A stretch of DNA of 64,000 bases, taken from contig NZ_VCIA01000001.1 of NCBI RefSeq assembly GCF_005887555.1, positions 1,550,001 through 1,614,000 on the forward strand. The letters run 5' to 3'. The position numbers and the translations under genes are program-made. Below the pieces are notes generated by a model, which saw nothing but the letters and a program-made list of their open reading frames with translations, was not told where the DNA came from and did no database searches. Numbering within the stretch: position 1 is the stretch's first letter; each line of letters starts with the position of its first letter. This DNA comes from Lentibacillus cibarius (GTDB lineage Bacteria > Bacillota > Bacilli > Bacillales > Amphibacillaceae). Positions 1 through 64,000 of this stretch are shown here, piece after piece.

Positions 1-260
1 AAGTCAGTTTCGTTGCACATTTTGCCGCATCGTTCATTTTGGGGATTTTGGCCGTGCTATTTATCTCGAATGGGTTCGGTGCGAATGTGGATAAAGTGAT
101 TATTGGCGCCGTCATGCCGCTCGTGCCGGGACTGCATATCACCAATGCTGTGCGCGATCTGATGGCAGGGCACCTCGTCGCCGGCGTTTCCAAAGGGGTT
201 GAATCCGTGCTGACCGCGTTTGCCATTGGTGCTGGCGTGGCAGTTGTGTTTGCGTTTTAA
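1..260 (+). CDS. Threonine/serine exporter family protein, C-terminal part (5' end outside window)
   Basis: The reading frame is open from base 3 and stops at 260, so only the last ~85 residues are present. They are strongly hydrophobic and contain VIIGAVMPLVPGLHITNAVRD, which matches the membrane part of ThrE/DUF1212-type amino-acid exporters (PLVPG followed by a conserved N-x-x-RD). It would act in the cytoplasmic membrane as one half of a split ThrE exporter. The next gene, starting about 50 bp downstream on the same strand, is the matching short half, which supports the assignment. Substrate (threonine/serine) is inferred from the family only. Confidence 0.75.
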   Translation, partial: VSFVAHFAASFILGILAVLFISNGFGANVDKVIIGAVMPLVPGLHITNAVRDLMAGHLVAGVSKGVESVLTAFAIGAGVAVVFAF

Positions 261-313
261 ATCGGTAAAATCGCTTGTCAAATGTCGTCTGATTTTTGAA
301 AGGAAGAATGCTT

Positions 314-760
314 ATGTTATTCACACAAATGGTGACGAGTTTCATTGCCGCAGCAGGTTTTGGGGTGATTTTCAACGCACCAAGACGGGTAATCATTCAG
401 TGCGGCGCTGTCGGTATGGCCGGCTGGATTTTATACTATTTGCTATCGGATGGCGGGATGGATGTCGTTCCCGCGACGTTATTCGGGGCGATGCTTGCGG
501 GAATTCTCAGCCAAATTTGCGCCAAGCTATTCAAAGTACCGGTCATCACGATTAGCGTATCCGGGATTATTCCGCTCGTACCAGGCGGGGCGTCCTATGA
601 TGCGATGCGGCATTTTGTTGAAAATGATTACCATATGGCTGTGCAGCTATCGGCCAAAGTCATGCTGCTGGCTGGAGCGATTGGCATGGGACTCATGTTT
701 TCAGAAGTTGCCAATCAAACGATTAAAAAAATCCACGCAGCACGATCCCGGTCTACCTGA
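314..760 (+). CDS. Threonine/serine exporter, small subunit (YjjB/DUF3815-like)
   Basis: A 148-residue membrane protein with about four hydrophobic segments. It repeats the family signature in GIIPLVPGGASYDAM, the same PLVPG turn seen in the upstream gene, as expected for the YjjB-like half of two-component ThrE exporters. I chose ATG 314 because AAAGGAAGA lies six bases upstream; ATG 308 and TTG 296 are in frame but placed too close to or upstream of this site. It is co-directional with the preceding partial gene and probably co-transcribed. The pair likely exports threonine or serine, or a dipeptide; the substrate is not shown by the sequence. Confidence 0.78.
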   Translation: MLFTQMVTSFIAAAGFGVIFNAPRRVIIQCGAVGMAGWILYYLLSDGGMDVVPATLFGAMLAGILSQICAKLFKVPVITISVSGIIPLVPGGASYDAMRHFVENDYHMAVQLSAKVMLLAGAIGMGLMFSEVANQTIKKIHAARSRST

Positions 761-806
761 CTTATAACCGCAGTCAAGCCCGGCCGTTTAGGCGAAAAAT
801 TGCCTG

Positions 807-1097
807 CTATTCCTCATGGGTAATGGCATCAATCAGCAGAACAATTGCCGTAATAATATGCATGGTTATACCGACGAATGGAATGACAGCAATAAATGAC
901 GTCACCATGCCTAAGATGCTTCCCGCCATACTTCCCTTGGCGTTGCGCGCAATCAGCAATGTAATAAAATGAGCAATGAACATGACAAACAAAATGCCCC
1001 AGGACGTGCTGAAAACAAACGCAGCACCAACGAATGGGATGCCCAGAAAAGCCTCACTACCGCCAGTAATAAACTTCATGATTCGTGATAATGACAT
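807..1097 (-). CDS. Small hydrophobic membrane protein of unknown function
   Basis: A 96-residue protein with three predicted membrane segments (roughly residues 12-34, 36-50 and 62-90), separated by a short basic-glycine loop (ARNAKGSMAGS). I do not recognise the family. The start at 1097 is preferred over an upstream in-frame codon at 1112 because GGGGGGTG lies six bases before it. It is convergent with the exporter pair and stands alone; no operon partner is visible. Confidence 0.65.
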   Translation of the reverse strand: MSLSRIMKFITGGSEAFLGIPFVGAAFVFSTSWGILFVMFIAHFITLLIARNAKGSMAGSILGMVTSFIAVIPFVGITMHIITAIVLLIDAITHEE

Positions 1098-1169
1098 GAA
1101 TTCACCCCCCAATGAACAATCCTTTCCCTAAGCATAGCATATTTTTATGCAAAAAAACGAATGCTTTTG

Positions 1170-1250
1170 GCTACGCTCGCCACCGGGCCGCGCGACTTTT
1201 CCCGTTTTCGTGCGACTTCCACCCCGGACCCGGAAAACTACAAATGATTC
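1170..1250. repeat. GC-rich GCGCGAC-type intergenic repeat block
   Basis: The stretch between comK and the small membrane gene contains GGCCGCGCGACTTTT and, 20 bp on, GTGCGACTTCC. It belongs to the same loosely conserved intergenic family seen near 24.07, 37.13 and 39.12 kb. No gene is supported here. The block overlaps the last bases of comK. Confidence 0.5.
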
Positions 1251-1717
1251 CAGGGAAAAGTGTTTCCTCCAAAGAAAAACGGGCGGCTCAGCTTGGCAAT
1301 CAGCTCACCCGTCCGCTTATATTGCATATCGAATGTTTGCCGGGATGTATTGACATATAACCCTGTTCCATCATGGAAGGAAACGTATGTTCTATCATCA
1401 CGCTGTTCATAATAATCGATGTGATAAAACGACAGCCAGACATTATCTTTTTTCTTGGACGAGGCTGTTGGCAGCATGTAAACGCCTTGTTCTTGGATAA
1501 CCGGTACAGGTACTTTACTGCATACATTCAACAGCCTCTTTACCGATCCACGCCTGCCTTCCAGCGTCGCGCCATTTAGCACGCACGTATTATCAATGAT
1601 TCTCTCCGGGTGGTACACCGAATGTCGCCGTCGGGAAACCTCCAAAATGAGTGAGCGATAATACGATGCGTCTTTCGCTAAAATAGCCTTCGTCTGCTGT
1701 GAGATAATATAAACCAT
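1238..1717 (-). CDS. comK: Competence transcription factor ComK homologue
   Basis: A 159-residue protein aligning along its length with B. subtilis ComK as I recall it (192 residues): IIDNTCVLNGATLEGRR corresponds to the ComK segment around IVDRSCRFFGSSYAGRK, and VYMLPTASSKK to FLFPTLSSTR. ComK is the master activator of the late competence genes and binds paired AT-boxes. The start follows GGGGGAAGACAC. The protein is shorter than B. subtilis ComK at both ends, as in several related genera, so competence cannot be inferred from this alone. Two ComK variants (ComK1/ComK2) exist in some Bacillaceae; which one this is cannot be told here. Confidence 0.85.
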   Translation of the reverse strand: MVYIISQQTKAILAKDASYYRSLILEVSRRRHSVYHPERIIDNTCVLNGATLEGRRGSVKRLLNVCSKVPVPVIQEQGVYMLPTASSKKKDNVWLSFYHIDYYEQRDDRTYVSFHDGTGLYVNTSRQTFDMQYKRTGELIAKLSRPFFFGGNTFPWNHL

Positions 1718-1868
1718 GTGTCTTCCCCCTGGCTGGTGTGGTTAATGAGAAAATAGCCGCTTCCTTTAAAACAATTAAGCCTATTGTACTACGATTCCCA
1801 TGGATAATCTATTCTCATTTTGAAAAATGCATCAATTTTTTACAGCAGACAGCTGAGAATGTCCATAT

Positions 1869-1899
1869 AAAAAATCCCCTCGTACTGAAGGGGATTTTT
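1869..1899 (-). terminator. Intrinsic terminator of the acidic lipoprotein gene
   Basis: AAAAATCCCCT and AGGGGATTTTT form a perfect 11-bp stem with an 8-base loop, 13 bases past the lipoprotein stop. The flanking A and T runs make it usable in both directions. Confidence 0.85.
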
Positions 1900-1911
1900 G
1901 CCAAACGTGTA

Positions 1912-2205
1912 CTATTGATTGTTATTATTATCGTTGTCGTCATTACCCAGGTTGACGTCATTCTCGTTATCATTATCATCTTCATTCAGATCGACGTCAT
2001 TATCATTCATGTCGGCGTCATCATCATTATCAAGCTGTGGATCGTCCTGATTCTCACCATTCATATCAGGATTATCTTCCTCCTGATTCAGTGGTGCTTC
2101 ATCATCACCATCAACCGGGTCATCTTGGTCATCAGTCCCACACGCAGCCATCAGTGACAATGCCAAAATTGGTGCACCGATTTTAAAGAGCCATTTTTGT
2201 CCCAT
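1912..2205 (-). CDS. Small acidic lipoprotein, function unknown
   Basis: A 97-residue secreted lipoprotein. The N-terminus is MGQKWLFKIG followed by a hydrophobic stretch and the lipobox LMAAC (Cys about residue 22), so it should be lipid-anchored on the outer face of the membrane. The mature part is almost only Asp, Asn and Glu (for example DDDADMNDNDVDLNEDD). AAAGGAGGG precedes ATG 2205 by nine bases; the TTG at 2211 lies too close to it. Such very acidic low-complexity lipoproteins are common in halotolerant Bacillaceae. The plus-strand open frame across it is an antisense shadow. No function can be assigned. Confidence 0.7.
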   Translation of the reverse strand: MGQKWLFKIGAPILALSLMAACGTDDQDDPVDGDDEAPLNQEEDNPDMNGENQDDPQLDNDDDADMNDNDVDLNEDDNDNENDVNLGNDDNDNNNNQ

Positions 2206-2340
2206 GTGCAAATTCCCTCCTTTGTATTTATTATCGCTTATAGCTTTACCATCAACGGAACAAGTGATACTTAAATTTTTATAATAAAGAAGTCTCTGCT
2301 CCTTTGCTCAGCCGCCCCGGGAAAAGGTCCATTAGACAAT

Positions 2341-2402
2341 AAAAAATCCGAACCGGTGCAACATCTAGCGTGAGCATGTTGCATCGTCGTTCGGATTTTT
2401 CT
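2341..2402 (-). terminator. Long stem-loop terminator downstream of fabZ
   Basis: Outer arms AAAAATCCGAA and TTCGGATTTTT enclose a second stem, TGCAACAT with ATGTTGCA. Position after fabZ and the T run on the minus strand fit a rho-independent terminator. Confidence 0.85.
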
Positions 2403-2468
2403 TAAGCCTTTGTCCCAGTTTCATTTTTACATGGTGGTTGAACGGTAGCGGGGGTCCTGTACATACGT

Positions 2469-2888
2469 TTATTTTATCGCGAACGTAATCTCTGCTTCAC
2501 AGGCCACCTCGCCATCAACGGTCGCAACGCCTTTCCCTTTGCCAACCGAACCTTTTACCCGGACAATGTCCACCTCCAGCTGCAACTGATCTCCAGGTTT
2601 AACTTGACGCTTGAAGCGGCATTTATCGAGCCCGGCCAGAAAGCCAATTTTTCCTTGGTTTTCTTCCATCCCGAGTACGCCAATCGCCCCGGTTTGTGCA
2701 AGTGCTTCAACAATAAGGACACCTGGCATCACCGGATAATCTGGGAAATGCCCTTGAAAATAAGGTTCATTTGCCGTTACATTTTTCACTGCGGTCACAC
2801 GCTTGCCTTCTTCCATCTCCGTCACTTTATCGACAAGCAAAAAGGGATAGCGGTGTGGAATGGTTTCTTTAATCTGGTCAATATCCAT
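2469..2888 (-). CDS. fabZ: 3-hydroxyacyl-ACP dehydratase FabZ
   Basis: A 139-residue hot-dog-fold enzyme that dehydrates 3-hydroxyacyl-ACP to trans-2-enoyl-ACP in type II fatty-acid elongation in the cytosol. The catalytic His47 lies in [14 protein letters not shown] and the catalytic Glu61 in LIVEALAQ, both in canonical context; [10 protein letters not shown] at residues 11-20 is the family N-terminal signature. Length is typical (about 140). The start follows AGGAGAGATTCGG. As in B. subtilis it lies beside flhP-flhO-mbl. Confidence 0.97.
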
Positions 2889-3067
2889 CCGAATCTCTCC
2901 TTATCATATGTATCATGCGCTCATTATAGCAAAAAAAGCACAATAAGCGCCAAAGCTTTAGACGCGGACAACTGCCTCGTTGCATTTATTACTGATTCAA
3001 CATCTAACGGGGAACATTTGAATCACTTTTCGGATTTCGCTTGGATGCTACATTTTTGTCCCGGCTA

Positions 3068-3637
3068 TTATCCTTCTTTCGTTACAATATCGATAATGTG
3101 CTGCCATGTTTCCCATTTGAGTGCGTCAATCGGGGTGCCATCTCCAATCACGCCATAACCAATCATGGATCCGGCAACGAGCGCCACTACAGAACATACG
3201 AATACAACAATTAGACGGAGCCAGATTGGAAATATGCGGCGGCGCGGCTTTGGCTGTTTATGTTGCCGTTTTTCCTGTTTCCGCTTTTGTTTCTGTTCTT
3301 TCCGGGTCATATGATCAGCCGATTGCGCGAGTTCTTTCCGCTGGTTTTTCTTTGATTCACCGGCTTGCCGTTGCTGTTTCCGCCTGGTGCGTGTTGCTTT
3401 CGGTTGCGGTTGCTTCGCCGGTTCTGCGGCTGCCGCCCCACTCGATGGCTCACGTGCTTCTGGTTGCAGTTGCTCCGCTTGTTCCATCACTGATTCGTCG
3501 CTGTTTTGCTGTTTCCTTTCCGCTTCCCCGGACACGGATTGTTCTTGATCGCGTTCTTTTTCCAGCACTGTGACGGCTTGCTCGTCGTTTCGTGTCTGTT
3601 TGTTTTCCGCTGTCCGTTCGCTCTGATTCGTTGGCAT
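3068..3637 (-). CDS. EpuA-like membrane protein (often called DNA-directed RNA polymerase subunit beta)
   Basis: A 189-residue protein with a long hydrophilic, Gln/Lys/Arg/Glu-rich N-terminal region (about residues 1-130, including RKEQKQKRKQEKRQHKQPK), a single membrane segment (IWLRLIVVFVCSVVALVAG) and a short conserved extracytoplasmic tail with GYGVIGDGTP and a Trp-rich end. The membrane segment and tail match the EpuA family, which databases often label RNA polymerase subunit beta although it is not RpoB. AAGGAG lies nine bases before ATG 3637, so the start at 3709 is rejected. Function unknown; same place between fabZ and flhP as in B. subtilis relatives. Confidence 0.72.
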   Translation of the reverse strand: MPTNQSERTAENKQTRNDEQAVTVLEKERDQEQSVSGEAERKQQNSDESVMEQAEQLQPEAREPSSGAAAAEPAKQPQPKATRTRRKQQRQAGESKKNQRKELAQSADHMTRKEQKQKRKQEKRQHKQPKPRRRIFPIWLRLIVVFVCSVVALVAGSMIGYGVIGDGTPIDALKWETWQHIIDIVTKEG

Positions 3638-3755
3638 GACTCGTTTCTCCTTACTCCGTTTGTTGCTTACTGTAGCGCACCGGCCCGCTCCCAAGACCGG
3701 CCGCCTCATCTACCGGCCGGATGTTCACACCTGTTACCGGTATTTGTCCTTCAGG

Positions 3756-4586
3756 TTATCGCAGCTGGTTAATTAATCCTTGCATTTGATCGGTCATCGT
3801 TATGGTTCTGGCGTTGAACTGGTATGATCGCTGTGTGGAAATCATATCAGTCATTTGTTTGGCAACATCAACGTTCGACTTTTCCAGTGCATTGTTTTTC
3901 AACATGGGCTCGCCTGTGCCCGCCGCTTGCATCACTTCATCAGCTGTAAATCCGAGTTCGCCCAAGTCTGGCAGCCGAAACTGATTGTCCCCTGCTGCTT
4001 CCAGTAATTGTGGCCGGATAGCTTCGGTAATTGCAAGCGTTCCGACATGCTCAGACGTGTTCCCGCGTTTGACCGTGACCCCGCCATCCGGTTGAATGGT
4101 AATGCTATCAAAATCATCACGAAAGACAATCCGCCCGTTTTCACCAAGTACCGGGTGGCCGTCTTTTGTTGTCAGCATTACTTCCTCATTATTATTCACA
4201 GGGCTTAAATAAAATGACCCATCACGGGTGTAACGGGTTTCTGTTCCGCCATTTTCCGTCACCTGCATTTGATAGAGGTGATTTTTCCCGAGCAGTGCGG
4301 TGTCCAGTGCACGACCGGTTTCTTGAATGGCGCCCTGTGTGAAATCCATATCAATCGAACCAAGCTTCGCCCCTGAACCGACTCGAATACCGTCTGGTGT
4401 CAGTCGCCCTTGTGCGTTAGCAGGGGCTGTCATGTTATCGATCTCTTGGAATAGCAATGAGGAAAATTCTGCCTGACGATTTTTGTAACCGGTCGTCTGA
4501 CTATTGGCTAGATTATTCCCGGTGATATCCAGTTTATTTTGTAGCTGGTTCATCGTAACTGCCGCCTGGATCATTGTTCGCGACAT
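3756..4586 (-). CDS. flhP: Flagellar hook-basal body (FlgF/FlgG-type) protein FlhP
   Basis: A 276-residue axial flagellar protein. The N-terminal rod signature LDITGNNLANSQTTGYKNRQ (residues about 19-38) and the C-terminal coiled region SNVDVAKQMTDMISTQRSYQ are those of FlgG-like proteins, which assemble outside the membrane after export by the flagellar type III apparatus. It follows flhO with an 11-bp gap, so they form one operon read from mbl. B. subtilis carries the same mbl-flhO-flhP order. The split of names between the two paralogues rests on that order. Confidence 0.9.
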   Translation of the reverse strand: MSRTMIQAAVTMNQLQNKLDITGNNLANSQTTGYKNRQAEFSSLLFQEIDNMTAPANAQGRLTPDGIRVGSGAKLGSIDMDFTQGAIQETGRALDTALLGKNHLYQMQVTENGGTETRYTRDGSFYLSPVNNNEEVMLTTKDGHPVLGENGRIVFRDDFDSITIQPDGGVTVKRGNTSEHVGTLAITEAIRPQLLEAAGDNQFRLPDLGELGFTADEVMQAAGTGEPMLKNNALEKSNVDVAKQMTDMISTQRSYQFNARTITMTDQMQGLINQLR

Positions 4587-4597
4587 GCCAACCCCTC

Positions 4598-5389
4598 CTA
4601 GCGTAATCGGGCAATTTCACTAACAGCCTTGCCCATACTTTTGTCATAAGCTTTCAGTACGCGCTGGTTCGTTTCAAACGTCCGGTACGACTCCATCATT
4701 TGCGTCATGGCTTGCGTCGCATCGAGATTGGAACGCTCAAGCGCACCCTGACGAACGGTATAGCCCGCTCCGGCCGGGATTCCACCCGCCTCGCCCCTGA
4801 ACAAGCCACTGCCTTCTTTGGTAAGTGTGTTGGCGTTGTCCGTGTAGGCTATCCCGAGGGGTGTCGCTTGCCCGTCAGCCTGTACAACGCCCTGTTCAGT
4901 GACGTCGAAATCCATGCCGCCCGTCTGAACCGGTGCGCCCGCTTCATCAAGCACGTAATACCCCTGCTGCGTCGTGAGAAAACCGTTCCCGTCAACGGTA
5001 AAGTTGCCGTTGCGTGTATAGCGGCGTTCTCCGTCTGCATTTTGAACGGTGAAAAATAAGCTACCCGTCTCATCCGGAAGCGATTCGTTACGTAAGGCTA
5101 AATCGGTTGAATTACCGGTATCGCGGACATCCCCTTGCCCGTAATTCGGTACATTTTCCTGGACATAAACGCCCGTATGTAGCGACCCGATTGGATCTTG
5201 GACAGGGCGCTCGATCGGGACGTGCTGCTTACCCATCCGGTACATCAGCATTTCCGGAAATGCTCTGACGACAGGCTGATCTGCTTTATAGCCCGGCGTG
5301 TTAGCATTGGCGATATTGTTGGACAGCGCCTCCTGCCGTCGCTGCTGGGCAATCATTCCACTGGTTGCTGTATAAAATCCTCTCAGCAT
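4598..5389 (-). CDS. flhO: Flagellar hook-basal body (FlgF/FlgG-type) protein FlhO
   Basis: A 263-residue paralogue of the next gene. It starts MLRGFYTATSGMIAQQRRQE, has the rod motif LSNNIANANTPGYKADQ and ends with SNLDATQAMTQMMESYRTFE, the conserved C-terminal heptad region of rod and hook proteins. It likely forms part of the flagellar rod together with FlhP. It lies about 107 bp downstream of mbl on the same strand; co-transcription with mbl is plausible because no terminator is visible between them. Confidence 0.9.
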   Translation of the reverse strand: MLRGFYTATSGMIAQQRRQEALSNNIANANTPGYKADQPVVRAFPEMLMYRMGKQHVPIERPVQDPIGSLHTGVYVQENVPNYGQGDVRDTGNSTDLALRNESLPDETGSLFFTVQNADGERRYTRNGNFTVDGNGFLTTQQGYYVLDEAGAPVQTGGMDFDVTEQGVVQADGQATPLGIAYTDNANTLTKEGSGLFRGEAGGIPAGAGYTVRQGALERSNLDATQAMTQMMESYRTFETNQRVLKAYDKSMGKAVSEIARLR

Positions 5390-5496
5390 AAGCCTTCCCC
5401 TTCCCTTTAATGGATATTTTCAGGCGATAGCGGTGCGCCGGCGCCTATCGTTCAAAGGCACATGTTTATCGTGCAAGCATGAAGGGTAATGCTGCT

Positions 5497-6498
5497 TTAC
5501 ACGATTTTTTTCCGTTCGACTTTATCGACATTTTCCAGCATGATGCCCGTTCCCTTGGCAACACAGTTCATCGGTTCGTCTGCCAAGAATACAGGTACTT
5601 TCAATTCCTCAGCCAGAAGTCGGTCTATACCGTGCAAGAGCGCGCCGCCACCGGTCAGCGTAACCCCGCGATCAATGATGTCAGCAGACAATTCCGGCGG
5701 TGTACGCTCCAGCACCTGCTTGGCACCCTGTGTAATCAGTGCTACCGACTCACGCAAGGCTTCTTCAATTTCCTCCGAGTGAACAGTGATCGTCCGCGGC
5801 AACCCGCTAACCATATCTCGGCCGCGAATATCCAGCTCCTCGTGGCGGGAATCTTGGAAAACGGTCGCTACATTAATTTTTATATCTTCAGCTGTCCGTT
5901 CCCCAATCAGCAATTTATATTTCTTCTTAATAAACTGTAGAATTTCAACATCAAATTTATCCCCAGCCATTTTGACCGATTCCGCTGTAACAATATTGCC
6001 CATCGATAAAACGGCTACATCTGTCGTTCCTCCACCGATGTCAACAATCATGTTACCGCTCGGCTGGAAAATCTCCATCCCGGCACCAACCGCTGCAACT
6101 TTTGGTTCTTCCTCCAGATAAACCTTCTTGCCACCGGATTTCTCTGCCGCTTCCTTAATCGCCTTTTGCTCGACCTTCGTAATGTTTGTCGGGCAACAAA
6201 TCAGCATTTTTGGCTTCGACAGGAATCCCTTCACATTTATTTTATTAATAAAATATTTTAGCATCGCTTCAGTCACATCAAAGTCAGCAATCACCCCATC
6301 CTTTAACGGGCGGATCGCTTCTATATTTCCAGGTGTTCGTCCGACCATGCGGCGTGCTGCTTCTCCGACTTCCAGCACACGACCGGTATTGCGATCCATT
6401 GCCACAACAGCCGGCTCGTTCAAAACAATTCCTTTTCCTTTCACATGAATCAACACATTGGCCGTCCCAAGGTCGATCCCGATATCCCTAGCAAACAT
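5497..6498 (-). CDS. mbl: MreB-like actin homologue Mbl
   Basis: A 333-residue bacterial actin that organises lateral wall synthesis at the inner face of the membrane. Phosphate-binding loops are present: GIDLGTANVLIHVKGKG near the N-terminus, DIGGGTTDVAVLS in the middle and LTGGGALLHGID near the C-terminus. Length equals B. subtilis Mbl (333). It starts with an ATG preceded by CAGGGAGG. The flhO-flhP pair downstream and (after an insertion) spoIIID upstream identify it as Mbl rather than MreB or MreBH. Confidence 0.95.
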   Translation of the reverse strand: MFARDIGIDLGTANVLIHVKGKGIVLNEPAVVAMDRNTGRVLEVGEAARRMVGRTPGNIEAIRPLKDGVIADFDVTEAMLKYFINKINVKGFLSKPKMLICCPTNITKVEQKAIKEAAEKSGGKKVYLEEEPKVAAVGAGMEIFQPSGNMIVDIGGGTTDVAVLSMGNIVTAESVKMAGDKFDVEILQFIKKKYKLLIGERTAEDIKINVATVFQDSRHEELDIRGRDMVSGLPRTITVHSEEIEEALRESVALITQGAKQVLERTPPELSADIIDRGVTLTGGGALLHGIDRLLAEELKVPVFLADEPMNCVAKGTGIMLENVDKVERKKIV

Positions 6499-6556
6499 GC
6501 ATGAAAGCCTCCCTGAATATCAAATACTTTCCGTACCTATAAAAAGACATATTCCT

Positions 6557-6590
6557 ACTAATATTATATTTTACCACAAAAAACAACATG
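6557..6590 (-). promoter_or_regulatory. Possible mbl promoter (-10 only clear)
   Basis: On the minus strand a perfect TATAAT (plus-strand bases 6563-6568) lies about 65 bp upstream of the mbl start inside an AT-rich stretch. A convincing -35 at 17 bp is lacking, so the assignment is weak. It sits only about 90 bp from the edge of the 21-bp repeat array. Confidence 0.35.
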
Positions 6591-6658
6591 TAACTGCAAA
6601 TTTCGAAAAAAATATTAGAAAAAAAAGGAAGAAGGACCCGCGCGCCCTGTGCGGTGCA

Positions 6659-7427
6659 GATCCGTCGATGTGCAGTGCTTTTCCGTCGATGGGCGCTCCT
6701 ATTCCGTTGATGTGCGGCGCTGTTCCGTTGATGTGCGGCGCTATTCCGTTGATGGGCGGGGCTGTTCCGTTGATGTGCGGCGCTATTCCGTTGATGTGCA
6801 GTGCTGTTCCGTCGATGTGTGGCGCTATTCCGTCGATGGGCAGTGCTATTCCGTCGATGTGCGCTGCTATTCCGTCGATGTGCAGTGCTATTCCGTTGAT
6901 GTGCAGTGCTATTCCGTCGATGGGCGCTCCTATTCCGTTGATGTGCAGTGCTGTTCCGTTGATGTGCGGGGCTATTCCGTTGATGTCCGGCGCTGTTCCG
7001 TCGATGTGCAGTGCTATTCCGTCGATGGGCGGGGCTATTCCGTTGATGTCCGGCGTTGTTCCGTCGATGGGCGGGGATATTCCGTTGATGTGCAGTGCTA
7101 TTCCGTCGATGGGCGGTGCTGTTCCGTCGATGGGCGGCGCTATTCCGTTGATGTGCAGTGCTATTCCGTCGATGGGCGGTGCTATTCCGTTGATGTGCGC
7201 CGCTATTCCGTTGATGTGCAGTGCTATTCCGTTGATGAGCGGTGCTGTTCCGTTGATGTGCGCTCCTATTCCGTTGATGTGCAGTGCTATTCCGTTGATG
7301 TGCGGGGATGTTCCGTTGATGTGCGCTGCTATTCCGTTGATGTGCGGCGCTATTCCGTTGATGTGCAGTGCTGTTCCGTCGATGTGCGGCGCTATTCCGT
7401 TGATGTGCGCTCCTATTCCGTTGATGT
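6659..7427. repeat. 21-bp minisatellite, array 1 (about 37 units)
   Basis: An uninterrupted head-to-tail array whose unit has the core TTCCGTYGATG followed by variable SC-type and GCT positions. The period is 21 bp throughout. Units differ mostly by transitions and by swaps between a few allowed triplets (TGC, GGC, TCC; then GGC, AGT, GCT, GGG). Because the unit is a multiple of three and lacks stop codons, several frames on both strands stay open over the whole array; these open frames lack ribosome binding sites and are not called as genes. It lies between mbl and a NERD-domain gene, in a place where B. subtilis has mbl and spoIIID adjacent. Confidence 0.95.
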
Positions 7428-7524
7428 TGCGTCCCAGCATTTTTGAGCTAACGTTTTCCGTTCGTTTATCGGCTTCGTAATAACATTTTTTTAAAATATC
7501 ATTATTCAAGCAGGAGTTTGTATA

Positions 7525-8622
7525 ATGGTGTCGAATATTAGTGATATAGAAAAATTCATAAGAAGGAGTGTGTCATTTTTGAGTCCAACTGTTTTAAAAC
7601 CTAGATGTAAATCCCATGCATTATTGGCTTATGAGGCGCTGTTTAGGCAATTTTTACCACAATACCGCAAGCATGAATCCATCATTTCAGAATACAGGAA
7701 GGAAAAGGCCGGTTATGATGGTGAACGAAATGTTGACTACAAGCTTTCCACCTACCCGCGAAAAGATTTCCTCGTCGTTCAAGGCATCCGTCTGAAGAAT
7801 CCACCATTTTACTTCCAAATCGATACGCTTATCCTGACGAGACGATTCATTTGTATCCTTGAAATTAAAAATCAGAAAGGAACGCTTAAATATGATGCAA
7901 GTTTAAAGCAGATGGTACAAGAAATAGATGGAAAAGTCATATCTTACAAGGATCCAATTCTGCAAGCGGAAGCACAAAAAACGCACCTGCGGGAATGGCT
8001 GGCGATGCACGGAATTTTCAATGTCCCCATCGAGGCGCTTGTCGTCATCGCCTATCCGTCAACAATCATCGAAAACGTCCAGGGTGACCCAGGTGTTTAT
8101 AATCAAATCATTCATCGTGAAGGCTTGCATCAGCACCTTGAGCGGGTGGGTCGCAACCATCCGAACCATTTGCTCACCAACGCACAACTGAAAAAATTGT
8201 GCCGTGTCTTAGCTGACGAGGACACCCCACTACAGACAGACATCTTAGAAAAGCACGGCGTCAGTGGCCGTCATTTGATCAGGGGAATCCCATGCAGCAA
8301 ATGCCACACCTATCCGATGAAACGATTATATAAAAATTGGCAATGCCAAAAATGCCTTGCTACCAAACCAAAAGCCCACGAACGTGTCATCTTGGATCAC
8401 TTTCTTCTTCATCAGCCAACTGTCACAAACCAGGAATGCAGAAACCTGCTCCAGATTGATTCCCCAAGAACGGCATACAACATCATGAATACGATGGGGC
8501 TTCATAAATCAGGGAAGAATAGTGCAAGAGTATATCATGCACCACCCCTTAGTGAATTTCCGCAAGATTCCAGTTTCCCGTTCAACTTGCAAAACCATAT
8601 CGCAAAACAAAGCTTGGACTAA
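7525..8622 (+). CDS. NERD-domain (nuclease-related) protein with zinc-ribbon-like region
   Basis: A 365-residue cytosolic protein. Residues about 63-175 form a NERD domain: GYDGER at 63-68, QIDTLILT at 98-105 and LEIKNQKG at 112-119, the D...E-x-K pattern of restriction-endonuclease-fold nucleases. A CSKC...CQKC cluster near residues 255-280 could bind zinc. ATG 7525 has AGGAG eight bases upstream; a TTG at 7579 with GAAGGAG is an equally well served alternative that would remove 18 residues. It is one of very few plus-strand genes and is flanked on both sides by the same 21-bp minisatellite. NERD proteins often occur on mobile or accessory DNA; their substrate is unknown. Confidence 0.85.
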   Translation: MVSNISDIEKFIRRSVSFLSPTVLKPRCKSHALLAYEALFRQFLPQYRKHESIISEYRKEKAGYDGERNVDYKLSTYPRKDFLVVQGIRLKNPPFYFQIDTLILTRRFICILEIKNQKGTLKYDASLKQMVQEIDGKVISYKDPILQAEAQKTHLREWLAMHGIFNVPIEALVVIAYPSTIIENVQGDPGVYNQIIHREGLHQHLERVGRNHPNHLLTNAQLKKLCRVLADEDTPLQTDILEKHGVSGRHLIRGIPCSKCHTYPMKRLYKNWQCQKCLATKPKAHERVILDHFLLHQPTVTNQECRNLLQIDSPRTAYNIMNTMGLHKSGKNSARVYHAPPLSEFPQDSSFPFNLQNHIAKQSLD

Positions 8623-8651
8623 AATATACCCGCAGTTATATTTCGATTCGA

Positions 8652-9292
8652 CCCGTCGATGAGCGGCGCTGTTCCACGATGGGGCAGCGCTATTCCGTTG
8701 ATGTGCGGGGCTATTCCGTCGATGTGCGGCGCTGTTCCGTCGATGGGCGGGGATATTCCGTCGATATCCGTATCTATTCCGTTGATGCGCGCCGCTATTC
8801 CGTCGATACCCACCTCTATTCCGTTGATGCTCACCGCTATTCCGTCGATGCTCACCGCATTCCGTTGATGTCCACCCCTATTCCGTTGATGCACACTCCT
8901 ATTCCGTCGATGCGCGCCGCTATTCCGTTGATACCCACCACTATTCCGTTGATGCTCACCGCTATTCCGTTGATGCACACCACTATTCCGTCGATGCGCA
9001 CCTCTATTCCGTTGATGTGCGGGGCTATTCCGTCGATACCCGCATCTATTCCGTCGATGTCCACCTCTATTCCGTCGATACCCACCTCTATTCCGTCGAT
9101 GTGCACCTATATTCCGTCGATGTCCACCGCTATTCCGTTGATGCTCACCGCATTCCGTTGATGTGCGGGGCTATTCCGTCGATGCGCGCCGCTATTCCGT
9201 CGATACCCACCACTATTCCGTTGATGCGCGCCACTATTCCGTTGATACCCACCGCTATTCCGTCGATGTCCGCTCCTACCGCTATTCCGTTT
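8652..9292. repeat. 21-bp minisatellite, array 2 (about 30 units)
   Basis: The same core TTCCGTYGAT as array 1, again with a 21-bp period, but more diverged in the variable half (GCTCACCGC, ACCCACCTC, GCGCGCCGC). Two short units, near 8853 and 9151, have lost bases (CACCGCATTCCG), breaking the frame. It fills the space between the NERD gene and the spoIIID transcription unit. Open frames over the array are by-products of the repeat. Confidence 0.93.
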
Positions 9293-9337
9293 CCAATTTC
9301 CAGCCATCAACCCTTCAACGACGCTGACGCAAAAGCA

Positions 9338-9374
9338 GCCAAAAACCCAGCCTAAACTTGGCTGGGTTTTTGGC
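9338..9374 (-). terminator. Terminator of the spoIIID transcription unit
   Basis: A perfect 15-bp stem, AAAAACCCAGCC with GGCTGGGTTTTT as its core, with a 7-base loop about 95 bp past the spoIIID stop. Confidence 0.9.
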
Positions 9375-9392
9375 TTTGCTTGATCTTAGGAG

Positions 9393-9428
9393 TTAATTAT
9401 GGTCTTTGGTTACGATTCTAGCTGTCAC
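9393..9428 (-). CDS. Possible 11-codon leader-type peptide downstream of spoIIID
   Basis: Between the spoIIID stop and its terminator lies AAGGAGGTGGT, a near-perfect match to the anti-Shine-Dalgarno sequence, followed by GTG and eleven sense codons (VTARIVTKDHN) and TAA. The strength and position of the ribosome binding site are the only evidence for translation. It could equally be a chance open frame. Confidence 0.25.
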   Translation of the reverse strand: MTARIVTKDHN

Positions 9429-9468
9429 ACCACCTCCTTAAGGTTGCTGTCGGACAAGGAATAACCGG

Positions 9469-9756
9469 TCATCCTATTGGTTTGGCGGTTGAGTCTTCTG
9501 GCTCTTCTTCATCTACTCTATACTTGTTCCGGGTTGCTTCACCTCCACGGAGATGGCGGATCGATTTGTTGTAACTTAGCACGTCCTTGACTTGGTTAAA
9601 TAGTTCCGGGCTTACTTCCGGCAAGCGTTCTGTTAAATCTTTGTGGACTGTGCTTTTGGAAACTCCGAATTCTTTTGCTATTAATCGGACGGTTTTCCTC
9701 GTCTCCACGACATATCTCCCTATCTTGATAGTCCTTTCTTTGATGTAATCGTGCAC
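9469..9756 (-). CDS. spoIIID: Stage III sporulation transcriptional regulator SpoIIID
   Basis: A 95-residue DNA-binding protein that in the mother cell represses or activates many SigE- and SigK-dependent genes. It begins VHDYIKERTIKIGRYVVETR and has the helix-turn-helix LIAKEFGVSKSTVHKDLTER (about residues 25-44) and the basic tail motif SIRHLRGGEATR, all nearly identical to B. subtilis SpoIIID (93 residues). The start is the GTG at 9756, eight bases after GGGAGG; the open frame continues 43 codons upstream but without family similarity. In B. subtilis it lies next to mbl; here the NERD/minisatellite insertion separates them. Confidence 0.95.
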   Translation of the reverse strand: MHDYIKERTIKIGRYVVETRKTVRLIAKEFGVSKSTVHKDLTERLPEVSPELFNQVKDVLSYNKSIRHLRGGEATRNKYRVDEEEPEDSTAKPIG

Positions 9757-10477
9757 ACCGTTCGCCTCCCTAAGTTGGATATTTCCGAGGTGTGGGTTGA
9801 GACAAGGTGATACAATGTCACGCTGTTCACTCTTCTTTTGGATACGGACTTCTGTGCAGCTGTAGCTGTCGTATATATGGATCAAAACGAGAAAAAATGT
9901 ACGCTTGAGGTTGATATGTAAGCAGATACAAAAGTTGGTCGGTTGGAAGGAATGCTACACAAGCTCTCACCTCAGACTTTTCTGAATGCTCGATTTGTAT
10001 CATTTTATTATGTGCTGGCGTGGATTATGATTAAATTTACGTCATTTAGAATAGCGGACATGCAGTATTTTTGAGGTGTCGGGCGATTTTCGAATGATGA
10101 CGAGCAGGTGGAAACCTTGCTTACGCGGGCGTTCATTGGAAAATAGTGGGATAACCGTTTGAGGATTCAAAAAGAGGATACACGTTTCTGATTCGAACAG
10201 ATGATACACGTTTCTGAATGGGTGGGATGTCACTCACGTATTGCTTCTCCTTGATGGTGGCAATGCGTTCCCCCACGTTCTTTTCCAGGCCGGTGTGAAA
10301 ATAGGGAAGGCTTACGTTGGCCGTTGTTTATCCAACTCGGCATGTTATTGCAGTAGCAGATCCGGGTCGCCGGTGAGCACAAGGATCACCTGCATGGCTG
10401 TTTCCACCGAGTTTAAAGGGAGAAAACATTACCCTAAGAAAAGCCTTGCCCTATTTTCCATTCGTGGTAGTTGGTAT
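9757..10477. other. 720-bp gene-free stretch with degenerate sequence
   Basis: No intact gene is supported between spoIIID and the AimR-like gene. The minus strand carries broken frames (for example LEKNVGERIATIKEKQYVSD around 10230-10290, and VILVLTGDPDLLLQ ending near 10350) that look like remains of one or more genes which I cannot identify. Two direct repeats, GATACACGTTTCTGA at 10177-10191 and 10203-10217, are 26 bp apart, a layout reminiscent of transposon end repeats. The spoIIID promoter should lie at the lower end, but I could not place it. Confidence 0.45.
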
Positions 10478-11518
10478 TCAAGCCATATCTAGTTTATAAA
10501 GTGCATTGAGTGGCAATCTACTGAAAAAATAGTCGTTTCGTTTTTCAACGAAGCTATTATATGACTGAAGGAGGATGCCTTTACTCCGCTTCGCCATACC
10601 TAGGTAGTACAATTTGAACGGACTGTCTATATCAACGTCTTTTAAAATGGTTTCTGCTTTAGCATAATTTCCTTTGGCTAGTTCGATGTGTGCCTGTTCG
10701 CTTTTGTCTGTCGTCGTTATGTCATCGAATCTTCCAAAGTGGGCTGATAGAAATGGGATACTCCGCTGCTCAATGGATTTAGCTTGCTTGTCCATCTTTT
10801 CCGCCCGGGCAATTTCCAATGCTTTATACAAATGGTATATACCTTGTTCGTACGTGTCATAAACATACGATAGTCCTAAATGGATGTGCATATTTATTTG
10901 TGTGCCCGGATTCGTCATTTGGTTCAACGCTTGGAATGCATATTTCCGTGCTACGATTGCCGCATTGCGGAACAAATAGTAGACAAATAAGTGTTGATAT
11001 AGCCGGATATTAAAAGAAGATAGAAGAAATGGATCATTTATCTTATTAAATAGTTTTTGCTGTTTTTCCAGGAAATTACCAAATTCTCCATATGCGTTTC
11101 TCCTGTAATGAACAATAATTTTGATGAATTCAATTAACGACTGCAGCTCTGGTTCATCGGTTTGCAGTCTGTTCGTACGCCTGAGTATTTCATTTGGCGG
11201 GTAGCGCTTTTGTTTCTGATCGAGAGTAAGCTGATAGACTGCTGCCCAATGTTGAGTTGACAGATTTTCCGACTCTTTATTCCGATTGATTAATTGCTGC
11301 AAATCGTTATCATATCCATTCACGTATAAAAATTCCATTCCCTTTTTCCGGGCATCATCCGAGGAGGACTGCAAACAGTAGCTTCGTGCCACTTGCTGCG
11401 CTGTCTTCTCGTCATACTTATGCCGCGACAGCAATAATATTTGCTCAAGGGTTACCTGACTTACATCAGCTATGTTTGGGATTGCATTGGACAGGGTATC
11501 GGCTGTTAACTCGGACAT
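10478..11518 (-). CDS. AimR-family (arbitrium) peptide-receptor homologue lacking the N-terminal HTH
   Basis: A 346-residue all-helical TPR protein. It aligns colinearly with phage phi3T AimR as I recall it: ARSYCLQSSSDDARKKGMEF with its KDYCLN...ARSALEY region, LGLSYVYDTYEQGIYHLYKA with its SYLTIGNSLLFSNYELAQ region, and a C-terminal KRNDYFFSRLPLNALYKL matching NDKFLIRLPLLELQKM. AimR binds a secreted hexapeptide and sets the lysis-lysogeny choice. Here the ~50 residue N-terminal DNA-binding region of phage AimR is missing: the protein starts at ATG 11518 (AAAGGGAG six bases upstream) and has its own promoter just before. No phage genes and no intact aimP are visible. It may be a domesticated signalling receptor; function is inference. 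Confidence 0.72.
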   Translation of the reverse strand: MSELTADTLSNAIPNIADVSQVTLEQILLLSRHKYDEKTAQQVARSYCLQSSSDDARKKGMEFLYVNGYDNDLQQLINRNKESENLSTQHWAAVYQLTLDQKQKRYPPNEILRRTNRLQTDEPELQSLIEFIKIIVHYRRNAYGEFGNFLEKQQKLFNKINDPFLLSSFNIRLYQHLFVYYLFRNAAIVARKYAFQALNQMTNPGTQINMHIHLGLSYVYDTYEQGIYHLYKALEIARAEKMDKQAKSIEQRSIPFLSAHFGRFDDITTTDKSEQAHIELAKGNYAKAETILKDVDIDSPFKLYYLGMAKRSKGILLQSYNSFVEKRNDYFFSRLPLNALYKLDMA

Positions 11519-11586
11519 GGATATCTCCCTTTCTTCGTGATGCGTGTTGCATGAATAGAACGACAAAATCCAACGCGCTCAAACTA

Positions 11587-11615
11587 ATAGTACCACGATA
11601 CAAGGTAAAATGTAA
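11587..11615 (-). promoter_or_regulatory. SigA-type promoter of the AimR-like gene
   Basis: On the minus strand TTACAT and TACTAT are separated by exactly 17 bp, about 70 bp upstream of the start. The -10 matches five of six consensus bases. Its place shows that the short N-terminus is the transcribed form rather than an annotation error. Confidence 0.55.
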
Positions 11616-11754
11616 TAGTATTATTGAAAATTTTGCGAAAAACGGATGTCTATATAGCACTCCCCTGAAGGTGGCTGCATAAAGGCGTTGGGGAAACTAG
11701 CATTTGCACTCGGGGAAATGGAAGCATATGGGATGAACGAGCGGGCTCCAAAAA

Positions 11755-11784
11755 AATAACCCTAGATGTTATACTAGGGTTATT
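11755..11784 (-). terminator. Terminator of spoIIQ
   Basis: AATAACCCTAG pairs with CTAGGGTTATT around an 8-base loop, with a T run on the minus strand, 15 bp after the spoIIQ stop. Confidence 0.88.
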
Positions 11785-11798
11785 GGTTGATTTATGGT

Positions 11799-12746
11799 TT
11801 ATTGGTTGTCTGATGTGGAAGGTGAATCGGTTGGATTTTCACCTTCTGCATCTGGCTTTTCGGTTTTTTCCTCGTCGTTTGATGGTTCTTCTTTATCGGT
11901 TTTATCGGATTGGTCGGATGATTCATCGGACTTATCGGATTCATTCTCTTCCTTAGAAGATTCTTCTGATTTCTTGCTGTCGTCTGATTCTGCATTCTTT
12001 TCGTTTTTGTCAGAATCGGTGTTTTCCTCTTCCTCTTCGGACTTTTCATCGTCAGTCATGACCTCATCCAGTGCACTGACCGGCTGGTTGAAGAATGTTT
12101 CCGGATTAACGGCTTCTTCATCTTTTCTAATTTCAAAATGAACATGGGTGCCATTGTCTTTGCCGAATAGGCTCTCTCCGGCGGTACCAAGCACATCGCC
12201 TTGTTCCACTTGATCCTCAGCAGAAACGTTCACCTTGCCGAGACTTGCATAATGCGTTGTTACACCATTTTCATGTGTCAGTGTCACCTTATTGCCCATG
12301 AGTGGGTCTTCCTTGACTTCTGTAACTTTACCACTTAACGACGCTTGTACATCAAATGTTTCCCCATCATCAGCAGCGATGTCAATACCGGTGCTTTGAT
12401 AGTAGCGATTGTTAAAGACAACAAGGGCATTCTCCTGCTCTTTTTGATCTGCGTCGTAGTCATAGTATTTAGTTACGATTTCTGCTTGATCCATGTTCTC
12501 AACAGGCCTCTGGATGATTTCCTGCTGATCCATGACAGGCTTTGCTTCCCGGTCATGTTCAACCGGTGTATAATCTTCCGTATCTGGTTCTTCCTGGCTT
12601 TGATTCATCTGATTGTCAAGGTTCTGGTACCAGACCACCAACGACAGGAGCAATGCAGCAACCGTCAAATACACTGCTGGAAAAAACCACTTCTTGCGTA
12701 AAATGCGACTCCACTTATTTTTTGGAGTTTTGTTTTCTTCTGTCAT
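11799..12746 (-). CDS. spoIIQ: Stage II sporulation protein SpoIIQ (degenerate LytM/M23 domain)
   Basis: A 315-residue forespore membrane protein: cytosolic N-terminus, one membrane segment (about residues 23-42), a LytM/M23 domain (about 110-215) and an ~85-residue Ser/Asp/Glu/Lys tail. SpoIIQ interacts across the intermembrane space with SpoIIIAH and is needed for engulfment and SigG activity. In the M23 fold the first zinc-binding His is replaced (YYQSTGIDIA, Ser in place of His), while HVHFEI is kept, the same loss as in B. subtilis SpoIIQ, so it is probably not an active peptidase. It lies immediately downstream of spoIID as in B. subtilis. The very acidic tail is longer than I would expect. 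Confidence 0.93.
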   Translation of the reverse strand: MTEENKTPKNKWSRILRKKWFFPAVYLTVAALLLSLVVWYQNLDNQMNQSQEEPDTEDYTPVEHDREAKPVMDQQEIIQRPVENMDQAEIVTKYYDYDADQKEQENALVVFNNRYYQSTGIDIAADDGETFDVQASLSGKVTEVKEDPLMGNKVTLTHENGVTTHYASLGKVNVSAEDQVEQGDVLGTAGESLFGKDNGTHVHFEIRKDEEAVNPETFFNQPVSALDEVMTDDEKSEEEEENTDSDKNEKNAESDDSKKSEESSKEENESDKSDESSDQSDKTDKEEPSNDEEKTEKPDAEGENPTDSPSTSDNQ

Positions 12747-12900
12747 ATGTCATCACCTCAACAACCATTCTGAGCAGAAAAATCAAAAACTATACATTTT
12801 ATTCATAAAAATTCCCTGGATTCATGCATTTTTCTGTGAAAGTAGGGAAACGTAAAGGAATCAAGCGTGCTGAAACTAGTTTTTATTCCGGCACAACAGC

Positions 12901-12935
12901 AAAAAAGAGAGGAACGACGAATGGTCGAACCTCTC
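12901..12935 (-). terminator. Terminator of spoIID
   Basis: GAGAGGTTCGAC and GTCGTTCCTCTC form a stem followed by six T on the minus strand. It lies beyond the short 21-bp array that follows spoIID. Confidence 0.8.
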
Positions 12936-12969
12936 CTTCTTTATAGCACATAGCATTTTTATGCCATTC

Positions 12970-13074
12970 AAGTTTGGCGTTTTTGCGATGAACTTTGGCG
13001 TTTTCATGCTAAAGTTTGGCGTTTTCGAGGTAAACTTTGGCGTTTTCACGCTAAACTTTGGCGATTTTCCCTAA
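12970..13074. repeat. Five-unit 21-bp tandem repeat downstream of spoIID
   Basis: The word AASTTTGGCGTTTT starts at 12970, 12991, 13012, 13033 and 13054, an exact 21-bp period. The sequence is unrelated to the TTCCGTYGATG arrays but has the same unit length. It lies in the spoIID 3' untranslated region, before the terminator. Confidence 0.9.
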
Positions 13075-13092
13075 AATGCTCTTCCCGCATCC

Positions 13093-14223
13093 TTATTTGG
13101 CAACAAGGGTCGGAACGGCGTCGTTGACGGTGCTGATGTCGATTCCTTGGTAGTAGTGTTGGACAATTTCTTTATAAGTTTTCCCTTCTTTGGCCATACC
13201 GTTTGCGCCGTATTGGCTCATGCCGATGCCGTGCCCATATCCTTTCGTGGTGAAGATCAGGTGGTTGTTTTTCTTTTCAATGGTGAAGTCGGTGGAGCGC
13301 AGTCCCAATGCCTCACGCACGTCTCTACCTGTATATGTTTTGCCGCCAATGTTCAGCTGGCTGACGCGGTTACTATCAGTCCGGGCAATTTCCATAGTGA
13401 GTTTTTTGATGTCCGGCAGATCCGTTTTCAGCTGTTTTTCCACTTCCCGAAGTGTAAATATTTGCTGATCTAAAAATTTCGGTGTGTCTTTGTCCCACGG
13501 GCTTTTCACACTGCGTAAGTAAGGCACCTCATTTTTCCAATAGTCTTCTGAGTTTTCGGTATAGCCATTGCTTGTGGAAAAATAGGCCGGTGTGATTGGT
13601 TGGTCCTTATAGGTCAAAATTTCCCCTTTCGTTGCTGCGACTGCCTTTTTGATTTTTTTCATTTCTTTGTTGTAATCACTTCCCATCGTTTTCCGTAATT
13701 CTTCTTCATTATGATAGACTTGATCACTTGTCGTATCAGTGACATCCGGTTTATCTGAATTGTCCTGATGCAACAGGCGATTAACGATGTATGTTCTGGC
13801 GGCCAAGGCTTGTGCTTTCAGCGCCTCCATGTCGAATTCCGCCGGGGTCTCGGAGGCGACAACACGGGAAACATATGTCTCCAATGGAACATCTTCCACT
13901 TCATCGGTGCTTGCCCGTGCGACTTCAACGGAAAACGGCGACTCCCCAAGTGCGACTTCTACACCGGCAGCACTTCTTTCCACTGCTTTTCCCTCTGCAC
14001 CCCCGCTGGACATGAATGGGAGAACGACGGCGGTTGGAAGGATTAATATGACCATAAGCAAACTTGTCAGGAACAGAAGGACGGGGATTTTCCATCGTCC
14101 GGACGCTTTACTAAGCCAAAGCGGTTTTTTGTTCTTCTGAAGTAATTGTAATTTGTCACGTTTCGCCAGGCTTTTGGGTCGCTTTTTTTTCAAGGTTTTC
14201 GGGATGATTGGTTTTTTCTTCAT
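13093..14223 (-). CDS. spoIID: Stage II sporulation protein D (peptidoglycan lytic transglycosylase)
   Basis: A 376-residue membrane-anchored enzyme of the SpoIID/LytB family that cleaves septal peptidoglycan for engulfment together with SpoIIM and SpoIIP. It has a long basic cytosolic N-terminus (residues 1-45, many Lys), a membrane segment (VLLFLTSLLMVILILPTAVV) and the catalytic domain, where the conserved Glu sits in VVASETPAEFDMEALKAQ and the GHGIGMSQYGA motif lies near the C-terminus. AAAGGAGG precedes the ATG. In B. subtilis it directly follows murAA; here a ~10 kb dpp-ykf island lies between. Confidence 0.95.
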   Translation of the reverse strand: MKKKPIIPKTLKKKRPKSLAKRDKLQLLQKNKKPLWLSKASGRWKIPVLLFLTSLLMVILILPTAVVLPFMSSGGAEGKAVERSAAGVEVALGESPFSVEVARASTDEVEDVPLETYVSRVVASETPAEFDMEALKAQALAARTYIVNRLLHQDNSDKPDVTDTTSDQVYHNEEELRKTMGSDYNKEMKKIKKAVAATKGEILTYKDQPITPAYFSTSNGYTENSEDYWKNEVPYLRSVKSPWDKDTPKFLDQQIFTLREVEKQLKTDLPDIKKLTMEIARTDSNRVSQLNIGGKTYTGRDVREALGLRSTDFTIEKKNNHLIFTTKGYGHGIGMSQYGANGMAKEGKTYKEIVQHYYQGIDISTVNDAVPTLVAK

Positions 14224-14347
14224 GAACTGCCTCCTTTACCTTGATTGGATAACTTCATCTTCTAGTATTCCTGCTATTAAATTTATACAATTTGGGGTCA
14301 AAATAGAACCAGAAAGTGAAATCAGCGAGGCCTTGTTAAATAGTCAG

Positions 14348-14386
14348 AAAAAAACCTGTGCAATGTTATGACTGCACAGGTTTTTT
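14348..14386. terminator. Bidirectional terminator between spoIID and the ykf operon
   Basis: AAAAAACCTGTGCA and TGCACAGGTTTTTT form a perfect stem around an AT-rich loop. It lies upstream of spoIID, so on the minus strand it would end transcription arriving from the ykf side. Confidence 0.85.
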
Positions 14387-14444
14387 CCGCGTATTGACGG
14401 TTGGGGTACGTAAGAAATAGAGCGATGTAATTTTTTCTGGCATG

Positions 14445-14650
14445 TTAAGCCACGTCCGGCTACAGCGCCCAGCGACTAGCGCGACTTCCTTCACCTCCGT
14501 CCGATAAGTCAACATCGACTCCCTATGGTCGTCGTGTTTCCTTTATCTCCTTCGGCTAGTTAGGAAGATCGGCTAACCCCACCGCGATGCGCGGCAACGC
14601 CGACCCACCTGCGACGCGCAGGCGCAGTCCGTACGTCGCTAACCGGGCGC
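14445..14650. repeat. Long dispersed repeat, copy A
   Basis: A ~200-bp gene-free block running up to the stop codon of ykfD. It shares long, nearly identical words with the block at 58112-58370 (GGCAACGCCGACCCACCTGC, GAAGATCGGCTAA, CAGCGCCCAGC) and with 52815-53280 (GTGTTTCCTTTATCTCC, CGATAAGTCAACA). It contains the inverted words GCGCGGC and GCGACGCGCAGGCGC, so it could fold into a long RNA hairpin. No open frame is supported. Confidence 0.8.
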
Positions 14651-15622
14651 TTACGCCTTTGCTTTATCATGCAGGTGGCAGGCCACGTAATGGTCTGTCT
14701 CGACTTCTTTCCATGCCGGCTTTTGTTCCGCGCAAATGTCCATCGCAAATGGGCAGCGCGTCCGGAACACACAGCCACTCGGCGGATTGACCGGACTCGG
14801 CAGTTCCCCGTCCAGAATGATCCGCTCCCGACTGTCCTCAATATCCGGGTCAGGGATCGGGATAGCTGATAAAAGTGCCTGGGTGTACGGGTGCAGCGGG
14901 TTTTCGTACAGCGAATCACTTGAGGTCAACTCCACCATGTTGCCTAGATACATCACACCGATTCGGTCGGAAATTTGCTTCACCATGGATAAGTCATGGG
15001 CGATAAATAAGAAGGTGAGCCCTTTTTCCGCCTGCAATTTTTTTAATAGATTGACAACTTGTGCTTGAACGGATACATCCAATGCGGAGATTGGTTCGTC
15101 GGCGATAATAAAATCCGGATCAAGCGCAAGTGCCCGGGCAATGCCGATCCGCTGCCGCTGTCCACCGCTGAATTCGTGTGGATAGCGTTCAGCGTGACCA
15201 CGATTCAGCCCCACCTCTTCCAACAGTTCAATAACGCGGTCAAGCTGCTTTTTTTTCGATGTATACATCCCGTGAACTTCCATCGGTTCGGCGATAATTT
15301 CCTTGACGGTCGAGCGGGGGTTCAATGACGCATATGGGTCTTGAAAAATCATTTGCATCGTCCGGTAGAATTGGAATTGTTCCTTATTGTCCAATTCGTG
15401 TACGTCCCGGCCATCATAAAGCACCTCACCCGACGTTTTATCATATAGGCCCATGATGGTGCGGCCGATCGTCGTTTTCCCGCAGCCCGATTCCCCGACA
15501 AGCCCGAACGTTTCGCCTTTATTAACATGAAACGTTACATCATTCACGGCTGTCAGCACGCTTCCTTTTCCCACTGCAAATTGTTTATATAGATGATTAA
15601 TTTGTAAAACACGCGCTGTCAT
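14651..15622 (-). CDS. ykfD: Peptide ABC transporter ATP-binding protein YkfD (OppF-type)
   Basis: A 323-residue ABC ATPase energising uptake of oligopeptides, here probably murein tripeptides. Walker A is GESGCGKTTIGR, the signature FSGGQRQRIGIARAL, Walker B DFIIADEPISALD and the switch His is in LFIAHDLSM. The Opp/Dpp C-terminal extension with the CVFRTRCPFAMDIC cysteine cluster is present. The ATG at 15622 overlaps the ykfC stop (ATGA) and follows GGAGGAATCCCA, so translation is coupled. It is the last gene of the dpp-ykf operon, as in B. subtilis. Confidence 0.92.
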   Translation of the reverse strand: MTARVLQINHLYKQFAVGKGSVLTAVNDVTFHVNKGETFGLVGESGCGKTTIGRTIMGLYDKTSGEVLYDGRDVHELDNKEQFQFYRTMQMIFQDPYASLNPRSTVKEIIAEPMEVHGMYTSKKKQLDRVIELLEEVGLNRGHAERYPHEFSGGQRQRIGIARALALDPDFIIADEPISALDVSVQAQVVNLLKKLQAEKGLTFLFIAHDLSMVKQISDRIGVMYLGNMVELTSSDSLYENPLHPYTQALLSAIPIPDPDIEDSRERIILDGELPSPVNPPSGCVFRTRCPFAMDICAEQKPAWKEVETDHYVACHLHDKAKA

Positions 15623-16566
15623 TGGGATTCCTCCGTCTGCTCCCAGTAGCGTCTGGCAGCACAAAGCTCTTTTTCATATTTCGTTCCTTTGATTGATATG
15701 ATTTCAATCCCTTTTCCTGCCTGCGGTGAATGAAGCATTTTCCCATCACCGCAATAGAAGCCGACATGATGCAGCCTACCTTTTCCTTCTTCATAGGCAA
15801 AAAACAGCAAATCCCCCGGCTGCAGCGATTCTATCGGGACGACTTCCCCATCCCGCGCTTGGTCACTGGCATCACGCGGAATGATATACCCATTTGCTTT
15901 ATGCATCGCATAGGCGAAACCGGAACAATCATAGCCGAACGCACTCATGCCGCCCCAAAAATAACCGAGCCCGAGATGCCGCTTTCCGTCCGCAATAAGC
16001 TGCTCTCCCGGCTGTTTTGGTAAGCCTTGCTGTGAATGAAATAGTTGTACGCCTCTGCGTGGTAGAAAACGTGTGCCATGGGGGGTAGCGACACAAATGC
16101 GGTCGTCTGTTTCGTGAATGACCGGCAGTATGGTCATATAGCTAAGCTTCATTATTTTTTCCCCTGCTTCATTTTCCAGCCACAGATATTTGTCAGAGAC
16201 TGCAGCTGACATGGTGCGCTCCCAATCGGATTTATTGACGCGTTCAAGTTGCGCCAGCGGTACCCAGCCCGGATAGCCGCGCTCATCTTTGATAGAGCTT
16301 TGCGACGGGATGACGACATGCGCCCATTCGTCGGTTGTTTCTGTAATGATTACCGGCTCCCCGTACAGCAGCTGGGTTTGCACGCGGTCTTCATCAGTCA
16401 GCGCAACCGTTGTTTCATACGTTAAACCGGCAATCCACTTGTCAATATCGGTTGGGTTCGTCACCCCATGCCTGTCAATGGTGCGCGGTGACGCTGGTGA
16501 GGTCCAAACAGTGGCAACCTGGACCGCTGTCACCCATATGTCATCGGAAAATTGATCAAACATCAT
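15619..16566 (-). CDS. ykfC: Gamma-D-glutamyl-L-diamino acid endopeptidase YkfC (NlpC/P60)
   Basis: A 315-residue cytosolic cysteine peptidase. SH3b-like domains fill residues 1-190 and an NlpC/P60 domain follows, with the catalytic Cys in AFGYDCSGFAY and the His in RLHHVGFYCG. No signal peptide is present, as expected for YkfC, which cleaves L-Ala-gamma-D-Glu from diaminopimelate in imported murein peptides. It lies between ykfB and ykfD in a continuous minus-strand operon. GGGGGAG lies six bases before the ATG. Confidence 0.93.
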   Translation of the reverse strand: MMFDQFSDDIWVTAVQVATVWTSPASPRTIDRHGVTNPTDIDKWIAGLTYETTVALTDEDRVQTQLLYGEPVIITETTDEWAHVVIPSQSSIKDERGYPGWVPLAQLERVNKSDWERTMSAAVSDKYLWLENEAGEKIMKLSYMTILPVIHETDDRICVATPHGTRFLPRRGVQLFHSQQGLPKQPGEQLIADGKRHLGLGYFWGGMSAFGYDCSGFAYAMHKANGYIIPRDASDQARDGEVVPIESLQPGDLLFFAYEEGKGRLHHVGFYCGDGKMLHSPQAGKGIEIISIKGTKYEKELCAARRYWEQTEESQ

Positions 16567-16710
16567 GTTCTTCTCCCCCTTTGTGCTGTTTTCGCCCGTA
16601 CTTTGCAGTTGTTTGTGTCGTGGTGGACGGTTATATCAATATGATTACAATCTATCAACCGGATCTGACGGCGTATACGGTTCAAGCAATGATTGATTAG
16701 AAGACAGCGG

Positions 16711-17835
16711 TCAGCCCGAGATACCGCTATATACATCCACATTCCAGCGCACTGCCTCCGCTTTCATCCGGCTTATGCCGAGACCTGGTTTTTCCTCGAG
16801 TCGGATATGCCGGCCATGATAGCTGATGCCGTCCTCCATCGTGTCATCAGCGAGCATCAGCGGTGCATCAAAATCGTACCGCGTTACATTTGGCTGGCTT
16901 GCGGCAAAATGTGCTGCGGCCGTGATGCCGATACCTGTTTCAATCATGCTGCCGGTCATGCATTCCACACCATAAACGTCGGCCAGTTTTGCTATTTTCA
17001 ACGCTTCGTGAATGCCGCCCGCCTTCATTAGCTTGATGTTGATTAAATCGGCCGCGTTTTTTTCCAGCACCATTCTGGCATCATGTGCGGAAAACAAACT
17101 TTCATCAGCCATGATTAAAGTTTCGGTGTTAGCTGTCACATATCGCATCCCGTCCAAGTCATGTTTAGGAACAGGCTGCTCAATCAATTCAATGTCCAAC
17201 CCGAGCGTTTCCATTTTACGGATGGTGCTAATGGCCTCTTTCGCCTGCCAGCCTTGGTTAGCATCAAGGCGAATAGACGGCTCCGGCCCGACTTGCTCCC
17301 GAATGGCTTCAATGCGCCGTATATCTGTCAAACTATCATCACTGCCGACTTTAACTTTGAGCACATGAAATCCTTGCTCAATGCAAGTTTGTGCATGCGC
17401 CGCCATTTCATCCGGTTGATTCACACTAACCGTATAGTCCGTTTCAAGCGCTGATTGATAACCGCCAAGAAATTGATAGAGCGGCATCCCCGCGTACTGC
17501 GCTAAACAGTCATAAATGGCCATATCAACCGCAGCTTTGGCACTTGTATTACCGACTGCACTCCGGGATAAAGTTGCAAATACCTGCTCACGCTTTCGTA
17601 CCGATTCACCAAGTAATCGTGGTTTAATGATGTTGTTGACGGCATAATCGATGCTTGCCACGCTGTCACCGGTGATCACATGGGTCGGGGGCGCCTCTCC
17701 CCAACCGGTGATGCCATTATCACAAGTAACTTTGACAACCACGGTCTCTGCAGTCGTTACGGTGCGCAAGGCTGTTTTAAACGGCGTATGCAGCGGAATC
17801 GACGCATACCCAGTTTCGATTGTTCGGATGTTCAT
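16711..17835 (-). CDS. ykfB: L-Ala-D/L-Glu epimerase YkfB
   Basis: A 374-residue enolase-superfamily enzyme of the muconate-lactonising subgroup that epimerises L-Ala-D-Glu to L-Ala-L-Glu so that the dipeptide can be degraded. The catalytic K-x-K is in HVLKVKVGSDD, metal ligands lie in RLDANQGW, ELIEQPV and IMADESL, and the second catalytic Lys in NIKLMKAGGI. The start at 17835 follows AAAGGAGATAACAAA; the open frame extends 53 codons upstream through a repeat and is rejected. It stands between ykfA and ykfC, the normal order of the murein-peptide recycling operon. Confidence 0.94.
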   Translation of the reverse strand: MNIRTIETGYASIPLHTPFKTALRTVTTAETVVVKVTCDNGITGWGEAPPTHVITGDSVASIDYAVNNIIKPRLLGESVRKREQVFATLSRSAVGNTSAKAAVDMAIYDCLAQYAGMPLYQFLGGYQSALETDYTVSVNQPDEMAAHAQTCIEQGFHVLKVKVGSDDSLTDIRRIEAIREQVGPEPSIRLDANQGWQAKEAISTIRKMETLGLDIELIEQPVPKHDLDGMRYVTANTETLIMADESLFSAHDARMVLEKNAADLINIKLMKAGGIHEALKIAKLADVYGVECMTGSMIETGIGITAAAHFAASQPNVTRYDFDAPLMLADDTMEDGISYHGRHIRLEEKPGLGISRMKAEAVRWNVDVYSGISG

Positions 17836-17884
17836 TTTGTTATCTCCTTTCGAGAATCCATAGATACGGGCCAGGCCCATCTTG

Positions 17885-17990
17885 CGGGCGGTGGAATATT
17901 GCGCGACTGGTTCTATTCGCTTACCCAGTGCGGCGGATTGTCGCACGACTGGTTCTATTCGGTCGTCCTGGTGCGGCGGTGGCTTATTGC
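17885..17990. repeat. Two-and-a-half copies of a 42-bp repeat between ykfA and ykfB
   Basis: CGACTGGTTCTATTCG begins at 17904 and 17946 and GTGCGGCGG recurs with the same 42-bp spacing (2 x 21). The block spans the intergenic gap and reaches the ykfA stop codon. Confidence 0.75.
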
Positions 17991-18904
17991 ACACCCGGCT
18001 CGACCGTTAATGTTTTCGCTGATGTCGATAAAACGGCATGTGCCCCCAGCGGAACGGAAAAATGCGGAAAACAATGACCGATTTTAAATCCTGCCATAAC
18101 CGGACAGCTGAGATTTGCCAAATAATCGTTAAAAACTTGTTCCAATGAGAGAGACGGCCCTTTATTTGGCTCCGCATCGGCAAAATCACCGACAATAATG
18201 CCGGCCGCTTCGTCTAATTTACCCGCGAGACGCAGCTGGTTGAGCATCGAATCGACTCTATATGGCGCCTCACCAATATCCTCCACCAGCAAAAGTTTAT
18301 TTTTGGTATCAATCTCATATGCGGTACCGAGTGTACTGATTAATAATGATAGATTCCCTCCAACAAGCTGCCCTTCCGCTTCGCCCGGCACAATAACCTC
18401 CAATGGGGAAACTTCCTCGGTGTAGTGCAACGTTTTCGGGTAAAATAACTGCTGAAATAAGTTTGCGGATAGTTGATCAAAATCCTTATCAGCAATATCA
18501 GATACCGGCATCGGTCCATGAAAGGTGACCAATCCCGTCTGTTGGCGGATGGATGTATGCAGGTAAGTGATATCACTATAACCCCACATAATTTTGGGAT
18601 GTTTCCGGATCAACTCGTAATCAATTTTATCGGCAATCCGCGCGGTTCCATAGCCGCCACGAGCAAAAAATATTGCTTTGACGGATGTGTCGGCTACCAT
18701 AGCGTGAAAATCCGCAACCCGCTGCCCATCCGTTCCAGCCAAATATCCATACTGCTCATCAAGTGCTGCACCAAGCAACACGTGCAACCCCATCCGCTCG
18801 AAAAAAAGAATCGATCGAGTTAGACGCTCCCCATCAATCGGACCAGCCGGTGCAACCACTCCAATCGTATCTCCCATCTTCAAACACTGCGGTCTCATCC
18901 TCAT
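17984..18904 (-). CDS. ykfA: LD-carboxypeptidase family protein YkfA (peptidase S66)
   Basis: A 306-residue S66-family enzyme, MccF/LdcA-like, with the nucleophilic Ser in MWGYSDITYLH, Glu in LLVEDIGEAPYR and His in FKIGHCFPH, the family's Ser-Glu-His triad. It lacks a signal peptide and should act in the cytosol on imported murein peptides (tetra- to tripeptide conversion). AAGGAGG lies eight bases before ATG 18904. Its gene lies after dppE and before ykfB, as in B. subtilis. The last codons border a 42-bp repeat. Confidence 0.92.
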   Translation of the reverse strand: MRMRPQCLKMGDTIGVVAPAGPIDGERLTRSILFFERMGLHVLLGAALDEQYGYLAGTDGQRVADFHAMVADTSVKAIFFARGGYGTARIADKIDYELIRKHPKIMWGYSDITYLHTSIRQQTGLVTFHGPMPVSDIADKDFDQLSANLFQQLFYPKTLHYTEEVSPLEVIVPGEAEGQLVGGNLSLLISTLGTAYEIDTKNKLLLVEDIGEAPYRVDSMLNQLRLAGKLDEAAGIIVGDFADAEPNKGPSLSLEQVFNDYLANLSCPVMAGFKIGHCFPHFSVPLGAHAVLSTSAKTLTVEPGVQ

Positions 18905-18919
18905 CAAACCTTCCTCCTT

Positions 18920-19165
18920 GGGCCAGGGGGACAGGAAACTTGGGCCAGTTTTCGCGCGAGTTGCGGGTCGGGCCGCGCGCCTTCCCCCTGTTTTCGCTCG
19001 AGTTCAGGACGCTCTCGCTCAAGTTCAGGACGCTGTCGCTCGAGTTCGGGCAGCCGTCGCTCGAGTTCGGGCAGCCGTCGCTCGAGTTAAGGACGCTGTC
19101 GCTCAAGTACAGGCCGCTGTCACTCGAGTTCGGGCGTTTCTCGCTAGAGTTCCCCCTCGTTGTTC
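18920..19165. repeat. 21-bp tandem repeat (eight units) plus REP-like block between dppE and ykfA
   Basis: The word RAGTTC/RAGTWM starts at 19000, 19021, 19042, 19063, 19084, 19105, 19126 and 19147, exactly every 21 bp; the rest of the unit is close to RGGMCGCTGTCGCTC. Before it, 18920-18985 holds GCCAGGGGGACAGG and GGGCCGCGCG, words shared with blocks near 24.0, 49.8 and 52.0 kb. Open frames across it are repeat artefacts. This makes a 350-bp gene-free interval inside the dpp-ykf operon. Confidence 0.88.
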
Positions 19166-19227
19166 GAACCATCTCACCCAGGTTTACGCTAATCTTGCAT
19201 TTCCTCATGCTTCCCTAATCAAAAGGA

Positions 19228-19253
19228 GGATTTCCGGCTGCTGCCGGAAATCC
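19228..19253 (-). terminator. Stem-loop after dppE (possible partial terminator or mRNA stabiliser)
   Basis: GGATTTCCGGC pairs perfectly with GCCGGAAATCC around four bases, nine bases past the dppE stop, with a short T run (TCCTTTTG) on the minus strand. Such hairpins behind binding-protein genes often let only part of transcription continue; that role is inferred. Confidence 0.6.
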
Positions 19254-19261
19254 ATGGCATG

Positions 19262-20905
19262 TTACTCCTTATCTGCCCATTTCAAATCAAGATAGCCTAC
19301 TGGATGGCGGACAACGCCTGTTACATCATCCTTGTAGATGTATACATGGTTGTAGTAATGAATCGGGAAAATCGGCATTTCTTCTGCCAGTAATTTTTCC
19401 GCTTCATACATGTACTCCCAGCGTTGTTCTTCATCAGCTTCCTGCTTTGATTTGGCAATCAGGTCATCATATTTCTCATTTGACCAGCCCGTGCGGTTCA
19501 TGGACGATCCGGTAATAAAGCTTTCCAGGAAGTTGATTGGATCCGGGTAATCAAAAATGAATGAGCTACGGGAGAATTGCAGATTTAACTGTTTCTGGTC
19601 TTCCAAAAAGACATTCCATTCTGTATTTTCCAGTTCTACATCAACGCCTAAGTTCTCACTGAACATATTTTGCAACGTTTCGGCAATTGCTTTATGCGAA
19701 TCACTCGTATTATACGTCAGGGTCACTGGTGGCAGTTCGTCATAGCCTTCTTCTTGCATTCCTTCTTTCAACAGTTGCTTCGCCTTTTCCGGATTAAACG
19801 TTACCAGGTCACCATTCACGTCTCGGAATTCTTTACCTGATGGGCCTGTAAATCCTGGAGATACAAACGCTTTTGCGGCCTTTTCTTTGTTTTTGGTGAC
19901 ATAATTGACAATGTCCTCCTGATTAACCGCCAGTGCAAATGCTTTTCGGATTTTCTCATTCTGAAATGGCTCCATGTTGACGTTAAACCGGTAGAAATAC
20001 AAACCGCCCTGATCTTCAATCACAACATCGTCCCCGTCAATTAACTTATCAGCCATTTCAGACGGAATTTCCGTCATATCCAGTTCATCACTTTCAAACA
20101 TCTGGTATTCCGTTTCTACTTTGTTGACCATCGCCCAGTGCACTTTATCCAGATTTACCGTGTCTTTATCCCAATACTGGTCGTTCTTCACCATGGTCAT
20201 TTCCTTGTCATGCTGCCACGAAGCTAATTTGAACGGGCCATTGGCGACAAAAGCGTCTGCTTCGGCGTACCATTCCGGATTTTCCTCTGCCACTTCAGCG
20301 TTTACCGGGAAGAATGCCGGATTTGTCACGAGCTGCAGGAAGAAGTTTGTCGGTGCATTCAAAGTGACTTCCAATGTTTTTTCATCAACAGCTTCTACCG
20401 CGACGTCTTCAGCTGACCCGTCACCGGCGTTGTACGCTTCCCCGCCTTCAATGAAATAACCGAGGAATGCTGCTGATGAGCCTGTTTCCGGATTTAAAAG
20501 CTGCTTCCACGCATAGACAAAGTCTTCTGCTGTGACCGGATCACCGTTGGACCAGTTCGCATCTTCGCGGAGATGGAAGGTGTACGTTTTGCCTTCGTTC
20601 GATTTTTCCCAGTCCTCGGCCATCGCCGGCTGCGGTTGGTCATCCTTACCAAGCCTTGTCAGCCCTTCCATCAAGTTGTTCAGGACGTTCCAGGAGACGG
20701 AATCAAATCCAATCGGCGGGTTCAGCGATGTCGGTTCTTCCCCATTATTCATGTACAGCACTTTTTCATCGCTGCTGTCTCCCTCCGCCTGCTTTTCTGA
20801 ATCATTTCCTTCATCACTATTGCCCTCGTTACCTGAAGATGTGGTACATGCTGTCAGTACGGCGATGAACATCATTGCAATGAACCACAATAAACCCTTC
20901 CTCAT
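19262..20905 (-). CDS. dppE: Peptide ABC transporter substrate-binding lipoprotein DppE
   Basis: A 547-residue OppA/DppE-type (SBP family 5) lipoprotein. The signal peptide MRKGLLWFIAMMFIAV ends in the lipobox LTAC (Cys about residue 20), followed by an acidic Ser/Gly/Asn linker. Conserved features include YTFHLREDANWSNGDPVTAEDF and PIFPIHYYNHVYIY. It captures oligopeptides outside the cell for DppBCD. GGGGGAG lies six bases before ATG 20905; the upstream 70 codons of open frame overlap dppD and are rejected. Its place after dppD and before ykfA supports a murein-peptide specificity. Confidence 0.92.
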   Translation of the reverse strand: MRKGLLWFIAMMFIAVLTACTTSSGNEGNSDEGNDSEKQAEGDSSDEKVLYMNNGEEPTSLNPPIGFDSVSWNVLNNLMEGLTRLGKDDQPQPAMAEDWEKSNEGKTYTFHLREDANWSNGDPVTAEDFVYAWKQLLNPETGSSAAFLGYFIEGGEAYNAGDGSAEDVAVEAVDEKTLEVTLNAPTNFFLQLVTNPAFFPVNAEVAEENPEWYAEADAFVANGPFKLASWQHDKEMTMVKNDQYWDKDTVNLDKVHWAMVNKVETEYQMFESDELDMTEIPSEMADKLIDGDDVVIEDQGGLYFYRFNVNMEPFQNEKIRKAFALAVNQEDIVNYVTKNKEKAAKAFVSPGFTGPSGKEFRDVNGDLVTFNPEKAKQLLKEGMQEEGYDELPPVTLTYNTSDSHKAIAETLQNMFSENLGVDVELENTEWNVFLEDQKQLNLQFSRSSFIFDYPDPINFLESFITGSSMNRTGWSNEKYDDLIAKSKQEADEEQRWEYMYEAEKLLAEEMPIFPIHYYNHVYIYKDDVTGVVRHPVGYLDLKWADKE

Positions 20906-20921
20906 ACCTGTCTCCCCCTTA

Positions 20922-21929
20922 TCATGTTTGATCGGCCGTTTCAGCCAATAATTGTTTTGCCCGGTCATCCTGAAGCCAGCAATCCACTTTATGTGTATCA
21001 CTAACTTCCGTTTCAACCGGGTAAACTTTATTACACACCTCCATCGCCATCGGACAACGCGCGGTAAACGGGCATCCTTGTGGAGGTGAGAATAAATCCG
21101 GTGGTGTTCCATCAATCGGGATTAGTTTTTCCCCTTTCATATCAAGTCTTGGCACGGACTGGAGCAATCCCTTTGTATAAGGATGTTCCGCATGGTAAAA
21201 AATTTCACGTCGTGTGCCGGACTCGATAATTTTCCCTGCGTACATGACAGCGATGCGGTCGGCAATTTTCGCGACAACTCCGAGGTCATGTGTAATGAGA
21301 ATAATCGAAACCCCGGTCTGCGTTTGGATGCGGTCAAACAGTTCCAATATCTGTGCCTGAATCGTTACGTCCAATGCTGTCGTCGGTTCATCCGCGATCA
21401 ACAGCTCCGGCTCACAGATGAGGGCGATCGCAATGACAATCCGCTGCCGCATCCCGCCACTGAATTGATGCGGATACTGCTTAAAGCGTTCTTCCGGATT
21501 GGGGATTCCGACCAGCTCCATCATTTCAATTGCTTTTTCCTTCGCCTCAGCACTTGACGTTTTATGATGCTCGCGTAATCCTTCCATCAGCTGCGTGCCA
21601 ATCGTCAATGTCGGGTTCAATGCGGTCATCGGGTCCTGAAAAATCATTGATATATCGACACCGCGAATCGAACGCATCTCTTTTTCTGTAACATCGGTGA
21701 GCTGTTTGCCTTTAAACGTGATCGTACCTCTCGAAATTTTCCCGGGCGGATCTGGAATAAGTCGCATGATGGCATTGGATGTCACACTTTTACCACAGCC
21801 GGACTCACCGACAATCGCAAGCGTTTCCCCTTTATTCAAATGAAAATTGACGCCCCTGACCGCTTTGACGGTGCCACCGTATGTAGTGAATGTCACATGC
21901 AGATCGTTGACTTCGAGTATTTTCTCCAT
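20922..21929 (-). CDS. dppD: Peptide ABC transporter ATP-binding protein DppD
   Basis: A 335-residue ABC ATPase, very close to B. subtilis DppD (MEKILEVNDLHVTFTTYGGT). Walker A GESGCGKSVTSN, signature QFSGGMRQRIVIAIAL, Walker B LLIADEPTTALD, switch His in ILITHDLGV and the GCPFTARCPMAMEVC cysteine cluster are all present. ATG 21929 is preferred; a GTG at 21938 directly abuts the dppC stop and lies too near AGGAGG. It powers the DppBC channel together with the YkfD ATPase encoded at the operon's end. Confidence 0.93.
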   Translation of the reverse strand: MEKILEVNDLHVTFTTYGGTVKAVRGVNFHLNKGETLAIVGESGCGKSVTSNAIMRLIPDPPGKISRGTITFKGKQLTDVTEKEMRSIRGVDISMIFQDPMTALNPTLTIGTQLMEGLREHHKTSSAEAKEKAIEMMELVGIPNPEERFKQYPHQFSGGMRQRIVIAIALICEPELLIADEPTTALDVTIQAQILELFDRIQTQTGVSIILITHDLGVVAKIADRIAVMYAGKIIESGTRREIFYHAEHPYTKGLLQSVPRLDMKGEKLIPIDGTPPDLFSPPQGCPFTARCPMAMEVCNKVYPVETEVSDTHKVDCWLQDDRAKQLLAETADQT

Positions 21930-21938
21930 CTGTGTCAC

Positions 21939-22897
21939 CTACCTCCTCAGCTTCGGATCAAGCGCGTCCTGTAGTCCGTCACCCAATACGTTAAATGCAA
22001 ACATCGTAAACGATATGAAAAAAGCCGGGAAAAATAATGTCCACCAGTTACCGGATAAAATTGCCCCAAGCGCATCATTAGCCATGACACCCCAGCTGGC
22101 ATAGGGAAATTGGATCCCCAACCCTAGAAAACTCAAGAACGCCTCAGCAAAAATGGCAGTCGGCACCGTTAGCGTCATTTGCACGATAATTGGCCCCATT
22201 GTGTTCGGGAGCAGGTTCTTCCGGATAATGCGTGGTGTTTTGGTGCCAAATGACTGGGAGGCAAGTACAAATTCAAGATTCTTGATCTGCAGGACTTGGC
22301 CTCTGACAATCCTCGCCATCCCGACCCAGCCGGTTACCGACAGCGCGATAATAATGGTCGTCAGGCTTGGCCCCATCACAACGAGAAGCAGAATAACAAC
22401 TAATAAGTACGGGAGACCATAGAGAACCTCAAAATACGCATCATCACACTGTCCGTGCGCCCGCCTTTATACCCGGCAATACCACCGTAAATAACGCCCA
22501 CTGTAAAATCTATTAATGCAGCCATGAGACCGACAAATAGAGAAATCCGCGCACCAAACCACGTGCGGGTAAAAACGTCCCGGCCCAATGAATCAGTTCC
22601 GAACCAGTGATCCATCGATGGCGGCATGAATTGATTCGGCCGGTTTTGATCCGCAACCGAGTAAGGGGACAGCATCGGGCCAATAATCGCCATGATTCCG
22701 AGTAAAATTAAAAAAATGAGTCCGGCCATGGCCAGCTTATTTTTTCGAAGACGGTTCCACGCATCGCTCCAATACGAAAGTGATGGTCGAGCCACGGTTT
22801 CAGCCGCTTCCAAATCTTTTTCCTTCCATGAAAACCAATCGTCCGGTATGTCAGCAGGAGAATGGATTGTGTTTGGTTCACTACCTGGCTTTGTCAT
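21939..22897 (-). pseudogene. dppC: Peptide ABC transporter permease DppC, frameshifted
   Basis: Two consecutive frames together encode an entire DppC. The first (22897 to about 22435) ends correctly with TDSVMMRI and then shifts to an early stop at 22400; the second frame resumes with the expected EVLYGLPYLLVVILL and continues through the permease signature to DALDPKLRR at 21939. The break is at the A4/T4 run at 22431-22434, where one missing base would restore the protein (~319 residues, six membrane segments, EAFLSFLGLGI loop intact). It overlaps dppB by four bases. Whether this is a true mutation or a homopolymer sequencing error cannot be decided here. Confidence 0.88.
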
Positions 22898-23829
22898 GAT
22901 TCTCCTCCCTTTTTATGCAATTTAATACGCGGATCCAATAGACCGTATGCAATATCAACCAAAAACAGCATCAAAATCAAAAATGCACTATAAAATACGG
23001 TTGTCCCCATAATTACCGGATAATCTCGCTGATTAATGCTTTCAACAAAATATTTTCCCATTCCCGGAATACCAAAAATTTGTTCAATAACGAATGTACC
23101 GGTCAAAATACCTGCCAGCAGTGTACCCATAATAGTTACAACCGGCATGAGTGCGTTTTTCAGTGAGTGTTTAATAATAATTTTCCATGGCTTCAGTCCT
23201 TTTGCACGCGCCATTTTGATATAATCCTGGGTAAGCACTTCAAGCATGGTCGAACGCGTCAGACGGGCAATGATCGCCATCGGTCCGGTAGCCAGAGCGA
23301 TTGTAGGCATAATCATATGCATAGGGCTGGACCACGTCGCTGCCGGCAAAATGTTCAAATTGACAGCTAACACTTGAATGAGCAGTGTGGCCAAGACAAA
23401 GTTTGGTATCGATATGCCTAAAACCGCAATCGTCATCGCTAAATAATCTATCATGCCATTATGTTTCAACGCCGCAAAAATACCGAGTATGACTCCGGAG
23501 ATGACAGCCACGACAATGGTAGCTATCCCCAGTTCAAACGAAATCGGAAATCCCCGACCAAGCAAATCATTCACCGATTCCGTCGGCTGTTTAATCGACG
23601 GACCGAAGTCAAGCGTGACAACAGATTTTAAATAAAGGAAATATTGTATGTAGTACGGTTCATCCAAATTATAATGTTCTTTCAGGTTTTGCTGCACGGC
23701 TTCATTCGTCGTACGCTCCTCATTCAACGGTGAACCCGGTATCGTCACCATTAAAACGAAAGTAAGTGTGACAATGATCCATAATGTCACCGCCATGATA
23801 GCAAACCGTTTAAGAATATAACGAAGCAT
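22894..23829 (-). CDS. dppB: Peptide ABC transporter permease DppB
   Basis: A 311-residue inner-membrane permease with six predicted helices, the DppB/OppB N-terminal pattern MLRYILKRFAIMAVTLWIIV and the cytoplasmic EAA-type loop DYIKMARAKGLKPWKIIIKH that contacts the ATPase. It is the first gene of the dpp-ykf operon, since dppA (D-aminopeptidase), which opens the B. subtilis operon, is absent. Its stop overlaps the dppC start (ATGA). Confidence 0.94.
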   Translation of the reverse strand: MLRYILKRFAIMAVTLWIIVTLTFVLMVTIPGSPLNEERTTNEAVQQNLKEHYNLDEPYYIQYFLYLKSVVTLDFGPSIKQPTESVNDLLGRGFPISFELGIATIVVAVISGVILGIFAALKHNGMIDYLAMTIAVLGISIPNFVLATLLIQVLAVNLNILPAATWSSPMHMIMPTIALATGPMAIIARLTRSTMLEVLTQDYIKMARAKGLKPWKIIIKHSLKNALMPVVTIMGTLLAGILTGTFVIEQIFGIPGMGKYFVESINQRDYPVIMGTTVFYSAFLILMLFLVDIAYGLLDPRIKLHKKGGES

Positions 23830-23956
23830 GTTGTCCCCCCTACCAAACTATTATTAAGAACAGTGGCTAATTACAAGTAGTTTCATAATCACCTGCCCGA
23901 AAGCATAGCAATTTAATGGTGCACAAACGAATGATTTAATCCATTTCATCATTTTT

Positions 23957-23971
23957 AATTTTCATTTAATT
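23957..23971. promoter_or_regulatory. Possible CodY box upstream of the dpp operon
   Basis: AATTTTCATTTAATT matches the CodY consensus AATTTTCWGAAAATT at 12 of 15 positions and lies about 130 bp before dppB. The B. subtilis dpp operon is a classic CodY target, which makes the match credible; the AT-rich surroundings lower its weight. Confidence 0.4.
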
Positions 23972-24004
23972 GTACCAGAAATCAGATCAAATGCAATAAT
24001 TTTT

Positions 24005-24128
24005 TGAAAAGAAGGACAGGTGAACCAGGGGGACAGGTTTTTTGGTCCAGGTTGAGGGAGTTGGCTCGGGCCGCGCGACTCTCGCCCTCGGCCGCGAGCG
24101 TTCCAGCCCGGGCCGCGCGAGCGTTTCG
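24005..24128. repeat. REP-like GGGGGACAGG block with 21-bp-spaced GCCGCG words
   Basis: The left part has GAACCAGGGGGACAGG, the same word as near 49.77 and 49.82 kb. The right part has GCCGCG at 24070, 24091 and 24112, an exact 21-bp spacing. No gene is supported between the dpp promoter region and the murA terminator. Confidence 0.75.
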
Positions 24129-24135
24129 GCCAACA

Positions 24136-24165
24136 AAAAAACAGGTGCACTTACACCTGTTTTTC
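24136..24165 (-). terminator. Terminator of murAA
   Basis: AAAAACAGGTG pairs with CACCTGTTTTT around a 6-base loop, about 50 bp past the murAA stop. Confidence 0.88.
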
Positions 24166-24217
24166 TCATACATATGCGGTTCATTAAGCAACTGATCGAT
24201 AAACGAAAGATTCGCTA

Positions 24218-25555
24218 TTAAGATTCTAGAGAGAGAAAGGCTAGGAAATTTCCTGGCTGATCGTTTATATGCAAAAATGGCTTTACCGAATCACCGTTAG
24301 CATCGATCCGTTCAATTGATGCACCGAGCCCGGCCAGCTTTTCTGCAAAATTCACGTAGCCGCGGTCGAGGTGTTTCAAATCAGTTACACGAGTTATTCC
24401 TTCAGCCCGCAAGCCTGCCAGGATAAGTGCGGCGGCTGCACGAAGGTCTGTTGCTGCGACTTCTGCCCCTTGCAGTTCGCCCGGGCCTTCAATAATTACG
24501 CTGCGCCCTTCGATTTTCATTTTAGCATTCATGCGGCGAAATTCTTCCACATGCATAAACCTATTTTCAAATACGGTTTCCGTGATGACACTAGTTCCAT
24601 AGGCATTCAGCATCAGTGCCATCATCTGTGATTGCATATCTGTTGGGAATCCGGGATGAGGCAGTGTTTTGATATCCGTCGCTTCTAGTTTGTCAGGTCC
24701 TAGAACGCGAATGCCTTCCCCTTCCTCAACAATAGTCACACCCATTTCTTCCAGTTTGGAAATGATTGATCGCAAATGGCCAATTTCAGCATTTTCAATT
24801 AAGACATTTCCGCCGGTGATGGCCGAGGCAGCCATAAACGTTCCGGCTTCAATTCGATCCGGGATAATGGAGTGATTTGCACCGTGAAGTTCTTCTGCGC
24901 CTTCAATACGGATTGTTTCCGTACCGGCGCCAACTACTTTTGCACCCATTTTATTGAGGAAATTGGCCAGATCAACTATTTCAGGTTCCTTAGCACAGTT
25001 TTCAATCGTCGTTGTGCCCTCAGCTAATGATGCTGCCATCATGATGTTTTCCGTCGCACCAACGCTTGGCATATCTAAATAGATTTTTGCACCGTGCAAC
25101 CGTCCTTCTGCTTCCAGTTCAACAAAGCCATTACCAACGTGTGTGCGAGCTCCCATAGCCTCAAACCCTTTCAGATGCAGGTCAATCGGCCGGGAACCTA
25201 TTGCACAGCCGCCGGGCATAGCAACTTTCGCATGACCGTAGCGTGCAAGTAACGGCCCAATCACGAGAACGGATGCACGCATTTTTCGCACATATTCTGT
25301 TGGTGCTTCTGTCAATAATTGGTTAGATGCGTTTACATGAACAGTATTATAATCAAACATTACATCTGCATTCATATTGCGTAGGACTTCATTAATTGTA
25401 TATACGTCGGCAAGGACAGGAACATCAGTGATGACACTTTCGCCTTCACTTGCGAGCATACTTGCCGCTATAACAGGCAACACGGCATTTTTGGCACCTT
25501 CAACTCTGACAGTGCCATGCAGTCGCTTCCCACCTCTTACGATGATTTTTTCCAT
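24218..25555 (-). CDS. murAA: UDP-N-acetylglucosamine 1-carboxyvinyltransferase MurAA
   Basis: A 445-residue enzyme that transfers enolpyruvate from PEP to UDP-GlcNAc, the first committed step of peptidoglycan precursor synthesis in the cytosol. The catalytic Cys117 lies in [15 protein letters not shown], the site attacked by fosfomycin; [14 protein letters not shown] near the N-terminus and the [11 protein letters not shown] segment are canonical. It is the principal MurA by position, next to ywmB as in B. subtilis; a second paralogue is at 56614-57900. It ends with a tail of ~10 residues beyond the usual length. Confidence 0.96.
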
Positions 25556-25591
25556 ATTTTTTTAATCCCCTTATTATCCGTTTTCAGTATA

Positions 25592-26311
25592 TTAGTATTC
25601 AGTAATCAGTATAGGTGTGCCTATCGTTAGCGTTGTTCGATCAGGTCCTTTATTTTTTAGCACCATTTGTACGTTCATCGATTCATTATTAATCATAAGT
25701 TCTTCGTTCAGCATGGGAGTATGCCCGTAAACTATTTTTTCAAATTGCGACGTTTCCACGGTGTCTTTCTGCGTTTGCGATACTTTTACATTCATCGTTT
25801 CCGTAAGTTTATCTAAAAAATAAACACCATCCATTTTACCATCAATGGTAGTCGTCAGACAAGCAAATGTTTTTGCATGTTTGCTAAAATATGTATCCTT
25901 CATGTGTGCTATTCGCGAGTGATATGCTTTTTCCGTCTTATTATTCCAAACATCTCCGCTAAACACTGCGATGAATTCCGCCTTGTAAGCAGTATTTTTT
26001 GGAATAACCACTTGATAATGTTCGGTTATATCAGTCTGATTTTGTCTGTGCTCAAACAAATATTTTATACTATTTTCATCCGCTTTGCTTGAGGAAATGT
26101 AATCATTTTTTGATTGCAGTTTTTTAATATAACCTCTTAATTGTTCCCTGTTCATCTTTTCTTTAACCACAACCTGCCAACTGTCAGCTTGTAAACCTAT
26201 ATCAGCTGTCACACCGGCCAACGTGGTGAGACTATCCGTTTGCTTGGAAATAGCCGTTACGTTTGTTGTTAATAGTAAGAAAATCGTAAATATAAGTGCT
26301 ATGAAACGCAT
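25592..26311 (-). CDS. ywmB: YwmB-family secreted protein
   Basis: A 239-residue protein with a signal peptide (MRFIALIFTIFLLLTTNVTAIS) and a mature domain of the YwmB family, which has a TATA-box-binding-protein-like fold and unknown function. SWQVVVKEKMNREQLRGYIK and the C-terminal LTIGTPILITEY are typical. AAGGGGGA lies seven bases before ATG 26311; the GTG at 26332 overlaps this site and is rejected. It stands between ywzB and murAA, its usual place. Confidence 0.85.
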   Translation of the reverse strand: MRFIALIFTIFLLLTTNVTAISKQTDSLTTLAGVTADIGLQADSWQVVVKEKMNREQLRGYIKKLQSKNDYISSSKADENSIKYLFEHRQNQTDITEHYQVVIPKNTAYKAEFIAVFSGDVWNNKTEKAYHSRIAHMKDTYFSKHAKTFACLTTTIDGKMDGVYFLDKLTETMNVKVSQTQKDTVETSQFEKIVYGHTPMLNEELMINNESMNVQMVLKNKGPDRTTLTIGTPILITEY

Positions 26312-26415
26312 AAAAAAATCCCCCTTGTTCACTATAAATATAGTATGAACAAGAGAGATTTGCCTTAAACGGTAAAAGACTATTTTCGTTGTTGGTAACT
26401 ATTAATGATATTGTG

Positions 26416-26649
26416 TTAGAACAAATATAGTAAGTCCTGCGACCATTGAATAAAGTCAAGAAAGAAGCGGCTGACCCCGGTACCAATGAAAATAGCAACC
26501 AATATAATAAGCACTCTAGCCTCGGTTTCCCGGCCCTTTCTGATTAAAGGATCAATATTAATGGTTGTAATAACACGCCACGTGACGTAGATAAAGAATA
26601 AATGCGATATCATTCCGATTAAAGCGGTCATACCGATTGATGAAAACAT
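26416..26649 (-). CDS. ywzB: DUF1146 family membrane protein YwzB
   Basis: A 77-residue membrane protein with two predicted helices (about residues 8-28 and 47-68) joined by a conserved cytosolic stretch, WRVITTINIDPLIRKGRE, characteristic of DUF1146. AAGGTGG lies five bases before ATG 26649. It is located between atpC and ywmB, as in B. subtilis. Function unknown. Confidence 0.85.
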   Translation of the reverse strand: MFSSIGMTALIGMISHLFFIYVTWRVITTINIDPLIRKGRETEARVLIILVAIFIGTGVSRFFLDFIQWSQDLLYLF

Positions 26650-27092
26650 AAGAACCACCTTGCTTTGTATTGTCTTCTATTAAAGAGGTTTTGTTAGTCT
26701 ATTTGTTACTTTGCCATCTATGCAGCCGAATGTCAATTGATTACCAGTCTTGCACAGATGTGAAGTCGCCAGTGCGGAGATCAATATTTCTGATAATAAT
26801 GTCGATATTTCCCGGGAAATGATAGGGTTGGTCAAATCCTTTCCTTTTCTGATGATTTAAGTAACATGTTAACGAATTAGATAGTACTCGAAATGAATAA
26901 TGTATTCCTGACTAACACTTATACTAATTAAGGCTGGGAGGCAAAAATTGCGATGTTCTGTGCGACGTGGGTTTACCTCAAATATGATAATAAAACCACT
27001 CAAAAAGTCAACTAGCGTCGTATATAAAACGTGAAGTTAAATTATAAAAAAGAAAAATCCCTTATAACAAATTGTTACAAGAGATTTTCTAT
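26650..27092. other. 440-bp intergenic gap between ywzB and the atp operon
   Basis: No gene is supported. The lower half should hold the ywzB promoter; on the minus strand a TTGACA near 26732 is visible but without a good -10. The upper end contains the atp terminator listed separately. Confidence 0.5.
27053..27088 (-). terminator. Terminator of the atp operon
   Basis: AAAATC, CTT and TAAC on one arm pair with GTTA, AAG and GATTTT on the other with two mismatches, four bases past atpC; the minus-strand side ends in T-rich sequence. Confidence 0.75.
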
Positions 27093-27588
<496 letters not shown>

Positions 27589-27674
27589 TAAGCAACATAT
27601 CGGTGCCACAGCTATATCATACCAAGTGCGCCGTATGTGCTTGTGAACTGTTTCATCCAGTGATGCCTGATTGA

Positions 27675-29138
<1,464 letters not shown>

Positions 29139-29201
29139 TTACAACCGTTTCTTATCCTGTTTCCACGTTCGAACTGCGCATAGAAAGTTGACAGTGACGA
29201 T

Positions 29202-30113
<912 letters not shown>

Positions 30114-30167
30114 TCATCATCGGGGCATCCGAGACCTCTATTCCAAACCTATTATTATGGTCCGTTA

Positions 30168-31682
<1,515 letters not shown>

Positions 31683-31697
31683 TCACCCCTATCTTCA

Positions 31698-32240
31698 TTA
31701 GTTTGCCGTTGTGATATTCCGCTCGAGCCGTTGCAATTTACCTTTGAGTGTCCCGTCATAAATGGTATTGCCGATTCGCAGCTTAATACCGCCGAGAACT
31801 GATGGGTCAACAACGGTCTTAAGTTTGATAGCTTGTTTGTCGACTCGCTTAGCAAACGTGTCTTCAATTCGTTGTTTTTCCGTTTGTGATAATTCTCGAA
31901 CAGAATATACAGTCGCCTCTTCAATTCCTTTCGCATCATTTACCAAGTGGATAAAATGGTCAATAATAGACGGTACGACGTCATAACGATGACGCTCTCT
32001 TAACAGATGCAGCATGTTGACGACATCGGCCGAGAATGATTGAAACACTTCATCGATGAATTGTTTCTTTTTTTCATTATTAACGCGTGGATGCTTCAGG
32101 AATGATATCATTTGTTCATTGTTATTAAAGATTGTTTTCAGGACTTCAAACTCTTTGGCCATTTGATCTGTTGTTCCTTTTTCATTGCCAAGCTGGAAAA
32201 GCGCGTCCGCATAGCGTCTAGCTACTGCCACTTCACTCAT
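31698..32240 (-). CDS. atpH: F1 ATP synthase delta subunit
   Basis: A 180-residue peripheral-stalk protein linking the b subunits to the top of F1. The N-terminal helical domain begins VARRYADALFQLGNEKG and the C-terminal domain ends VDPSVLGGIKLRIGNTIYDG, both family signatures. Its start overlaps the atpF stop by four bases, so synthesis of the two stalk subunits is probably coupled. Confidence 0.96.
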   Translation of the reverse strand: MSEVAVARRYADALFQLGNEKGTTDQMAKEFEVLKTIFNNNEQMISFLKHPRVNNEKKKQFIDEVFQSFSADVVNMLHLLRERHRYDVVPSIIDHFIHLVNDAKGIEEATVYSVRELSQTEKQRIEDTFAKRVDKQAIKLKTVVDPSVLGGIKLRIGNTIYDGTLKGKLQRLERNITTAN

Positions 32241-32764
32241 CGCTCTTCCCCTAACTCTTTAATGTATTCATCAATCAGCTTTTCCTGATCTTGTGTGCTA
32301 AGTTCTTTTTCAATCACTTTGCCGGCAATTTGTACGGATAATGTAGCCACTTTGTCCTGAAGTGCTTGAAGTGCTTTTTCTTTTTCATTTGCAATTTCTT
32401 CTTGTGCCGATTCTTTAATACGATCTGCTTCACGGCGAGCAGCTTCGACAATTTCGCGTTCTTGCTTGGCTCCGGCACTTTTTGCATCGTCAATAATCTG
32501 TTGTGCTTCCTGCTTTGTCTGTTTCAACTGCTCTTTTGCTTCAGCCTGTGCCTTTTCTGCTTCTGCACGGCTCTTTTCGGCAGCATCGATTTCACCACTG
32601 ACATAATCTTCCCGTTTCTGCATTGTTTCCATTAACGGACCCCATGCAAATTTACGTAGCAGTGCAATTAAGACAAGAAAGAAGAACAGCTGGGTCAGCA
32701 TCGTTCCGGGCTGGAGACCGCCGAGAGATGCATATATCGTTGTAAATCCAGTTAACGACTGCAC
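32237..32764 (-). CDS. atpF: F0 ATP synthase b subunit
   Basis: A 175-residue stalk protein: one N-terminal membrane helix (LTQLFFFLVLIALLRKFAWGPL) and a long right-handed coiled coil rich in Ala, Glu, Lys and Gln to the C-terminus. The start is GTG 32764, eight bases after AAAGGAG; the methionine six codons upstream lies inside this ribosome binding site. Lies between atpE and atpH. Confidence 0.95.
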   Translation of the reverse strand: MQSLTGFTTIYASLGGLQPGTMLTQLFFFLVLIALLRKFAWGPLMETMQKREDYVSGEIDAAEKSRAEAEKAQAEAKEQLKQTKQEAQQIIDDAKSAGAKQEREIVEAARREADRIKESAQEEIANEKEKALQALQDKVATLSVQIAGKVIEKELSTQDQEKLIDEYIKELGEER

Positions 32765-32883
32765 AGAATTCACTCCTTTCACAGTTACAAATCATTGCCT
32801 GTCATTCTATTTCCGGCAGTATAAACAACGGCGAAGCGTCCCATAGGAGTTAATCTTCGCCATTATCGTTTTTGCATCTTTAA

Positions 32884-33129
<246 letters not shown>

Positions 33130-33186
33130 TCATCCTGTTTCAGCGTTGAAATTGCCAAAACGGGCTTGTTCCTAAATTCAAAATGC

Positions 33187-33963
<777 letters not shown>

Positions 33964-34009
33964 TTACCCGCGATACAGCCAGTAGTGACGTTCTATGATG
34001 CAACACGCT

Positions 34010-34381
34010 TTATCCCTTTTGGAATCGAGACATAAAAAAATCTATCACAATGACTAGATAGGATGTCATTAAACCCACTAGGACAGAAATCACATTGAAA
34101 TATGCGTCAAACCGTAGCGCAATCAGGACAGCTAGTGCCGCTGCTGCCAGCCTGGATATGCTGCCAAGCCCGCCTGCAGATTCATTTTTTTCTGTGGACG
34201 CAGCGAATGCATCAATTTTCCGTTGCAGAAGCCATAAGTTGTAAAAACTTACACAACCGCCTAATAAAAGTCCGAGGAATATTTGTTGATATGGTGTGAA
34301 ACCTGCCCCTAAAACATAAATTGCTAAAAGATAGAACATCCACTTGCGCTGCCTGCTGACCATATTTTCATAGTACGACAT
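34010..34381 (-). CDS. atpI: ATP synthase subunit I (AtpI)
   Basis: A 123-residue protein with four membrane helices that assists c-ring assembly or magnesium supply in ATP synthase operons. SRQRKWMFYLLAIYVLGAGF near the N-terminus matches B. subtilis AtpI (SRQRKYLLYLLAVYVLG). The ATG at 34381 has GGGAGAAGAG upstream and gives the normal length; upstream methionines at 34444 and 34411 would add an unmatched leader. First gene of the atp operon. Confidence 0.88.
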   Translation of the reverse strand: MSYYENMVSRQRKWMFYLLAIYVLGAGFTPYQQIFLGLLLGGCVSFYNLWLLQRKIDAFAASTEKNESAGGLGSISRLAAAALAVLIALRFDAYFNVISVLVGLMTSYLVIVIDFFMSRFQKG

Positions 34382-34556
34382 GATTTGACTCTTCTCCCGG
34401 GGAATTGACATGATAGATTGTTCAAATTGAGCAGCCTGCATCATAAAAAAGGTTCCGGCATAAGTGAGGCAAATCACTGCCTAGACGGAACAACTATCAT
34501 AAGATATGTAAGGTAGGACGCCCTGAAACCATGAAACCCTTACCATTCCAAAAGCT

Positions 34557-34585
34557 AGTTTACATTAGCCATACCCTATTGTCAA
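34557..34585 (-). promoter_or_regulatory. SigA-type promoter of the atp operon
   Basis: On the minus strand a perfect TTGACA is followed 17 bp later by TAAACT (four of six). It lies about 170 bp before atpI and would give a leader of about that length. No second gene lies between it and atpI. Confidence 0.65.
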
Positions 34586-34782
34586 TTAGTATAGGTATGA
34601 AAAAAACACTTTATCACCTCAGTTTTTGCTGGTCCTTCATCCTCCATCTGTCGGGGGCGGACGAATTCTCTAATATTTATTATAACGGAAAAATACGTGT
34701 GCATATTTGAAAATTGTGTGACAAGTGTATTTTGTCGAATTTTTCAACTTGGCATTTGTCTATTTTAGATTTAAATATTCTA

Positions 34783-34818
34783 GCAGTTAATCCCGCCTTT
34801 TCAAGCGGGATTAACTGC
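34783..34818 (-). terminator. Terminator of the Vpr-like protease gene
   Basis: GCAGTTAATCCCGC pairs without mismatch with GCGGGATTAACTGC around an 8-base loop, directly after the protease stop codon; the T run is weak. Confidence 0.8.
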
Positions 34819-34821
34819 CGG

Positions 34822-37035
34822 TTATGGCTGAATAGGTATGTGTAATTTGGTTTGATAACTTTCTACTCGGCCGCTTTTTAGTTTTACTCGAATAACGGCG
34901 CGATAAGTTCCAGGTTTACCGAGTTCCGAACGTTGGAGTGTGCCTTTGTTCATTCCGGTCGCTGTATCTTCCTTAGTTAGCAATGTCCGTTCATACACGA
35001 GCGTTTCCATGCTGTAAAGATCCACCTCAACCCTTTCTGCCGGATCGGTTAAATAAAACTGATAAGTGTACGTATCCTCGGAAAACGGTTTTAATCCTAA
35101 ATCGAATCCCATTACTTTCGGATTATCCGCCGTCTTGTTCACAAACAAATACGGTAATTTATATTGCTTATTAGCACTATTTAACCTTAGCCATCCTTGG
35201 TGGATTCCTTTTTCAAGCATTTTACTATTGATGCTCAGCTCAATCGGCAACCGTTTAGATTCCCCCGGTAATAAGGTGACTGACTTCGGAAGGCGCCAAT
35301 TCACTCCATGTTTGTTCTTAGGTAATTGAAACGAATAGGTCTGCTTTGATTCGGATGTGTTTTCAATGGTGATTTGCTTTTTGTTTGTCTCATGAAAAGA
35401 CGTGATCTTTCCAAATGAAAGAAGCGGGTTATCAATGATTGTATTCGTCCTGATTGCTTGTTTCGGCTGAATTTCACCAGCACCCTGAATGATTGGTGCA
35501 TAGGCTTGTCCATTGGTTTTATTGATTTGTTTTGCCGTTGTTTTTACAGCGCCGGTAAGCTGGGCAATGTCCCAATCCGGATGTGCCTCCATCAATAGCG
35601 CCATGACACCGGTAACGTGCGGAGCCGCCATGCTGGTCCCTTGCAAATGCTGATAACCACCCGGGACTGTACTCAAAATGTTCGTACCTGGTGCACTGAT
35701 TCCAGGCTTTAAATCCCAATTAACGGTGACGGGGCCGCGTGAACTGAACGCAGCAATCTTTTTCTGCGTCTGCATGTAGCTTGTGTCCATGTATAAGCTG
35801 TCGGATTCCGCTTGCTTACGTAACCATTCCCCATCCTGTTTGGTGATAGATGCAACGGGGATGGTGATGGGGTCTTTTGCATTCCCGACCATCCCTCTGA
35901 ACATTCCCGATTTGTTATTGTAAATGAGCACAGCTTTGGCGCCTGCATTCTCAGCCTGTTTAGCCAGATCGGAAAATGGCGTTTTACCTCGCTTGATTAG
36001 CGCTATTTTTCCCCGCACATCCCCGCTTTTAAATACTTGTATGCCATAATCCTTTTGCAAATTCCAAGGAACCGAACCTCGCATCAACTCCAGATTTATT
36101 TTTTTATCATGGCGTGTTTCCTCTAAATAGGGTTGTGTCTGTGGATAGGCCGCCGCACCGACGGACAGTGCGTTTTTCGCTGTGGCAGGGGAACCAATTG
36201 TCCACTTATCCGGACCGCTGTTGCCATTAGCTATGACGACCGGTACCCCAAGCGCCACTGCCCGGTTCACCGCAACACTCGTCGGAAAGTCCGGACCATT
36301 AATTGAGTTGCCGAGCGAAAGATTAATCACATCCGCCCCATCCTCCACTGCGCGCTCCAATGCGGCAATAATCTGTATGGATGTACCCATACCGCCTGGA
36401 CCAAGGCCACGGTAACTATAAATATCTGCATCCGGTGCAACACCTTGAAGTGCACCATTAGCAGCTATGATTCCAGCGACGTGGGACCCATGCTGTGTCG
36501 GCATCCCCTCTGACGGAAGTGTTTCCATCGGATCATCATCAAGGTCGACAAGATCATACCCGCCGGCAAAATTCGCAGCCAGATCCGGGTGGTTGTAATC
36601 AATGCCCGTATCGATAATCGCGACCTGGACGCCTTTTCCGGTATAATTTGTATTATTCAATTCGGAAGGCAAGACACTATCTTCGGTTATCCCGTCGTCC
36701 AGATTAGTCATCGTATCGGCTTCTTGGTCAGTTTGGGTTTTATAAGTTGTCACCTGGTGGACGGCTGTGATGAAATCAAGTGATCCTAATTTAGCAAGTT
36801 GCTGCGGCTTGGCTTTTAAGGCTATCCCATTGAATAACTTGTCATAGACCGCAACAATATTGATATATGGATGGTATGTTTCAAGATAGGTCTTGCGTTT
36901 TTCCGGATTGCCATCCACCTCAATAATAACCGCTTTTTGTTTGTTATTGTCCGCTTCTGGTGCATCCTTCCATGCGGCAACAGAAACCGGCAGCATAAAG
37001 ATGACCACGATGAGCAGCAGCAACATTTGCCGCAT
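34822..37035 (-). CDS. Secreted subtilisin-family serine protease (Vpr-like)
   Basis: A 737-residue exported protease. A signal peptide (MRQMLLLLIVVIFMLPVSVA) precedes an I9-type propeptide (about 32-100) and an S8 domain with the catalytic Asp142 (IIDTGIDYNHPDL), His182 (QHGSHVAGI) and Ser468 (GTSMAAPHVTG). A protease-associated (PA) domain is inserted at about residues 320-415 (RGKIALIKRGKTPFSDLA), and a beta-rich C-terminal region follows. This layout is that of minor extracellular protease Vpr. AAAGGGG precedes the start. It lies alone between atpI and mnaA, a place where B. subtilis has no protease. Confidence 0.9.
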   Translation of the reverse strand: MRQMLLLLIVVIFMLPVSVAAWKDAPEADNNKQKAVIIEVDGNPEKRKTYLETYHPYINIVAVYDKLFNGIALKAKPQQLAKLGSLDFITAVHQVTTYKTQTDQEADTMTNLDDGITEDSVLPSELNNTNYTGKGVQVAIIDTGIDYNHPDLAANFAGGYDLVDLDDDPMETLPSEGMPTQHGSHVAGIIAANGALQGVAPDADIYSYRGLGPGGMGTSIQIIAALERAVEDGADVINLSLGNSINGPDFPTSVAVNRAVALGVPVVIANGNSGPDKWTIGSPATAKNALSVGAAAYPQTQPYLEETRHDKKINLELMRGSVPWNLQKDYGIQVFKSGDVRGKIALIKRGKTPFSDLAKQAENAGAKAVLIYNNKSGMFRGMVGNAKDPITIPVASITKQDGEWLRKQAESDSLYMDTSYMQTQKKIAAFSSRGPVTVNWDLKPGISAPGTNILSTVPGGYQHLQGTSMAAPHVTGVMALLMEAHPDWDIAQLTGAVKTTAKQINKTNGQAYAPIIQGAGEIQPKQAIRTNTIIDNPLLSFGKITSFHETNKKQITIENTSESKQTYSFQLPKNKHGVNWRLPKSVTLLPGESKRLPIELSINSKMLEKGIHQGWLRLNSANKQYKLPYLFVNKTADNPKVMGFDLGLKPFSEDTYTYQFYLTDPAERVEVDLYSMETLVYERTLLTKEDTATGMNKGTLQRSELGKPGTYRAVIRVKLKSGRVESYQTKLHIPIQP

Positions 37036-37127
37036 AGCAGAAGTCCCCTTTTTGATTGAATGTTACTGATTAGCATTTGATTATAAAGGGAAATTCATGC
37101 ATCATCACATTGTGGAAGGAGTACGAT

Positions 37128-37172
37128 TTGAGGTGCCGCGCGAGTTTCGGGCCGGGCCGCGCGAGTTTTCCT
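37128..37172. repeat. Two GCCGCGCGAG words 21 bp apart
   Basis: GCCGCGCGAGTTT begins at 37135 and again at 37156, an exact 21-bp repeat, in the gap between the protease and mnaA. Confidence 0.7.
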
Positions 37173-37180
37173 GGTGATTG

Positions 37181-37208
37181 AAAAGGATCCAGCCGCTGCT
37201 GGATCCTT
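37181..37208 (-). terminator. Terminator of mnaA
   Basis: AAGGATCCAGC and GCTGGATCCTT form a perfect stem with a 4-base loop, ending three bases before the mnaA stop codon, with a minus-strand T-containing tail. Confidence 0.8.
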
Positions 37209-37210
37209 CC

Positions 37211-38335
37211 TTATTTTTCCTGATTGGACATGTATTTCTCAATTGCGTCAGCGATCCTGCCGGCAGCTTCTCCATCACCATAAGGGTTGGAGGCTTTGGC
37301 CATTTTTTCATGAGCAGTTTCATCGCGCAACAATTCATCAGCAAGGTTAAAGATGGTTTCCTCATCGGTTCCGGCCAATTTCAATGTACCTGCGTCAATA
37401 CCTTCTGGGCGTTCGGTTGTATTGCGCAGGACAAGTACCGGCACGCCTAGTGATGGCGCTTCCTCCTGCACACCACCTGAATCGGTCATGATTAGATGCG
37501 ATTTGGCGGCAAAATTATGAAAGTCAACCACACCAAGCGGTTCAATCAATTTAATCCGATCGTCATTTCCTAAAATATGGTTGGCCGTCTCTTGGACAAC
37601 CGGATTCAGATGGACCGGATAAATAACTTGAATATCGTTATGGGTATCAACAAGCCGCTTGATGGCTCGGAACATTTGCTCCATATTACTGCCGAGGTTT
37701 TCCCGGCGATGTGCTGTCACAAGAACTAGACGCCGATCACCGACCTCGTCGATAACAGGGCTGGAATAAGTAGTATCAACGGTCGTTTTTAACGCATCAA
37801 TAGCTGTATTTCCGGTAACTACGATGCTATCGGCGGATTTGTTTTCATGCAGCAAATTCTGTTGGGCTTTTGGTGTCGGGGCAAAATGTAAATCGGCCAT
37901 GACACCTGTCAGTTGGCGGTTCATCTCTTCCGGATACGGGGAATATTTATCCCACGTGCGCAAGCCAGCCTCAACATGACCAACTGCTATCTGATTATAA
38001 TAGGCTGCAAGAGACGCGGCAAACGTGGTTGTCGTGTCACCATGAACGAGTACCATGTCCGGCTCCGTCTCTTTCATGACCGCATCCAGTCCTTCCAGTG
38101 CCCTTGTTGTAATCTGAGCTAGCGATTGCTTCTTTTTCATGATGTTCAGGTCAAAGTCTGGCGTGATACCGAAAATGGACAGCACTTGATCAAGCATTTC
38201 ACGATGCTGAGCAGTTACCGCGACAATCGACTCAAATTTTTCCGGGCGTTTTTTCAGCTCCAGGACAAGCGGAGCCATTTTAATCGCTTCCGGCCTTGTT
38301 CCAAAAATGCTCAACACTTTAATCCGTTTGCTCAC
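37211..38335 (-). CDS. mnaA: UDP-N-acetylglucosamine 2-epimerase (non-hydrolysing)
   Basis: A 374-residue GT-B-fold enzyme interconverting UDP-GlcNAc and UDP-ManNAc for linkage units of wall teichoic acid or other surface glycans. Signatures: FGTRPEAIKMAPLVLEL, LVHGDTTTTFAASLAA, VEAGLRTWDKYSPYPEEMNR and the UDP-binding TDSGGVQEEAPSLG. Length is normal for WecB/MnaA (~370-380). It follows upp with a 18-bp gap and is probably co-transcribed with it. Confidence 0.95.
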   Translation of the reverse strand: MSKRIKVLSIFGTRPEAIKMAPLVLELKKRPEKFESIVAVTAQHREMLDQVLSIFGITPDFDLNIMKKKQSLAQITTRALEGLDAVMKETEPDMVLVHGDTTTTFAASLAAYYNQIAVGHVEAGLRTWDKYSPYPEEMNRQLTGVMADLHFAPTPKAQQNLLHENKSADSIVVTGNTAIDALKTTVDTTYSSPVIDEVGDRRLVLVTAHRRENLGSNMEQMFRAIKRLVDTHNDIQVIYPVHLNPVVQETANHILGNDDRIKLIEPLGVVDFHNFAAKSHLIMTDSGGVQEEAPSLGVPVLVLRNTTERPEGIDAGTLKLAGTDEETIFNLADELLRDETAHEKMAKASNPYGDGEAAGRIADAIEKYMSNQEK

Positions 38336-38353
38336 GCTTCATTCACCCCATCA

Positions 38354-38983
38354 TTATTTTGTGCCATATAGACGGTCGCCGGCATCGCCAAGCCCCGGAA
38401 TAATATAGCCATGTTCATCTAAACGCTCGTCCAGCGCTGCAAGAAAGATATCAACATCAGGATGCTCGTTCTGAATGACCTCGACGCCTTCTGGTGCCCC
38501 AACCAAACACATAAGGCGGATCTGTTTTGCCCCGCGTTTTTTCAAGGACTGGATTGCGTCATTGGCTGATCCACCTGTTGCCAGCATTGGATCAATAACA
38601 ATCAGCTCACGTTCTTCAATATCCGATGGCAGCTTAATATAATATTCGTGTGGCTGAAAAGTTTCAGGATCGCGATACATACCGACATGACCTACCCGTG
38701 CAGCAGGAATCAGCTGTAACATCCCATCAACCATGCCAAGTCCAGCGCGCAGAATCGGAATCAACCCGATTTTCTTACCGGCTAAAATATTCGTTTTTGC
38801 TTCTGTCACCGGTGTTTGCGTTGTTGTCTCCTGCAGCGGCAGATTCCTTGTTATTTCAAAAGCCATCAGCATGGCAACCTCGTCCACCAGCTCCCGGAAT
38901 TCCTTTGTCCCAGTATCTTTATCACGTATGTACGTCAACTTATGCTGAATCAGCGGATGATCCAGTACATGTACTCTTCCCAA
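38354..38983 (-). CDS. upp: Uracil phosphoribosyltransferase
   Basis: A 209-residue salvage enzyme making UMP from uracil and PRPP. The PRPP loop [16 protein letters not shown] and the uracil-binding C-terminus [14 protein letters not shown] are present. The start is TTG 38983 ([16 protein letters not shown]), ten bases after AAGGAG; this matches the family N-terminus ([16 protein letters not shown] in B. subtilis). It lies between glyA and mnaA. Confidence 0.96.
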
Positions 38984-39094
38984 TTTAACGACACTCCTTC
39001 TTATAAATGGCATCTGTAAAATTGTACTGAAAAAAAGTCACACTTGCAAGCGGGGTGCGGGTACATGATTGTCCAAGATATGCGGGCTACTGGC

Positions 39095-39188
39095 GCAAGG
39101 TGCGAGTTTCACCCCCGGCCGCGCGACTTTTTCCATTTTCGCGAGCGTTTCACCCCCGGCCGCGCGACTTCCGCACCGGATCGCACGA
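39095..39188. repeat. GC-rich repeat block between upp and glyA
   Basis: Two near-identical halves, each TTTCACCCCCGGCCGCGCGAC, start 41 bp apart, and shorter GCGAG/GCGAC words recur at about 21-bp spacing. Same family as the blocks at 1.18, 24.07 and 37.13 kb. No gene. Confidence 0.75.
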
Positions 39189-39223
39189 CAAAAAGGATGC
39201 TCCTAGTAGGAACATCCTTTTTG
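39189..39223 (-). terminator. Terminator of glyA
   Basis: AAAAAGGATG pairs with CATCCTTTTT, with an inner CCTAGTAGG palindrome, immediately after the glyA stop. Confidence 0.85.
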
Positions 39224-39224
39224 T

Positions 39225-40460
39225 TTATTTATATAATGGGAATTTGTCGGCCAATGTGTGTACACGAGTTTTTGCTTCCTGCAGCACATTTTCGTCGTCG
39301 TGATTTTTCAGGACGGTGGCGATGATGGATGCGACTTCTTTCATTTCCGCCTCTTTAAAGCCACGTGTGGTCACAGCTGCAGTTCCTACGCGAAGGCCAC
39401 TCGTGACGGATGGGCTTTCCTTATCAAATGGGATCGTATTTTTGTTTGCTGTGATTCCGATATCATCGAGCACGCTTTCGGCAGTTTTTCCTGTCAGGTC
39501 GAGTGGGGTGACATCAAGCAAAAGCAAATGGTTGTCTGTTCCGCCTGATACGATCCGTACGCCCTCATCCTTCAGGGCATCACTTAGCGCTTTTGCGTTG
39601 CGGATGATTTGTTCGGAATAGCTTTTAAATTCATCGGTCAATGCTTCCTTAAATGATACGGCCTTGGCTGCGATGACATGCATTAACGGCCCGCCCTGCA
39701 TACGAGGGAATACAGCTTTGTCAATCTTTTTCGCATATTCTTCTTTGCACAGAATCATACCGCCACGAGGGCCGCGCAATGTCTTATGCGTCGTCGTCGT
39801 TACAAAATCGGCATATGGAACTGGATTTTGATGAAGTCCGGCCGCGACAAGTCCGGCAATATGCGCCATGTCGACCAGCAGGTAAGCATCGACACTGTCA
39901 GCTATTTCCCGGAATTTAGCAAAATCAAGCTCGCGTGCATAGGCGCTGGCACCGACGATGATTAATTTCGGCTGGACTTCTTTTGCTCGTTCGAGAACCG
40001 CATCATAATCAAGCTGTTCGGTCTCCTTATCCACACCGTAATCAACAACATTGTACAGTTTCCCGCTGAAATTCACCGGGCTGCCATGTGTCAAATGGCC
40101 ACCATGACTCAAATTCATGCCAAGAATAGTATCACCCGGCTGCAAAACGGAAAAGTAAACGGCCATGTTTGCTTGTGCTCCGGAATGCGGCTGAACGTTA
40201 GCGTGATCGGCACCGAATAATTCTTTCGCCCGGTCGCGTGCCAGGTTCTCCACGACGTCAACATGCTCACACCCGCCGTAGTAGCGTTTCCCTGGGTAGC
40301 CTTCTGCGTATTTGTTCGTCAGCACCGACCCCATTGCTTCCATCACTACTTCTGAGACAAAATTTTCTGATGCAATCAATTCTATTTTTTCGTGCTGACG
40401 CGTCTTTTCTGCCTGCATTGCTTCAAAAACTTCCATATCTGTCTGCTTTACATGTTCCAT
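39225..40460 (-). CDS. glyA: Serine hydroxymethyltransferase
   Basis: A 411-residue PLP enzyme converting serine and tetrahydrofolate to glycine and methylene-THF. The PLP lysine lies in [17 protein letters not shown], and [18 protein letters not shown] and VNVQ-type [10 protein letters not shown] segments are typical. The start follows AGGGGGAAATACAT. Position downstream of ywlG-rpiB-ywlE matches B. subtilis. Confidence 0.98.
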
Positions 40461-40544
40461 ATGTATTTCCCCCTCGTATCATATTGTTTAGACCGCATAT
40501 TCAGCCTATTATTTCTTCACAGCTATATTGGCTCCGTTACCTGT

Positions 40545-40795
40545 TACTACTGGCGGACGCTTTTTCCAAGCCTTTTGGAAGAAACCAACTGCCCCGTTAC
40601 TTTGTGCGATATGGCGCTAACGTAGCTCTCCTTGTCTTGCGGCTCCTTGGGTTGCTGTAAACAACTGAAAGCAAAATTAGCCACGTCCTGCTACGACGAA
40701 CAGAACGTGACGGCTTTCCCTGCAAGTACACTCGCGCTTTTCGCACTGTACTAACCTGCCAGCACTGCACTAATGTAATAGATTACAAGAATGCA
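40545..40795. repeat. Dispersed repeat, partial diverged copy, between ywlG and glyA
   Basis: The 350-bp gap contains GGCGGACGCTTTTTCC, CCTGCTACGACGAACAGAACG, GTGACGGCTTTCCCTGCAAG and TACACTCGCGCTTTTCGCA. The second and third of these resemble words in the block at 58.3 kb (CTACGACGCACAGGACGTG, GTGACGGTTTTAGCCTGCAAG). No open frame is supported. Confidence 0.6.
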
Positions 40796-40813
40796 TCCGC
40801 GTACCATCGTCAG

Positions 40814-41374
40814 TTATTCCGGATAGACCGCACGTTTGCCGCCGATTAGTTTTGGCCTGGTTCGGGCGGTAGTCACCCGTGCATTCCCAACCGTTCGGTG
40901 TTTAAGTCGGAGCGGGATGGCTACTGGCCGCAAATGCATGCCTATCATCGTTTCCCCGATATCGATACCATGATCTGCCGTTACGGTTTCGGCAACAACA
41001 GGATCTTTCATCGATTTATAAGCGTAAGATGCCATGGAACCGCCTGCTTTTGGAACAGGAACAGCGGTGACTTCTTGGAATTGATGCCGCTTTAGTGTTT
41101 CCCGTTCCATGACCAGTGCACGGTTCAGATGTTCGCAGCTTTGGAAAGCGAGATTAATGCCAGTTTCAGTCTGCAGTGATGTCAGCGCTTCATAAATAAT
41201 CGAAGCAAGTTCTTCGCTGCCGGATGTGCCAATGCGTTCACCAGCAACCTCACTCGTCGAACAGCCGACAACAACGAGGTCACTTGCTCGTAAATGCCCG
41301 CTTGCAGCCCACTCATTGACAATCAAATCCACATCCGCTTTGACCTGTTCATGCAAATTCGAAGCATCACACAT
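40814..41374 (-). CDS. ywlG: UPF0340 / TIGR01440 family protein YwlG
   Basis: A 186-residue cytosolic protein. LVVVGCSTSEVAGERIGTSG near residue 35-55 and HRTVGNARVTTARTRPKLIGG at the C-terminus identify the family. Its biochemical role is unknown; the fold is reported as a helical hairpin-containing alpha/beta protein. AGGGGTG precedes ATG 41374. It sits in the ywlE-ywlF-ywlG-glyA order of B. subtilis. Confidence 0.88.
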   Translation of the reverse strand: MCDASNLHEQVKADVDLIVNEWAASGHLRASDLVVVGCSTSEVAGERIGTSGSEELASIIYEALTSLQTETGINLAFQSCEHLNRALVMERETLKRHQFQEVTAVPVPKAGGSMASYAYKSMKDPVVAETVTADHGIDIGETMIGMHLRPVAIPLRLKHRTVGNARVTTARTRPKLIGGKRAVYPE

Positions 41375-41414
41375 ACAAATCACCCCTGGCTATAAATTTA
41401 TTCCTAGCGCAGTA

Positions 41415-41855
41415 TCAGCTGTTTTCGTACGCTGCTACTTTGTCCAGACGATTGGTGTGCCGGCCACCGTCGAATGCTGTTTCCAGCCAGACTTTTGCGA
41501 TTTCACGCGCGAGTCCCGGACCAATCACCCGCTCTCCCATCGCCAATACGTTCGAGTCATTGTGCTGACGGGTTAGTTTGGCACTATACACATCGCTAAC
41601 GAGTGCGCAGCGGATACCCTTTACTTTGTTTGCGGTAATGGACATGCCAATGCCTGTTCCACAAATGAAAATGCCCCGGTCAAACTCACCGTTTGCTACC
41701 CGTTCTGCCGCTGGTAGCGCATAGTCGGGATAGTCAACCGACGTCTCACAGGAGCAACCTGCATCCTCATAAGTAATATCCATTTCGTCCAAAAGCTTTT
41801 TCACTTCATTACGGAGCGTCATTCCCGCGTGGTCTGCTGTTATGAGTACATTCAT
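41415..41855 (-). CDS. rpiB: Ribose 5-phosphate isomerase B
   Basis: A 146-residue sugar-phosphate isomerase (RpiB/LacAB family) of the pentose phosphate pathway. The catalytic Cys is in FICGTGIGMSITANKVKG, the N-terminal ADHAGMTLRNEVKKLL motif binds the substrate, and RQHNDSNVLAMGERV contributes to the partner active site. Called ywlF in older B. subtilis annotation. It follows ywlE by about 60 bp. Confidence 0.95.
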   Translation of the reverse strand: MNVLITADHAGMTLRNEVKKLLDEMDITYEDAGCSCETSVDYPDYALPAAERVANGEFDRGIFICGTGIGMSITANKVKGIRCALVSDVYSAKLTRQHNDSNVLAMGERVIGPGLAREIAKVWLETAFDGGRHTNRLDKVAAYENS

Positions 41856-41916
41856 GTGAATACGTCCTTTCTTCCTGTTGTTTTATAGCCACCGTTCTAA
41901 CACGGCCTACTCCCAT

Positions 41917-42519
41917 TTAGCTATCCAATTTTTCCACCAGTTTATTCACATACGTTTCCAATTCAGTCAGCGTCTGCTCGTAGATGGTTCTCCCGCCGCC
42001 AAACGGGTCGGCTATATCATAATCGATCAGGGCCGCTTCCAGTTGACGGATTTTTTCCCATTCGCTTTGTAAATGTTTCTCCAATTCCTGCTCAAGCTGT
42101 TTACCGTCAAGATGCCGGAACTCCTGCATCAGGCGCGCTCGTTTCTCCTCATAGTCGGCACGCCGCTGGGTCAGTTCCTTCCACCGATCTTCATCGGCTT
42201 GGGAGACATATTCTTTCAGCGTGTAATATTTTTCCTGAAAGTCGGGAAATTCCATGATGAGCGACTGCTTATGCCCTGTCGTCATCGTCAGAACCAGATC
42301 CGCCCAACGGAGCAATTCGTCTGTCACCGGCTGTGATGCTGTATTTATGGAAATGCCTTTTTGTTTCAGCACCTCGATTGCCTGGTCATTCGGGCGCTGG
42401 CTATGCGCAGCAAAGATACCCGCCGATTGAACCGCGGCAGCAGGCACTTTCTGTTTTAATAACGCTTCTGCCATGGGACTCCGGCATGTATTACCGGTGC
42501 AAACAAACAATATATTCAT
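41917..42519 (-). CDS. ywlE: Low-molecular-weight protein arginine phosphatase YwlE with internal insertion
   Basis: A 200-residue phosphatase of the LMW-PTP fold. The P-loop is CTGNTCRSP with Cys7; Thr11 is the residue that favours phospho-arginine over phospho-tyrosine. The general acid Asp171 lies in ADPFGGGRTIYEQT. YwlE counteracts the arginine kinase McsB. B. subtilis YwlE has about 150 residues; here a ~58-residue charged, probably coiled-coil segment (about residues 108-166, rich in Glu, Arg, Gln, Lys) is inserted between LKEYVSQ and the DPFGG loop. The insertion keeps the frame and uses ordinary codons. Confidence 0.9.
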   Translation of the reverse strand: MNILFVCTGNTCRSPMAEALLKQKVPAAAVQSAGIFAAHSQRPNDQAIEVLKQKGISINTASQPVTDELLRWADLVLTMTTGHKQSLIMEFPDFQEKYYTLKEYVSQADEDRWKELTQRRADYEEKRARLMQEFRHLDGKQLEQELEKHLQSEWEKIRQLEAALIDYDIADPFGGGRTIYEQTLTELETYVNKLVEKLDS

Positions 42520-42746
42520 CAGAGTACCTCCGCAAGCTGATAATCCTATATAAACTATACCATAAAATCGGCCGTATTGTCAGAAAAAAATGAGGAAATG
42601 TCACCTTTAAACTTTATGAGCGATTTTTCTCACTTCCTGCCTACTTCAAAACTCAACCTCTGTAAAAAATTTAAGCTCCTAGAGTTGACTGTGGCCAACT
42701 TGCATCTTGACTTATAACAACTGTTTTAACATCCGATTTAATAAGT

Positions 42747-42787
42747 AAAAACGCTTGGATAGGTTATGGCTTATCCAAGCGTTTTTT
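42747..42787. terminator. Bidirectional terminator between ywlE and the small-gene array
   Basis: AAAAACGCTTGGATA and TATCCAAGCGTTTTT form a perfect 15-bp stem around a 10-base loop. It isolates ywlE from minus-strand transcription arriving from the array. Confidence 0.88.
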
Positions 42788-42879
42788 GTTTTGTTTTATT
42801 ATTTCCTTTCACAATAGCGCGCGTTTTTTTGCACTGTGATTTATTAATACCAGAACGGTATTTAGGAAAACAATTTGAA

Positions 42880-43182
42880 AAGCAACAGATATTATAATTA
42901 CACCAGCTCGACAATATTGGTGTTGATATTAATATAGATGCCGATGCTATTGCACGACGATTGGATCCGGAAAATCCAACTGCAAAAAGAGTTGCTGCGG
43001 GAAAAGGTTCAATTGAAACAACCCTTGCTGGAAAGAATGCGCTTAAACAAATAGCGAAAGCAAAAGAATATGGTTATGAAGTGACTATGCTTTAATTGCA
43101 CTCGGGTAATGTTAGTAAAAATATCGAAAGAGTTGCAATGAGGGTTAAGAATGGCGGTCATGTTATTTATTCCGTGAAAGCG
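42880..43182 (+). pseudogene. Zeta-toxin-like kinase remnant
   Basis: Reading frame 42928 on the plus strand gives INIDADAIARRLDPENPTAK, then SIETTLAGKNALKQIAKAKE and, after an in-frame TAA at 43093-43095, NIERVAMRVKNGGHVI. These correspond in order to the conserved NADEIA...PENP, ETTLSGK and NIERVKxRVxxGGH segments of zeta/UNAG-kinase toxins. The N-terminal P-loop is missing, about 20 residues are deleted before the ETTL motif, and the frame is interrupted, so it is a decayed fragment. It lies on the strand opposite to the small-gene array, whose first repeat abuts its 3' end. Confidence 0.7.
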
Positions 43183-43200
43183 CCCGATCGTAAAATTTTT

Positions 43201-43389
43201 CTAACTACTTTTGTTATTTTTTAAGCTTAATAACTCATAAAGGCAGATACAAAAGAGAAAAATTACGCCTAAAATTATAAAGCTACTTACTTTAGGTAAA
43301 TCTAAAATAAAGATTATTAAGATAAATATAATAGCAACTATACTCGCTTCTAAATATTCTCTTTTCTTTGAATTTCTTTTGTTGGGCAT
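43201..43389 (-). CDS. Array gene 8: small two-helix membrane protein
   Basis: A 62-residue protein: a basic N-terminus (MPNKRNSKKREYLEA), two hydrophobic helices (about 16-32 and 36-54) and a short polar tail. GGGAGTG lies five bases before the ATG. No family recognised. It is the last gene of the minus-strand array. Confidence 0.6.
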   Translation of the reverse strand: MPNKRNSKKREYLEASIVAIIFILIIFILDLPKVSSFIILGVIFLFCICLYELLSLKNNKSS

Positions 43390-43476
43390 AATATCACTCC
43401 CACACTATGGCTCCAATAAGTGAATACACGCTTATTAAACAACTGCGCCCGATTGTGTAGCAAAGTATATTCCAAT

Positions 43477-44175
43477 CTAAATCTCAGCACCCCCTGAAGA
43501 TTCCTTCTCTTCGTTACTCAATTGCGCAGAGTATTGCGCAATTTTATTGCTAACAAAAAGGAATGCTAAAAAAATCAAAGCGCTAAATATCCAACCACTT
43601 ATATTCATATATATAATTACTTTATCGTAGCCGTTTGCTCCATATGATTTGATTAAAGATGCCTTTAATGAATTCAAAAAAAGACCACGAAAAACAAATA
43701 ATAAATTTACTAATTGAAACCATAAAAATAAGCCTTTTGATTTATATAACTTTCGACTATCTTTGCGAGAGTAACCCTGCAAGTATGCCACATCTACAGC
43801 GAAATAAAGTGCCAATGGTTTTTTTATTATTGTTGAGATTAAAAAAATCACTCCGAAACCATAGCCAAGATACACCTGATTCCAAAGCATATTATTTGCA
43901 GATGTAGATAATAAATTAACAGCAGTACTAATAAACAACGATGTAATAACGAAAAGCCCAGCTATGTTGAGCTGCTTTTCTTTAATAAAACGATAAACAG
44001 TATAGATAAATCCAGGAACGGTTGACAAAAGTATAGCCGTGTAATCGCCAAGTGGCTCTCTTCCATAATTCCATATTAAAAAGGGTATAGCTCCATAACA
44101 TATCAAATCCAGAATCATAAGTCTTTTATTCATCGGCGTCACCAAGCAATCAAAAAACCCCTTTCTGACATTCAA
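43477..44175 (-). CDS. Array gene 7: multi-pass membrane protein, possibly VC0807-like
   Basis: A protein of up to 232 residues with about six membrane helices. The segment LICYGAIPFLIWNYGREPLG and PGFIYTVYRFIKEKQLNIAG resemble the VC0807/septation-protein-A-like family; the assignment is tentative. The start is unclear: TTG 44175 lacks a good ribosome binding site, and TTG 44145 or ATG 44133 (MNKRLMILDLICYG) fit the family N-terminus better. By far the largest gene of the array. Confidence 0.65.
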   Translation of the reverse strand: MNVRKGFFDCLVTPMNKRLMILDLICYGAIPFLIWNYGREPLGDYTAILLSTVPGFIYTVYRFIKEKQLNIAGLFVITSLFISTAVNLLSTSANNMLWNQVYLGYGFGVIFLISTIIKKPLALYFAVDVAYLQGYSRKDSRKLYKSKGLFLWFQLVNLLFVFRGLFLNSLKASLIKSYGANGYDKVIIYMNISGWIFSALIFLAFLFVSNKIAQYSAQLSNEEKESSGGAEI

Positions 44176-44280
44176 AGGTCATCTCTACAAAATAATATAA
44201 ATTCCCTTTTCTATAAAAATAACGGTTATCTTATTCATGATAAGCGCCCTTTAACGGAAGAAAGCAAGATGTTTCATTCT

Positions 44281-44553
44281 TCACATATTCGAGATTCCTA
44301 TCCCGACAAAAATTAAACCGAATATTATAGAGCTTAATAATAGTATAATGAAGCAGGTAATAATGATAATAAAGTTTCTAAAAGAACCTAGAACGAGATA
44401 TCTGACGAAAGAAACCCAACCTGTTAATACAAATAGTAATATAATACATACTTGTAAAAATTGGGGTAAATATAAATTGTAGGAGACAGGGAAAAAAATA
44501 AGCCACGCTAAAAATAAGTATTGTCCAGTTAGTGATAAAATTAAAAATTTCAA
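44281..44553 (-). CDS. Array gene 6: small three-helix membrane protein
   Basis: A 90-residue, very hydrophobic protein with three predicted helices (about 4-24, 32-52 and 60-86) and only a few charges (VSFVRYLVLGSFRNF between helices 2 and 3). It begins at TTG 44553, seven bases after GGGGAG. No family recognised. Confidence 0.6.
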   Translation of the reverse strand: MKFLILSLTGQYLFLAWLIFFPVSYNLYLPQFLQVCIILLFVLTGWVSFVRYLVLGSFRNFIIIITCFIILLLSSIIFGLIFVGIGISNM

Positions 44554-44602
44554 ACCTTATCTCCCCTTATTCCCGAAAAGCGCCTTTTTGTTGAAGAGAC
44601 AA

Positions 44603-44749
44603 TCAATCCAAAGAGTTTAGCTTATTATATAAGACCCTTTTCTTTCGTTCTATTTTCTTGACCTTTTTAAAAGTAATTAAAGAGAGAATCACTAATAACG
44701 TATACATCTCACTGTATTTATCGTTTTTGTAGTCATTTATAATATCCAT
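44603..44749 (-). CDS. Array gene 5: 48-residue single-helix protein
   Basis: MDIINDYKNDKYSEMYTLLV opens a 48-residue protein with one hydrophobic helix (about 15-27) and a strongly basic tail (FKKVKKIERKKRVL). AAAAGGAGTTGG is well placed before the ATG. It is too short for usual gene calling. Repeats flank it on both sides, as for the other array members. Confidence 0.6.
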   Translation of the reverse strand: MDIINDYKNDKYSEMYTLLVILSLITFKKVKKIERKKRVLYNKLNSLD

Positions 44750-44785
44750 ACAGAACCAACTCCTTTTCAGGAATACTAATTTTAT

Positions 44786-45043
44786 TCAAGGAAAGCGCCC
44801 GATTGTTTTATTTTTTGTTTTTGAAATCCTCAGCCTTTTCTGCAGATATATTACGGCAAAGGCAATGGCAAGGATGTACAATACTCCATCTATAATTCTA
44901 ACAGTTACCGTGTATTCAAAGAATGTACTAGCCAAGAATCGCAGTACCCCAATAGCAACTAAGTCAATTATCATTATCCATTTATAGAACTTGTAACTAA
45001 TAATAATCCCTCCAACTTCCACAAAATGGCCCAATTCAGGCAC
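44786..45043 (-). CDS. Array gene 4: small membrane protein, uncertain start
   Basis: Up to 85 residues with two helices (about 22-40 and 51-66: WIMIIDLVAIGVLRFL, IIDGVLYILAIAFAVIYL) and a basic tail whose last codons (KTIGRFP) are encoded by the GGGCGC repeat itself. The formal GTG start at 45043 has no ribosome binding site. A good one, GGAGGG, lies further in and is followed by ATT ATT ATT, so either an ATT start is used or the start codon has mutated. Confidence 0.5.
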   Translation of the reverse strand: MPELGHFVEVGGIIISYKFYKWIMIIDLVAIGVLRFLASTFFEYTVTVRIIDGVLYILAIAFAVIYLQKRLRISKTKNKTIGRFP

Positions 45044-45137
45044 AGTGCTTATTCAACAACTGCGCCCTATTCTGGAACAATGCCTTTTCAACAACCGCAT
45101 CCTATAGTACGCTCAGAGCTTTTGATAATCGTCCATC

Positions 45138-45254
45138 TTAACCCTTATTACCATTTTTTGTACTTTTGATGGACCGTATAACCATCCAAGTGACGAAACC
45201 AATCAAAGAGACAAAAATGATAAGTGCAATATTGGCAGTACCTATTATTTCCAT
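45138..45254 (-). CDS. Array gene 3: 38-residue single-helix protein
   Basis: MEIIGTANIALIIFVSLIGF is followed by VTWMVIRSIKSTKNGNKG: one membrane helix and a basic tail, like array gene 5. AGGAGGGATAGA precedes the ATG directly. Too short for usual gene calling; its ribosome binding site and its place between two repeats support it. Confidence 0.6.
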   Translation of the reverse strand: MEIIGTANIALIIFVSLIGFVTWMVIRSIKSTKNGNKG

Positions 45255-45342
45255 TCTATCCCTCCTGTTATTGCTGTCCTATATGTGATTGTTCAACTTT
45301 TGCGCCCGTTAATGAAAAAGGCGTTATTACTCCAAAGAATAT

Positions 45343-45669
45343 TTATCCTCTTTTTGATGAACTTGAAAATTTAAATATTGCAACCAATAGGGTAATAATA
45401 CTTAATGCCCAAAAGACACCTGCAAAACCTATTTGTAGCGAATTCTCTTCAGAAGCCATCGGGTGGTTGTAATCAAGTTGTAAAGTAACAGCATTCATAA
45501 AGAAAACGAACGCAATTGATAACAGTATTAAATGCACCAAAATTAACAAATAAGCTATGCTGTTCCTTTTATTTTTAACCCATAACGCGATAGTGGATAT
45601 CGAAAATACTAAAACGATAAAAACAAAACCAATTATCAATAAATTTGGAACCTCTTGCTCTAAAGGCAC
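45343..45669 (-). CDS. Array gene 2: small three-helix membrane protein
   Basis: A 108-residue protein with three helices (about 8-30, 37-60 and 80-100). It starts at GTG 45669 after GGGGGATAATT. No family recognised. Stop codon lies 35 bp before the next repeat core. Confidence 0.62.
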   Translation of the reverse strand: MPLEQEVPNLLIIGFVFIVLVFSISTIALWVKNKRNSIAYLLILVHLILLSIAFVFFMNAVTLQLDYNHPMASEENSLQIGFAGVFWALSIITLLVAIFKFSSSSKRG

Positions 45670-45795
45670 AATTATCCCCCTAACCTTTTACCTTAAAATT
45701 ATAACTACTTTAACAACGCGCAATGAAGTTGTTCAACATAATGGCCCATTTCATTAAGGGCGCCAATACTTATTCCCTATTAGCGCCCGATTGCT

Positions 45796-46113
45796 TTATA
45801 ATGCGCTTCTTTCGCGATACAAGCGCAACGTAAGTGCATTTAACAAAATGGTAACTATGACAAGTACCGTTGAAGCAACAGCTACACCGCGCATTGTATC
45901 TGCCAGTGCAGCAAAGTCTTCAATTTTTACCAAGTAAAGGTTGTAAAAAATTTGAAAACATATTGCGATAGCACAAACGCTAAAACTGATAATGGTAAGA
46001 GCAATCCATTTCATATTCATCTGTTTTTTACCTACCGCAAGATTAATAAAAAGAATTATCCAAGCTATTAAACCAAGCATCAAACTGCCGAGGTTAAGCA
46101 AACCAGCACCCAT
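45796..46113 (-). CDS. Array gene 1: small three-helix membrane protein
   Basis: A 105-residue protein: helices at about 8-27, 34-58 and 75-97, with a KKQMNMKW basic turn. AAGGTGGG precedes the ATG by 11 bases. Its stop lies eight bases before a GGGCGC core. First gene of the array in the direction of transcription; no promoter could be placed with confidence upstream. Confidence 0.62.
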   Translation of the reverse strand: MGAGLLNLGSLMLGLIAWIILFINLAVGKKQMNMKWIALTIISFSVCAIAICFQIFYNLYLVKIEDFAALADTMRGVAVASTVLVIVTILLNALTLRLYRERSAL

Positions 46114-46275
46114 TATAAGTCATCCCACCTTCATTTTCTTTCTAAATTTCTCCTCAATCTGGCCCGTTTGTTGAAGAACAAAATGTTCATATCCTTGTAT
46201 ATATTCTAACATATATTAGAAAAAATCTTTGTATTCTTTTATTTAGACTTTTTATTAACGGAGCATTTGACATCA

Positions 46276-46320
46276 AAAAACATTATACCAATGACTACGT
46301 TAAATGGTATGATGTTTCTT
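46276..46320 (-). terminator. Terminator-like hairpin upstream of the small-gene array
   Basis: AAACATTATACCA pairs with TGGTATGATGTTT with one mismatch; on the minus strand it is followed by six T. With the mntP terminator it separates the array from mntP. Confidence 0.75.
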
Positions 46321-46471
46321 GTTAATTCAGTTTTTCTCCATCAAAAGAGAACCAATTTTAGAAGTAGCTTTTATGTTTATCAAGGTTGTCAAGGTAACAA
46401 TTAGAAGTGTTTCAAGCTTGTCACAGTTAACTGTAGGTTCTTCATCTTTTGATGCGAAGGTTGAGTTAATT

Positions 46472-46507
46472 TAAAAAAGACTTTCCACCGTTACTAGCAG
46501 AAAGTCC
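46472..46507 (-). terminator. Terminator of mntP
   Basis: GACTTTC and GAAAGTC form a stem followed by six T on the minus strand, 13 bases past the mntP stop codon. Confidence 0.8.
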
Positions 46508-46519
46508 GTTCGTCCAGGT

Positions 46520-47074
46520 TTAGCCAAACAGAACATACAGCCCGAACCCGCAAAGAATACTGCCGCCGAGCATTTCACTGTACACACCAAGCAATCCATG
46601 CACTTTTCTCCCTAAGATCATCCCGGCCCACGTAAGGACCATGCTGGCGGTGGCGAACGACAATAACGTCACCACTGTTCGTACTTCTGACATACCAAGG
46701 CTAAGCCCAACGGAAAAACTGTCAAGGCTGACACTGAGAGCAAAGAACAACAGCCCCATCCCTGCAGGCTGCACCAGTTTTGGAGATTCATAGTTAAACG
46801 CGGAGAAAAACATTTGTGCTCCAATACCAAACAACAACAGTCCACCGATTAGTGTTGTATAATCACCAAATTGACCCGAAATGGCTTGTCCCAGCAAAAT
46901 ACCAATAAACGGCATGATGATATGAAAGATGCCAATGACCACTCCGATAAATGCAATCCGTTTCAGCCTGAGCTGCTGCATCCCCAGACCAAGGCTGACG
47001 GAAAAGGCATCCATCCCGAGCGCAATGGCCATAAACATAATTGATACGAATTCCCCTGCATAATAAACTGCCAT
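46520..47074 (-). CDS. mntP: Manganese efflux pump MntP
   Basis: A 184-residue membrane protein with six helices arranged as two DUF204 repeats. The metal-binding acidic residues are in ALGMDAFSVSLGLG and ALSVSLDSFSVGLSLG, which repeat the same D-x-F/S pattern. It exports Mn2+ across the cytoplasmic membrane. It was named ywlD in B. subtilis and lies next to ywlC there too. No yybP-ykoY riboswitch could be recognised in the 175-bp upstream gap. Confidence 0.92.
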   Translation of the reverse strand: MAVYYAGEFVSIMFMAIALGMDAFSVSLGLGMQQLRLKRIAFIGVVIGIFHIIMPFIGILLGQAISGQFGDYTTLIGGLLLFGIGAQMFFSAFNYESPKLVQPAGMGLLFFALSVSLDSFSVGLSLGMSEVRTVVTLLSFATASMVLTWAGMILGRKVHGLLGVYSEMLGGSILCGFGLYVLFG

Positions 47075-47251
47075 CGATAATCCTCCCTGGACATGCTACT
47101 TCACTATATGCACGGGAGGATGCAAATATGTTTTGACATAGACGGTCAGACTATATGTTTGCTTGAATAAAACACCTTACTCAGTCATTTTCTATCACTT
47201 ATCCATAACCAGACATCTCGCTATCGAAAAACTTGTGATGAAGTTATTTTT

Positions 47252-48274
47252 TCACTCGCTGATATAGTTGGTGGCTGCTTTTCGCAGACGGTTCATGATG
47301 GCCTGTCCAATGCTTGTCTCCGGAAATGTTTCACATAAAATAACATCGACGTCTGCATGCTTAAACAATCGCAATGCATCATAGATATTGGCTGCTACTT
47401 CCGGTAACGTAGCGCCGAGCGGGGTGACTTTGTCCGCTTGTAGCTTGTTAGCCGTATCTGTCCCGGCCATGACACCGACGCGTTTTTGCTGCTTGTGTTC
47501 TGCGTCAATGACAGCCTGAATGTTTTCCGGTGGTCCGGCTACGAGCCACAACGGTACTTCCGGCGCATAATGCGTATATTTCATGCCTGGTGCTTTCGGT
47601 TTTTCACCGGTACTTGCGAGCGCCGGATCGACCATCACCGTACCGCACACTGCTTGTAGTTGTTCTTTCGTGATGCCGCCCGGCCGTAAAATTACCGGTA
47701 TGCCCTGTGTACAATCGACCACCGTTGATTCCAGACCAACCCCGGTCGGCCCTGCATCGACAAGCCCGGCTATCTTGCCATGAAGATCACTCCACACATG
47801 GTCAGCTGTCGTTGGGCTTGGTTTGCCGGATACATTCGCACTCGGCGCGGCTATTGGGGTGTTGCAGGCTTCGAGCAATGCCTGTGCAACCGGGTGGTCA
47901 GGAATACGCACACCGATTGTGGATAACCCTGCCGTTACATTGCGTGCACATATGCCTTTTTCGGGGAGCACTAATGTGATAGGTCCGGGCGTGAATGCAT
48001 CTACCAATTGTTCGGCAACCGGCGGCAATGTACCCACAAGACTGCGCAATTGCGGCAAAGAGGCTACGTGCGCAATCAATGGGTTATCCCCAGGCCGTCC
48101 TTTTGCTTCGAATATACGCGCAACAGCTGCTTCATTCGTTGCGTCGGCACCAAGGCCGTAAACTGTTTCAGTCGGAAAGGCAACCGTTTCCCCGTTCCGC
48201 ATCAGGGCGGCTGCTTCCTGAATAGCATTGTCATCTATCTCGTCTCTATGGATGATCCATCGTTTCGTTTCCAT
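47252..48274 (-). CDS. tsaC: Threonylcarbamoyl-AMP synthase (Sua5/TsaC type)
   Basis: A 340-residue enzyme that makes threonylcarbamoyl-AMP from threonine, bicarbonate and ATP for tRNA t6A37 formation. The N-terminal YrdC domain (about 15-210) has AFPTETVYGLGADA, FEAKGRPGDNPLIAH and APSANVSGKPSPT; a C-terminal Sua5 domain follows, so this is the long form. B. subtilis YwlC has about the same length (346). It lies next to a DnaA-box cluster (see 48350-48735). Confidence 0.95.
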   Translation of the reverse strand: METKRWIIHRDEIDDNAIQEAAALMRNGETVAFPTETVYGLGADATNEAAVARIFEAKGRPGDNPLIAHVASLPQLRSLVGTLPPVAEQLVDAFTPGPITLVLPEKGICARNVTAGLSTIGVRIPDHPVAQALLEACNTPIAAPSANVSGKPSPTTADHVWSDLHGKIAGLVDAGPTGVGLESTVVDCTQGIPVILRPGGITKEQLQAVCGTVMVDPALASTGEKPKAPGMKYTHYAPEVPLWLVAGPPENIQAVIDAEHKQQKRVGVMAGTDTANKLQADKVTPLGATLPEVAANIYDALRLFKHADVDVILCETFPETSIGQAIMNRLRKAATNYISE

Positions 48275-48330
48275 CAGCTTTGTCCCTCTTTTCTATCGTA
48301 CATTGTAGCTGATGGTTGCTTTCTACGCAA

Positions 48331-48364
48331 AAAGAAAGCAGCCTGTTCGTTATTCACAGGCTGT
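48331..48364 (-). terminator. Terminator of ywlB
   Basis: CAGCCTGT and ACAGGCTG form a stem, followed on the minus strand by CTTTCTTTTT. It lies between ywlB and tsaC and overlaps the first DnaA box. Confidence 0.65.
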
Positions 48365-48735
48365 CCACAATCGAAGGATATAATTCCACGTTAATATTGA
48401 TTTATTCACAAATTTTAAACAACATGTGGATAACCCGTATAGACTGGGTAAAATAATCCGAAACCGCTATCATTATTTGGTCGATTTCGGACTATAAATG
48501 GATCATCCATTTGTTTTTCCACAATGTTGTGCATAAAATTTTAGCGTTATCCACGAAAATCAACAAGTTATCAACAAATTCCTGTGGACAAATGTGGATA
48601 TGTACTAGGAAACGTTGTACGTCCACCAATTTCCATTGTTTTTTGGGAGTTTATCCGTTATTTCATTTTCCTTTTGTGGATAAAATTGCAACGCTTCAAG
48701 TAACACATCCACCATTGGCTGGTGACTGTGGACAA
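48350..48735. promoter_or_regulatory. DnaA-box cluster between tsaC (ywlC) and ywlB
   Basis: Perfect TTATCCACA boxes (as TGTGGATAA) lie at 48425-48433 and 48675-48683. One-mismatch boxes lie at 48350, 48402, 48515, 48528, 48547, 48568, 48583, 48593 and 48727. This density in under 400 bp is far above chance. B. subtilis has one of its known DnaA-box clusters at ywlC, a site that titrates DnaA away from oriC. The gap from 48275 to 48604 holds no gene besides this cluster. Confidence 0.8.
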
Positions 48736-49006
48736 ATACTTGTTTTGCCTGTTTTTCTTTTGCCAGCGCTAGAATGGTTTCCAGTAGAACAGGCAATGAC
48801 CCTGCCTTATTTTTCGTGACATAGAGCTGCTTCAGCCAATAAATGTCATCTTCCACCGTGTCTAGTACGAAGCAGCCTTCAATCGTGTCGTCTATCTCCA
48901 CAACATAGCCTTTTTCCAGCAATAGATTCTTTTCAACATCTTTATTATCTTTTAAAAAGCGTTGGAGCTTCTCTTCTGATGCATGGTTTGCTGCGATAAT
49001 TTCCAT
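48605..49006 (-). CDS. ywlB: Conserved YwlB-like protein (possible GNAT acetyltransferase)
   Basis: A 133-residue cytosolic protein with a compact alpha/beta pattern (VVEIDDTIEGCFVLDTVEDD, IYWLKQLYVTKNKAGSLPVL) that looks like an N-acetyltransferase core: substrate strand, then a loop and helix following LYV. The usual acetyl-CoA pyrophosphate motif is weak. ATG 49006 follows GAGGTGATCAAG. Name is given by position between spoIIR and tsaC, as in B. subtilis. Its 3' third carries two DnaA boxes. Confidence 0.65.
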   Translation of the reverse strand: MEIIAANHASEEKLQRFLKDNKDVEKNLLLEKGYVVEIDDTIEGCFVLDTVEDDIYWLKQLYVTKNKAGSLPVLLETILALAKEKQAKQVFVHSHQPMVDVLLEALQFYPQKENEITDKLPKNNGNWWTYNVS

Positions 49007-49060
49007 CTTGATCACCTCATAGCATTCTTTTTCTAGCATTCTATGCGGAAACTAGAAAAA

Positions 49061-49678
49061 CTATGACCAATCAAACCATTCAAAGAGAAAAAACTTCACT
49101 TCTGCCTTGTCTTCTTTGTCTTCGCGTTCGTCGGCTTTATTCTCGTCTTTTTCTTCCGCTTCAGCGACACTTGTTCCATTCGAAAAGTCTAAAAAGCACA
49201 ATGGCGGGAACAATACACACCACCAATTCGCACCTTTTCCTTTGCCAAGTGTGATTAGCACGGCTTCATACTCACCAGCGGGATATAAATACGACCCATA
49301 TAGCTTAGCTGGGAACGTAACATTTTTTCCGTACTCAACGTTGTAGGATTGCTCTTTATTTTCTTCTTTTAATACGTCACCAACGATTTTTTTAATTTCA
49401 GGAGTGCGGTTTTCTATCATTGTTCGCGCTTGCTCGATATTCGTAATATCCCCAACCCATTCCGTGATTGCAGCATTTACTTCATCACGAACTTTCCGCT
49501 TCAACTGTTGATCGTCCTGCTTATCACTGTTAGCCAAAATCCGTAGTCTAATTGCTTCATCCGGGATAACCTCTACATCTGATTGCGCATCAGATTCCAT
49601 TTCCTCACTCGTACTTACTAAAGGAAGTGAAAATAATAGAATAAAAAATATAATAATAGCAACCGTTATCTTCCTCAT
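49061..49678 (-). CDS. spoIIR: Stage II sporulation protein SpoIIR
   Basis: A 205-residue secreted signalling protein made in the forespore that triggers SpoIIGA to process pro-SigE in the mother cell. It has a signal peptide (MRKITVAIIIFFILLFSLPL), the family core IPDEAIRLRILANSDKQDDQ and KLYGSYLYPAGEYEAVLITL, and the WWCVLFPPLCFLDFSNG motif near the C-terminus, followed by an unusually acidic tail (EEKDENKADEREDKEDK). The start at 49678 follows GAGGGGA. Confidence 0.93.
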   Translation of the reverse strand: MRKITVAIIIFFILLFSLPLVSTSEEMESDAQSDVEVIPDEAIRLRILANSDKQDDQQLKRKVRDEVNAAITEWVGDITNIEQARTMIENRTPEIKKIVGDVLKEENKEQSYNVEYGKNVTFPAKLYGSYLYPAGEYEAVLITLGKGKGANWWCVLFPPLCFLDFSNGTSVAEAEEKDENKADEREDKEDKAEVKFFLFEWFDWS

Positions 49679-49761
49679 ATAAAAAATCCCCTCTCCAACC
49701 TGTTTAGCAACAGTCTGGACAGAGGAAAGAAAAAACATACTAGCAATCTAGCAAAAACTTT

Positions 49762-49846
49762 TCGTGAACCAGGGGGACACGCGTGAACCAAGGGGACAGG
49801 TTCACTGGGCCGCGCGTGAACCAGGGGGACAGGTTTACTGGTCCGG
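49762..49846. repeat. Three REP-like GTGAACCAGGGGGAC copies between spoIIR and prmC
   Basis: GTGAACCAGGGGGACA, GTGAACCAAGGGGACAGG and GTGAACCAGGGGGACAGG occur within 85 bp, with GGGCCGCGCG between the last two. The final copy runs into the 3' end of prmC, supplying its stop codon region. Confidence 0.8.
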
Positions 49847-50695
49847 AATACATGCATGAACGATGCGGTTTTTCCGATTAATGTCTGGCAGGATGGTGAT
49901 GGTGCTTTCCGGGATGGCTTGATGGAGCAGGTCTTTAACAGCTGTTCCTTGTTCATGGCCGATCTCCAGAAAAACATGGCCGGGCCGGTTGATCACTTGC
50001 GTTAAATCAGCAATTATCTGTTTATACGCTGCAAGACCGTCATCAGCAGCAAACAGGGCAAGCTCCGGGTCGAAGTTTTTGACGGTATCGGCCAGCTGAT
50101 CCTTCTCAGAGGCTGCAATATACGGCGGATTGGAGACTAGTATGTCAGGACGGATATTTTCATTGATTAGAGGCGCGAGACCATCTCCGTGTAAAAATGT
50201 CACATCCACCCCTAGCTTATCGGCATTTTCCCGGGCAACATGGAGCGCCTCTGGTGAAATATCTGTTGCATAAACGGTCGCATGCGGCAGTTCAAGTGCG
50301 AGCGTAATGGCAATCACACCACTGCCAGTACCGATATCAACTAACGTGAGCGGTTTGCCGGAAGCGTTGTGGATAACCTTTTCCACAAGTTCCTCCGTTT
50401 CTGGCCTTGGAATGAGTGTATGTTCATTCACATGAAAATCCCGCCCGTAAAATGGTGCCATCCCGGTCAAATGCTCCAATGGGATACCGGTTTCGACATG
50501 CTGCTGAATCCCTTGCCAGAAACGCTCTAAAACGGCTTCCGGCACAACATCGTGCATCATGGTCAAAAAGGTTGTCCGCGTCACTTGCAGACAGTCCATC
50601 AGCAGCAATTCGGCAAATTTAGGCTCGCGGCCATTTTGTTCTAAAAAAAGAGAAGCCCGGCGTAGGACTTCATACTGTTGCACATCTTTTTCCAT
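49835..50695 (-). CDS. prmC: Release factor glutamine methyltransferase PrmC
   Basis: A 286-residue SAM-dependent enzyme that methylates the Gln of the GGQ motif in release factors. An N-terminal helical domain (about 1-85) binds the release factor; the Rossmann domain has VDIGTGSGVIAITLAL, and the substrate-Gln-binding NPPY motif is in ILVSNPPYIAASEKD. It lies three bases after prfA, its substrate gene, so the two are coupled. The last residues (PDQ) and stop lie within a REP-like repeat. Confidence 0.96.
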   Translation of the reverse strand: MEKDVQQYEVLRRASLFLEQNGREPKFAELLLMDCLQVTRTTFLTMMHDVVPEAVLERFWQGIQQHVETGIPLEHLTGMAPFYGRDFHVNEHTLIPRPETEELVEKVIHNASGKPLTLVDIGTGSGVIAITLALELPHATVYATDISPEALHVARENADKLGVDVTFLHGDGLAPLINENIRPDILVSNPPYIAASEKDQLADTVKNFDPELALFAADDGLAAYKQIIADLTQVINRPGHVFLEIGHEQGTAVKDLLHQAIPESTITILPDINRKNRIVHACIPDQ

Positions 50696-50697
50696 GG

Positions 50698-51768
50698 TTA
50701 TTCACCAATTTCATCCAGTTTTTTTGCCTGTTCTTCCAAAAGCAGCGCGTCGATAAATTCATCCAGTTTGCCCTCCATCACCTGATCAAGCTTCTGGATC
50801 GTCAAACCGATACGATGATCAGTGACGCGAGACTGCGGAAAATTGTACGTACGAATACGTTCGGAGCGGTCACCGGTACCGACAGCCGATTTACGGTTCT
50901 CGTCAATCTCCGCCTGCGCTTCCTTCTGGTACATGTCATAAATACGCGCACGAAGCACTTTCATCGCTTTTTCCTTGTTTTTGATCTGGGATTTCTCATC
51001 CTGGCAGGAAACGACGATACCGGTTGGCTCGTGAGTCAAGCGCACTGCGGACATTGTCGTATTGACGCTTTGCCCCCCGGGACCGCTTGATGCGAACGTG
51101 TCGACGCGGATGTCTTTTTCATTGATGTCCACTTCCACATCTTCCGCTTCCGGCAAAACGGCAACCGTGGCAGTAGATGTGTGGATGCGGCCGCCGGATT
51201 CCGTTTCCGGGACACGCTGCACGCGATGGGCGCCATTTTCATATTTCAGCTTGGAATAGGCTCCTGTACCATTGACCATAAAAATGATTTCCTTGTAGCC
51301 GCCGACACCGGTCGTGTGCGCTTCAACGACATCAATTTTCCACCCTTGTGCCTCGGCATACTTGGCATACATGCGGTAAAGATCGCCGGCAAACAGCGCC
51401 GCTTCGTCACCACCGGCAGCCCCACGAACTTCCATGAACACGTTCTTATCGTCATTCGGGTCTTTTGGCAGAAGCAAGAGCCGAAGCCGTTCCTCCAATT
51501 TCTCCTTCTCATTGGTTAGCTCTTCAATCTCAGCTTTAGCCATGTCTTTCATTTCATCATCTGATTCGTCTTCCAACATTTCCTTCGCATCGTCCAGCTG
51601 CTGAGTCACTTCTTTATACTGTCCGTACGCCTGAACGACTTCCTCCAGATCAGATTGTTCCTTGGAATATTCACGCAGTTTAGTTGTATCATTGATTACT
51701 TCCGGATCACTGAGCAATTCATTCAATTTATTGTAACGATCTTCCAATGATTGTAAACGATCTAACAC
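50698..51768 (-). CDS. prfA: Peptide chain release factor 1
   Basis: A 356-residue class I release factor recognising UAA and UAG. The GGQ motif lies in [18 protein letters not shown], the anticodon-like recognition loop region precedes it ([18 protein letters not shown]), and [17 protein letters not shown] is the usual C-terminal segment. GTG 51768 ([12 protein letters not shown]) is preferred, six bases after GAGGTG; it matches MLDRLKSIEERY of B. subtilis. Three codons more are open upstream. Confidence 0.97.
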
Positions 51769-51891
51769 AACGGTCACCTCTTTTCGATTAACATTCTAAT
51801 TATAATATACGCGGGTTGGCAGGTCAAAGTTATGACAACTTAGGAGTGAGTCAAGTTTTTGCGGGAAGTTTCTCTCGACTATAGTTAGTAT

Positions 51892-52040
51892 CTTACGCGC
51901 AGCACGGATCGGGAAGCGAAAGTCGCGCGACAGTCGGGTGAGTTGCACGGACCGGGGCAAAACCCGCGTGAAAATCGAGAAGCTCGCGCGGGGCGAGCCG
52001 AATCTCACGCAAAAATCAAGAAAGTCGCGTGGACCAGTGT
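51892..52040. repeat. GC-rich ~21-bp periodic block extending into the 3' end of tdk
   Basis: Successive units begin TCGCGCGACAG, TGCACGGACC, CGCGTGAAAATC, TCGCGCGGGG, TCACGCAAAAATC and TCGCGTGGACCAG at spacings of about 20-22 bp. The last unit and the following TTCCTGTCCCC overlap the final codons of tdk. Confidence 0.65.
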
Positions 52041-52645
52041 TCCTGTCCCCGCGGTTCTTCTTTGGGCTTGTTCGGGACGTCATGATGGTGGCGGCATCTT
52101 GGTTCATATGATTCTGATGCTCCGACGAGTATGACCGGGTCGTCATAGGAAGCGGGCTTTCCATTAATCAGCCGCTGCGTACGGCTTGCGGGAGATCCGC
52201 AAATCGGACAGATGGCGTTTAATTTGGAGACAGACTCGCTCTGGGCCATGAGTTTTGGCATTGGGCCGAATGGCTCACCGCGAAAGTTGGTATCTAATCC
52301 TGCAATGATCACGCGAGTCCCTTTATTCGCCAGGTAATCAACAACAGCGGTTATCTTCTCATCAAAAAATTGTACCTCATCGATTCCGACGACATCAATA
52401 TGCTGTTCGCCAAGGCTGTCAAGCAATTCCGCGGCATTTTTCGCAGGACGTGCAATAATTGACGTACCATTGTGGGAAACGACGGACTCATCAGCAAATC
52501 TGTCGTCAATAGCCGGTTTAAATACCCTGACTGACAAATTTCCATACGTTGCACGACGTACTCGCCGGATGAGTTCTTCCGATTTTCCGGAGAACATGCT
52601 GCCACAAATTACTTCTACCCAGCCGCTTTGTTTCATAACGTACAT
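52016..52645 (-). CDS. tdk: Thymidine kinase with repeat-derived C-terminal tail
   Basis: A 209-residue type II thymidine kinase for thymidine salvage. Walker A is [14 protein letters not shown], the Walker B Asp-Glu lies in [12 protein letters not shown], and the zinc-binding Cys residues are in [14 protein letters not shown] and YEPRCRHHH. The start at 52645 (MYVMKQSGW) follows AAGGGAGATCCCGAC. B. subtilis Tdk (195 residues) ends soon after RCRHHHEVPGKSKK; here about 13 further residues ([12 protein letters not shown]) are encoded by a repeat block, so the stop codon has been displaced. Confidence 0.94.
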
Positions 52646-52762
52646 GTCGGGATCTCCCTTCAAGGTTGTAATTCTATTATGTAGCAATGGCTTGCTATTA
52701 TTTTTATTCGATATCAATTAGGAGGGTTCGCTAATGTTAAACATATCTTCGGGCGTAAAAGT

Positions 52763-52800
52763 GAAAAAACAGGCAACAATAGTTACATTGCCTGTTTTTC
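52763..52800 (-). terminator. Terminator upstream of tdk, ending rpmE transcription
   Basis: AAAAAACAGGCAA and TTGCCTGTTTTT make a strong stem with an 11-base loop. On the minus strand it follows rpmE after ~480 bp of repeats. Confidence 0.85.
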
Positions 52801-52814
52801 CTCTAAGAGACGTA

Positions 52815-53280
52815 TGCTGACCGGTCGGCTTCACTTTTTAATCAATCCAGCTTCCCGGGCTAGCGGCTCAGCTTTTTACTCAATCTAGCTTCGGCTCCCA
52901 GGGGCTAGTAGACTTCCTTCACCTCCGTACGATAAGTCAACAACGGCTCGCTATCGCTCGCCGTGTTTCCTTTATCTCCTACGGCGAACTCCAGTCTATA
53001 CGCCCCTAAACGGTCGCCTCAGCTTTTTAATCAATCCAGCTTCCCGGGCTAGCGGCTCGTGTCGTAAGCAATAACCCCTTCGAACGGAAAAACCGCCGTT
53101 CTACGGGTTTCTTGCTTACGCATGTCGCCGCTGACCAAGCCCGCTCAGCTTTTTAACTTAATCCAGTTCCGCCTCCCAGGGGCTCGTGTCATAAGCAATG
53201 GACACTTCAAACACCAAAACCGGGCGTTTTACGGTCCCTTGCTTATGCAGTCGCCCCTAAACGGTCGGCTTCACTTTTTA
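52815..53280. repeat. Complex dispersed repeat between tdk and rpmE
   Basis: A ~470-bp gene-free block with internal copies: AATCCAGCTTCCCGGGCTAG occurs twice, CTCCCAGGGGCT twice, CGTGTCRTAAGCAATR twice, CCCCTAAACGGTCG twice and CAGCTTTTTAAY three times. Its CGATAAGTCAACA and GTGTTTCCTTTATCTCC words recur in the 14.5 kb block. It also holds hairpins such as CGGAAAAACC...CGGGTTTCTTG. It would be transcribed as the rpmE 3' untranslated region. Confidence 0.85.
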
Positions 53281-53282
53281 AC

Positions 53283-53528
53283 TTACTTCATATTATATTT
53301 TTTCTTGAAGCGGTCTACGCGTCCGCCGACTTTATCCGCTTTTTGTTTTCCGGTGTAGAATGGGTGTGATGCTGAGCTGATCTCAGTACGAATTAATGGG
53401 TATGTGTTGCCATCTTCCCATTCAATGGTTTCCTCAGAAGTTTGTGTTGAACCGCTTAGGAATTTAAAGTCTGAGCTTGTATCCAAAAACACAACTTTTC
53501 TGTACTCCGGATGGATGTCTTTTTTCAT
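53283..53528 (-). CDS. rpmE2: Ribosomal protein L31, type B (zinc-free)
   Basis: An 81-residue large-subunit protein. [20 protein letters not shown] and [20 protein letters not shown] are L31 signatures. The CxxC zinc motif of type A L31 is absent and a ~15-residue insertion ([20 protein letters not shown]) marks the type B form, which in B. subtilis (YtiA) replaces the zinc form under zinc limitation. Here it occupies the rho-rpmE-tdk position normally held by the zinc-binding RpmE. Confidence 0.95.
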
Positions 53529-53675
53529 AGTTTTTCCACTCCTTCTTGCCCTGTAACCTTTGGAAACAGAGTTATTGTAAGAGGTGACAGGCAGTATACC
53601 TTATCCAAACTCACATAAAAAGATTATAACAGTGGAGCGTTATGATTGCAATAGCAAACAATTCCTTGCACTTGC

Positions 53676-54956
53676 TTAACGTTCCATCTTTTTGCGTTTC
53701 ATTTCTTCTTCCATCTGCTGAAGAAATTCAGCGTTGTTTTTCGTAGCACGTAACCGTTTCAAGAAGCGGTCAAGAAAGTTATTAGAATCCTGCATCGTCT
53801 TGCGGATTGCCCACATTTTATCAAGATGATATTTGGAAACGAGCAGTTCTTCTTTTCGTGTTCCGGATTTCAGGATATCGATAGAAGGGAAAATCCGGCG
53901 CTCGGCAAGGTTGCGATCCAGATGCAATTCCATATTTCCGGTTCCTTTAAATTCTTCATATACAACGTCATCCATGCGTGAGCCTGTATCCACCAGCGCT
54001 GTTGCCAGGACGGTGAAACTTCCGCCTTCTTCAATATTTCTAGCCGCACCAAAGAAACGTTTCGGACGGTGGAAGGCTGCCGGGTCAATACCCCCGGAAA
54101 GTGTCCGGCCACTTGGCGGAATAACAAGGTTGTATGCACGGGCAAGCCGGGTGATACTGTCCATCAGCACGATGACATCGCGTTTATGTTCAACGAGACG
54201 CATCGCCCGTTCCAATACTAGCTCGGATACTTTAATATGACTTTCCGGTACCTCATCGAATGTGGAGCTGACGACATCTACATCTTCATGGACCGAGCGC
54301 TCGATATCCGTGACTTCTTCCGGGCGCTCGTCTACTAGCAAGATAATCAGTTTAGCATCCGGATGATTGATGGAAATACTATTGGCAATTTGTTTCAAAA
54401 GCATCGTTTTTCCGGCTTTTGGCGGTGCAACGATGAGTCCACGCTGACCGAAGCCAATCGGGGTCATTAAATCGATAATACGGGTCGATAAATTTTTTGT
54501 TTCTCGCTCTAGCTGCATGAATCGATCGGGATAAAGTGCTGTGAGCGCAGGAAAGTGCACCCGTTCTTTGGCCGTTTCCGGGTCTTCCCCATTCACCGCA
54601 TCAACGTGCAATAGCCCGTAATAACGTTCATTTTCTTTTGGCGGTCTTACTTTCCCGGATACTTTATCACCGTTACGCAAATCGAAACGGCGGATCTGTG
54701 AAGCAGAAATGTAAATGTCTTCAGCACTTGGAGAATAATTGATTGGTCTGAGGAAGCCGAATCCTTCTGATGGAATAATTTCCAGTATTCCATCCATAAA
54801 CAAGAAGCCGTCTTTTTCCGCTTGTGCTTTTAGTATAGCGAAAATAAGTTCCCGCTTTGTCAGTTTTGCATAATATGAGACTTTATATTCCCTTGCCTGG
54901 GCGTAGAGTTCCTTTAGTGTCAGCGTCTCTAGCTGGGAAATGCTTAATGATGCCAT
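53676..54956 (-). CDS. rho: Transcription termination factor Rho
   Basis: A 426-residue hexameric RNA helicase. The N-terminal Rho_N domain (SISQLETLTLKELYAQAREY) and the cold-shock-like RNA-binding domain (ILEIIPSEGFGFLRPINYSP) precede the ATPase core with Walker A in IVAPPKAGKTMLLKQ and Walker B in LIILLVDERPEEVTD; the Q-loop region VIPPSGRTLSGGIDPAAFHR is intact. Length is normal for Bacillus Rho. The 510-bp upstream gap could hold an autoregulatory leader. Confidence 0.97.
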   Translation of the reverse strand: MASLSISQLETLTLKELYAQAREYKVSYYAKLTKRELIFAILKAQAEKDGFLFMDGILEIIPSEGFGFLRPINYSPSAEDIYISASQIRRFDLRNGDKVSGKVRPPKENERYYGLLHVDAVNGEDPETAKERVHFPALTALYPDRFMQLERETKNLSTRIIDLMTPIGFGQRGLIVAPPKAGKTMLLKQIANSISINHPDAKLIILLVDERPEEVTDIERSVHEDVDVVSSTFDEVPESHIKVSELVLERAMRLVEHKRDVIVLMDSITRLARAYNLVIPPSGRTLSGGIDPAAFHRPKRFFGAARNIEEGGSFTVLATALVDTGSRMDDVVYEEFKGTGNMELHLDRNLAERRIFPSIDILKSGTRKEELLVSKYHLDKMWAIRKTMQDSNNFLDRFLKRLRATKNNAEFLQQMEEEMKRKKMER

Positions 54957-55468
54957 TCAATTCACCACACCTATTTATTTTTTTCCATCTATTTATAAAT
55001 ACTATGAATAATCGATAGTTTGTCCACATTTGTCTTTCGTTTTAACTACTCCATGTAGCCGACGTCCGATGTTTCTTTTTGTATCTTTACTGGCAGGTTT
55101 CAGGCGCATGCGCGCTTAAGTGGCGGCTATTTGGGGTTTTGGGCTGTTGGATCCCTCCCCAATTATTGCTACCTGAAAATATAAAAGAAATGAAGAGTTG
55201 TCGGAAGTAGAATTGAAGTTTGCCTATCTCTATATAATAACCATAGACTGCTATGAATAAACATCTACCATGATACCCTTTTATAAGTCAATAATCAACT
55301 CTATTTCAAAAATTTCATGAGAAAACAATCATGTTCAGAGAGGAGGTGTGTTCGAAAGTATTTTTACAGGAAGGGAGCCGAGTGAGTGACTCCCTTCCTA
55401 GTCTGTTTCCAAGTGTTGCAGAAGTCCCGGAGCAGGCTTATTCATAAAATCTATGTCAGTTGTTTTGC
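54957..55468. other. 510-bp gap between rho and glpX
   Basis: No gene is supported. A hairpin (55368-55399) lies near glpX. On the plus strand GAGAGGAGGTGTG precedes a 13-codon open frame (VFESIFTGREPSE) that runs into this hairpin; it is too short to call. The part next to rho should hold its promoter and leader. Confidence 0.5.
55368..55399 (-). terminator. Probable terminator of glpX
   Basis: AGGAAGGGAG and CTCCCTTCCT pair perfectly around a 12-base loop about 70 bp past glpX. The T run on the minus strand is poor (GTAAAAATAC), so efficiency may be low. Confidence 0.55.
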
Positions 55469-56437
55469 TTATGGCTCCATGACGAGATTTGGCTTTTTCT
55501 TCAGGCTGTGTTTACCGTCAATAAAACGAACTGTTCCGCTTTTCGCACGCATGACAACGGTTTGGGTTGTTACTTTCTCGCCTTTAAATTGGACCCCTTG
55601 CAGCAATTCACCGTCTGTTACACCGGTTGCAGCAAAGATAGCATCATCACCGCTACAGAAGTCATCCATGTAATAAACTTTTTCCAAATCAGCAATGCCC
55701 ATTTGGCTGCAGCGGGCAATATCTTCTTCGTTTGCCGGCATTAATTTTCCTTGTATTTCCCCACCGAGGCATTTCAGCGCAACGGCACTAAGAACACCCT
55801 CAGGAGCGCCACCGATGCCCATTAGAACATCAACACCGGTATCATCAAACGCGGTATTCATTGCCGCGGCTACATCGCCATCCGAAATCAATTTAATCCG
55901 CGCTCCGGCAGACCGGATTTCTTCAATTAATTCCGTATGCCGTGGCCGATTGAGGACAATTACCACCAGGTCCTCCATTGATTTATTACGGGCTTTAGCT
56001 ACTGCTTCGAGATTGTCTTTTACTGGTGCATTAATATCGATTTTGCCAACGGACTCTTTTCCGACAGCGATTTTCTTCATATGCATATCAGGCGCGTGCA
56101 GCAGATTTTTTTCATCTGCAATTGCGATAACTGCCAGGGCATTCCATGTGCCTTGTGCGACAATATTTGTTCCTTCCAGCGGGTCGACGGCAACATCGAC
56201 TTTCGGACCGGAACCTGTACCGAGATTTTCACCGATATAAAGCATTGGCGCTTCATCTTTTTCCCCTTCACCGATAACGACCGTTCCCTGCATTGGAATG
56301 GTATCAAAAACACTGCGCATAGCAGACGTTGCTGCATCATCTGCTTCATTCTTTTTTCCAAGACCCATCCAGCGTGCCGATGATTGCGCGGCAGCCTCTG
56401 TTACGCGAACGAGTTCCATTGATAAACTTCTTTCCAT
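55469..56437 (-). CDS. glpX: Fructose-1,6-bisphosphatase class II (GlpX)
   Basis: A 322-residue metal-dependent phosphatase of gluconeogenesis. [15 protein letters not shown] and [17 protein letters not shown] carry the metal-binding acidic residues; [20 protein letters not shown] is the conserved glycine-rich loop. GGAGAGGG precedes ATG 56437. It lies between rho and murAB, as in B. subtilis and relatives. Confidence 0.95.
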
Positions 56438-56613
56438 TGTTTCCCTCTCCTTTACGTAAAAATATCCTCATCCCAAAAGGATTTACATATGGAAAGGCGG
56501 CGGGATCTTATTTTTTTTGTGTTTGCCGTCTGTCCGTACACCCTAAGTCATTCATTTTTAACTAGAGCGTTTTTTATGTCTTTTTAGCAGGTGACTCCCG
56601 GTTCTCTTATTTT

Positions 56614-57900
56614 TTAGGAGTCTTGAAACTGTTCAATCTCTGCTTCATTCATTTCTTCCCGCCATACTTTGGCACCGAGGCTGTTTAATTTGTCTGTTAT
56701 TTTTTCGTAGCCACGGTCAATATGTTCAATACCAGTAATTTCAGTAATACCATTAGCCATGAGACCGGCAACAATCAGTGAGGCTCCTGCACGCAAATCA
56801 CTCGCTTTCACACGGGCACCCTCGAGCTGTGACGGTCCCGACACAATTGCAGAACCGCCTTCCACCTTAATGGAGGCATTCATTCGCCGCAGTTCATCAA
56901 TATGTTTTAAACGTGCGGAATAAATGGTATCGGTCACAACACCTGTATTGGCAGCCTTTGTCAGCAGGGTGGTGAATGGTTGCTGCAAGTCAGTCGGAAA
57001 ACCGGGGTAAACCAATGTTTTAACATCGACACTGCGGAGCGTTTGTTTAGGAGCTATATAAAGCTGCTCATCACCTTCCTCAATTGTCACACCCATTTCG
57101 CGAAGTTTTGCAAGAACTGATTCAAGGTGCTGTGGGATAACATTGTCAATGATGACTTCATTACCTTGAGCTGCAGCAGTAATCGCGTATGTCCCGGCCT
57201 CTATACGATCCGGAATTATTACATGCTGACATCCGTGCAATGATGAAACCCCTTCAATTCGGATGACATCGGTGCCGACTCCTTTGATATTTGCTCCCAT
57301 ATTTGTCAGGAGCGTCGCCACATCGATGATTTCCGGTTCCTTTGCAGCGTTTTCGATAATGGTTTTACCCTTTGCCTTCACCGCTGCAAGCATAATATTA
57401 ATGGTTGCTCCGACACTAACCACATCAAGGTAAATTCTGGCACCGTGCAGCTCATTGGCACGAAGGTAGATAGCACCCTGTTCATTGGTAACCTCAGCAC
57501 CCAATGCCTCAAAACCCTTGATGTGTTGATCAATAGGACGCGGGCCTAAATGACACCCGCCCGGAAGACCGATAACAGCCTGTTTAAATTTACCGAGCAT
57601 GGCACCCATGAAATAGTACGAGGCACGCAGCTTTTTTACTTTTCCATTCGGAAGCGGCATAGATACCATTCCTGCTGGGTCAATATGTACCGTTTGCCCG
57701 TCCCAACTAACCTTACCGCCAATTTCTTCGAGCAAATCACCGAGATTGTAAACATCGGATATATTCGGCAGTCCTTCAATCATTACATCTGAGTCAGCCA
57801 GAAGTGCAGCCGGCAACAGCGCAACCGCACTATTTTTCGCTCCATTGACCCTGACTTTTCCATTTAGCAATCGGCCGCCTTCAATCAATATCTTTTGCAA
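56614..57900 (-). CDS. murAB: UDP-N-acetylglucosamine 1-carboxyvinyltransferase, second paralogue (MurAB/MurZ)
   Basis: A 428-residue paralogue of the enzyme at 24218-25555. Catalytic Cys116 is in [36 protein letters not shown] is the N-terminal signature. Low-GC Gram-positive bacteria usually have two MurA enzymes; in B. subtilis only MurAA is essential. Position next to the transaldolase and glpX identifies this one as MurAB. The C-terminal tail ([14 protein letters not shown]) is acidic and slightly long. Confidence 0.95.
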
Positions 57901-58111
57901 TTACGAGCACCTCATTTCTTGACGAACACGTGAGATTTGAGTAGATGTCCCCCGAGTTAGTTGCAGCCTTGTACGCAGTGCCGGATAAGGCTGTCATTGC
58001 GGGTTGCATCCACATTTCACCTTATCCTGCACGTTTTTCCCAGTTTTATGCATTTTTATTTACTTTGGAGAGGCAGGAAAATATATGACTTAGGCTGTAT
58101 TTAGCTGATGT

Positions 58112-58370
58112 CCAATTAAGCCATGTCCAGCTCCAGCGCCCAGCAACTAGCAAACTTCCCACTCCTCCACTACGATAAGTCAAGTTCATCTAATCTTATT
58201 GCGGCTAGTAGGGAAGATCGGCTAAACCCGCCGCGACGCGCGGCAACGCCGACCCACCTGCGACGCGCAGGCGCAGTTTGTACGTTGCTACGACGCACAG
58301 GACGTGCTAGTGCAGGCGTTGTCACAGGACGTGACGGTTTTAGCCTGCAAGGGCGCTTACGCTTTTCTTA
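58112..58370. repeat. Long dispersed repeat, copy B, between murAB and the transaldolase gene
   Basis: The 465-bp gap between the two genes is mostly filled by this block, which shares GGCAACGCCGACCCACCTGC, GAAGATCGGCTAA and CAGCGCCCAGC with the block at 14.45-14.65 kb. It adds ACAGGACGTG twice and GCCTGCAAGGGCGCTTACGC at the end, where it touches the stop codon of the downstream gene, as copy A touches ykfD. Confidence 0.82.
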
Positions 58371-59003
58371 TTGGTTCCAGTCGGCAAGAAATTTTTCGAT
58401 TCCTTGGTCGGTCAGTGGGTGTTTCACGAGCTGGCCGAACACTTTGTATGGAATGGTGGCAATGTGTGCTCCATTTTTGGCTGCGTCCATCACATGCAAT
58501 GGGTGTCTGATTGAAGCGGCGATAATTTCTGTGTCAATATCGTGCAAGTCGAATATCTCCCTGATCGCTGCAATCAATTCCATGCCATCATGACCGATAT
58601 CATCTAGCCTGCCAAGGAAAGGCGACACATAGGATGCACCGGCACGTGCAGCCAAGAGTGCTTGATTAGCATTAAAAATCAAGGTGACATTCGTCTTGAT
58701 GTTCAGATCACTGAACGCTTTAACAGCTTTTAACCCTTCCAGTGTCATTGGTACTTTCACCGTGATATTCGGTGCGATTTCCGCCAATTCCTTGCCTTCT
58801 TTAATCATGCTTTGTGCATCTTCGGAAATGACCTCTGCACTGACAGATCCGGAAACTTCATCCGTAATTTCCTTCAGCCGTTCATGGAAGGAAACACCTT
58901 CTTTGGATACAAGACTCGGGTTTGTCGTTACTCCAGCTAAAACACCAAGCTCATTGGCAGACCGAATTTCCTCAATATTAGCGGTATCGACGAAAAATTT
59001 CAT
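58368..59003 (-). CDS. tal: Transaldolase / fructose-6-phosphate aldolase family protein
   Basis: A 211-residue class I aldolase. The Schiff-base lysine is in [53 protein letters not shown] and [20 protein letters not shown] are diagnostic of the small TalC/FSA type. In Bacillus this protein (YwjH) is the functional transaldolase of the pentose phosphate pathway. GAGGG precedes the ATG. The fbaA gene that adjoins it in B. subtilis is not here. Confidence 0.93.
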
Positions 59004-59161
59004 CGATTAATCCCTCACTTTCAACAAAATATGTATCTTAATCGTTACTCAATCAGGGTTTGAGAGAAGCAATGACAACCACCTGATTAGACGCTCAAGT
59101 GTCACGCAACTAAATTTATCTATAGTATAAGAATACCAACAAGAAAGGAAAGTCGCAAGAA

Positions 59162-59204
59162 GAAAAAGTTGCAGGCACCCGCCCGATTGTTGGGCTGTAC
59201 CTGC
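59162..59204 (-). terminator. Terminator of spo0F
   Basis: GCAGGTACAGCCC and GGGCGGGTGCCTGC pair with one bulge; the minus strand continues AACTTTTTCTTCTT. Confidence 0.7.
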
Positions 59205-59325
59205 ATATGTCCATGGTTACCTTTGGCTACACCATTTTTAGCATTAAAAAACACTGCTAAAACATTGGCGCAGTATCAATTTGCATATGGATTATGTATG
59301 AATGCGTAAAAGTATCAGTATGTGA

Positions 59326-59685
59326 TTATCCCATAATGCATTTTGTGTACTCACAGATGTCTGTCACATTAAATGGCTTGGCGATGACTTTTTTAACCAT
59401 GCCAAACTGTTCTGATTCCTTTGCAAGATTCTCTGATAATCCGGACATGACAATTGCCGGGACAGTGATTTTCTCCTGTTCGAGCTGCTCAAGCACCTGC
59501 GCACCGTCAATAACAGGTAGCTTATAATCAAGCATAAGCAAATCAAACGTCCCCTCGTGCAACGAATCAAGTGCCTCCTTTCCGGTCTCCGCGGTTGTCA
59601 CTTGATAGCCTTCACTTGTTAGGATTTCTTTCAGCAACATGCGAATGCCCGGTTGATCATCTACTACCAATATGTGTTTTTTCAT
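59326..59685 (-). CDS. spo0F: Sporulation phosphorelay response regulator Spo0F
   Basis: A 119-residue single-domain receiver. The phosphoryl-accepting Asp53 lies in LLMLDYKLP, the acidic pair in ILVVDDQPGIRMLL and the conserved Lys103 in VIAKPF. Spo0F takes phosphate from sporulation kinases and passes it to Spo0B. The switch Thr is Ser here (VMSGLSEN) and the region before AKPF differs from B. subtilis, so the protein is somewhat diverged; its place beside pyrG supports the name. A methionine 16 codons upstream is rejected since it gives no family similarity. Confidence 0.88.
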   Translation of the reverse strand: MKKHILVVDDQPGIRMLLKEILTSEGYQVTTAETGKEALDSLHEGTFDLLMLDYKLPVIDGAQVLEQLEQEKITVPAIVMSGLSENLAKESEQFGMVKKVIAKPFNVTDICEYTKCIMG

Positions 59686-59868
59686 AACGTCTTGCCATCC
59701 CCCCAAACTTTTTAAACCACATTCAACCAACAAGTATACGTATATTAATTCTACACAAATTTTAAAAATCCTTCTTTTAAAAGAATATAAATACTGTGGT
59801 CTTGTTAATAACTGCGAAAATAATGGGGTTATTAAGGAAAAAGCTAGGACAGAACACCTTTAATAAAG

Positions 59869-59919
59869 GAAAAATCCGAACGATGATTCAGATATGATAT
59901 GAATCAGTTCGGATTTTTG
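59869..59919 (-). terminator. Terminator of pyrG
   Basis: AAAAATCCGAAC with GTTCGGATTTTT, plus an inner GATTCA/TGAATC stem, 50 bp past the pyrG stop. Its outer arms closely resemble those of the fabZ terminator. Confidence 0.87.
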
Positions 59920-59970
59920 CTTATTGACATAGCGCAGAAAAACACGAGAGACTCCCGCGGTGATCACTTG

Positions 59971-61578
<1,608 letters not shown>

Positions 61579-61710
61579 TCATCCCTCTTCCTTTTTTTAA
61601 AATGTTTATACCATGATGGTTGTTAGCTTCTGACGCACATATAGAAACATGCAGGTCTGACCTCGGTTTCTAGCGAGTGCCAACTTTTATATATGGTTAT
61701 CTCCAACACA

Positions 61711-61749
61711 CAAAAAGCGCTTCCCCTTAAAGATCAGGGGAAGCGCTTG
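61711..61749 (-). terminator. Terminator of rpoE
   Basis: AAGCGCTTCCCCT pairs perfectly with AGGGGAAGCGCTT around an 8-base loop, with five T on the minus strand, about 100 bp past rpoE. Confidence 0.88.
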
Positions 61750-61845
61750 GCGTAGCATCTTAACGAGCCCAATAAAAATTGTAATCATATCCGGGTGAAA
61801 AGTCAAGCAGCCGTTTCAAACTGGCTTGCTTCTGAACGTCTCACC

Positions 61846-62370
61846 TTATTTCTCTTCATCGTCACTTTCGGCTTTCTCACTGTCAAATTCTTGATCGAAT
61901 GCTTCATCCATATCATCACTTTCATCCAAATCAAGATCATCAACGTCATCATCGAGGAAATCATCGTCAATGGCCAAATCTTCTTCGGTAACATCCTGAT
62001 TTTTTGGCGTTTCCTCTTTTTCCTGTTTTTCCTGTTTTTCCTGTTTTTCCTCTTTTTTCTGTTTTTTCTTTTTCGACTTTTTCTTCGGTGTGGCAGCCAC
62101 TTCTTCGTCTATCTGTTCGACGGGATACCAGCGCTTCAGCCCCCAAATTCCTGCACTTGCATTGAGAAATCTGCCGTCAACCGTTAAATCTGTGTAAAAT
62201 TGTGCAATGAACTCATGTTTCTTTTCTTCAGTAAAACCTTTAAGGTCTGCTGTTTTGTCATAAAGCTCATTAAAATCCAATGCTCTCCGTTCATCCAGTA
62301 AAATTTCATGGGCCAATTCAAGCATTGATTTCACTTCAAGTTCTTCGCGGCTGTATTCCTTTATACTCAC
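61846..62370 (-). CDS. rpoE: RNA polymerase delta subunit
   Basis: A 174-residue accessory RNA polymerase subunit that improves recycling and specificity. The folded N-terminal HARE-HTH domain (about 1-90: ELAHEILLDERRALDFNELY, DLTVDGRFLNASAGIWGLKR) is followed by a Lys tract (KKKSKKKKQKK), an EKQEKQEK repeat and a long Asp/Glu tail. The Lys tract next to an acidic disordered tail is a known feature of Bacillus delta. The start is GTG 62370 after GGGAGTG. Confidence 0.94.
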   Translation of the reverse strand: MSIKEYSREELEVKSMLELAHEILLDERRALDFNELYDKTADLKGFTEEKKHEFIAQFYTDLTVDGRFLNASAGIWGLKRWYPVEQIDEEVAATPKKKSKKKKQKKEEKQEKQEKQEKEETPKNQDVTEEDLAIDDDFLDDDVDDLDLDESDDMDEAFDQEFDSEKAESDDEEK

Positions 62371-62607
62371 GATACCGCACTCCCTTTTCCATGTATTTCA
62401 TTAATCAAGGCTAGCATGCCTGATAGAAACGCCCTATACGCTTAAATCATACCATTCATTATAAACAAAACTCAATGAAATATGCCAGCGTAAACCGTGA
62501 AAAAGTAACAGTTAGAACAAGAAAGGCAGTGAGATAACGCGCGAGAAGCCTTCAACTGTATAGAACCGGTTGATTCTCTTAAGGCCCCGCCATAAATGAA
62601 GTGCCCA

Positions 62608-64000
62608 CTACATGTTCCGTCGATATTGACCGCCGACCTCGTACAATGCATTTGTGATCTGGCCGAGACTTGCCATCCGGACGGTTTCCATCAACTCCGC
62701 GAAAATGTTGCCTCCCGATGCCGCTGTTTCTTTCAGTCGATCAAGGGCCGCTTTTGCTTCTGCAGCATGGGCTTCCTGGAATTTCTGCAGTTCCGCGATC
62801 TGGTGCTCTTTTTCCTCTTTGGATGCACGCGCAAGCTCCATCGATTCCGTCTGTTCTTCTTCGGGCGGATTTGGATTCAGGTACGTATTCACACCGACAA
62901 TCGGTAATTCACCGGAATGTTTCATCCCTTCATAGTACATCGATTCTTCCTGGATCTTGCCACGCTGGTATTGGCGTTCCATCGCACCAAGGACCCCGCC
63001 GCGATCATTCATTTTTTCAAATTCCTGCAGCACCGCTTCCTCCACAAGGTCAGTGAGTTCCTCGACGATAAACGAACCTTGCAAGGAATTTTCCGTTTTG
63101 GTCAGCCCAAATTCTTTATTGATGATCATCTGGATTGCCATCGCCCGTCTGACGGATTCTTCTGTCGGTGTGGTAATCGCCTCGTCGTACGCATTCGTGT
63201 GCAAGGAGTTCGTGTTGTCCTGAATGGCTAAAAGTGCCTGCAGTGTCGTCCGGATATCATTAAAGTCCATTTCCTGTGCGTGCAGGGAGCGTCCTGACGT
63301 CTGGATATGGTACTTCAACTTCTGGCTCCGTTCGTTCGCCCCGTATTTATCGCGCATGACAATCGCCCAGATGCGACGGGCTACCCGGCCAATCACCGTA
63401 TATTCCGGATCAAGCCCGTTGGAGAAGAAGAAAGACAGGTTCCGTGCGAAATCATTCACATCCATACCTCTGCTCAAATAATACTCCACATACGTAAACC
63501 CGTTAGCAAGCGTAAAGGCCAGCTGGGTGATCGGGTTGGCCCCGGCTTCAGCGATATGGTAGCCGGAAATCGATACCGAATAATAGTTGCGAACCTGTTT
63601 ATCAATAAAGTACTCCTGAATATCCCCCATCATGCGCAAGGCAAATTCGGTGGAGAAAATGCATGTATTCTGGCCTTGATCCTCTTTTAAAATATCCGCC
63701 TGCACTGTACCACGGACGATGGAAATGGTGTCATCCCGCAGTTGTTCGTATTCTTCCTGTGTCGGTTCACGTCCGTTTTCATCTTTGAATTTCGCCACTT
63801 GCTGATCAATCGCCGTATTGAAAAACATCGCCAAAATAATCGGCGCCGGGCCGTTAATCGTCATCGATACGGACGTTTTCGGATCGGTCAGATCAAATCC
63901 GTCGAACAGCTTTTTCATATCATCGAGCGTACAGATACTGACCCCGCTCTCACCCACTTTTCCGTAAATATCCGGACGTGGCGCCGGGTCTTCCCCGTAC
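62608..64000 (-). CDS. icmF: Fused isobutyryl-CoA mutase IcmF, C-terminal part (5' end outside window)
   Basis: The frame is open to the window edge, giving the last ~464 residues. They contain the acyl-CoA mutase TIM barrel: [40 protein letters not shown] and [20 protein letters not shown], and the C-terminus [40 protein letters not shown] and the long linker are typical of IcmF, which fuses a B12 domain and a G-protein chaperone to the mutase, rather than of MutB. It interconverts isobutyryl-CoA and n-butyryl-CoA, or a related pair, with adenosylcobalamin. The upstream domains cannot be checked here. Confidence 0.85.

Follow-up and report, generated by a model that had tools for sequence, protein, structure and literature searches.

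The window, by which we mean the whole 64,000-nucleotide stretch of Lentibacillus cibarius DNA that was analyzed, contains an island between mntP (46520..47074, minus strand) and ywlE (41917..42519, minus strand), which are ORFs of 184 and 200 amino acids, respectively. The ORF listing of the window bore out an earlier note that described this interval as a row of eight ORFs on the minus strand, each 38-232 codons long, with repeat copies between them. The note's statement that all of the products are hydrophobic held for seven of the eight, each with a strongly hydrophobic 19-residue window, but not for the 48-codon product, for which the maximum was 1.19. The island does interrupt the ywlE-mntP synteny: in 11 of 11 congeners examined, ywlE adjoins mntP with no array between them, and the island appears to have been gained at this position.

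The number of sites around the eight genes was corrected to nine, of which eight were found by profile. The weak ninth, site 0 (46160..46178; position 46165), consists of the left arm TTCTTCAACAAAC and GGGCCA with no stem (7.4 bits, E 0.89; 6 of 11 pairs) and lies nearest to mntP. The features that follow are given in order toward ywlE, all on the minus strand. The first cassette gene (45796..46113) encodes a 105-aa membrane protein, with related DNA in locus L009 (88%) and a protein similar by sight in L041, and is followed by the full-length site 1 (45725..45810; GGGCGC at 45788-45783), which scored 46.8 bits with a stem of 11 of 11 pairs. Cassette gene 2 (45343..45669), for a 108-aa membrane protein with a weak DUF4181 match below cut-off, precedes site 2 (45287..45333; GGGCGC at 45307; 19.3 bits; 5 of 11 pairs). 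The 38-aa membrane peptide of cassette 3 (45138..45254), which has a similar ORF at L001:8102-8218, is followed by a second full-length site, site 3 (45012..45089; GGGCGC at 45067; 42.5 bits; 9 of 11 pairs). Next come the ORF of cassette 4 (44786..45043), a membrane protein of up to 85 aa, with site 4 (44770..44818; GGGCGC at 44800; 25.8 bits; 6 of 11 pairs), and the 48-aa ORF of cassette 5 (44603..44749), by its hydrophobicity window not clearly a membrane protein, with site 5 (44564..44606; AGGCGC at 44585; 25.7 bits; 7 of 11 pairs). Cassette gene 6 (44281..44553) is an ORF for a 90-aa membrane protein and is followed by site 6 (44221..44273; GGGCGC at 44249; 24.8 bits; 9 of 11 pairs). Cassette gene 7 (43477..44175), for a membrane protein of 232 aa, or 218 aa from an inner start, precedes site 7 (43391..43475; GGGCGC at 43450; 33.0 bits; 8 of 11 pairs), and the 62-aa membrane protein of cassette 8 (43201..43389) is followed by the last site of the array, site 8 (43155..43206; GGGCGC at 43185; 26.0 bits; 6 of 11 pairs). 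At least 8 of the 11 stem pairs are kept in four of the nine sites; the remaining sites look decayed.

Abutting site 8 on the plus strand is the relic of a P-loop gene (43008..43166), which is called zeta-toxin-like by its P-loop motif alone. This relic was 91.9% identical in DNA to L057:5481-5639, with the match stopping inside site 8, and an intact 201-aa relative adjoins the recombinase considered below in L074. No Pfam match was obtained for the 105-aa and 232-aa proteins of cassettes 1 and 7.

Comparison of copies gave a site of ∼80 bp, which comprises a left arm TTATTCAACAATC, a six-base core GGGCGC, a stem, and then GGGCCA...GAATAAG. The repeat described earlier, GGGCGC-N5-TTGAATAAG, was confirmed with up to 3 mismatches by eight matches in the window, all on the minus strand between 43166 and 45788, against 2.15 expected, and none of 100 shuffles reached eight. 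Genome-wide, 52 + 71 clustered matches were found, compared with 30 + 25 for a reversed-pattern control. The short motifs are parts of one ∼80-bp site. Likewise, the tandem repeats at 45788/45747 and 45067/45030, previously taken to mark a lost unit, each resolve into a single full-length site with its GGGCGC... box and its GGGCCA... box.

The L. cibarius genome holds dozens of site copies and several arrays, and 17-143 copies per genome were present in the 11 congeners searched; arrays lie at several places per genome, with no single platform. With a simple ORF caller, the gene upstream was on the strand of the site in 341 of 387 cases, and its stop fell no more than 60 bp before GGGCGC in 229 of these 341. 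Among 313 site-to-site units, the main ORF was on the same strand in 257 and on the opposite strand in 32, and 24 had none. The cargo includes small unknown, GNAT, and defense-like genes; 93 of 232 distinct cassette proteins were aligned, only as a scanning vehicle. A cassette search in plasmids returned partial matches only, at 66-69% identity. At Rfam gathering thresholds, only Bacillaceae-1 RNA, outside the array, was detected in the window and only one group II intron in six array loci; the sites matched no curated family.

The stem beyond the core covaries. An alignment-free swap test on 371 sites, 20 duplicates having been taken out of 391, gave z = −12.8, a value that common descent among sites may inflate, compared with −1.0 for a loop control. 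No covariation was detected in the outer arms by the same test (z = −0.8). Nine or more of the 11 pairs were formed in 264 of 604 sites and in 44 of 599 control stretches, an excess that arises in part because the profile includes both boxes. In an ungapped set of 55 of 69 listed sites, 91.2% of cells were paired compared with 79.1% after shuffling, a set biased by its selection for stem length and pairing. Whole-site fold energies (120 sites) were mildly below those of shuffles, with mean z values of −1.2 to −1.3. RNAalifold predicted no pairs for the site alignment. A candidate pseudoknot, in which the left arm would pair with GGAATAA and GGGCGC with GCGCCC, was rejected, as it showed no excess over shuffles; nested pairing in the same alignment showed none either, in our opinion because stem length varies.

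Single cassettes were common to different species at 95-100% DNA identity in a comparison that kept units of 120-3000 bp. One DJ-1/PfpI cassette recurred with differing neighbors and at 98.7-99.9% identity in G000, G003, G007, and G011, which are four different species, and two other units were 100% identical between species, outside the block common to G006 and G011. By contrast, MntP of the window's genome is 73-78% identical to its counterparts in the 11 congeners. Blocks of several cassettes were also common to genomes intact (G006 and G011), which counts against the main reading given below.

Homology started and stopped at GGGCGC. Among the junction pairs compared (30 left, 44 right), from which eight duplicate loci had been dropped and which are not all independent, matching passed between background and near 1 inside these six bases. 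In between-genome matches only, 45 of 101 HSP ends fell at a site and 56 fell away from any site; when the full set of 108 ends was placed at random, the mean was 2.96 and the maximum 10 in 200. The DJ-1 cassette accounted for nine of the 54 matches and supplied 17 of the 45 site ends, with the remainder giving 28 of 83. A search for junctions at a fixed base had been proposed in the earlier note, and a fixed junction was indeed found inside the repeat, together with single gene-plus-repeat units in different arrays and species. The proposed reading of TTGAAT as a GTTRRRY half-site, and with it the likeness to attC, fails because the exchange point falls within GGGCGC.

A tyrosine recombinase of the Xer type, 280 aa long, was found across Bacillales. 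Sites were present near this gene in 68 of 80 loci (233 matches in 1113 kb) and in 0 of 34 control loci (115 kb), profile and search size being identical for the two sets. Another run, at E 0.01, placed sites in 70 of the 80, none in 10, and none in reversed sequence; the profile in both runs had been rebuilt on matches from these 80 loci. In a smaller sample with a 15-bit limit, sites occurred in 16 of 20 recombinase contexts, with none above the limit in the other four. A co-occurring recombinase, for which a search had been suggested, lies among sites in most loci examined. At the family level, 21 of 23 recombinase-positive genomes had sites compared with 53 of 97 others (p = 6.5e-4), where positives were cut at 55% identity by our own choice, which kept 23 of 27 matches and left out four at 36-41%; with all 27 matches, the counts were 24 of 27 and 50 of 93. 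At the order level, presence alone showed no association (30 of 50 versus 116 of 199 genomes with sites, p = 0.48), but at least 8 sites were present in 14 of 50 recombinase-positive genomes versus 17 of 199 without the gene (p = 6e-4). The counts at both levels assume that the paired genome searches were of the same draw, and the handles agree.

Genomes with sites and no recombinase match at the limit used were common and included the window's genome, G010, G012, and G017. The window contains no integrase, as noted earlier, and its whole genome is also without a close copy of the recombinase, although other tyrosine recombinases are present (27 PF00589 matches). The window's array is a cassette cluster without an integrase, with some of its sites decayed. 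A 285-aa recombinase beside the largest array (L001:5340-6197) was the first candidate and was dropped because, of 30 genomes, only G000, with two, and G011, with one and a fragment, had close copies (>80% identity).

XerA, XerC, and XerD provided the closest family models and solved structures for the 280-aa enzyme. Its profile could be aligned over almost its full length with XerD and XerA with no large insertion; the match to IntI4 spanned only 201-267. The TIGR02249 integron integrase model gave 99.1 bits against a cut-off of 265, with two other copies scoring alike, and PRK15417 gave 62 against 435. In a tree, all 53 recombinases (52 of 68 intact copies plus that of L074) formed a single clade (support 0.74), and XerC and XerD of the same family fell outside it. 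A site was present within 260 nt upstream of the recombinase gene in 26 of 51 higher-ranked loci, compared with 17 of 51 for an opposite-strand control and 5 of 49 at 900-1160 nt upstream. In 15 of 29 lower-ranked loci, an other-strand site lay within ∼180 nt past the recombinase stop (controls 1 and 3). A LexA-like GAACN4GTTC was found within 230 nt upstream in 3 of 80, and two annotated recombinase copies are on plasmids.

The sites might instead be passive repeats, such as intrinsic terminators, REP-like elements, or RNA-processing hairpins, that serve as patches for homologous recombination. A T-rich stretch behind the stem in 135 of 224 sites of other loci and the mild fold energies agree with this reading, which is nevertheless very improbable: such a stretch follows merely 62 of 248 stems in array loci L001-L072, homology ends within six bases despite ∼80 bp of site similarity, and strand uniformity and recombinase linkage are left unexplained. 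The earlier note's alternative of RNA processing sites or passively spread REPs falters similarly, neither accounting for the fixed junctions and linked recombinase. Integron attC sites are also targeted by IS110-type elements and group II introns, and both element types insert at the core here; in the array loci searched, 16 of the 17 copies of group II introns lay directly behind it, and 3 of 3 IS110 copies examined lay between left arm and core. This exploitation of the site by parasitic elements is in favor of the main reading given below. Junctions in L001, L002, and L004 (ends '...taatacgaac'), at first taken for cassette junctions, proved to be IS110 ends. That cassette exchange as a whole is an appearance produced by such insertions is scarcely credible, since the aligned DJ-1 and other units are single-gene with different neighbors and no IS or intron seen inside, and several mapped arrays have no such element between sites.

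It is unlikely, if less so, that housekeeping XerC/XerD or another unlinked enzyme recombines the cassettes and that the 280-aa recombinase is a cargo gene. G017 has 40 sites and only three PF00589 matches, two being XerC and XerD; at least one site occurs in 116 of 199 order-level genomes that lack the 280-aa enzyme; and in the loci most similar to the query, the recombinase is oriented with the sites, like a cassette. Against this, the gene and the sites occur together in 68-70 of 80 loci, genomes with the gene more often have many sites, and 24 of 51 higher-ranked loci have a site 148-222 nt upstream of the gene. Integrase-less clusters are, according to a passage of PMC9024848, common in classical integrons too.

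The likeness to integrons extends to one-gene cassettes in one orientation, arrays, structured recombination sites, a tyrosine recombinase beside many arrays, integrase-less arrays (CALIN), and a cargo of small unknown, GNAT, and defense-like genes. Hairpin-forming cassette sites are represented here by stem covariation (z = −12.8), and units moving singly with fixed junctions by comparison. The differences are as follows: the recombinase is Xer-like, far under the integron-integrase cut-off and outside the IntI family; the sites are not attC, with exchange at GGGCGC and not GTTRRRY; the exchange point, seen in the direction of the genes, is at the hairpin's 5′ foot; and there are several arrays per genome. 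A Xer site consists of two inverted arms around a six-base center, which the present site resembles; unlike dif/pdif modules, these sites are multi-copy in cassette arrays and carry an extra stem and box. REP and bcr-type repeats are likewise multi-copy intergenic sequences in the form of short, imperfect palindromes, but the present repeats mark the limits of mobile genes and have a fixed junction. An I2 helix in the catalytic core is a hallmark of integron integrases, called exclusive to them in a passage of PMC7790495, and PMC9024848, on IntegronFinder 2.0, describes Firmicutes integrons as extremely rare, with one complete case, Limnochorda pilosa, and a few CALIN. No published description of such a cassette system came up in searches of an open-access library.

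We return to the reading that the island comprises eight single-gene cassettes, most likely moved by the 280-aa Xer-type recombinase exchanging inside GGGCGC, which we hold to be highly probable on comparative grounds. Each cassette would run from the core GGGCGC through the covarying stem and GGGCCA box to a ribosome site and gene and then the next left arm. The recombinase would most likely excise and insert cassettes by strand exchange inside GGGCGC, such that a new neighbor gives the left arm and core, stem, and gene move together. Its gene lies among the arrays in many Bacillales but would have been lost from, or never present in, the window's genome, and the site beside this gene may act as an attI-like entry point. 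The order of the strand exchanges, and whether they act on a folded single strand as they do at attC, are points that we infer.

The comparison showed cassettes at different places, junctions in GGGCGC, a maintained stem, and a locally linked recombinase gene, and it supports, at this level, the earlier proposal that this is a Gram-positive system which collects genes as cassettes or by means of repeats. Gram-positive bacilli seem to own an integron-like gene-capture system, because cassettes are common to related bacteria and the Xer-type recombinase adjoins many arrays. From sequence, the best reading is a second, separately evolved, integron-like system in which we infer recombination. A stronger version, at somewhat under even odds, is an independently evolved Bacillales integron of some thirty genera and plasmids, in which a recombinase of Xer lineage that lacks the I2 helix would act on folded single-stranded hairpins; if true, IntI would no longer be the only enzyme to recombine cassettes as single strands, contrary to the present rule.

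If widespread, a cassette system without IntI would escape tools built on IntI and attC. It would provide a natural second case in which to ask how Xer enzymes give rise to cassette recombination and whether hairpin sites can recombine without an I2 helix. It would also account for the way in which small genes, defense-like ones among them, are gathered and exchanged by Gram-positive bacilli.

The earlier note had described eight minus-strand genes separated by repeats, and this arrangement was confirmed at window positions 43155-46180, where eight ORFs on the minus strand, together with nine copies of a hairpin-forming site (the first of them weak), lie between ywlE and mntP. The motif was matched 8 times in the window versus 2.15 expected, a frequency beyond chance, and its matches in the whole genome were clustered, for example near 161-193, 243-293, 1593-1595, 1715-1719, 2330-2338, and 2854 kb. 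The claimed interruption of ywlE-mntP synteny also held, the spacing being 157-488 bp in ten Lentibacillus congeners and ∼1.9 kb in the eleventh, all without sites, versus 4.0 kb in the window genome. The array ends at site 8, which abuts what remains of a P-loop gene; in G003, one of the genomes compared, an intact relative of this gene adjoins a 280-aa Xer-type tyrosine recombinase (hereafter the recombinase). Only four of the nine window sites have kept 8 or more of their 11 stem pairs, which is consistent with decay in a genome in which no close copy of the recombinase was found. Elsewhere in the window, the Rfam Bacillaceae-1 RNA (RF01690) gave three matches at 58206-58350 and 14557-14622, two of them side by side on opposite strands, and self-comparison revealed two related tandem-repeat stretches (6648-7427 and 8653-9278), perhaps one repetitive gene.

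The site consensus, based on an alignment of 39 copies and on a profile that was rebuilt with loci from six genomes, reads TTATTCAACAATC-GGGCGC-TATTCCGGAATAAG-GATTA-GCGCCC-...-GGGCCATTTTGTGGAATAAG, in which the GGGCGC core and the following five bases pair with five bases and GCGCCC. Swapping the five stem bases among 371 sites weakened the fold by 12.8 standard deviations, and swapping five loop bases as a control had no effect (z -1.0). The outer arms were conserved in sequence, but covariation was absent in the same swap test (z -0.8). Exchange inside GGGCGC would leave both covarying stretches on one side of the exchange point, so that they move as a unit and only the left arm is exchanged for a new one at each event, and it would thus give the pattern of a covarying stem with non-covarying outer arms.

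The proposed search of related genomes with a site model (R1) yielded 17-143 copies in every one of the 11 congeners, and 25 of 30 genomes had one match or more. Upstream genes lay on the strand of the site in 341 of 387 cases. Site-to-site units (n = 313) had a median length of 669 bp, and a simple ORF caller placed the main ORF on the same strand in 257 and on the opposite strand in 32 and found no ORF in the remaining 24. A strongly hydrophobic window was present in 140 of 244 cassette ORFs of at least 60 aa; the all-membrane cargo of the window is therefore not the rule. The matches of 93 cassette proteins were spread over 102 Pfam families, each seen in four proteins at most and including GNAT, glyoxalase, DinB, and DJ-1, and PADLOC gave strong matches to the models for Nhi and AbiO, with a single member for each and perhaps the same protein in both.

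Within and between genomes, 35 homologous unit pairs were found at ≥80% identity and cover. Movement of single gene-plus-repeat units, as had been envisaged, is exemplified by a DJ-1/PfpI cassette that is 98.7-99.9% identical across four species, with different neighbors on both sides. G006 and G011 have a five-unit block in common; apart from this block, another two units show 100% identity between species. Given that MntP of the window genome is only 73-78% identical to that of congeners, the cassettes with identities of 98.7-100% are recent transfers. Among 54 between-genome matches of ≥95%, 45 of 101 usable ends fell at a site (28 of 83 without the nine DJ-1 matches), versus an average of 2.96 and at most 10 when all 108 ends were placed at random. 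The junctions were at a fixed position of the repeat, a point that the earlier note had singled out for checking: in 30 pairs sharing the downstream cassette, matching stayed at background as far as base -1 and was close to 1 once the core began, and in 44 pairs sharing the upstream cassette it was ∼0.95 across the core and fell to background beyond, although not all pairs are independent. Base 6 of the core differs in one left and one right pair, and bases 1 and 5 in one right pair; from these few spacer variants, the exchange point is tentatively placed between bases 1 and 4.

Other elements insert at the sites, on one side or the other of the core. In 73 array loci, themselves chosen around sites and searched with a query that began with a site, 16 of 17 group II intron copies start right behind the left arm and core, L004 and L072 sharing one copy through common DNA. 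This family occupies cassette sites in L001, L002, L003, L004, L036, L047, L055, L056, L057, L069, L072, L113, and L123, the L056 copy having AGTGCGC. Twelve members of an IS110 family were found, and all three copies examined (L001:6739-7938, L002:8827-10020, and L004:13416-14615, assigned from Pfam for the L001 copy and from their ends) lie between the left arm and GGGCGC. Group II introns and IS110 elements are likewise attracted to attC sites.

A first candidate, a separate tyrosine recombinase, was dropped, closely conserved copies being present in only two of 30 genomes (G000:C1:160343-161197, G000:C1:2374644-2375498, and G011:C1:761627-762481); one of these copies adjoins the largest array. 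A PF00589 survey of seven genomes led to the 280-aa recombinase, which at 1e-45 had a match in 27 of 120 family genomes and 18 of 46 genera (23 with ≥55% identity; several copies broken); a site of ≥15 bits was present in 16 of 20 of its 20-kb contexts. In a scan of named genomes, 347 loci were found and the best 80 of them retained, at least eight from duplicate genomes already in the sample. These 80 span some thirty genus names, and genera with the recombinase include Lentibacillus, Sporosarcina, Virgibacillus, Neobacillus, Lysinibacillus, Sutcliffiella, Rossellomorea, Fictibacillus, and Halobacillus. The gene was intact in 68 of the 80 copies.

Co-occurrence of a tyrosine recombinase with the repeat, another proposed check, was evident at these loci. 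The Lentibacillus profile gave 109 site matches at 1e-4 in a first round; with a profile rebuilt on matches from those same loci, sites lay within 8 kb of the gene in 70 of 80 (254 matches; none in reversed sequence). With that profile at fixed search size, sites were found in 68 of 80 recombinase loci (233 matches in 1113 kb) versus 0 of 34 control loci totaling 115 kb, of which 19 were mntP loci, each from another genome, and 15 were loci of other recombinases. In the 51 higher-ranked loci, the gene is mostly oriented as the sites are, and a site begins 148-222 nt upstream of its start in 24; in the 29 of lower rank its orientation is mostly opposite, and 15 of these have a site shortly beyond the stop. 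A LexA-like GAACN4GTTC lies upstream in only 3 of 80 loci (L180-L182; Halobacillus and Sediminibacillus). A protein search at 1e-60 returned 927 matches, the best 120 of which include Bacillus cereus group members and one named as plasmid-borne. At 1e-40, 21 plasmid records matched, with ≥54% identity in only 8 of the 20 listed. Seven phage records matched, all below 60%. On Peribacillus simplex plasmid pSHB26, two tyrosine recombinases are encoded near each other (L214:9873-10724 and 12001-12840), one of them of the 280-aa family.

At the family level, sites were found in 21 of 23 genomes with the recombinase at ≥55% identity versus 53 of the other 97, a significant association. At the order level, presence of sites was not significantly associated (30 of 50 versus 116 of 199); only large numbers were, with at least eight sites in 14 of 50 versus 17 of 199. 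Sites are common in genomes without the recombinase, and many arrays therefore have no linked enzyme, resembling integron clusters that lack an integrase (PMC9024848).

Among NCBIfam models, the recombinase scored 215.5 bits with XerA-type NF040815 (cut-off 220), 197 with XerC (335), 194 with XerD (330), and only 99 with the integron integrase model (265); one of three copies tested, from L101, reached 220.3, just above the XerA cut-off. Some of the best 120 of 927 matches are named “site-specific tyrosine recombinase/integron integrase” by NCBI, which is the wording of NF040815. PDB profiles of XerA and XerD matched over nearly the full length, and IntI4 over 67 residues only. The cassette system thus appears to work like an integron, yet two tested defining features of integrons fail.

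No account of such a cassette system was found in the open-access full texts searched. The Gram-positive cassette system surmised in the earlier note is upheld by comparison between genomes, through mobile units, fixed junctions, and a linked recombinase family. Judged by this comparison, Bacillales have a genuine cassette system that is mobile and integron-like, and the window array is one instance of it, a decayed cluster without an integrase.
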